Positions 1-35,735 of a DNA stretch of 35,735 nt are shown here, piece after piece. The notes under the pieces are model-generated. The model did no database searches. It was not told where the DNA came from and was given only the letters and a program-made list of their open reading frames with translations. Position numbers and translations under genes: made by a program. Each line of letters begins with the position of its first letter. Position 1 is the first letter of the stretch. This DNA comes from Gallionella sp. (GTDB taxonomy: Bacteria; Pseudomonadota; Gammaproteobacteria; Burkholderiales; Gallionellaceae): NCBI GenBank assembly GCA_024653675.1, contig JANLIB010000116.1, forward strand, positions 1 to 35,735, written 5' to 3'.

Positions 1-679
1 CCGCGATGTATTCCGCCGACATCAGCCATTCGGAAATGGTCGCCGACATGCCGCGCTTGAGGATCACCGGCTTGTTGATGCGCCCGACTTCCTTGAGCAG
101 GTCGAAATTCTGCATGTTGCGCGTGCCGATCTGGATCACGTCCACGTCGTATTCCATGAACATGTCGATCTGGCGCACGTCCATCAATTCGGTGACGATG
201 GGCAGTTTGTATGGGTCGGCCGCCTTGCGGAACATGGCCAGGCCTTCCTTGCCCTTGCCCTGAAAAGCGTACGGGCTGGTGCGCGGCTTGAACGCGCCGC
301 CGCGCATCATGCGGCAACCGGCTTCATGGACGAATTTTGCCGACAGGTCCATCTGCTCCTGCGTCTCCACCGAACAAGGTCCGGCAATCACCTGAATCTG
401 ATTACCGCCGAGCGGGATACCGGCGATATCGATGACGGTGTTTTCCTTATGCGATTCGCGCGAAACGATCTTGTATTGCTTGGCGATGTGCATCGCAGAC
501 TCCACACCCGGCAGCGGCGTGAACATTTCCTCGGTCAGCGGACGTTCATCACCGATCGCGCCGATTACGGTGCGCTCGATGCCGCGCGAGATGTTCGCTT
601 TCAAACCCGCTGTTTCGAGTCTCTTGACCACTGCGCCAATCTGTTCATCGGTAACATCTTTTCCCATTACGATAATCAT
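1..679 (-). CDS. aroF: 3-deoxy-7-phosphoheptulonate (DAHP) synthase, C-terminus cut by window edge
   Basis: This gene makes DAHP from phosphoenolpyruvate and erythrose 4-phosphate, the first step of the shikimate pathway. It reads from ATG at 679 (MIIVMGKDVT, preceded by GGGGAG about 7 nt upstream) for 226 codons and runs off the left edge, so roughly the last third is missing. Residues 1-70 look like the small ferredoxin-like regulatory domain of the Thermotoga/Bacillus type of DAHP synthase. The catalytic barrel begins near 90 and shows AGPCSVE (99-105), RGGAFKPRTSPY (126-137), IQIGTRNMQNF (182-192) and LKRGMSATISEWL (207-219), which are PEP- and metal-site segments of this family. It lies downstream of hisC and pheA in the same direction, which fits aromatic amino acid supply. 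The symbol aroF is the usual one for this subtype; aroG is also used. Confidence 0.93.
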   Translation of the reverse strand, partial: MIIVMGKDVTDEQIGAVVKRLETAGLKANISRGIERTVIGAIGDERPLTEEMFTPLPGVESAMHIAKQYKIVSRESHKENTVIDIAGIPLGGNQIQVIAGPCSVETQEQMDLSAKFVHEAGCRMMRGGAFKPRTSPYAFQGKGKEGLAMFRKAADPYKLPIVTELMDVRQIDMFMEYDVDVIQIGTRNMQNFDLLKEVGRINKPVILKRGMSATISEWLMSAEYIA

Positions 680-759
680 TTATTTCTCCCCACGGGCATG
701 ATCAACATGACCATCCCTATTTAATTAATCTTGCGCTGCCCGTTCCCTCGCCTTAATCC

Positions 760-803
760 TCTCCCGCTTTCCCCCTATCCAACTTTCCCCCGCAAGCGGG
801 AGA
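760..803. repeat. palindromic repeat between hisC and aroF
   Basis: A 10-bp inverted repeat (tctcccgctt at 760-769, complement at 794-803) with a 24-nt loop sits in the 178-bp gap between the hisC stop and the aroF start. It belongs to the same CCCTCTCCC-type family as the repeats inside hsdM (22796-22854 and 23724-23764). There is no T-run, so it is not a convincing terminator. Confidence 0.6.
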
Positions 804-857
804 AAGAGCAAACGAGAAAGGCAATATTCGATCCCCGGGAGAGGAAGCGAACGAACG

Positions 858-1964
858 CTACGCGAGATTTTCTGTTAACGCCTGCTGCAATGCAGACAAA
901 AATTTCCCGTTCTCTGTTTCCAGACCGATGCTCACGCGCAAATATTCCGGCATGGCGTAACTGGCGACAGGGCGCACGATCACGCCCAACTCCAGCAAAC
1001 GGCGATAGATGCGCGCCGCATCAGCAATTTTAAAGCTGACAAAGTTGGCCACGGACGGGATGTATGCCAGCCCCAGCGCGGCCAGTCCGTCCGTGATCTG
1101 TTTCATGCCGCGCCGGTTCAGCGCGAAGGTCTGCTGCACGAAATCCGTATCCTGCAGCGCCGCCACTGCGGCGGCTTGCGCCACGCTGTTGACGTTGAAC
1201 GGCTGGCGCACGCGATTCAGCATATCCATAACCTGCGAATTACCCAATGCATAACCCACGCGTAACGAAGCCAGTCCGTAAGCCTTGGAAAAAGTCCGCG
1301 AGATGATCAGGTTGGGAAATTCTCCCAGCCATTTCACGCTGTCATAGCGGCACTCCTCCGGCAGGTACTCGTTATAGGCCTCGTCCAGCACCACCAGAAT
1401 GTTGGCGGGCAAGGCGCGCAGAAATGCAAGCAGCACAGCGCCAGGTACAAATGTCCCGGTCGGATTGTTCGGGTTGGCGATGAAGATCAGCTTAGCGCCC
1501 TGTTTCACAGCGGCAGAGCGCATTGCATCCACATCATGTCCGTAGTCTTTGGCAGGCACGCTGATGCCCGTCGCACCGACCGCCTGGATCGCCAATGGAT
1601 ATACGGCAAAAGCGTGATCGGCATACACCGCCTTGTCGCCCACCGTGAGAAAAGCGCGCGCGGCCAGCTCCAGAAGATCATTGGAACCATTACCGAGAAA
1701 AACCTGATCGAACGATACTCCATAACGCCTGGCCAGCGCGTTCTTCAGCGCATAGCCATTGCCATCCGGATACAAGCTGATTTCGTCCAGCGCGGCGCGG
1801 GCCGCAGCGACAGCCCTGGGACTGGCGCCTGACGGATTCTCGTTCGAGGCCAGTTTCACGATACCCGTGATGCCCAGTTCGCGCTCCAGCTCGGAGATCG
1901 GCTTGCCGGGCTGATAGGGGGCAATGGCGCGGATGTAGGAAGGAGCCAGTTCAGAATAATTCAT
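858..1964 (-). CDS. hisC: histidinol-phosphate aminotransferase
   Basis: This PLP enzyme transaminates imidazole-acetol phosphate with glutamate in histidine synthesis; related enzymes also act on aromatic 2-oxo acids, which fits the pheA/aroF neighbours. The protein has 368 residues, a normal length. Visible landmarks are KLASNENPSG (37-46), the FIANPNNPTG substrate/PLP loop (161-170), DEAYNEY (194-200), and the Schiff-base lysine K227 in SRTFSKAYGLASLRVGY. The start ATG at 1964 has only a weak AAGG upstream. It follows pheA after a 147-bp gap that holds a large perfect palindrome, so expression may be partly uncoupled from pheA. The hisC-pheA-serC-gyrA neighbourhood is typical of betaproteobacteria. 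Confidence 0.95.
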   Translation of the reverse strand: MNYSELAPSYIRAIAPYQPGKPISELERELGITGIVKLASNENPSGASPRAVAAARAALDEISLYPDGNGYALKNALARRYGVSFDQVFLGNGSNDLLELAARAFLTVGDKAVYADHAFAVYPLAIQAVGATGISVPAKDYGHDVDAMRSAAVKQGAKLIFIANPNNPTGTFVPGAVLLAFLRALPANILVVLDEAYNEYLPEECRYDSVKWLGEFPNLIISRTFSKAYGLASLRVGYALGNSQVMDMLNRVRQPFNVNSVAQAAAVAALQDTDFVQQTFALNRRGMKQITDGLAALGLAYIPSVANFVSFKIADAARIYRRLLELGVIVRPVASYAMPEYLRVSIGLETENGKFLSALQQALTENLA

Positions 1965-1989
1965 TTTAAAACCTTGATTAACTCTTTCT

Positions 1990-2074
1990 CGTCATTCCCG
2001 CGAAAGCGGGAATCCAGTGGTTTTATACGAAAGGCAATTTTAATTACTGGATTCCCGCTTTCGCGGGAATGACG
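1990..2074. repeat. perfect 29-bp inverted repeat (REP-like)
   Basis: Positions 1990-2018 are exactly complementary to 2046-2074, with a 27-nt AT-rich loop. Each arm contains the smaller palindrome ATTCCCGCGAAAGCGGGAAT. This is a widespread proteobacterial intergenic repeat type. A diverged relative lies at 26072-26140. It sits between pheA and hisC and would form a long hairpin in the transcript. Confidence 0.85.
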
Positions 2075-2111
2075 GAATCTTTGTGGTATTCCGGTTTTTC
2101 AAATAATGTCG

Positions 2112-3176
2112 CTAAACAGCGACCGGGTACGAGCCAAGCACCTTGACGAATGTAGCGACTTGTTTGAGCTCGGCAAGCGCGGCAGCCACTTTGCCATCAT
2201 TCTGGTGGCCTTCGATGTCCACGAAGAATACGTATTCCCACAAGCCCGAACGGGCCGGGCGCGATTCGAGCTTCATCATGCTGACCCCGTGCCTGACCAG
2301 CGGCGCCAGCAGATCGTGCACCGCCCCCGGACGGTTCGCGGCTGACATTACCAGCGACGTCTTGTCGTTTCCGGAAGACGCGACTGTCTGTTTGCCCAGC
2401 ACCAGAAAACGCGTGGTGTTGTTGACATCATCCTCGATGTTTTCCTCGCATACCTTCAAGCCAAAATGCGCGGCAGCCTGGCTGCCCGCAATCGCCGCGC
2501 TGCCGGGATTTTCCGCTGCAAGCCGTGCGGCTTCGGCATTGCTGGCGGCCGGGATGCGGGCGGCATGCGACAGATTGGTGTTCAACCAGCCCTGGCACTG
2601 GCCGAGTGATTGCGGATGCGAATAGACTGTCTTGATCGTGCCCCTGTCGCATTGTTGCGCCAGCAGGCATTGATGGATGGGCAGATTCGATTCTCCGCAC
2701 ACCTGAAGCGTGCCCTGCAACAGCAAATCCAATGTGCGCCCGATGGCGCCCTCACTGGAATTCTCTACAGGCACGACGCCATAACTCACCTTGCCCGTCT
2801 CTACCGCACGGAACACGTCGTCGATGGTTGCGCACGACTGACCCTGTATCGCACTGCCGAAGCGTTTCAAAGCCGCTGCTTCGGTGAACGTCCCCTCCGG
2901 GCCAAGATAGGCGACCGTCAATGGCGCTTCCAGCGCGCGGCATTGCGACATCACTTCGGTGAACAGCTGCACCACGGCATCATTGCTCAAAGGCCCGCTG
3001 TTGCTGTCTTGCAGGCGTTTGAGCACCTGTGCCTCGCGCTCGGGGCGCAATATTTTCCCATCTTCCTTGAGATGGCCGATCTGCTGCGCGAGTCCGGCGC
3101 GCTGATTCAGCAGCTTCAGCAGCTCGTCATCCAGATGGTCGATCTGCTCGCGGAGCTGTTTCAATTTTTCACTCAT
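2112..3176 (-). CDS. pheA: bifunctional chorismate mutase / prephenate dehydratase (P-protein)
   Basis: It converts chorismate to prephenate and then to phenylpyruvate, the committed route to phenylalanine. I chose ATG 3176 (MSEKLKQLREQIDHLDDELL), which gives 354 residues and the normal beginning of an AroQ chorismate mutase; an in-frame upstream ATG at 3269 would add 31 unrelated residues. Domains: chorismate mutase 1-85, prephenate dehydratase 86-262 starting at VAYLGPEGTFTEAA (88-101) and ending with the catalytic TRF motif (255-257), and an ACT regulatory domain 272-354 with the phenylalanine-binding ESRP (304-307). Feedback inhibition by phenylalanine is expected from the ACT domain. It follows serA with a 155-bp gap holding a palindrome. 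Confidence 0.95.
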   Translation of the reverse strand: MSEKLKQLREQIDHLDDELLKLLNQRAGLAQQIGHLKEDGKILRPEREAQVLKRLQDSNSGPLSNDAVVQLFTEVMSQCRALEAPLTVAYLGPEGTFTEAAALKRFGSAIQGQSCATIDDVFRAVETGKVSYGVVPVENSSEGAIGRTLDLLLQGTLQVCGESNLPIHQCLLAQQCDRGTIKTVYSHPQSLGQCQGWLNTNLSHAARIPAASNAEAARLAAENPGSAAIAGSQAAAHFGLKVCEENIEDDVNNTTRFLVLGKQTVASSGNDKTSLVMSAANRPGAVHDLLAPLVRHGVSMMKLESRPARSGLWEYVFFVDIEGHQNDGKVAAALAELKQVATFVKVLGSYPVAV

Positions 3177-3230
3177 GGCGCTTCGGGTTTTATCAGATTT
3201 CTGTTTCAAAAATAAAATAATCAGTTTGGC

Positions 3231-3303
3231 AGGGTGCAATAAACGAAGCGCATTGCACCATAGAGCCACATTCGGCGCAATGCGCTTCGCTTATTGTCGC
3301 CCT
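3231..3303. repeat. imperfect inverted repeat between serA and pheA
   Basis: The arm 3231-3259 is nearly complementary to 3274-3303, sharing the core AGCGCATTG and flanks that read GCAATAAACGAAG on one side and its counterpart on the other. The loop is about 14 nt. It fills most of the 155-bp serA-pheA gap and looks like another dispersed palindromic repeat. It lacks a following T-run on either strand. Confidence 0.7.
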
Positions 3304-3331
3304 ACCCAGGTTTCGTATTTCAACTTCCCGC

Positions 3332-4537
3332 TCATGCCGTTTTGGACAAAGGAAGATCGCGCACCATCAGCACCCCAGGAATGGCGGCGATCTGCGCGAT
3401 CAGCTTGGCGGGAATCGCGCTGTCGGTATCCACCAGCGTGTAGGCCATCTCGCCCCGCGACTTGTTCATCATATTGTGGATGTTGATGCCCGCAGCGGCC
3501 AGCGTGGTGGATATCTGCCCCAGCATGTTCGGCACGTTGCTATTGGCGATCGCCATGCGGAACCCGGATTCGCGCGGCATGGAGACGTTGGGAAAATTCA
3601 CCGTGTTGACTATGTTGCCGTGCTCCAGGTAATCGCGCAGTTGCTCCGCCACCATCACCGCGCAATTGTCCTCCGCCTCCTGCGTGGAAGCGCCCAGGTG
3701 CGGCAATGCCACGACGTTAGGCTGTCCCTGTAATTTCTGCGCGGGGAAATCGCATATGTAGCTGCGCAGATGTTTGCTCTCCATGCCCGCAAGAACCGCA
3801 TCGTTATCCACGATCGCGTCACGCGAAAAATTCAGCAGCACACTGCCCGCCTTCATCGCCTGAACGCGCTGGGCATTGATCAGGTTGCGCGTAGCATCCA
3901 GCAGCGGCACATGCAGACTGACGAAATCGCTGTGCTTGAGCAGGTCTTCCACGCTGTGTGCCTTCTTCACCTGCGAAGGCAGGCTCCATGCCGCGTCCAC
4001 GGTGATCTCCGGGTCGAAACCGATCACGTTCATGCCGAGACCGATGGCGGCGTCGGCCACCAGGCGGCCGATCGCCCCGAGGCCGATGACGCCGAGCGTG
4101 CGCCCGCGCAACTCGGTGCCCGCATAGTGTTTCTTACCGTCTTCGACCAGTTTGTGCAGCGTCGCATCGTCACCCTTCAAACTCGCGGTGAAATGCAGCG
4201 CCGGAACGATGTTGCGCGAGGCCAGCAGCATGCCGGTGATGACCAGCTCCTTCACCGCGTTGGCGTTCGCGCCCGGCGCGTTGAACACCGGCACGCCGCG
4301 CTCGCTCATCTTCTTCACCGGCACGTTGTTGGTGCCGGCGCCCGCGCGAGCAATGGCCAACACGGTGTTCGGGATGTGCATCTCCAGCATGTTGTGCGAG
4401 CGCACCAGGATCGCATCCGGCTCGGCGATCTCGGTGCCGGTCACATAACGTTCAGCGGGAAAACGATTCAGCCCGACTGAGGCAATCTTGTTCAGCGCGA
4501 GTATCTGGAAAGTTTTTGCTGCGGTTTTATTAACCAT
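3332..4537 (-). CDS. serA: D-3-phosphoglycerate dehydrogenase
   Basis: This NAD-dependent enzyme oxidises 3-phosphoglycerate to 3-phosphohydroxypyruvate, the first step of serine synthesis, and feeds SerC, encoded just upstream. From ATG 4537 it has 401 residues. The alternative ATG at 4555 adds six residues; I prefer 4537 because it overlaps the serC stop by 8 nt (ATGGTTAA). Neither start has a good ribosome site, so coupling to serC is likely. The Rossmann motif GLGAIG is at 152-157, the catalytic arginine at R239 (NFSRD), and the catalytic histidine at H280 (ALPHLGAS). A C-terminal ACT domain (from about 325) suggests serine regulation. The glutamate usually found in the DVFPxEP region is not evident here (DFPAQ, 263-267). 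Confidence 0.93.
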
Positions 4538-5627
4538 GATTTCTGGAAAACTCATTCATGAAGTTGACCAGCGCCTGCACACCTGCCAGCGGCATCGCGT
4601 TGTATATCGATGCGCGCATCCCGCCCACAGAGCGGTGCCCCTTCAGTTGCAGCAAGCCGCGCGCATCGGCCAGCTTGAGGAACTCGCCATCCAGTCCTGA
4701 GCCTGTCGAAGGGGCATCCTTCAGCGTAAAGGGCACGTTCATCCGCGAGCGGTCCGCCTTGTTCACCGGACAATGGTAAAAGCCATTGCTGGCATCGATC
4801 GCCGCATACAACAGATTGGCCTTGGCGATGTTGGTGCGTTCCATCGCGGCGATGCCGCCATTCTTCTTCAGCCACTGGAATACCAGTCCGGCCATATAGA
4901 TGCCATAAGTCGGCGGCGTGTTGTACATCGAATCATTTTCGGCATGGGTCTTGTAGTCCAGCATGGCCGGCAGACCGGATGGAGCATGACCCACCAGATC
5001 ATCTCGCACAATCACAAGCGTGAGTCCTGCCGGGCCGATGTTCTTTTGCGCGCCGGCATAGATCAGCCCGAATTTGGACACATCGACAGGACGCGACAGG
5101 ATATTGGACGACATGTCCGCCACCAAAGGCACTGAACCGGTTTTGGGCACCCAATTAAACTCTACGCCGCCTATGGTCTCGTTCGGCGTGTAATGCACAT
5201 AGGCTGCTTCCTTGTCCAGCTTCCAGGTGTCGAACGCGGGCACGTAGGTACAGTTCTTGTCGGCGTTGTTTGCCACCACATTCACATAGCTGAATTTCTT
5301 CGCTTCGCCGATCGCCTTCTTCGACCATTCACCGGTGTTGACGTAGTCCGCAGAGAGCTTGCCGCGCAACAGGTTCAACGGAATCATCGCGAACTGCTGG
5401 CTGGCGCCGCCCTGCAGGAACAGCACCTTGTAATTGGCCGGGACGCCAATCAGCTCGCGCAGATCGGCCTCGGCCTGCGCCTGTATGCCCATGTACTCCT
5501 TGCCGCGATGCGACATTTCCATCACCGACATGCCGCTGCCGTGCCAGTCGGGCAATTCCGCCTGCGCCTGCTGCAACACTTCTTTCGGCAATACTGCCGG
5601 ACCCGCACTGAAGTTGTAAATCGTCAT
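4530..5627 (-). CDS. serC: phosphoserine aminotransferase, with an in-frame repeat insertion
   Basis: It transaminates 3-phosphohydroxypyruvate to phosphoserine and also serves pyridoxal phosphate synthesis in many bacteria. The protein has 365 residues. ATG 5627 has GGAG about 10 nt upstream (TTGGAGTAATACAGC). Landmarks: FSAGPA (6-11), [14 protein letters not shown] (72-85), the PLP lysine K195 in [12 protein letters not shown], and the C-terminal [17 protein letters not shown] (328-344). Residues 305-311 (APSTGSG) are encoded by a short dispersed palindromic repeat (4696-4713), a segment not expected in SerC from other bacteria. It lies between gyrA and serA in the same direction. Confidence 0.95.
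4696..4713. repeat. short dispersed repeat inside serC
   Basis: The 18 bp cctgagcctgtcgaaggg match the well-known dispersed proteobacterial repeat whose other strand reads CCTTCGACAGGCTCAGG. Read in an alternative frame it gives the characteristic artefact peptide PFDRLRTG. Here it is in frame within serC and adds about seven residues. Confidence 0.7.
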
Positions 5628-5662
5628 GCTGTATTACTCCAAGTTATAATAAATCTTTAATC

Positions 5663-5751
5663 AGGATTGAGGATTGAGGATTGAGGATTGAGGATTGAGG
5701 ATATGGCTAAACCACTGCTCCGTTTTTCACTCAATCCTCAATCCACGATCC

Positions 5752-5759
<8 letters not shown>
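5663..5759. repeat. heptamer tandem repeat and opposing copies forming a hairpin between gyrA and serC
   Basis: About 5.7 copies of the heptamer aggattg occupy 5663-5702. Three or four copies of its complement (caatcct) follow at 5731-5759 and include the gyrA stop codon (5752-5754). In the gyrA-serC transcript these would pair to a stem of 20 bp or more with a loop of about 28 nt. This could attenuate or process the message; no T-run follows, so it is not a standard terminator. Confidence 0.75.
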
Positions 5760-8310
<2,551 letters not shown>

Positions 8311-8356
8311 GAATGACCCTGATAGGTAGCTGCTAGCGCAATAAATCAAAGCGCGC

Positions 8357-8385
8357 ATTTTAGCACAGCGAGGTTGCCCTGAACC
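8357..8385 (-). promoter_or_regulatory. candidate gyrA promoter
   Basis: On the minus strand a TAAAAT -10 box (8357-8362), preceded by TGTGC, lies 17 bp from a weak GGTTCA -35 box (8380-8385). The predicted start is about 40 nt before the gyrA ATG. The -35 match is poor, so confidence is low. Confidence 0.35.
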
Positions 8386-8464
8386 ACCCGCTTGATAGGC
8401 CGGACTATTTGGCTAAAGCATTGAGTTTTGTTAGAGTCAGCCACCTACCTATGGAAAAAGGCCA

Positions 8465-8495
8465 GTCCACGAAAGACACGAAAGGCACGAAAAAA
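8465..8495 (+). repeat. CACGAAA-type direct repeat, left of the GxxExxY gene
   Basis: This 31-bp sequence begins GTCCACGAAAGACACG and ends in a run of A. It contains three GACACGAAA-like units and lies one base before the GxxExxY start codon. Nearly the same sequence follows the gene at 8884-8915. Confidence 0.7.
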
Positions 8496-8496
8496 G

Positions 8497-8877
8497 ATGG
8501 ACGAGGAAATTTTATACAGAGAAGAGTGCTATCAGATACAAGGGGCCGTGTTTGAAGTGTATCGGGAGATGGGATGTGGTTTTCTGGAGGCTGTCTATCA
8601 GGAATGCCTTGAAAAGGAATTATCAAAACGAGGGATTCCATTTGTAGCACATCAGGAACTGAGGCTTTCCTATAAGAGCGAGCCGTTGCGACAAACCTAT
8701 ATTCCCGACTTTATTTGCCACGATTCTATTATCATTGAACTTAAAGCTCTTACTGCCACAACAGGGGAACATAAAGCGCAAGTAATGAACTACCTGAAAG
8801 CAACAGGAATGCGCTTAGGTTTGCTGGCTAACTTCGGTTGTCATCCCAAAGCAACAGTTGAAAGGGTTGTTTTGTAA
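8497..8877 (+). CDS. GxxExxY family protein
   Basis: The 126-residue protein starts at ATG 8497 (MDEEILYREECYQIQG); the frame extends upstream into the repeat, which I excluded. The family-defining motif is GFLEAVY (28-34). Further on, PDF (70-72) and IIELKA (79-84) resemble the D and ExK elements of a PD-(D/E)xK nuclease-type fold, which is how this family is usually viewed; its function is unknown. The gene is more AT-rich than gyrA and ubiG. It is bracketed by two direct copies of a CACGAAA-rich repeat (8465-8495, 8884-8915), with a third inverted copy at 9011-9039, so it looks inserted between gyrA and ubiG. No clear ribosome site is seen; the A-rich repeat precedes the ATG. Confidence 0.85.
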   Translation: MDEEILYREECYQIQGAVFEVYREMGCGFLEAVYQECLEKELSKRGIPFVAHQELRLSYKSEPLRQTYIPDFICHDSIIIELKALTATTGEHKAQVMNYLKATGMRLGLLANFGCHPKATVERVVL

Positions 8878-8883
8878 AACCCT

Positions 8884-8915
8884 GTCCACGAAAAGCACGA
8901 AAGGCACGAAAAAAA
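8884..8915 (+). repeat. CACGAAA-type direct repeat, right of the GxxExxY gene
   Basis: This is almost identical to 8465-8495 (GTCCACGAAAAGCACG at the start, an A-run at the end) and begins 6 nt after the GxxExxY stop. Together the two copies bracket the gene exactly. Confidence 0.7.
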
Positions 8916-9010
8916 TCAAAAGAACTTCATGGCTCTATTTAATCCGTCGAATACTTGCCAGTGTCAGACTATCTGTTCATTATGATGCATCGACTTTTTT
9001 CTGTTTTTAA

Positions 9011-9039
9011 TTTTCGTGCCTTTCGTGTCTTTCGTGGAC
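9011..9039 (-). repeat. inverted third copy of the CACGAAA repeat before ubiG
   Basis: Read on the minus strand it is GTCCACGAAAGACACG followed by the same GAAAGGCACG unit. The 95 bp between this and the copy at 8884-8915 show no gene. Copies 8884-8915 and 9011-9039 could pair into a ~28-bp stem. Confidence 0.65.
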
Positions 9040-9070
9040 AAGGCATTTTATCAATACATCCAAAGCTCCC

Positions 9071-9766
9071 ATGACCAACGCCGACCCGATCGAACTGGAA
9101 AAATTCTCGCAACTGGCGCACAAGTGGTGGGACCCGCACAGCGAATTCAAGCCGCTGCATGACATCAACCCGCTGCGGCTGGGCTATATCGACCGTCTCG
9201 CCGGCCTTGCAGGCAAGACCGTGCTGGATGTCGGCTGCGGCGGCGGCATCCTGTCGGAAAGCATGGCCGGCCTGGGCGCCAACGTCACCGGCATAGACCT
9301 GTCCGACAAGGCACTGCAAGTCGCCAGGTTGCATCTGCTGGAAAGCGGCAAACAGGTCAACTACCGCAACGTCGCCGTGGAAGAGCTGGCTGCCGAGCAG
9401 CCCGGACACTACGATGTGGTCACCTGCATGGAGATGCTCGAGCACGTGCCCGACCCGGGCAGCGTGATCGCTGCCTGCGCAAAGCTGGTCAAGCCAGGCG
9501 GCTGGGTGTTCTTTTCCACGATCAACCGCAACCCCAAGTCCTACCTGTTTGCCGTGATCGGCGCGGAATATGTGCTCAACCTGCTGCCGCGCGGCACCCA
9601 TGACTACGACAAATTCATCAAACCGTCGGAACTCGCGCAGTACTGCCGCGATGCCGGCCTGAACATCGAGAACATCACCGGCATGAGCTACAACCCGTTC
9701 AGCAAGGAATATTCGTTGGGCAGGGATACGGATGTGAACTACATGATCGCTTGCCGACGTGATTAG
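9071..9766 (+). CDS. ubiG: 3-demethylubiquinone-9 3-O-methyltransferase / 2-polyprenyl-6-hydroxyphenol methylase
   Basis: UbiG performs both O-methylations of ubiquinone synthesis with S-adenosylmethionine. The 231-residue protein begins [20 protein letters not shown], the conserved UbiG N-terminus ending in the substrate-proximal KWWDP. The SAM-binding motif [11 protein letters not shown] is at 51-61, followed by the acidic IDLS (75-78) and [10 protein letters not shown] (about 120-129), a UbiG signature. The C-terminal stretch around [12 protein letters not shown] matches the membrane-interaction region of the family. In many proteobacteria ubiG is followed directly by gph; here a foreign gene (9794-11284) has come between. 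The ribosome site is weak. Confidence 0.96.
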
Positions 9767-9793
9767 CATTTTGCAATGCTTTAGGGAACAAAC

Positions 9794-11284
9794 ATGAGAG
9801 CGATGGTTGCTTGTATTACGACTCTGCTAGTAATGATGTCAGCGGAGGCAAGTGAAAACAATGCGAGTCTGCCGGGAAAACATGGTGCATCCTCTAGTGC
9901 TAGTCCGTCCCCTATTGATAATGCAAAGGGGAGCAAAGATAAAATTGGAAACGTAATTGATACCCTGAAATCTTACCCGGTCAACAAGATTGAATCCGGC
10001 ATGGTTGATTCTACCCGTTTTATCTACCGCAAATTGCCGCCAATCCCGCTTGAAGAATGGCTTAAAACAGTCCTGGGCAACATGCCGGTTGAGTGGAAAA
10101 AGGACGAATGCGCTTCATATGACAGCAATGTTGAAGATAACGATGAGCATTGCGCTTCTTTTTTAGTTTCCGTTAGAACTCCAAAATGGCATTGCCCGGA
10201 AGTTCATTTACGCTTTTCCGTCAAGACTGATGGCACAGCATACTTTCTCAATTACGGTAACGAAGTGAACGACTTCGGAGCTAAGGGCAGCATGGAACAA
10301 ATAGCCGATTTAGAAAAAACATTAATTGATGTGAAGGCCAAAACGTCGCCCAATCGCCCTTCAAGCCTTCCCGCCGCCAATATAAAAATAATGACGAATA
10401 ACGACATGATTAATTATGTGCGGGCGCTTGATGTGCATAGTCTCGACCCGTCCTTACCGACGGAACGCTTCGACAAATGGCTGGAGCGTACCGCTCGCTG
10501 GCCGATGCAATGGTGGCAAGCCAGTGCATTAGATGAATACTATTCACGATGCGAGCCTAAACGGCTTCTTATCCGCGTGTACCCCGCATATATGCATGAT
10601 CCGGAGAAACGCCGGCCTGACGCTGACCTATATGTAGACATCGGGTCATGGGAACATGGCATTGAGGGGGCGGCTAAGCTAAGAATTCATTATAAGGGAC
10701 CCAACGATTCTGGACACTCTAGTCCGACAGTAAAAGACCTCTCGTCGCTTCAAAAGAAATTAGATGAGTGGGGTGCCGCGCTTCTGTCGCGCAAACCAAA
10801 ACCTAAAGAAACCGTTCCCGCAAAAGTGTCCGTTGTGCAAAACATGACCAAGCTTGGATATTTTTCCAGAATCAGATCAACTCCAAGTTGGCATTGTTAT
10901 GGTCAGAAACTCAGCCTTTGGAAGTACGGCGAGCGAGTGTTTGGAACGCTTTATGATCTTGATGGGCAGTGCGCCGATAGTCATGCACCAACTTACACAA
11001 TAAGAGATGTGAAGTACGACTCCAAAACGGGAAAGCTTGAATTCTGGTCTTATGGAGAACCTGGATATAAGTTTGTCGGAAAACTGGATCAAGATATGGT
11101 TACTGGTGAATTCCTCGGTATGTACGAAGATGAAGTGAAGCTAAAACGAAGCAAGGAGCGCAATGAACCAATTCCAGACTCAGATAAAAATGTTGAAGTC
11201 TGGTGCAAAGACTACGCTCCGAAAATCCGATACGGCGTGGAAAAAGAATTAAAGGAACTTTGTAAATCACTGGGCGTTCAATGA
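9794..11284 (+). CDS. secreted protein of unknown function, inserted between ubiG and gph
   Basis: I do not recognise a family. The 496-residue protein has a short signal peptide (residues 1-20, MRAMVACITTLLVMMSAEAS, probable cleavage after AEA) and so is probably periplasmic. A low-complexity Ser/Gly/Lys linker follows. Two segments resemble each other: about 80-185 (EEWLKTVLGNMPVEW, with paired cysteines) and about 220-330 (DKWLERTARWPMQWW, one Cys), each followed by a beta-rich part and a helical DLxxLxKxLxxW-like end. The last part (350-450) is beta-rich with SWHCYGQKLSLWKYG. AGGGA lies 6 nt before ATG 9794. The stop overlaps the gph start (ATGA at 11281). Base composition is clearly more AT-rich than in ubiG or gph, suggesting horizontal acquisition with later coupling to gph. 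Confidence 0.85.
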   Translation: MRAMVACITTLLVMMSAEASENNASLPGKHGASSSASPSPIDNAKGSKDKIGNVIDTLKSYPVNKIESGMVDSTRFIYRKLPPIPLEEWLKTVLGNMPVEWKKDECASYDSNVEDNDEHCASFLVSVRTPKWHCPEVHLRFSVKTDGTAYFLNYGNEVNDFGAKGSMEQIADLEKTLIDVKAKTSPNRPSSLPAANIKIMTNNDMINYVRALDVHSLDPSLPTERFDKWLERTARWPMQWWQASALDEYYSRCEPKRLLIRVYPAYMHDPEKRRPDADLYVDIGSWEHGIEGAAKLRIHYKGPNDSGHSSPTVKDLSSLQKKLDEWGAALLSRKPKPKETVPAKVSVVQNMTKLGYFSRIRSTPSWHCYGQKLSLWKYGERVFGTLYDLDGQCADSHAPTYTIRDVKYDSKTGKLEFWSYGEPGYKFVGKLDQDMVTGEFLGMYEDEVKLKRSKERNEPIPDSDKNVEVWCKDYAPKIRYGVEKELKELCKSLGVQ

Positions 11285-11934
11285 TCAAAGCCGTTTTGTT
11301 TGACCTCGACGGCACCTTCGCCGACACCGCGCCCGACCTCGCCGCCGCGCTCAACCATACCCGCGCCTCGCGCAATCTTCCGCCGCTGCCGCTGGATGAG
11401 ATCCGCCCGCAAGCCTCGCACGGCTCGCGCGGCCTGCTCAAGATCGGTTTCGGCATCGAGCCGGGTCACCCCGACTACGACACGCTGCGCGACATCTTCC
11501 TCGACTATTACGAGCGCAACATCTGCGTGCATACGCGGCTATTCGGCGGCATGGCGCAACTGATCGGCGAACTGAAACTGCGCGGCATCAAATGGGGCAT
11601 CGTCACCAACAAACCGCACCGCTACACCGTGCCGCTGATGCAGGCGCTGGGTTATGCCGACCGTGCTTCCTGCCTGGTCAGCGGCGACACCTGCGCCCTT
11701 GCCAAGCCGCACCCCGAACCGATGCTCAAAGCCTGCCAGATCATCGGCGTCGCCCCCGCACAGTGCCTGTATCTCGGCGACGACCTGCGCGACATGCAGG
11801 CTGCCAATGCCGCCGGCATGGCCGGCATCATCGCCAATTACGGCTATGTCGGCGACAATGCCTCCATCGGGAACTGGAACGCTCAGGGCAGCGTGGACAA
11901 ACCTACGGAACTTCTTGCTTATCTGGCTCTCTGA
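11281..11934 (+). CDS. gph: phosphoglycolate phosphatase (HAD family)
   Basis: This HAD-family phosphatase hydrolyses 2-phosphoglycolate; the UbiG-neighbour copies are sometimes instead N-acetylmuramate 6-phosphate phosphatase (MupP-type), which cannot be excluded. The protein has 217 residues. HAD motif I is DLDGT (8-12) with D8 and D10, motif II is VTN (108-110), motif III lysine is K142 (AKPHPEP), and motif IV is GDDLRDM (166-172). The cap domain lies between about 18 and 80. ATG 11281 overlaps the stop of the upstream secreted-protein gene by 4 nt, so translation is probably coupled to it. The tmRNA gene follows after about 65 bp. Confidence 0.92.
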   Translation: MIKAVLFDLDGTFADTAPDLAAALNHTRASRNLPPLPLDEIRPQASHGSRGLLKIGFGIEPGHPDYDTLRDIFLDYYERNICVHTRLFGGMAQLIGELKLRGIKWGIVTNKPHRYTVPLMQALGYADRASCLVSGDTCALAKPHPEPMLKACQIIGVAPAQCLYLGDDLRDMQAANAAGMAGIIANYGYVGDNASIGNWNAQGSVDKPTELLAYLAL

Positions 11935-11998
11935 TACCTGTCCTTTTGGGACTCTGCTACAATCCGTACTGCAGCAGGTTATAAAAGCATTTCGAACC

Positions 11999-12367
11999 GG
12001 GGACGACTTGGCTTCGACGTGGGTTTCAAAGCAGCGTAGGGCATACCGAGGACCCGCCACCTCGTAAATCAGCTGGAAAAAACTAGTCGCAAACGACGAA
12101 ACGTACGCTTTAGCAGCTTAGTCTGCTAGACCTCACACCCTGCTGTCTGTGGAGGGGCTCAAAGCCGCAAGGCTGAGATGAGTGAGGTAACTTACACAGA
12201 ATCGTGTCGAGCAGGGTCACTTTGCTCGAAGCTAAAATCAAGGTGACTCGTCCTTTACCAGCCCGCCGGTTGGCGTGTACGGGATCAAATTAAACAGCCT
12301 GGCTAAGTATGTAGAACTGCCTGTAGAGGGCTTGCGGACGCGGGTTCAATTCCCGCCGTCTCCACCA
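11999..12367 (+). ncRNA. ssrA: transfer-messenger RNA (tmRNA)
   Basis: tmRNA rescues stalled ribosomes and tags the unfinished protein. The 5' end GGGGACG (11999-12005) pairs with CGTCTCC before the encoded CCA (ending 12367), giving the tRNA-like acceptor stem. The T-arm is GGTTCAATTCC (12343-12353). The resume codon GCA is at 12089-12091 and the tag reads (A)NDETYALAA, ending at TAG 12119-12121, within the conserved context of a one-piece beta/gammaproteobacterial tmRNA. Candidate -10 boxes upstream are TATAAA (11980-11985) and TACAAT (11958-11963), neither with a good -35. The 3' end is the attachment site of the adjacent genomic island. Confidence 0.97.
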
Positions 12368-12455
12368 ACAAATAAAAACGACACCCTTGTGGTGTCGTTT
12401 TTATTTGTTGAGTTGTGATTGCACGGGAATTGAATCCGCGTCCGGCACGGGCGCG
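12349..12455 (+). repeat. left direct repeat (attL) including the ssrA 3' end
   Basis: These 107 bp recur at 25648-25753 with one deleted base and about three substitutions (hand alignment). The repeat covers the last 19 nt of ssrA, its terminator, and an inverted copy of the ssrA T-arm (12424-12444). A second shared block follows (12472-12545 against 25852-25925). This is the expected form of an attachment-site duplication made by integration at a tRNA-like 3' end. Confidence 0.8.
12366..12410 (+). terminator. ssrA rho-independent terminator
   Basis: A 20-bp perfect stem (12366-12385 with 12391-12410) and a 5-nt loop follow the tmRNA CCA. The G+C-rich core ACGACACC/GGTGTCGT is followed by GTTTTTATTTG, the usual stem plus U-run. 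The long A/T-rich flank makes it nearly bidirectional, so it could also end hsdR-direction transcripts. Confidence 0.85.
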
Positions 12456-12471
12456 TGGGGTAAGCAGGGAG

Positions 12472-12545
12472 TTCGAGCAGCACCGCTGCGAGCCTGCGAA
12501 CGACAACGCGCATGCAGGCGCGTTGGCTGGCCAGGATGGCCAATT
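12472..12545. repeat. second block shared by both island ends; hairpin-rich
   Basis: These 74 bp recur at 25852-25925 with few changes. They contain short back-to-back palindromes (GCAGCACCGCTGC; CAACGCGC with GCGCGTTG; GGCCAGGATGGCC). No open frame is convincing. At the left end the block follows the 107-bp repeat almost at once, whereas at the right end about 98 bp of extra palindromic sequence lie between them. Confidence 0.65.
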
Positions 12546-12553
12546 CCCAGATC

Positions 12554-12580
12554 AACGGCACCCTCGCGGTGTCGTTATTG
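12554..12580. repeat. degenerate third copy of the ssrA terminator stem
   Basis: The sequence contains AACGGCACC and GGTGTCGTT around a CTCG loop, closely resembling the ssrA terminator stem at 12378-12399, and is preceded by CAATTCCCAG, which recalls the T-arm end. It may mark an older integration event. It could also act as the hsdR-side transcript end, although the T-run lies on the plus strand. Confidence 0.45.
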
Positions 12581-12637
12581 TTTGGCACCAGCAAAATGGC
12601 CCGCTTGTGGTAAAAAATGCGAGGCGGTGCCTATGCA

Positions 12638-15790
<3,153 letters not shown>

Positions 15791-15880
15791 TAGCGATTTG
15801 CGCCTAAATGAAAAACTCTAGGAAAATTAGCTGGTTGGATGGCATGTCAAAGATTTAGTCAGTTTGCGTCTAAATGAAAG

Positions 15881-17290
15881 TCATGCCCAAAAGGGAATGT
15901 AGCTCCGGTAGCGCAAGGATGCCTGCTCTGGGTCTGACAATTTGATCTTACCAGCCTCGACTGAGTCCCGAATGGCGCGTGACACCGCCTCAGCTTTCTT
16001 CTCCGGCAGGTTAAACCTCTCCCGCAAGCTTTGATTCGTCATCTTCTCGTTCATCACATAGCGCAGGCAGCAATGCTGATAGGTAGCACGGATACGGTCA
16101 TTGCGATCCATATCCTCAAAGGCTTTATGGGAAAATAAAACCGCCGTAGTCCTTTTTTCACCTACCCTGAAATCAGGTGCTGGCAATTGAAACATCTCCG
16201 CCGCCTGCACGACTTTGTCCACACCACTGCCTTTTTCCTCACAAATACCCAAGCGCCGCATCAGATCAGCCAACCGCTCATTGCGCGACTGGTATTCATC
16301 AATAAACCGATCCGGCGAAATGAAAGGCTTCCCGGGATTTGAAATCTCCATCCGGTCATCATAAATCTCGATCATCACCGAGGTGCCAGTCTGGGTGAAG
16401 TCCTGATGAATGAGCGCATTCGCCACCAGTTCACGCACCGCAATTTCCGGAAACATTTTCATCTCACGCCGCAGCGCCTGCTCGATCACCTCATTGGAAG
16501 GCACCAGCCCATAGATGAATTCCACCAGCCCTTGATAGCCCACCGCATAACCTTTCATACCCAGCTTATCCAGCTTCGTCTTCAGTTTGTTATTGCCTTC
16601 GTAAACGATCACCCGCGCGGCCTTCCGCGCCAACCGGTCGAACTGTTCCAGCTTCTTGGCAAACAGAATCGCCCCCAGATTCGTGATCGTCCATCTGCCG
16701 TCTTGGCGCTGGATGAGCTTCTCGCTCTCAAAACGTTCCAACACACCTGCCCGATTGACCGGATACGGCAAATGCAGCAGGTCGAAATAGCTCTGCGTAT
16801 CCAGCAATTGCACGACCTTGTCGTCATCACAGTCGATCAGAGCAGGTTGAGAAAACCAGTCCGGCTGCCCCTCGGCAAAAATCGCCCGCAAACGATCCTC
16901 GCTCATCGGCACCAATTCCTCACCGGCGCGCATGAGATAAGCACCTTCGAAATCGTAAACCGTGCCACGCGGGCGGCTCGGAATATGAAACACCAGCACC
17001 CGGCCATCGGGATGCGTCACCTCCTCGATTTCCACCCGAAAACCTAACGCCTGAAACATCTTGGCCGCCATCTCCACAGGATCATTGAAAGCCGCCGTGC
17101 CCACGACCTTGCGGGGTGGTTGATCTTCGATGCCAAGCAGCAGATATCCGCCGCCTTCATTCGCCAACGCCACGCAGTATTTGTAGAGCTTGCGGTTGTC
17201 AAACTGGGTCTTTGCTTCCTTGAACTCCAGCCGCTGGTGCTCCGAATGGGCAGCCCGCCATGCGTCAATTTGTTGGATCGTCGTCGCCAT
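15881..17290 (-). CDS. AlbA_2/Schlafen-type putative DNA-binding protein with RecG-like ATPase C-terminal domain (COG2865 type)
   Basis: The 469-residue protein starts at ATG 17290. The N-terminal AlbA_2 (Schlafen AAA_4) domain is seen in ExxxEFK-like QRLEFKEAK (19-27) and GGGYLLLGIED (47-57). The middle and C-terminal part carries ELVANALIHQDF, EIYDDRMEISNPG and GICEEKGSG, typical of the HATPase-related C-terminal half of these proteins. A winged-helix-like tail follows (MTNQSLRERFNLPEKKAEAVSR). Such genes are frequent companions of type I RM operons, where their role is unknown; regulation or an extra effector function is possible. The start is 7 nt after the rhuM remnant stop, so read-through from that remnant may still deliver ribosomes. 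Confidence 0.85.
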   Translation of the reverse strand: MATTIQQIDAWRAAHSEHQRLEFKEAKTQFDNRKLYKYCVALANEGGGYLLLGIEDQPPRKVVGTAAFNDPVEMAAKMFQALGFRVEIEEVTHPDGRVLVFHIPSRPRGTVYDFEGAYLMRAGEELVPMSEDRLRAIFAEGQPDWFSQPALIDCDDDKVVQLLDTQSYFDLLHLPYPVNRAGVLERFESEKLIQRQDGRWTITNLGAILFAKKLEQFDRLARKAARVIVYEGNNKLKTKLDKLGMKGYAVGYQGLVEFIYGLVPSNEVIEQALRREMKMFPEIAVRELVANALIHQDFTQTGTSVMIEIYDDRMEISNPGKPFISPDRFIDEYQSRNERLADLMRRLGICEEKGSGVDKVVQAAEMFQLPAPDFRVGEKRTTAVLFSHKAFEDMDRNDRIRATYQHCCLRYVMNEKMTNQSLRERFNLPEKKAEAVSRAIRDSVEAGKIKLSDPEQASLRYRSYIPFWA

Positions 17291-17297
17291 ACTTAGC

Positions 17298-17561
17298 TCA
17301 CAATCTTATGGGATATACAGCCATACTCTCTTGCCGAACTATCCGGAATTTCCGGATAGTTGCCTCCCGGCGCAGCTCGCCCTCCTCGAAAATGTTCACC
17401 AAGTGCTCGTTAATCGTCCGCACATCCTTCTGGAACAACTCGGCGATGAGCGCCTGCGATAACCACAGCGTCTCGTTCTCAAACCGGCACTGGATGCGCG
17501 TGCGCCCATCCTCGGTCTGGTAGAGGATGAATTCGGATTGGGATAAGGAATCGTCACTCAT
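17298..17561 (-). pseudogene. truncated RhuM-family (virulence protein) gene
   Basis: From ATG 17561, with a strong AAGGAGG about 9 nt upstream, 87 residues can be read. Residues 9-75 (FILYQTEDGRTRIQCRFENETLWLSQALIAELF and onward to EEGELRREATIRKF) match the N-terminus of RhuM-type proteins, which are normally over 300 residues. After about residue 80 the similarity stops and the frame ends. The rest of the gene has been lost, probably by a deletion that brought the AlbA-domain gene close. The good ribosome site means a short peptide may still be made. Confidence 0.75.
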
Positions 17562-17658
17562 GGCATGGCCTCCTTCAAAACGTAGGAGCAGGCGCGCAAA
17601 GCTGAGGAGCTGGCAACCAAATATGAGGAGCTGCTCCTCAGTTTTGGGGATATAGTCT

Positions 17659-18642
17659 TCATCGGTACGCCCCAGATTTATCTGCGCAGTGTTTGCGAAC
17701 AAACGCAAGCCAAGTGTCATACCAGTACCATGTATTGGCAACCTGAACACCAAACCTCTTCGCAGGGTTTCTTGCGTCACTACTCTTCCAAAGATCAGAG
17801 TGCTGTGCCATTCCGAACTTAGGGAAACCATCAGCCTTTACTTTGGCTACTATTTGCGATGGAAGCCACTTGGGACGCTCGGTCTCTCGAATTAACGAGT
17901 ACGTGGCGTTGACGCTCTTTGCAAGTTCAGAGTCAGCCTTAACGAACGTGATAACCTGATCTGCCTGATTCGGATGGTTCGTGGTTTTCGGTACAAAGAT
18001 CACGCGGTAAGCAAACTTCTCACTCGCAAACTCTTCAGACGTTAGCGCACCGTCGAACCCCTCAATGTATTTTTTGATATGGCCCGGCAGACCCTTCTGT
18101 TGCTCAAGTGTATCGACCTGCTCCTGGCTGAGAGACGAGAATTGCAGACTAACCGCGAGGTGCTTGGCGATGCCATACTCTTTGCCGAACAGTGAAGCGG
18201 CTGCATCGTGATAGTTGATGCAGCAAGCCTGAAAGCGGGCACTCAGGAGATCGTCGATCCTCGTGGTCATCTGATGCTCGATCTCATGCCGAAGACCGAT
18301 CAGAAACTTTAGGTTCTGAACTACATTACGCTCAAGGGGGCACTGCTCCTCGTTCAGGCACCGCTCCAGTTCCCAATGCTTGAAGGCACCGTTCTTAGTG
18401 CGATCGTACTGTTTCCTCTTCGAGCCTTGATTAAAGTACCGATAATCAACCTTCTCGGCGCGGTAGTACGCATGGAGGAGATATGTCCACGCGATATTCA
18501 TCAGGACAATGTAGGTTTCAGACTTGAACGTTACATTCGGGTTGTTGAAAATCTGAACTGCCGCAAGCGCAGCTTCGCGTGATTTCTTTAGCAGTTCTTC
18601 CTTGACGGAAAAAACTCTACGAACACGCTTGGCGGTGCTCAT
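17659..18642 (-). CDS. DUF3644-type protein associated with type I RM operons
   Basis: The 327-residue protein starts MSTAKRVRRVFSVKEELLKKSREAALAA. The stretch KSREAALAAVQIFNNPNVTFKSETY followed by IVLMNIAWTYLLHAYY is characteristic of DUF3644 proteins, which I recall as frequent neighbours of restriction and other defence genes. LIGLRHEIEHQ (113-123) contains an R-x4-H arrangement (R-H-E-I-E-H), reminiscent of HEPN-type active sites; this is an inference. Its ATG overlaps the stop of an hsdS C-terminal remnant (ATGA at 18639-18642), so it was once coupled to a full hsdS. Its codon use is less G+C-rich than hsdR. Confidence 0.75.
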   Translation of the reverse strand: MSTAKRVRRVFSVKEELLKKSREAALAAVQIFNNPNVTFKSETYIVLMNIAWTYLLHAYYRAEKVDYRYFNQGSKRKQYDRTKNGAFKHWELERCLNEEQCPLERNVVQNLKFLIGLRHEIEHQMTTRIDDLLSARFQACCINYHDAAASLFGKEYGIAKHLAVSLQFSSLSQEQVDTLEQQKGLPGHIKKYIEGFDGALTSEEFASEKFAYRVIFVPKTTNHPNQADQVITFVKADSELAKSVNATYSLIRETERPKWLPSQIVAKVKADGFPKFGMAQHSDLWKSSDARNPAKRFGVQVANTWYWYDTWLAFVRKHCADKSGAYR

Positions 18643-18758
18643 GTGGTTTCTTCCGCAATGCGCTCGCCCACGCTCAACTCCCCGCTCAGCAGCTTCGGCA
18701 GCAGCGTGTCGCGCAGGGTGGCGAGGGTGCGGGAAGCCACCAGCCCTTGAAAAGCCAT
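18639..18758 (-). pseudogene. C-terminal remnant of a second hsdS
   Basis: The frame ends with SRTLATLRDTLLPKLLSGEL followed by SVGERIAEETT and a stop, matching the C-terminus of the full HsdS (20310-21767). At DNA level 18668-18734 matches 20345-20411 with four mismatches in 67 (hand count). Only the last ~40 codons survive. The remnant keeps the ATGA overlap with the DUF3644 gene, so it marks the original end of an hsdS that was replaced or interrupted by the hsdS-RT cassette. Confidence 0.85.
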
Positions 18759-18771
18759 CAGTCTGTCTCCA

Positions 18772-20313
18772 TCAGTAATAGCCCTCAGCAGCCTTCGAGA
18801 GAAATAACTCAACTTCTTCCGGTGGAATAACCGGAGCAATTTCGTCACGAGTCGTGGCATCTACAATATTGCTTGCGGCCACAGCAGCCTTCAGAGTAGC
18901 CGAAGAAATCCAATCGATATTCCATAAACTCACATCCTCGCCTGCAACCAATTTGCATATGGCCTCGTCGTAAGCGATGCCGTTGCCGAGTTGCAATGTC
19001 ACACGCTGTAGCCATATCTGCATATGGCCGGTATTGGGTATCTGTGAGAATTTTTTCTTGATGCGTTTGGCGATGGAAAGCCGCTCCACGTAAATTTCGA
19101 CAAAGCTCAGGAGCTTGCTAAGAATCGCCGCGCAAATGGCATAGGTTCTGGGATTGCGATAAGCAATATCGACCACGATTGCGATAAGCGGCATGGCGCT
19201 TTCGGAAAGCGCCTTGACCCTTGAGATGCGCGTATGGTAATTGTTCAGCGCAGTGACAAGGCTGCCAGCGTTTGGGAAGTTAATTGCGTGATCATGAATG
19301 ATGAGCAGGTGTTTCTGCAGGCTCTTTGCTGTTTGTTTTCTACCCAGCCATGCCAGTTTGTCACTCTTTATTGAGGCGCGCACTACATCGCTGCTTGCCT
19401 TGGTTTTAGCTGGGCTGAGTTTGAGTCCGAGACCCATGGTCGTTTCGGTGATGAACTTGACGATCTTCTCGCCGACTTGTGGGCTATTGACGAAAATGCG
19501 GTAATCATCCCGATAGCGCAGTATCCGGTAATCCACGATATCTTCCGCCTTGATTCTGTCCGACAACTCAAGATCGGCGAGACCGAGCACCATCTCCGCA
19601 ACAAAATCCATCAGCGTCGAACCCTGTGGGATTCCATTGGTCTGCCCATGGCGCATGTCCTGAATATGGCCATCAATCACATTCCCAATCAGCTGCTGGT
19701 CATTTCGTTTTTCCTTTGCGGTCGCTTTTGTATGCAACGCCCAGGCAATTGAATGCGTGTAGATAGCGCCGTAGCAGTCAGTGATATCGGTCTCGATCAG
19801 ATATTCGTAGTCAAGCGACATCTCTATGGATTTCTGCTCAACCTCATGCCACCAATGCGATACCTGTTCAGCTTTGTCCTTTTGCTCAGATTCAGAAACT
19901 ATCGGAAGGCTGAGGCAGCGCATTTGTTCGTTTGCGGCGAACTGCTTGAAACGATCACAGATCAGCTTCCAATTGTCATTTTCGGTAATGGCGTGCACAA
20001 GCGAAACATACAAGGCCGGATGAATCAGTTGGAAGGGGCGCCACGCATACTTGCCATCCTTGTTGTGCAGGATGGTGTAATTGACGTCGTCGTGATCTCT
20101 CGGATTGGACTGACGCAAGCTGGGCAGGCTATTGTCGTTGAGGATTTTGCTTACGCTATCAATCAGGTCGCCAAAAACAATGTACGGCGGCAGATCAAGG
20201 CTGCAATAACTTTCTGGCTTCAACAGGAATTTACGCGCCTGATCGCCCGATAGATCGAGAATGGATTTCCTTGCTGGAGTATCCGCTGACAATTCGGATA
20301 TCGCAGTATTCAC
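18772..20313 (-). CDS. reverse transcriptase of abortive-infection/unknown-group type, coupled to hsdS
   Basis: The 513-residue protein starts at GTG 20313, whose GTGA overlaps the hsdS stop. RT motifs are clear: motif A ETDITDCYGAIYTHS (174-188, metal-binding D176), motif B GIPQGS (227-232), motif C YRDD (267-270) in RILRYRDDYRIF, motif D GLKLSPAKTK (296-305), and LAWLG (320-324). There is no maturase, endonuclease or integrase domain and no group II intron or retron msr/msd structure nearby. The C-terminal ~190 residues are predicted helical, as in Abi-type RTs. These features point to the UG/Abi group from which defence-associated RTs come; I cannot name the subclass. No nitrilase or second RT is nearby, and the gaps leave little space for a non-coding RNA partner. 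It lies inside the type I RM operon. Confidence 0.9.
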   Translation of the reverse strand: MNTAISELSADTPARKSILDLSGDQARKFLLKPESYCSLDLPPYIVFGDLIDSVSKILNDNSLPSLRQSNPRDHDDVNYTILHNKDGKYAWRPFQLIHPALYVSLVHAITENDNWKLICDRFKQFAANEQMRCLSLPIVSESEQKDKAEQVSHWWHEVEQKSIEMSLDYEYLIETDITDCYGAIYTHSIAWALHTKATAKEKRNDQQLIGNVIDGHIQDMRHGQTNGIPQGSTLMDFVAEMVLGLADLELSDRIKAEDIVDYRILRYRDDYRIFVNSPQVGEKIVKFITETTMGLGLKLSPAKTKASSDVVRASIKSDKLAWLGRKQTAKSLQKHLLIIHDHAINFPNAGSLVTALNNYHTRISRVKALSESAMPLIAIVVDIAYRNPRTYAICAAILSKLLSFVEIYVERLSIAKRIKKKFSQIPNTGHMQIWLQRVTLQLGNGIAYDEAICKLVAGEDVSLWNIDWISSATLKAAVAASNIVDATTRDEIAPVIPPEEVELFLSKAAEGYY

Positions 20314-21767
20314 GCACTGCCCCCCGCTATTTTTTTGGCGTCGGCCACACTCAACTCACCGCTCAGCAGCTTCGGCAGCAGTGTGTCTCGCAGGGTGGCG
20401 AGGGTGCGGGATTGCTCAATGTTGGCGTGAATCATCGTCATCCACGGCTTTGTTATTTCGCCGAAGCGTTGAGCGATCTTTGCGGACGGTACAGCGATTT
20501 GGAATTGAGCGAAACATTCAGACGGAACACGCTGGCGTCCGCTGGTGCCGGTCATATTTTGGATAGCGTGGAGACGGAGCGCGTCGGAGCGGGCGAGGTA
20601 ATAGCCGAACTCTGGCGTCAATGGTGGCTTCGGGGCAAAGACAATGTATTCGGTCGAGCCCCAGCCGACTTGGCCTTCTTCGAGAAAATCAACGAAAGCA
20701 CTCTTGCCGTTCTCAAGGCAAGGCGTAATGCGTGCCAAGAGCGTGTCGCCGTTTTGGAACTTGGTGCCGGAACTAAACTTGCGGTGGATGACTTCATCGG
20801 CGGCGTGGCCCTGCGTTGGCATGTTTTTCATATCGAGGTAAGGCGAGATAGCTCCACTCTTCAATGTGCGGCGCGGATTGACTTCGATGACTTCAGACAT
20901 TGGCTTCACTTCCCACCCCTGCGGAATATGACCGAGGGGAGAATCTTGAAAGTGTGCGGGGAAGAGTGCGGCAGTGGTAGCGTCAAGGCCAGCGGGTTTG
21001 CGGCCATCGAGTTTGGCGCGGATGGGATCAAAATCCACGAACCAGCTCTGGAACAGCGCCCGTGCCATCGTCTCCAACGTTGCGTTCATCCGCCGGTTCA
21101 TTTCGATCTTGTCATCCAGCGTGCCGAGGATGTGGGCGATGGCTTTTTGTTCGGCGAGAGGTGGGATTTGAACCGAGAACGCCCGTAGGTCTTTTAGAAG
21201 AAGATTCTTCTGGGTCGTGCCCGCAGCAAAGTCACTCAGGCGAGCGTTGTCGAATTGAAGTACATAGTAAAGGAAGCGGGGTAGAACGATTTCCTTCTTT
21301 GGTTTGAGTATCGCGACGCTCTTCTGAAACGTCGTCCGCATAGTTCTTGGGTCATCTGGCGCTATCGCCATCCGGCCAATAGTTCCAGTGTTCGTGAAAA
21401 GAATGTCGCCCGCCCTCAAATTCGTTCGCCGGTGTGTTTCGAGAAAATCAACCTCCGTGATTTGCCGTCCGTTGTCATAAACTAGGCGGCCTCCGAAAAC
21501 ATCCTTCACGCTCAGGAAGTAGTATCCAGAACCTGCTTCGTTGCAGCAGTCACCGTGCTTCCCATCGGTGATGAGGCTGCACAGTTCACCAAGGGAGTGC
21601 TGTCGCCACTCAGCCCCGCAGGTTAGGTTAGCTGCTTCATGGTTCGACACGCTCACCACCGACGGATGTAACCCAACATCGCCATGCGCAGAAACGTTGC
21701 TCGTCGGGTTACGCCCTGACGGGCTAACCCGACCTACGTTTGCCGCATTGTCTGCGCACTTACGCAT
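20310..21767 (-). CDS. hsdS: type I restriction enzyme, S (specificity) subunit
   Basis: HsdS recognises the bipartite DNA target for both methylation and cleavage. It has two target-recognition domains (about 55-180 and 285-430 counting from the in-frame ATG at 21794), each followed by a conserved helical region: QIPPLAEQKAIAHILGTLDD with EMNRRMNATLE, and QSRTLATLRDTLLPKLLSGE. The start is uncertain: ATG 21767 overlaps the mntA stop by 8 nt, ATG 21794 is further upstream, and GTG codons at 21650-21659 would begin just before the normal HsdS sequence (EWRQHSLGELCSLITDG). The ~35 codons between are largely a palindromic repeat. The stop overlaps the RT start. A second copy of its 3' end exists at 18668-18734. 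Confidence 0.92.
   Translation of the reverse strand: MRKCADNAANVGRVSPSGRNPTSNVSAHGDVGLHPSVVSVSNHEAANLTCGAEWRQHSLGELCSLITDGKHGDCCNEAGSGYYFLSVKDVFGGRLVYDNGRQITEVDFLETHRRTNLRAGDILFTNTGTIGRMAIAPDDPRTMRTTFQKSVAILKPKKEIVLPRFLYYVLQFDNARLSDFAAGTTQKNLLLKDLRAFSVQIPPLAEQKAIAHILGTLDDKIEMNRRMNATLETMARALFQSWFVDFDPIRAKLDGRKPAGLDATTAALFPAHFQDSPLGHIPQGWEVKPMSEVIEVNPRRTLKSGAISPYLDMKNMPTQGHAADEVIHRKFSSGTKFQNGDTLLARITPCLENGKSAFVDFLEEGQVGWGSTEYIVFAPKPPLTPEFGYYLARSDALRLHAIQNMTGTSGRQRVPSECFAQFQIAVPSAKIAQRFGEITKPWMTMIHANIEQSRTLATLRDTLLPKLLSGELSVADAKKIAGGSA
21703..21733. repeat. palindromic repeat at the 5' end of hsdS
   Basis: GTCGGGTTA (21703-21711) pairs with TAACCCGAC (21725-21733) and the stem continues inward through GCCC/GGGC around a TGAC loop. 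This is a common dispersed repeat type. In the hsdS frame it codes for GRVSPSGRNPT, residues with no relation to HsdS proteins. The adjoining GGATGTAACCCAACATCGCC (21664-21683) looks like part of a related unit. Confidence 0.7.
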
Positions 21768-22098
21768 CCCCGCCCCCAGCCTGCACCACCACATACGCCC
21801 GCTCGATCTCGCGATGGAAGCTGGCCGGGATATGCGCCCAATCCACCACGTCCACGCGGATGGGCAGCTTGCTTTCCACCAAGGCTTCCTGCATTTCCCA
21901 CAGCTGCGGCGTTTCCTGTTTCAGGTCAGCAGGCTGACGCACAACCAGGTCAAGGTCGCTGGCTTCGTGACCGTCGCCATTGACGCGGCTACCGTAGGCC
22001 CAGACCTCGGCTTGCGGCAGGTGCTGGCGCAGCAGTTCGCGCAGCAATGCCAGATGCTGCGGCTGCATATCCAACCGTTCCAGCGCCAGTTCAGGCAT
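21760..22098 (-). CDS. mntA: MntA-type nucleotidyltransferase antitoxin (type VII toxin-antitoxin)
   Basis: This 112-residue minimal nucleotidyltransferase has the signature G36-S37-x10-D48-x-D50 (YGSRVNGDGHEASDLDL) and a later DVVD (83-86) that would provide the third acidic residue. In characterised HepT/MntA pairs the antitoxin transfers AMP onto the HEPN RNase near its active site and silences it. I chose ATG 22098 ([12 protein letters not shown]); it overlaps the hepT stop by 8 nt (ATGCCTGA). The upstream in-frame ATG 22152 would overlap hepT much more. Its stop overlaps the hsdS frame, so it is embedded in the type I RM operon. Confidence 0.9.
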   Translation of the reverse strand: MPELALERLDMQPQHLALLRELLRQHLPQAEVWAYGSRVNGDGHEASDLDLVVRQPADLKQETPQLWEMQEALVESKLPIRVDVVDWAHIPASFHREIERAYVVVQAGGGDA

Positions 22099-22527
22099 TG
22101 TTCTTTCCTTCGCCGTAGCGTTCTCGCAGGACGGCTTCCAGCCGCGCCACATCGGTGATGAAGTTGGGTATCAGCTTGAGCGTTTCTTTGGCAAAGCCTT
22201 CGCCGTAGTCATGGGCGGTGTTGTTGCGGTTGTCGCGATAGGCAAACCAGCGTTCCACTTCTTCCAGCGTCATCAGGCCATGGGTGGCGGATAACCTCAG
22301 CACATCCTTGATGGGGGTAGAGTCCAGTTTTTTTGCGCCGTATCCGTAATCGCGCAGGGCTTTTTTTAACAGTTTGAAGCTGGTTTCCTGCGTCAGTTCG
22401 TAGCCTTTGACGATGGCGTTGCGGTAGATTTCCTGGTCTATGGTTTCTGGCGCGGCCTGCTCAAAAAAAGTGAGCGATGAGCGCAGGGTCTGGATGCAAC
22501 GCTTGAGGTGATCGGTGTTCAGATTCA

Positions 22528-22531
<4 letters not shown>
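22091..22531 (-). CDS. hepT: HepT-type HEPN RNase toxin (type VII toxin-antitoxin)
   Basis: The 146-residue helical protein carries the HEPN active-site motif R102-x4-H107-x-Y109 (RNNTAHDY), the form typical of HepT RNases paired with MntA nucleotidyltransferases. Residues 30-60 ([25 protein letters not shown]) match the HI0074/HepT family. It is expected to cleave RNA, with the tyrosine as the probable AMPylation site. ATG 22531 overlaps the hsdM stop (ATGA), so toxin translation is coupled to the methylase. A second ATG directly follows at 22528. Confidence 0.9.
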
Positions 22532-24210
<1,679 letters not shown>

Positions 24211-24456
24211 CAGACTTCCCTGAGTTTTTTATTAGGGGGCGACCATGCTGAAAAATCACGGGCGCCGGAAGGGAATGCTAGCAGATTTCGGCGCATCAAT
24301 GGCCTTCACTCGATCCCGAAATAAAATGGATCAGGCTCGTACTCTTCCGCAACTGAATGACTACTTCGGTCGAAAGTTGCGCGTCCAGACCAACTGCTTT
24401 TGTGCACCGCAATTGACGATCTTGAAATGGGTGTGATTGGGTGTATTATTGGTTCC

Positions 24457-25506
24457 ATGATTAGAGCCGATACAATCCAGATCACCCCGGACATCCTGTC
24501 ACTGATTGTCCGGATTGATGAATTCAAGGGCGCATGGCGTGCCTTGGGGACGCTGGCGCCTGATCGGCTGTCGGCCCTGCTGCGCGTCGCCACAATCGAG
24601 AGCATTGGCTCATCCACCCGCATCGAGGGAAGCAAGCTATCCGACCGCGAGATCGAGCGCTTGCTATCTAATCTGCAAATCAAGAACTTCACCAGTCGCG
24701 ACGAGCAGGAGGTAGCCGGCTACGCGGAAATCATGGAATTGGTGTTTACATCGTGGCAAGACATCACCTTCACCGAAAACCACATCAAGCAGTTGCATCA
24801 GAATCTGCTCGTCTACAGCGAGAAGGATGCAAGGCATCGCGGCAACTACAAGACTACGTCCAATAGCGTCGCCGCCTTCGATGACAATGGCAAGCAAATC
24901 GGCATTGTGTTCCAGACGGCCTCGCCCTTCGACACGCCACGCCTGATGACGGAGTTGGTCACTTGGGTACAAGAGGAACGCACTGCCGGACACCTGCACC
25001 CTTTGTTAATCATTGCGCTGTGGGTGGTGGTATTTCTGGAGATACATCCGTTTCAGGACGGCAATGGTCGGCTCTCCCGCGCGCTTACGACATTACTGCT
25101 ATTGCAGGCGGGTTATGCCTATGTACCATACAGCTCTCTGGAAAGTGTCATTGAGCAGAACAAGGAAGCCTATTATCTGGCACTGCGTCAGACCCAGGGG
25201 ACGATCCGCAGCGATGCCCCAAACTGGCAACCGTGGCTGGTGTTCTTCCTGCGATCACTCACCGAACAGGTCAGGCGGCTTGAAAAGAAGGTGGAGCGCG
25301 AAAAACTTGTGCTGGCCGCCTTGCCGGAACTCTCGCTGCAAATCGTCGAATTTGCCCGCGAGCATGGTCGCGTCACCATCGGCGAGGCCATAAAGCTGAC
25401 CGGAGCAAGCCGCAATACGCTCAAGCAGCATTTTCGGGCGCTGGTTGAGCGCGGGCACCTGACCCAGCGCGGTAGCGGGCGTGGCGTCTGGTACGAACTG
25501 CGCTGA
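24457..25506 (+). CDS. Fic family protein (AMP-transferase type) with N-terminal inhibitory motif and winged helix
   Basis: Fic proteins usually transfer AMP from ATP to a hydroxyl of a target protein. The active-site motif is complete: H197-PFQDGNGR-205. The inhibitory motif S53-x3-E57-G58 (STRIEG) lies before the Fic core, which makes this a class II, self-inhibited Fic. The C-terminal 60-70 residues (VTIGEAIKLTGASRNTLKQHF) form a winged helix, as in the long Fic/DOC-type proteins. I start at ATG 24457 (MIRADTIQITPDIL), giving 349 residues; the frame extends 19 codons upstream. It is divergent from hsdM and is the last gene before the right island end. Confidence 0.92.
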   Translation: MIRADTIQITPDILSLIVRIDEFKGAWRALGTLAPDRLSALLRVATIESIGSSTRIEGSKLSDREIERLLSNLQIKNFTSRDEQEVAGYAEIMELVFTSWQDITFTENHIKQLHQNLLVYSEKDARHRGNYKTTSNSVAAFDDNGKQIGIVFQTASPFDTPRLMTELVTWVQEERTAGHLHPLLIIALWVVVFLEIHPFQDGNGRLSRALTTLLLLQAGYAYVPYSSLESVIEQNKEAYYLALRQTQGTIRSDAPNWQPWLVFFLRSLTEQVRRLEKKVEREKLVLAALPELSLQIVEFAREHGRVTIGEAIKLTGASRNTLKQHFRALVERGHLTQRGSGRGVWYELR

Positions 25507-25556
25507 TTTCACTCCTGCGGGATGTCGAGTCAAGTCCAAAGTCATCCGATCACGCT

Positions 25557-25578
25557 GGGGGTATTATTGGGGGTATTT
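25557..25578. repeat. two direct copies of GGGGGTATT, arm-site-like
   Basis: GGGGGTATTA (25557-25566) and GGGGGTATTT (25569-25578) lie 12 bp apart, about 70 bp from the right att copy. Tandem GGGGGTAT motifs are commonly seen next to tRNA-targeting integrase genes. This may be a recombinase arm-binding site, though no recombinase gene remains; inference. Confidence 0.35.
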
Positions 25579-25647
25579 ACCGAAATCGAACGGAATTATT
25601 TTGGTCTGATGTCGAACACTGATGCGGCCTTGCTGGACGTGAGTACG

Positions 25648-25753
25648 ATTCCCGCCGTCCCACCAACAAATAAAAACGGCACCCTTGTGGTGTCGTGTGT
25701 ATTTGTTGAGTTGTGATTGCACGGGAATTGAATCCGCGTCCGGCACGGGCGCG
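25648..25753 (+). repeat. right direct repeat (attR), copy of the ssrA 3' end
   Basis: It matches 12349-12455, with one base lost in the CCACCA region and three substitutions, two of which weaken the terminator T-run. It contains the T-arm end, the terminator stem, and the inverted T-arm copy. It does not rebuild a whole tmRNA. Confidence 0.8.
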
Positions 25754-25940
25754 GGGCGAAGGGCGTTAAACAAACAGCACCTGCGTGCTGTTTGTAGCCC
25801 GGAGCGGCATTCGCGTGCAAGCGAATGTGCGGCCTGCAAGGCAGCAGGAAATTCGAGCAGCACTGCTGCGAGCCTGCGAACGACAACGCGCATGCAGGCG
25901 CGTTGGCTGGACAGGGTGGCCAATTTCCGGCGAGCGCAGC
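25754..25940. repeat. chain of short hairpins right of attR
   Basis: This non-coding stretch has successive palindromes: CAAACAGCA/TGCTGTTTG, CATTCGC/GCGAATG, GCCTGCAAGGC, GCAGCACTGCTGC, CAACGCGC/GCGCGTTG, and GGCGAGCGCAGCTCGCC. The part 25852-25925 is shared with the left island end. No gene is seen between 25507 and 26164; 25941-26047 show nothing further. Confidence 0.6.
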
Positions 25941-26047
25941 TCGCCAAAACAATTCGACCTGAAACCCTTGGCTACCGGAATCCTCGGTTATCACTTCGTC
26001 GATGGAGTGGCAGGGGCGCGAGCGCGTGAACTGAACGAGTCGCTTGT

Positions 26048-26157
26048 GGGCGCCTCTAAAAAATTCAGATTTCGTCATTTCGGCGAAGGCCGGAATCCAG
26101 TATTTTTAATTGGTTGGACACCGGCCTTCGCCGGTGTGACGATTTTTAGAGGTGTCC
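26048..26157. mobile_element. 110-bp MITE-like element
   Basis: The ends GGGCGCCTCTAAAA (26048-26061) and, on the other strand, GGACACCTCTAAAA (26144-26157) match in 12 of 14 positions. The interior is a long imperfect palindrome built from a GTCATTTCGGCGAAGGCCGG-type repeat. It has no coding capacity. A second element with nearly the same ends lies at 35595-35735. Confidence 0.65.
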
Positions 26158-26164
26158 TTGTGCA

Positions 26165-27643
26165 TCACCGCAAGCCATAAGGTTTTCGCCCGTATAGCGC
26201 TCCTTGCTCCCAATTATAAAGTACGCGCCATCCGCCACTGGTCATTAAATAATTATGAAGCGGATAGTATTCCCCAGTCAGCGGGTTCCGGTAAGGCAGA
26301 ATCACAAAATCAAAATCGGCCTGGCCAAGCCATGCAATCCCTTCCGGCGTCGCCCACAGGATATGGGTGTAATACATCAGACGGCTATCATCCAGCATTC
26401 TGCCGTCAACAAATACCTTGATTGTGGGGTCAAGCTGCCAAAGCAGATACCCTCCCCAATTGATATGATTGAACACCCTGCCGGCGGATCCGGCAGAACG
26501 TAAATATTCAACCGCCCCCACCGGGAATCTGGATTGGTTTACCTTTTCCTGTTGCGGACCAGCTTTGCCATAAACACTTGCCAGCAATAGCAGCGTCAAT
26601 CCAGCCACACCTGTCGATGCGATGACATTGGCACGCTGCCAATATTTATCGGGGGCAGTCAAACATTGTGCAATATAAGGAGCTGCAACCAGCAGGAAAA
26701 ATGTAAAGTAACGGTGTGACACCGCACTGATTGCGCCCAGGAAGATTACAAGCGCAGCCTGGCGCAGGTCTTTGCGTGCCAGGCGCGGTAATACCGCCAG
26801 CGCCAGCAGATAGAACACCCCAATCCAGAACTGCGGCAAGATATAACCAAGTTGATAAATCCTGAATGCGCTCATGTAGTCGGATGTCGCCTTCTCAAGC
26901 GGGCTTCCCTGCAATTGATAAACAAGGAGGTAGGTGGTTATCCCGTTGGGTGTCAACAAGGTTGCGCCAATGAATGCCGCTATGGAAATTGCCAACTCAC
27001 CCGGGCGCGCTCCGCGTTGCCTGCCAAAAAGCGGAGCGGCAATATCTGCTGCCAGATAAATCATCAACAGTGCGCTTCCGAGCGTCACGCCGCCGTGTCC
27101 GTTTGCCCATAGCACGCCGAGCACGGGTATCAGGATGGCTGGCCAGCGTGCCCCCGTTTTTTCACGCCAATCAAGCAACAGAAAAAGTAGCGCTGCAAAG
27201 GCGAAGGATAGAAGTTGTGGCCGGTCTGCGGTTTGGCCAAGCATCCCGAACCCTGCCACCGACAACAACAGCAGCGAGACTGTGGATCCGGCGCCCATGA
27301 ACCTGCTGCGCCAGTACAACACCGCCAAACATAGCCCCAACAAAGCGGCACGCAACAGAACCACACCCCATATGCCAAAATTCAGGAATATCTCATACAG
27401 GACAACCTGCGCGCCCCAATAATTGCGAAGTATTGTTTGACTGCGAACCGGGTTGGAATTTGAAAAAACGCCGAAAGGGTCTGTCGCCGGAACCTGCCCA
27501 TGCTCTACAATCCAGCGCCCGGTTGCAATGTGCCACCAAAAGTCAATGTCCCACACCGGAACCAGGAAACCCCAGAAAAAACCCGCCACCACAGCGGCTG
27601 CGGCAACAGTGGCAGCAACTTCTGCGCGGATTCTCAGTTTCAT
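26165..27643 (-). CDS. polytopic membrane protein, GT-C glycosyltransferase-like
   Basis: The 492-residue protein has an N-terminal membrane segment (10-30) followed by WDIDFWWHIATGRWIVEHG (about 31-49), a loop with acidic residues placed as in GT-C type glycosyltransferases (DxD-like first periplasmic loop). About ten further hydrophobic segments lie between 85 and 365. The C-terminal ~115 residues are soluble (VFNHINWGGYLLWQL, VFVDGRMLDD), which is also usual in this group. The substrate is unknown; a lipid-linked sugar is a reasonable guess. AAAGG lies upstream of ATG 27643. It follows uvrB in the same direction, separated by a possible 32-codon frame. Confidence 0.75.
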   Translation of the reverse strand: MKLRIRAEVAATVAAAAVVAGFFWGFLVPVWDIDFWWHIATGRWIVEHGQVPATDPFGVFSNSNPVRSQTILRNYWGAQVVLYEIFLNFGIWGVVLLRAALLGLCLAVLYWRSRFMGAGSTVSLLLLSVAGFGMLGQTADRPQLLSFAFAALLFLLLDWREKTGARWPAILIPVLGVLWANGHGGVTLGSALLMIYLAADIAAPLFGRQRGARPGELAISIAAFIGATLLTPNGITTYLLVYQLQGSPLEKATSDYMSAFRIYQLGYILPQFWIGVFYLLALAVLPRLARKDLRQAALVIFLGAISAVSHRYFTFFLLVAAPYIAQCLTAPDKYWQRANVIASTGVAGLTLLLLASVYGKAGPQQEKVNQSRFPVGAVEYLRSAGSAGRVFNHINWGGYLLWQLDPTIKVFVDGRMLDDSRLMYYTHILWATPEGIAWLGQADFDFVILPYRNPLTGEYYPLHNYLMTSGGWRVLYNWEQGALYGRKPYGLR

Positions 27644-27646
27644 CGG

Positions 27647-27745
27647 TTACACACCTTTCATCATGCGCTGCACCTGTGAGTTGATCGAACCGGCCAGGAT
27701 GATGCGGTTGCCACAGACAAGCGGTATCAGTTGAGGGAATTTCAC
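27647..27745 (-). CDS. possible 32-residue small protein between uvrB and the membrane protein gene
   Basis: A GTG at 27745 overlaps the uvrB stop (GTGA), and the frame runs 32 codons ([20 protein letters not shown] and 12 more residues) to TAA 3 nt before the next ATG. The tight packing on both sides is suggestive, but the sequence is too short to judge and matches nothing I know. It may be only chance or the tail of a lost gene. Confidence 0.25.
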
Positions 27746-29766
27746 AGCGGCGAGATCAGCACGCTCTCGCGCAGTTTCTTCAACTGGTCGCGCAGCCCGG
27801 TGGCTTTTTCGAACTCCAGATTCCGTGCGGCTTGCAGCATTTCCTTTTCCAGCCGGATGATCTCCTTTGACACTTCCTTTTCGCTCATCGCCAGATATTT
27901 CGCCTGTTCCTGGGCAGCCTTGAGCTGGCTGCGCGCGGCTTCCGGTTCGTACATGCCTTCGATGATGTCCTTGATGCGCTTCTGCACGCCCTGCGGGGTA
28001 ATGCCGTGCGCAAAGTTGTACGCAACCTGCTTGACGCGGCGGCGCTCGGTCTCATCTATCGCGCGGCGCATCGAGCCGGTGATACGGTCAGCATACAGCA
28101 GCGCTTTGCCGTTGATATGACGCGCAGCGCGGCCGATGGTCTGGATCAGCGAACGCTCGGAGCGCAGGAAGCCTTCCTTGTCGGCATCGAGGATCGCGAC
28201 CAGCGACACTTCGGGGATGTCCAGCCCTTCGCGCAGCAGATTGATTCCGACCAGCACGTCGAACATGCCGAGGCGCAAATCGCGGATGATCTCGACGCGC
28301 TCGACGGTTTCGATGTCGGAGTGCAGGTAGCGCACCTTGATGCCGTGCTCGGAAAAATAATCGGTGAGGTCTTCAGCCATGCGCTTGGTCAGCGTAGTGA
28401 CCAGCACGCGCTCACCCTGCTTCACGCGCAGATTGACTTCGGACATCAGGTCGTCCACCTGATGGATGGCGGGGCGCACTTCGATCTGCGGATCAATCAG
28501 CCCGGTCGGGCGCACCAGTTGCTCGACCACCTGGCCGGTGTGTTCGGCTTCGTACACAGATGGCGTGGCGGAAATAAATACGCTCTGGCGCATCACTTTT
28601 TCGAATTCGTCGAAGCGCAACGGGCGGTTGTCCATCGCGGAAGGCAGGCGGAATCCGTAGTTGACCAGGTTTTCCTTGCGCGCGCGGTCGCCCTTGTACA
28701 TGCCGCCGATCTGCGGGATCGTGACGTGGCTCTCGTCGATGAACATCAGCGCGTTGGGCGGGAGGTAATCGATCAGCGTCGGCGGCGGCTCGCCCGGCTT
28801 GCGTCCGGACAGGTGGCGCGAGTAATTCTCGATGCCCTTGCAGAAGCCGATCTCGTTGAGCATCTCCAGGTCGTGGCGGGTGCGCTGCTCGATGCGCTGC
28901 GCCTCGACCAGTTTGTTTTCGCGTTGATAGAACGCGATGCGCTCGGCCAGCTCGACCTTGATTGTTTCCAGCGCGGCCAGCACCGTGCTGCGCGGCGTGA
29001 CGTAATGGCTGGACGGATAGACGGTGTAGCGCGGCACTTTCTGCAGGATGTGCCCGGTGAGCGGGTCGAACAGCGACAGGGTTTCCACCTCGTCGTCGAA
29101 CAGCGTGACGCGCAGCGCATTCTCGTTGCTCTCGGCCGGGAAGATGTCGATCACATCGCCACGCACGCGGAATTTGCCGCGCGAAAAGTCGATCTCGTTG
29201 CGTTCGTATTGCATCTCGATCAGGCGCTTGATCACGTCGCGATGGTGCATCTTTTCGTTATGGCGTAAATGCAAAATCATGCCGTGGTAATCCACCGGGT
29301 CGCCGATGCCGTAGATCGCCGACACCGTCGCGACGATCACGCAGTCTTCGCGCTCCAGCAGCGCCTTGGTCGCGGACAGGCGCATCTGCTCGATCTGCTC
29401 ATTGATGCTGGAATCCTTCTCGATAAACACATCGCGCGACGGCACATAGGCCTCGGGCTGGTAGTAGTCGTAATAGGAAACAAAATATTCGACCGCGTTA
29501 TCGGGAAAAAACTCGCGAAACTCGGAGTACAACTGCGCCGCCAGCGTCTTGTTCGGCGCCATGACCATCGCCGGGCGCCCAAGCTGCGCGATGACATTGG
29601 CCATCGTGAAGGTCTTGCCCGAGCCGGTCACGCCGAGCAGCGTCTGGAATGACAAGCCGTCGCGTATGCCCTCGACCAGCTGCGCGATCGCAGCCGGCTG
29701 GTCGCCCGCCGGTTCGAACGGCTGGTGCAGGCGGTAGGGGCTGTTGGGGAAGGTGATGATGTTCAT
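27742..29766 (-). CDS. uvrB: UvrABC excinuclease subunit B
   Basis: UvrB verifies damage after loading by UvrA and forms the incision complex with UvrC. The protein has 674 residues, the usual length. Walker A is GVTGSGKT (45-52). The damage-probing beta-hairpin is [13 protein letters not shown] (98-110). The DESH box lies in [13 protein letters not shown], and a helicase motif is in [12 protein letters not shown]-terminal UVR domain ([23 protein letters not shown] by parts) binds UvrC. The 5' end and upstream 50 bp are duplicated with divergence at 33645-33764, so the present start region may have arrived with the island next to it. Confidence 0.97.
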
Positions 29767-29815
29767 GGTGAGGTGCGTATTGTACGGGGAATGGGGCGAT
29801 TGCTAAACGGGGAGG
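29696..29815. repeat. direct repeat covering the uvrB 5' end, left of island 2
   Basis: These 120 bp (first ~23 codons of uvrB plus its upstream sequence) match 33645-33764 without gaps at about 97 of 120 positions by hand count. The two copies bracket the ParA/HEPN and DUF4143 genes. Confidence 0.85.
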
Positions 29816-29919
29816 TGTGGGGGAGAATGCAGCCACTGCCACAAGCCGAAGAACATAAATTTGAACATGGCCTTATTTCAGTAATTCTTTTTGTTCCAAA
29901 TTCAGGAGACATCATAAAA

Positions 29920-30963
29920 ATGGCAATTCAGATTTCGTTATTCAACCATAAGGGCGGGGTAAGCAAGACAACAACTGCATTTAATCTCGGTTGGATGTTA
30001 GCTGAAAAAGGAAAACGAGTGCTTCTAGTCGATTGCGATCCACAGTGCAATCTCACTGGCATGGTTCTGGGCTTCCAAGGAGCAGATGATTTTGCAAGTA
30101 TTTATGAGGCAGGTGGGGTGCGAAATATCCGTGATGGCTTAGCACCAGCATTTGAGTCACGACCCGTGCCAATTGAACCTGTTGAGTGTGAGCAAGTGCC
30201 AGGACAACCAAATATGCTCTTGCTCCCTGGGCATATAGGACTAGCAGAATATGAGGTAACACTTGGTATAGCACAAGAGCTATCGGGTTCTTTAGTAACA
30301 CTCCAAAACCTACCCGGCTGTTTGCATCACTTGTTTCAGATAACCGCAAAAAAATACAAAATTGATTGTATTTTGGTTGATATGAGTCCTAGTCTCGGAC
30401 CAATCAATCAGAATCTTTTGATGACAAGTAATTACTTCTTGGTGCCGATGGCACCTGACTATTTTTCAGTCATGGCAACCGATTCTCTAGCTTCGGTGCT
30501 TCCAAAATGGAGAGCTTGGTCAAGTCAGGCTCAAGGACTTTCAGTACTTCAAAAGGCCACATATCCATATCCAAAGATCACCCCTAAATTTTTGGGTACA
30601 GTGGTTCAGAAATATCGACTCAGGGAAGGGTCAACCCCTTCAGCCGCATTTCAAAAATGGATTGACGCCATTGAAGAAGGAGTGCGAACTAAACTAATAC
30701 CTGCACTCAATGGATGCGACATGATGTTACCTAACAAAACCTATGAGGGCGCGAAGGTCATTCCACAGAAACCATTATTACAGATGTCAGATTTTAACGG
30801 TCTTATCGCACTTTCTCAGAAACATAAAGCACCGGTTTTTGACCTTACAGACAAGCAGCTTGAGCAGACCGGCATTGTTCTGGCACGGACGAAAAAATCA
30901 ATGAAGCTCTTTAGAGATTTGTTTTCTGTAGGGGCAGATAAGGTAATAGCGTTGACAAAATAA
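29920..30963 (+). CDS. ParA-like AAA ATPase (P-loop, MinD/ParA superfamily)
   Basis: The 347-residue protein starts MAIQISLFNHKGGVSKTTTA with AGGAG upstream of ATG 29920. The deviant Walker A KGGVSKTT (11-18) carries the signature lysine K11. DCDPQCNLT (38-46) is the Walker A' switch and ILVDMSPSLGPINQNLL holds Walker B. It is longer than plasmid ParA and has no ParB partner. The next gene, a HEPN protein, overlaps by 1 nt (TAATG), so the two form an operon. ParA-type ATPases of this length paired with a small effector gene occur in defence islands; a sensor role is an inference. The frame extends upstream into the uvrB spacer but without family similarity. Confidence 0.88.
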   Translation: MAIQISLFNHKGGVSKTTTAFNLGWMLAEKGKRVLLVDCDPQCNLTGMVLGFQGADDFASIYEAGGVRNIRDGLAPAFESRPVPIEPVECEQVPGQPNMLLLPGHIGLAEYEVTLGIAQELSGSLVTLQNLPGCLHHLFQITAKKYKIDCILVDMSPSLGPINQNLLMTSNYFLVPMAPDYFSVMATDSLASVLPKWRAWSSQAQGLSVLQKATYPYPKITPKFLGTVVQKYRLREGSTPSAAFQKWIDAIEEGVRTKLIPALNGCDMMLPNKTYEGAKVIPQKPLLQMSDFNGLIALSQKHKAPVFDLTDKQLEQTGIVLARTKKSMKLFRDLFSVGADKVIALTK

Positions 30964-31562
30964 TGCTCAAGGCTATCGAGGATTTTCGCGAAAATATCAG
31001 CCGTGTACAGCATATGGGCGGGCTACACAAGGCGATGCTGTCGCTTATGACTGGTGCGGTCGACACCTCCGATCTTCTTCGAGCCCAAATTGTTCTAGCC
31101 GTTAGTGCGTTGGATTGCTATATCCACGAGGCAACAACTTTAGGTATGGTTGAAATATTTGATGGCAAGCGTGCGCCAACGCCAGCTTTCCAAAAGTTCA
31201 GAGTTCCAATCAACCTAGTACTTGGAAATGGGGCTATTGTGAGCAGCAGTTGGTTTGAATCGGAGATTCGAGAACGACACAGTTTTTTAACGTTTCAACG
31301 ACCCGAAAGAATTGCAGATGCTATACGCCTTTTTTCAGAAGTATCACTGTGGCGCAAAGTTGGCATTAAGCTTTCCATGTCGGAAAAAGATGTTAAGGAC
31401 CATTTGACACTGATTGTTGACAGGCGAAATAAAATTGCACATGAAGCGGATATTGCCCCGGGTTGCCCAACCGTTCGCTGGTCCATAAGTGAGCACGATG
31501 TAGCTGTTACTTTAGAGTTTATTACAAAAATTTGTGAAGCGATTCACGATACAGTGAAGTAA
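30963..31562 (+). CDS. HEPN-domain protein (RiboL-PSP-HEPN-like), partner of the ParA-like ATPase
   Basis: The 199-residue protein is mostly helical. Residues 36-58 (SDLLRAQIVLAVSALDCYIHE) and the R155-x4-H160 motif (RRNKIAHEAD) match HEPN proteins annotated as RiboL-PSP or MAE_28990-like. The R-x4-H motif is the RNase active site in this superfamily, so RNA cleavage is plausible. ATG 30963 shares its A with the upstream TAA stop, so translation is coupled to the ATPase. There is no antitoxin of the MntA type next to it. After its stop, 31563-31697 holds nothing I can identify. Confidence 0.75.
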   Translation: MLKAIEDFRENISRVQHMGGLHKAMLSLMTGAVDTSDLLRAQIVLAVSALDCYIHEATTLGMVEIFDGKRAPTPAFQKFRVPINLVLGNGAIVSSSWFESEIRERHSFLTFQRPERIADAIRLFSEVSLWRKVGIKLSMSEKDVKDHLTLIVDRRNKIAHEADIAPGCPTVRWSISEHDVAVTLEFITKICEAIHDTVK

Positions 31563-31697
31563 TTCGAATACACAGCGAACGAGAGCGAACGGGGTCAGCA
31601 TCGCAATACATTTTCTACAACCTCCTCGCCAACCCTATTCAGAAATCTGCCACAAGCAATTTCGCCAGCATTTCGCCGCGCTACCGCCAAACGACTA

Positions 31698-32015
31698 TCA
31701 GGCAATCGCCATAAGCCCTTTTTTCTGAATCAACGCCAACATGCGCAAGGCAGGACCGCCCGGTTTTTTGACGCCGCGCTCCCAATCGGAAACCAGATTT
31801 TTGGAGACGTTCAGGTAACGCGCAAAAACCGGGTGGGAGATGTGCTCGCGCAGGCGCAGGGCTTTGATCTCCTCGGGGCTGAGTGTATGCACGGGCGTCA
31901 GGCAGGTTTCGTCAAACTCGCGCATCGTCTGTTTGTTGATAGCGCCCACATCATGCAGTGCCTCCATCGTTTCATGGATGGCGGCGAGGGCATCGCTGCG
32001 ATATTTTTTTGGCAT
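31698..32015 (-). CDS. HTH antitoxin-like regulator (NadS/HigA type), no cognate toxin seen
   Basis: The 105-residue protein has an N-terminal helical part and a C-terminal XRE helix-turn-helix (about 52-95: EEIKALRLREHISHPVFARYL, NVSKNLVSDWERG). This layout, with LSPEEIKALR before the HTH, matches the antitoxins found with RelE-type toxins. The usual toxin gene directly upstream is absent; the neighbour upstream is a second HTH gene 38 bp away. It may act only as a regulator of the DUF4143 operon. Confidence 0.82.
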   Translation of the reverse strand: MPKKYRSDALAAIHETMEALHDVGAINKQTMREFDETCLTPVHTLSPEEIKALRLREHISHPVFARYLNVSKNLVSDWERGVKKPGGPALRMLALIQKKGLMAIA

Positions 32016-32053
32016 CTTTTACAACCTCCTCAAACTGTCCGTTTGCGGCCAGC

Positions 32054-32389
32054 TCAAGCGACAGCCAGCATCAAATGCCCGACAGGTTCAGAGGTTGGCT
32101 TCACCTTGATTTCGATGTCGTAGCCGAGCCGGTTCAGGCAGTCCATCAGCTTGCGCTCGGACAGGTTGGAGAAATCGCCGCGCATCATGTCGGACACTTT
32201 CGGCTGGGTGATCCCCATGCGTTTTGCCGCTTCCTGTTGCGTCAGTCCGAGGCGGCGCATGGCCTTCCTGATCTCGATTACCAGGCCCGTTTTGATTTTG
32301 AGTTTATCCGCGTCGGGCAGGCCAAGATCGGCATACACGTTGCCGGAACTGCGCTGCACTTCGATACCGTCAATGACCCGTTTTTTCAT
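32054..32389 (-). CDS. XRE-family antitoxin-like protein (COG5606 type)
   Basis: This 111-residue protein carries an HTH at about 36-85 (VIEIRKAMRRLGLTQQEAAKR, GITQPKVSDMMRGDF, LSERKLMDCLNRLG), typical of the small XRE antitoxins that partner phage-related RelE/HigB toxins. No such toxin is present. ATG 32389 overlaps the stop of the DUF4143 gene (ATGA), so it is translated with that ATPase. It could bind the repeats in the promoter at 33587-33626. Confidence 0.82.
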   Translation of the reverse strand: MKKRVIDGIEVQRSSGNVYADLGLPDADKLKIKTGLVIEIRKAMRRLGLTQQEAAKRMGITQPKVSDMMRGDFSNLSERKLMDCLNRLGYDIEIKVKPTSEPVGHLMLAVA

Positions 32390-33579
32390 TTCGTAACTCC
32401 TTTGCGCTCAGGTCGAAAAGCAATCTCAACCAACTCCTGCATGGATTCCCAGCCAAACACCGGCGTCTGACTGCGCGGCTGATTTTCCTGTCCGCCGTAA
32501 ATCAGCGCGGAGCCGGAAGTACCCGCCGCCTTGCAAAAATCCTGCAGCGGCTTGAACCAATCCGCCGCCACCGTCCGCCCTGCCTTGCATTCGATGGGGA
32601 ATGCCGTTTCCGGGCCGTGTTCCACCAGCAAATCGACTTCATTGCCCGCGCTGTCGCGCCAGAAATACAACCGGTTGGGCAATGCATGGTTGCATAGGTA
32701 TTTTGTAAATTCACTCACCACCCAGGTTTCAAACAGCGCGCCGCGCATGCTGCCCAACTCCAGATCGCCAGCCTTGCGCACACCGGCCAGCCAGGCCGCC
32801 AGCCCGGTGTCGAGAAAATATAACTTGGGCGTTTTGACCAACCGCTTGCCGAGGTTGCGATGCCAAGGCGGCAGCAACACCACCAGATAGCTCGCTTGCA
32901 GAATCGAAACCCAGCTTTTCGCCGTATTGTGCGTGATGCCGCAGTCCGCCGCCAGTGCGGACAGGTTGAGCATCTGCCCGGTTCGCGCAGCGCACATGCG
33001 CAGGAAGCGCTGGAAAGTCGCGAGATCACGCACGTTGATGAGCTGGCGCAAATCTCGCTCGATGTAGGTGGCGACGTAATCGGCATACCAGATGTGCGGT
33101 GGAATGCCTCGGTCGAACAGCGGCGGATAGAAGCCTTGCAGCAGCATGGCTTCAAGGTTTTTCGGCGCAAACCCCGCAAGCATCTCTTCATGCGTGAACG
33201 GCAATAAATGCAGATAGCCCACCCTGCCCGCCAGCGACTGGGAAATACTCTGATTCAGGCTGAACTGCTGCGAACCGGTAAGAATGAACAGTCCCATGCG
33301 GCGACCCGCATCCAGACGAGTTTGCAGGTAGGAAAACAATTCCGGCGACCGTTGCACCTCATCCAGAATCGCCCCGTCCGGAAACTGCGCGAGGAATCCT
33401 CGCGGATCGCTCAGCGCAAATTCTCGCTGGTCGGGATCTTCCAGGGAACGGTAGGGCTTCCCGGGGAACACAGCCTGCGCCAGCGTAGTCTTGCCCGCTT
33501 GGCGCGGGCCGGTGAGCGCCACGGCCGGGTACCAGGTGGCAAGCTGTTTCAGGGTGGCTGTGGCGGTGCGATCTATCAT
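32386..33579 (-). CDS. AAA_14/DUF4143 ATP-binding protein
   Basis: The 397-residue protein belongs to the large AAA ATPase family with a C-terminal DUF4143 domain. Walker A is GPRQAGKTT (24-32) and Walker B ILDEVQ (71-76), followed by sensor LTGSQQF (about 98-104). A winged-helix segment lies at about 195-225, and the DUF4143 part includes GNEVDLLVE and FPIECKAG, which resemble PD-(D/E)xK nuclease motifs. The function is not known for most members. ATG 33579 has no ribosome site; the predicted promoter start lies within a few bases of it, so the mRNA may be leaderless. It is the first gene of a three-gene operon with two HTH proteins. Confidence 0.88.
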   Translation of the reverse strand: MIDRTATATLKQLATWYPAVALTGPRQAGKTTLAQAVFPGKPYRSLEDPDQREFALSDPRGFLAQFPDGAILDEVQRSPELFSYLQTRLDAGRRMGLFILTGSQQFSLNQSISQSLAGRVGYLHLLPFTHEEMLAGFAPKNLEAMLLQGFYPPLFDRGIPPHIWYADYVATYIERDLRQLINVRDLATFQRFLRMCAARTGQMLNLSALAADCGITHNTAKSWVSILQASYLVVLLPPWHRNLGKRLVKTPKLYFLDTGLAAWLAGVRKAGDLELGSMRGALFETWVVSEFTKYLCNHALPNRLYFWRDSAGNEVDLLVEHGPETAFPIECKAGRTVAADWFKPLQDFCKAAGTSGSALIYGGQENQPRSQTPVFGWESMQELVEIAFRPERKGVTK

Positions 33580-33586
33580 GACCGCG

Positions 33587-33626
33587 ATTTTGCCAGAAAT
33601 TTACAAATTGTCAATTCGATTTACAA
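33587..33626 (-). promoter_or_regulatory. promoter with operator-like repeats for the DUF4143 operon
   Basis: On the minus strand TTGACA (33609-33614) and CAAAAT (33587-33592) are 16 bp apart. Two direct copies of TTGTAAAT lie at 33619-33626 and 33599-33606, 20 bp apart on the same DNA face and flanking the -35 box. This is the layout expected for autoregulation by one of the HTH proteins. The predicted start is at or next to the ATG. Confidence 0.55.
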
Positions 33627-33644
33627 TCTGCAAGAAGCGGCACA

Positions 33645-33764
33645 GACTGGCCGCCCGCCGGCCCGAACGGCTGGTTCAGTCGGTAGGGGCTGTTGGGGAA
33701 GGTTTTAATATTCATGGTGAGCCGTGTATTGTACGGGCAAAGATTGAATTGCTAAATGGTAAGG
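33645..33764 (-). pseudogene. stranded uvrB 5' fragment, right of island 2
   Basis: From ATG 33715 the minus strand reads [20 protein letters not shown] and a few more residues before similarity ends near 33645. It is the N-terminus of a UvrB that differs at several positions from the intact gene. The upstream sequence to 33764 also matches that of uvrB. It is probably the resident uvrB start, cut off when the island brought in a replacement. Confidence 0.8.
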
Positions 33765-33833
33765 CCTGAAGGATACTGCCGGCGCGGCAAAAGACGGGTT
33801 AGCCCGGTCTCGTTTATTTTCCTGAACATATAC

Positions 33834-34286
33834 ATGAAAAATCTTGCTCATCACGCCGCCTCTTTGGCAATCACCGCCTGGGTCGGCGGACTGTGGTCCA
33901 TCGGCTATGCCGTGACTATCCTCTTCCGTGCCCAACCGGACAAACAGCTTGCCGGGATGCTTTCCGGACACATGTTCGCGGTTATCAGTTATACCGGGGT
34001 CGTTTGCGGTGCGTACCTGTTGCTCTATCGCCTGGCCATATCCGGCAAAGCCGCCATGCGTGATTGGGTGTTCTGGCTGGTTGCGGCGATGCTCGTCATC
34101 ACGCTGCTGCTCCAGTTCGGCATCTATCCCCTGATGGCGGAAATCAAACTGCAAGCCCATTCACCGGACGTGATGCAAAGCACAATGGCTACGAGCTACA
34201 AAATGTGGCATGGGATATCGAGCATGCTCTATTTGGTGGAATGTCTGTTCGGCGCGGCACTGGTCATCAAGCCGTTGCGAAAATAG
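33834..34286 (+). CDS. DUF4149-type small membrane protein
   Basis: The 150-residue protein starts MKNLAHHAASLAITAWVGGLW, and has four hydrophobic segments (about 7-27, 48-68, 78-100 and 125-147). The first helix with AxxAxxWVGGLW and the KMWHGIS segment near 120 are typical of DUF4149 inner-membrane proteins, whose function is unknown. No clear ribosome site precedes ATG 33834. It stands alone between the stranded uvrB fragment and the aminotransferase gene, and is co-directional with the latter. Confidence 0.82.
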   Translation: MKNLAHHAASLAITAWVGGLWSIGYAVTILFRAQPDKQLAGMLSGHMFAVISYTGVVCGAYLLLYRLAISGKAAMRDWVFWLVAAMLVITLLLQFGIYPLMAEIKLQAHSPDVMQSTMATSYKMWHGISSMLYLVECLFGAALVIKPLRK

Positions 34287-34340
34287 GGGCAGACAGAAAT
34301 CAGCGTAGCCCGGATTGCATTCAGGCTACATACGCCCCGG

Positions 34341-34368
34341 TTCACTCTTTCCCCGGCGCTGGTATAAT
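34341..34368 (+). promoter_or_regulatory. promoter of the aspartate aminotransferase gene
   Basis: A consensus TATAAT (34363-34368) is preceded by TG at 34360-34361, giving an extended -10. TTCACT (34341-34346) at a 16-bp spacing serves as the -35. The predicted start is about 25 nt before the TTG start codon. Confidence 0.7.
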
Positions 34369-34400
34369 TCGCGCCAAACCTCAAACCATAAGGAAATATC

Positions 34401-35594
34401 TTGGAGCTATCCAAACGCGTACAAGCCATCAAACCATCCCCCACCCTCGCCGTCACCGCGCGCGCCGCAAAACTCAAAGCTGAAGGAAAAGACATCATCG
34501 GGCTGGGCGCGGGCGAGCCGGATTTCGATACGCCGCAGCATATCAAGGATGCGGCGATAGGCGCGATCAACAAGGGCTTTACCAAATACACTGCCGTGGG
34601 CGGCACACCGTCACTCAAGCAGGCGGTGATCGCCAAGTTCAAGCGCGACAACGGTCTGGATTACACGGCCAAACAGATACTGGTTTCGTGCGGCGGCAAG
34701 CAGAGTTTTTTTAATCTGGCGCTGGCGGTGATCAATCCCGGTGATGAGGTGATCATTCCCGCGCCGTATTGGGTGTCGTACCCGGACATTGTGCTCATCG
34801 CGGAAGGCAAGCCGGTGATCGTGCAGGCGGGGATCGAGCAGGGCTTCAAGATGACTCCGGCGCAACTGCAAGAGGCGATCACGCCGAAAACAAAAATGGT
34901 GGTGATCAACAGCCCGAGCAATCCGTCCGGCGCGGTGTATACGCTGGACGACTTGAAAGCATTGGGCGCAGTGTTGCGCAACCATCCGTATATTCTCATC
35001 GCGACTGACGACATGTACGAACATGTCGCGCTGACCGATGCGAAGTTTGCCAACATTCTGAACGCCTGCCCCGACCTGTATCCGCGCACGATGGTGCTGA
35101 ACGGTGTTTCCAAAGCCTATGCGATGACCGGCTGGCGCATCGGTTACGCGGCGGGGCCGGAAAACATCATCACCGCGATGGAGAACGTGCAATCGCAGAG
35201 CACTTCCAACCCGACTTCGATCTCGCAAGTGGCGGCAGAGGCCGCGCTGAACGGCGACCAGGGCTGCATCGTGCCGATGCTTAAGGCGTTCCGCGAGCGG
35301 CATGTGTTCGTGGTGAATGAATTGAACAGGATTCCGGGGGTGCAATGCATCATGGCTGGAGGAGCGTTCTATGCATTCCCGGATGTGCGCCCGGTGATCG
35401 CCAGGCTGCACCGGCGCGGCGCGATCAAAACTGCCACTGACGTGGCGCTATCGGAATATCTTCTGGAAAACGGCGGTGTGGCGGTGGTGCCCGGCTCGGC
35501 CTTCGGCAGCGAAGGTTATATTCGTTTGTCGTTCGCAACGTCGATGGCCAATCTGGAACAGGCTCTGGAACGTCTTGCCAAGGCATTTGCTTAA
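34401..35594 (+). CDS. aspC: aspartate/aromatic aminotransferase, class I PLP enzyme
   Basis: This enzyme exchanges amino groups between aspartate (or similar) and 2-oxoglutarate. The 397-residue protein begins at TTG 34401 (MELSKRVQAIKPSPTLAV), with AAGGA about 6 nt upstream. Landmarks: GLGAGEPDFDTP (34-45), YTAVGGTPSL (63-72), SPSNPSG (171-177), DDMYE (203-207) and the PLP lysine K238 in GVSKAYAMTGWRIGYAAG. It fits the Ib subgroup common in betaproteobacteria. Divergence from uvrB is a common arrangement; here the island and the DUF4149 gene lie between. The stop codon is immediately followed by a MITE-like element. Confidence 0.93.
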   Translation: MELSKRVQAIKPSPTLAVTARAAKLKAEGKDIIGLGAGEPDFDTPQHIKDAAIGAINKGFTKYTAVGGTPSLKQAVIAKFKRDNGLDYTAKQILVSCGGKQSFFNLALAVINPGDEVIIPAPYWVSYPDIVLIAEGKPVIVQAGIEQGFKMTPAQLQEAITPKTKMVVINSPSNPSGAVYTLDDLKALGAVLRNHPYILIATDDMYEHVALTDAKFANILNACPDLYPRTMVLNGVSKAYAMTGWRIGYAAGPENIITAMENVQSQSTSNPTSISQVAAEAALNGDQGCIVPMLKAFRERHVFVVNELNRIPGVQCIMAGGAFYAFPDVRPVIARLHRRGAIKTATDVALSEYLLENGGVAVVPGSAFGSEGYIRLSFATSMANLEQALERLAKAFA

Positions 35595-35735
35595 GGGCAC
35601 CTCTATTAATCCAAACTCCGTCGCGATACTGCGTTGCTCAAGGAATTTTAACGCTTACATATCAAACATATGCGGCGCGCTAAAATTTCTTTCGCGCCTT
35701 GTCTCGCTTAGGATTTTGAATTAATAGAGGCGCCC
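35595..35735. mobile_element. 141-bp MITE-like element after aspC
   Basis: The ends are GGGCACCTCTATTAAT (35595-35610) and, on the other strand, GGGCGCCTCTATTAAT (35720-35735), differing at one base. It begins directly after the aspC stop and ends at the last base of the window. Its interior differs from the element at 26048-26157, but the ends GGGCRCCTCTA are shared. It contains no credible gene. Confidence 0.7.

Follow-up and report, generated by a model that had tools for sequence, protein, structure and literature searches.

An AbiP2-family polymerase as probable exchangeable cargo between hsdS and hsdR of a type I restriction-modification operon

The operon and its polymerase

The window, by which we mean the whole stretch of 35,735 nucleotides analyzed here from Gallionella sp. 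(contig JANLIB010000116.1 of assembly GCA_024653675.1), harbors a type I restriction-modification (RM) operon. Its genes are read from the minus strand in the order hsdM, a HepT-like gene, an MntA-like nucleotidyltransferase (NTase) gene, hsdS, a reverse transcriptase (RT) gene, a copy of the hsdS tail, a DUF3644 gene, a truncated RhuM-like fragment, a Schlafen/AlbA_2 gene, and hsdR (Table 1). The ORF of the RT is uninterrupted through 513 codons. There is no intergenic space ahead of the RT and only 13 nt separate its stop codon from the next short ORF, in agreement with the scant non-coding space for an RNA template noted in the original prediction. The GTGA coupling described there was also found, as the TGA of hsdS (20312-20310) and the GTG of the RT (20313-20311) share four bases on the minus strand. 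The original prediction did not include the second, partial hsdS 3' end (18664-18734) that directly follows the RT. The true start of hsdS is probably internal to the ORF at 20310-21794, judging from where its best profile match begins.

Table 1 Features of the type I RM operon in the window
Feature	Position	Strand	Remarks
hsdM, type I methyltransferase subunit	22528..24210	(-)	
NTase substrate-binding (HepT-like) protein	22091..22531	(-)	cargo in the hsdM-hsdS gap
MntA-like nucleotidyltransferase	21760..22152	(-)	below NCBIfam cut-off; cargo in the hsdM-hsdS gap
hsdS, type I specificity subunit	20310..21794	(-)	best profile match from residue 61
Left copy of 71-nt hsdS-tail repeat	20341..20411	(-)	within hsdS
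GTGA overlap of hsdS stop and RT start	20310..20313	(-)	putative translational coupling
AbiP2-family RT/DNA polymerase	18772..20313	(-)	513 aa, GTG start; catalytic D176, D269, D270; predicted priming Tyr44
Proposed cassette, hsdS tail - RT - hsdS tail	18661..20414	(-)	block 95.1% identical to L011
Right copy of hsdS-tail repeat	18664..18734	(-)	93% identical to left copy, without HsdS body
39-codon ORF carrying right hsdS-tail copy	18639..18758	(-)	TGA overlaps ATG of DUF3644 gene
DUF3644/PDC-S19 protein	17659..18642	(-)	second cargo gene
Truncated RhuM-like (PDC-S05) fragment	17298..17831	(-)	match limited to about 72 residues
Schlafen/AlbA_2 + HATPase_c_4 protein	15881..17290	(-)	third cargo gene
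hsdR, type I restriction subunit	12638..15790	(-)	

The gap between hsdM and hsdS, which holds the HepT/MntA-like pair (21760-22531), seems to be a second cargo site; a weakly similar pair is present in locus L013 (MntA-like 41%, HepT-like 29%). The intact hsdM ORF carries two copies of a G+C-rich repeat (22781-22821 and 23723-23763, 83% over 41 nt), so the function of HsdM is not certain. The RM island lies at a tmRNA gene with direct repeats at both ends (96% over 97 nt and 93% over 86 nt; 11999-12367, 12362-12548, and 25660-25928) and resembles an element integrated at ssrA. No integrase was detected among the ten window proteins scanned by profile.

The RT belongs to the AbiP2 family of abortive-infection polymerases. 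The PADLOC AbiP2 model matched it with 687.7 bits over residues 14-508 (profile positions 3-487 of 489), whereas the runner-up family, UG14, scored 170.5 bits, and Drt4 and Drt6 reached 147 and 164 bits at best. Pfam recognized RVT_1 alone. Among solved structures, the Abi-P2 chain 7r08 was the only full-length sequence match (residues 15-504, E 4.6e-92). A structure model built from 43 aligned RTs (mean pLDDT 91.1) superposed on 7r08 with TM scores of 0.84/0.88 over 513 alignment columns, compared with 0.60/0.62 for the next entry, DRT6; the superposition includes the C-terminal helical domain of the Abi-P2 fold. Residues D176, Y267, R268, D269, and D270 are invariant across the 43 aligned RTs, as is Y44, which lies in an LPPY motif that aligns with the LPAY motif containing Tyr61 of 7r08. 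The accessible sections of the Abi-P2 study (PMC9508834) report that Abi-P2 forms a trimer, that the purified enzyme synthesizes DNA without a template, and that Y61F abolishes DNA synthesis while Y46F retains it; Tyr61 is the priming residue. By sequence and fold, the window gene is thus an AbiP2-family polymerase with intact active-site residues. By analogy with Abi-P2, its chemistry is likely protein-primed, template-independent DNA synthesis, which would require no RNA template; the lack of one in the window is then expected.

Other classes were considered and rejected. The group II intron model gave 52 bits against a cut-off of 300, the St85 retron model 20.7 bits against 235, and the NCBIfam Drt4 model 113.6 bits against 450; the PADLOC Drt6 score of 164 bits compares with 688 for AbiP2. 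At gathering scores, Rfam yielded only tmRNA in the whole window, which indicates that no known intron or retron RNA is present. A concealed non-coding RNA template was also rejected on account of this Rfam result and the lack of intergenic room before the RT. Several points of the original prediction for the protein stand: a UG/Abi-type defense RT with its motifs intact at the residues named (D176, GIPQGS 227-232, and YRDD 267-270), a long helical C terminus (the C-terminal half is helical in the structure model), no intron or retron parts, and protein-primed, untemplated synthesis like that of AbiK, which AbiP2 membership makes the best reading. Its statement that the enzyme could not be placed in a named class does not hold, since the family profiles (688 versus 170 bits), the structural match, and Y44 settle the classification as AbiP2.

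The window RT is 34-35% identical to the copies in P2-type prophages. Related phage records number six (29-35% identity), and all 150 related plasmid records fall below 60% identity. A single-protein search of viral_contigs, which reaches close relatives only, returned no pattern match. On these three results, a near relative in viruses or plasmids was rejected. On a Lentilactobacillus plasmid (L006:7989-16653), an AbiP2 RT and a DUF4145 gene face a type I RM operon on the opposite strand.

RM neighborhoods and the cargo of the hsdS-hsdR gap

A scan of genome contigs identified 433 relatives of the RT, and neighborhoods were counted for the best 80 of the 433. Profile searches located hsdS upstream, on the same strand and within 4.5 kb, in 29 of these best 80; hsdS was absent in 40, and 11 were undecidable at a contig end. 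The 29 RM-linked loci come from many phyla. Among them, 24 also have a same-strand hsdR downstream. The RT immediately follows hsdS in 20, with no more than 140 nt between hsdS and the RT profile start; in the remaining nine, hsdS is further off, mostly with intervening genes. One locus, L053, has the gene order hsdR-hsdM-hsdS-RT. We labeled a locus solo when at least 1.3 kb of upstream sequence was available and no hsdS body was found in it. Nine of the 40 solo loci have less than 3 kb of upstream sequence, L012 and L066 carry the label despite an hsdS tail before the RT, and the solo-labeled L058 has hsdM downstream.

On a tree of 85 RTs (the 80 loci, the window, and four references), the RM label changes 16 times against a mean of 25.0 after shuffling; none of 500 shuffles was as low, and the starred branches force at least 8 changes. 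On this tree, residence in RM operons is clustered, yet it has been repeatedly gained or lost. The window belongs to a clade of 14 RTs (SH-aLRT 94, not starred), of which 11 including the window RT are in RM operons, 2 are solo-labeled, and 1 is undecidable. The hosts of this clade are Pseudomonadota, Nitrospirota, Hydrogenedentota, Thermodesulfobacteriota, Planctomycetota, and Chlorobiota. One of the solo-labeled members, L012 (2350-5292), has kept its AbiP2 ORF while hsdM, hsdS, and hsdR survive as ends only: upstream, an hsdM start is joined to an hsdS tail, and downstream just the last part of hsdR remains. In L066 (7846-7962), an hsdS tail without a body directly precedes AbiP2, and no other hsd gene was found in the locus. 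The Abi-P2 of phage pro147 is located among phage genes.

AbiP2 was also sampled irrespective of the window RT, in a small sample that yielded 3 of 398, 4 of 369, and 2 of 61 genomes, each count including the window's own. Of the six other loci obtained, L171 belongs to an RM operon, and the four loci L172-L175 show no RM gene in the stretch read; in the sixth, L165, hsdR is present downstream only and the RT starts near the contig end. L165 and L174 contain stops within the RT, and L171, L165, and L175 were taken to be the same contigs as L090, L073, and L045.

To survey the gap itself, we sampled PF11867-type hsdR genes in two sets of genomes, with 44 positives among 229 and 52 among 398, and took 80 stretches of the 101 matches listed. 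Pooled with the loci of the AbiP2 scan, these gave 80 operons whose hsdS and hsdR share a strand: 24 with AbiP2 from that scan, window included, and 56 sampled ones, of which two contain Drt4 (L113 and L161) and 54 contain no RT. In 47 of the 54 RT-less operons, more than 600 bp separate hsdS from hsdR. Gap ORFs were called mechanically, and some are surely not genes; 138 were non-RT ORFs, and the 128 of at least 100 aa (88 in RT-less gaps and 40 others) were scanned. The 88 cargo ORFs of RT-less gaps include 17 Fic, 10 RhuM, 5 SLFN_AlbA_2, 5 DUF3800, 5 Abi_C, and 4 AAA_21 proteins, as well as 2 with AAA_13, the domain of PrrC/RloC. The two Drt4 polymerases (L113:9817-11421 and L161:10553-12181) occupy the same gap, both with a 4-nt overlap. 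Operons whose HsdR is 80-84% identical to that of the window differ in cargo: L039 and L051 contain AbiP2 only (RTs 55% and 52% identical to the window RT), L131 one ORF of 275 aa, and L096 three other ORFs. Residence in the RM gap is not specific to RTs.

The same holds for the overlap with hsdS. Among the 19 operons with no other gene between hsdS and the RT, 15 show a 4-nt overlap at the hsdS stop (13 of 17 with AbiP2, window included, and both with Drt4). Since L011, a relative described below, retains the identical overlap and 15 of these 19 operons show one, the GTGA of the window is not due to chance. Such an overlap is possible in 4 of 7 operons with another gene ahead of the RT and in 26 of 47 operons without any RT, and we therefore rejected it as an RT-specific sign. 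Given the overlap, expression of the RT probably follows that of the RM genes.

In Mantel tests on RM-resident RTs, HsdM and HsdR distances correlate closely (r=0.97, n=19, reached by 0 of 5000 permutations), whereas the RT correlates weakly with HsdR (r=0.30, n=23, 46 of 5000) and HsdM (r=0.36, n=21, 28 of 5000). The contrast between 0.30 and 0.97 led us to reject strict co-evolution of RT and RM; the weak correlations are above zero, and some co-inheritance therefore exists. Type I RM as a recurrent neighbor is supported (hsdS upstream in 29 of the best 80 of 433). The idea in the original prediction that RM is the special partner of the RT is not supported: the RT and RM trees agree weakly, 40 of the best 80 have no hsdS upstream, and the gap accommodates many unrelated genes, among which this overlap is common.

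The last ~29 residues of HsdS behave differently from the rest of the protein. They correlate with the RT at r=0.56 (n=18, 0 of 5000), falling to 0.51 without L011 (4 of 5000) and to 0.43 without L011, L086, and L049 (28 of 5000). The 115-residue stretch ahead of the tail gives r=-0.15 against the tail and r=0.03 against the RT. The tail correlates with HsdR at 0.30 (n=13, 198 of 5000) and with HsdM at 0.11 (n=12, 1411 of 5000). In the hsdR-bearing set without L011, the tail-RT value is 0.38 (n=12, 127 of 5000), or 0.33 given HsdR (102 of 2000); in the hsdM set without the three loci, it is 0.21 (n=10, 520 of 5000). Part of this correlation is accounted for by routine exchange of hsdS bodies whose breakpoint falls at the tail, which is seen in L091/L092 and makes the tail follow the downstream genes. 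Such exchange leaves the right-hand tail in both the window and L011 unexplained.

Copies of hsdS tails and hsdR heads around the cargo

The two hsdS 3' ends that flank the window RT (18664-18734 and 20341-20411) are 93% identical over 71 nt. The nearest relative of the RT among the best 80 of 433 is at L011, from another assembly, and it resides in a different RM system: the RTs are 96% identical, HsdM 73%, HsdR 64%, and HsdS 36%. The DNA block of 95.1% identity shared by the two loci extends from 20414 to 18661 of the window, which is, to within 3 nt, the unit of hsdS tail, RT, and hsdS tail. Identities per 40 nt are 10-20 ahead of the left tail, 32-40 inside the block, and 19 and below past the right tail. 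Further along, L011 contains a Schlafen gene in two overlapping frames, a copy of the hsdR head (84% over 81 nt), Fic, a fusion of an hsdR head with an hsdS tail, RhuM, and hsdR. A similar fusion is found in L036, where a copy of the hsdR head, 94% identical over 152 nt to the locus's own hsdR, is joined to an hsdS tail and directly precedes the RT; hsdR and hsdS of L036 both contain a CTGCGNGAT stretch (Leu-Arg-Asp) at the fusion junction. Its sister, L037, has the ordinary order of hsdS and RT, and the block shared by L036 and L037 starts at that junction. The RT appears to move between RM operons as a cassette with a copy of the neighboring hsdS tail.

We searched for such scars by querying each of the 80 operons with the last 120 nt of its own hsdS and the first 240 nt of its own hsdR. 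Additional hsdS-tail copies are present in the hsdS-hsdR gap of 5 of 80 operons (L011, L036, L093, L100, and the window) and additional hsdR-head copies in that of 4 of 79 (L011, L036, L114, and L136). Combined, 7 of 80 operons carry a scar of either kind: 3 of the 24 with AbiP2 and 4 of the remaining 56. As controls, we used seven segments in 71-80 loci each (the head and middle of hsdS, the middle and end of hsdR, and the head, middle, and end of hsdM), and none had a copy in the gap. Outside it, controls matched for the hsdM end (5 of 72), hsdM middle (2 of 73), hsdM head (1 of 71), and hsdR end (1 of 80); the hsdM-end matches of L114 were dropped for an incomplete hsdM match, and L118 and L121 hold extra hsdM-like stretches. 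When an hsdS-tail profile was run over 33332 six-frame ORFs, one shuffled match reached 12.6 bits; the counted remnants score 26.8-55.4. Profile matches below 25 bits were excluded (L042 at 16.4 and one in L100 at 9.8), and the matches in L027 and L104 were discounted as truncated HsdS. The sole gap scar of L100 is a 27-nt tail copy that coincides with the 9.8-bit match; upstream of the operon, this locus contains longer tail copies, a 21-nt hsdR-head match, and a 240-nt copy of the hsdR-end control. In L069, an hsdS-tail match lies outside the hsdS-hsdR gap.

Copies of the hsdM 3' end precede hsdS in the hsdM-hsdS gap of L111, L118, L152, and L161. This suggests that the same scar rule applies at that gap, a pattern spotted post hoc in what was intended as a control. 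Counting against the cassette model, 73 of the 80 operons have no scar in the gap, and the whole tail-RT-tail unit is found in two different RM systems in one pair only (the window and L011). Neither a free circle nor live excision of the cassette was seen. To see whether the right-hand tail might belong to the DUF3644 gene, three DUF3644 loci were inspected for RM genes; no hsd gene was found beside DUF3644 in L181 and L182 (by script) or L183 (by annotation).

Interpretation and comparison with known systems

We consider it probable that the AbiP2 abortive-infection polymerase is exchangeable cargo of the hsdS-hsdR gap, that it entered as a cassette bounded by hsdS tails, and that it provides a second layer of defense behind the RM enzyme. 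Entry would proceed by recombination in the conserved hsdS tail, either homologous at the 71 nt or through microhomology at hsdR/hsdS junctions, such that HsdS stays complete and the start/stop overlap is kept. Translation of the RT would then be coupled to that of hsdS through GTGA. Restriction would act first and the polymerase second. As judged from the Abi-P2 family, the polymerase would use its own Tyr44 as the attachment point for untemplated DNA; upon infection, it would make protein-bound DNA, and the infected cell would probably be halted or killed.

It is quite possible, however, that there is no such division of labor and that an autonomous AbiP2 owes no more than its expression and mobility to the RM operon. 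The unrelated and varied cargo of the same gap, the weak tie of the RT to the RM phylogeny, and the relatives with no RM upstream are all as expected for a simple passenger. The clustering of RM association on the RT tree (16 versus 25.0 changes, 0 of 500) argues the other way, and may reflect either a benefit of staying or only shared descent.

The boldest functional reading is a guard, in which HsdM/HsdS holds the RT inactive and a phage anti-restriction protein that disables the RM enzyme releases it. The accessible parts of PMC3874165 and PMC12707154 describe such an arrangement for PrrC, which is sequestered by the RM enzyme of the EcoprrI type I operon and freed on T4 infection. The position of the RT and its overlap with the hsdS stop allow this possibility, and 11 of the 14 RTs in the window clade are in RM operons, with L012 additionally keeping RM ends. 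An obligate link is nevertheless opposed by the weak agreement of the RT and RM trees, by the 40 of the best 80 of 433 relatives that have no hsdS upstream and the pro147 Abi-P2 among phage genes, by the retention of the RT in L012 although hsdM, hsdS, and hsdR are reduced to ends, and by the frequency of the overlap with other cargo. We regard a guard as unlikely.

Far less probable is an RNA-templated DRT that copies the operon transcript, an HsdS-proximal RNA, or a tRNA; the last two find no support in the present data. Several other DRT classes do work with non-coding RNA, according to the accessible parts of PMC12596737 and PMC12489045; yet tmRNA is the only Rfam match at gathering score, no intergenic space precedes the RT and only 13 nt follow its stop, and the enzyme belongs to AbiP2, whose purified member Abi-P2 makes DNA without a template in the sections available of PMC9508834. 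Least credible of all is that the tail copies stem from misassembly or from one lineage-specific accident: the window is the entire 35.7-kb contig of a 307-contig assembly, but L011 has the matching tail-RT-tail unit and further scars on a 732-kb contig of another assembly, and five more operons (L036, L093, L100, L114, and L136) carry gap scars.

Returning to AbiP2 as cassette-borne cargo, it is tempting to speculate that the conserved 3' end of hsdS is a general docking site that requires no integrase. Defense genes might shuttle between unrelated type I operons as cassettes with copies of hsdS tails or hsdR heads, excising and inserting through these repeats and restoring HsdS and the overlap with each move, in the way that integrative islands carry the terminal part of their target tRNA gene; cargo such as AbiP2 and Drt4 would then form a second, suicidal layer. 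We offer this generalization tentatively and think it may well prove too broad.

In the portions of the literature available to us, AbiP2 is described from prophages. Its recurrent residence in RM operons points to a natural pair, with restriction first and an untemplated DNA polymerase second, that allows direct testing of whether AbiP2 senses RM. The hsdS-tail scars offer a concrete, searchable route by which defense genes become embedded in RM operons.

The window RT shares full-length homology, fold, RT motifs, priming tyrosine, and C-terminal helical domain with the Abi-P2 of P2-like prophages (PDB 7r08). It differs in its 34-35% identity to the P2-type prophage copies, in its location, which is a type I RM operon and not a prophage, and in having a start that overlaps hsdS. 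Drt4 and Drt6 are likewise UG/Abi RTs, and Drt4 occupies the same gap in L113 and L161; the window RT, however, scores 147 and 164 bits at best with these families versus 688 with AbiP2, and the TM score is about 0.6.

The gene prrC is located between hsdS and hsdR. Its presence in EcoprrI provides a precedent for a single cargo gene within a type I RM operon, as described in the available text of PMC3874165 and PMC12707154. PrrC is an anticodon nuclease, whereas the window RT is a DNA polymerase without AAA_13 (Pfam RVT_1 only), and control of the RT by RM is hypothetical. DarTG2, which occupies the hsdS-hsdR interval in E. coli, and TgvAB, from the V. cholerae type I operon, are likewise embedded defense genes (accessible parts of PMC12255303 and PMC11411939), and the hsdS-hsdR site has already been termed a potential recombination hotspot in the DarTG2 paper (PMC12255303, PMC11411939, same parts). 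The effectors in those systems are different, and scars of hsdS tails or hsdR heads are not described in the accessible parts of either paper. The embedding of defense genes in type I operons is therefore already published; the available text of PMC3874165, PMC12707154, PMC12255303, and PMC11411939 does not state its mechanism. The sections available of PMC8934634 mention one AbiK and one AbiA RT alongside RM genes, and they report AbiP2 near CRISPR loci but not near type I RM; neither "restriction" nor "hsd" occurs in the main text of PMC4244168. Titles and abstract beginnings in the open-access literature searched contained nothing that links AbiP2 or any other RT with the hsdS-hsdR gap, nor any cassette bounded by hsdS tails. 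The enzyme is thus known and so is the kind of site; AbiP2 is, as far as the literature searched shows, a new kind of cargo there, and the account of how cargo enters, as a cassette bounded by hsdS tails, is probably new.
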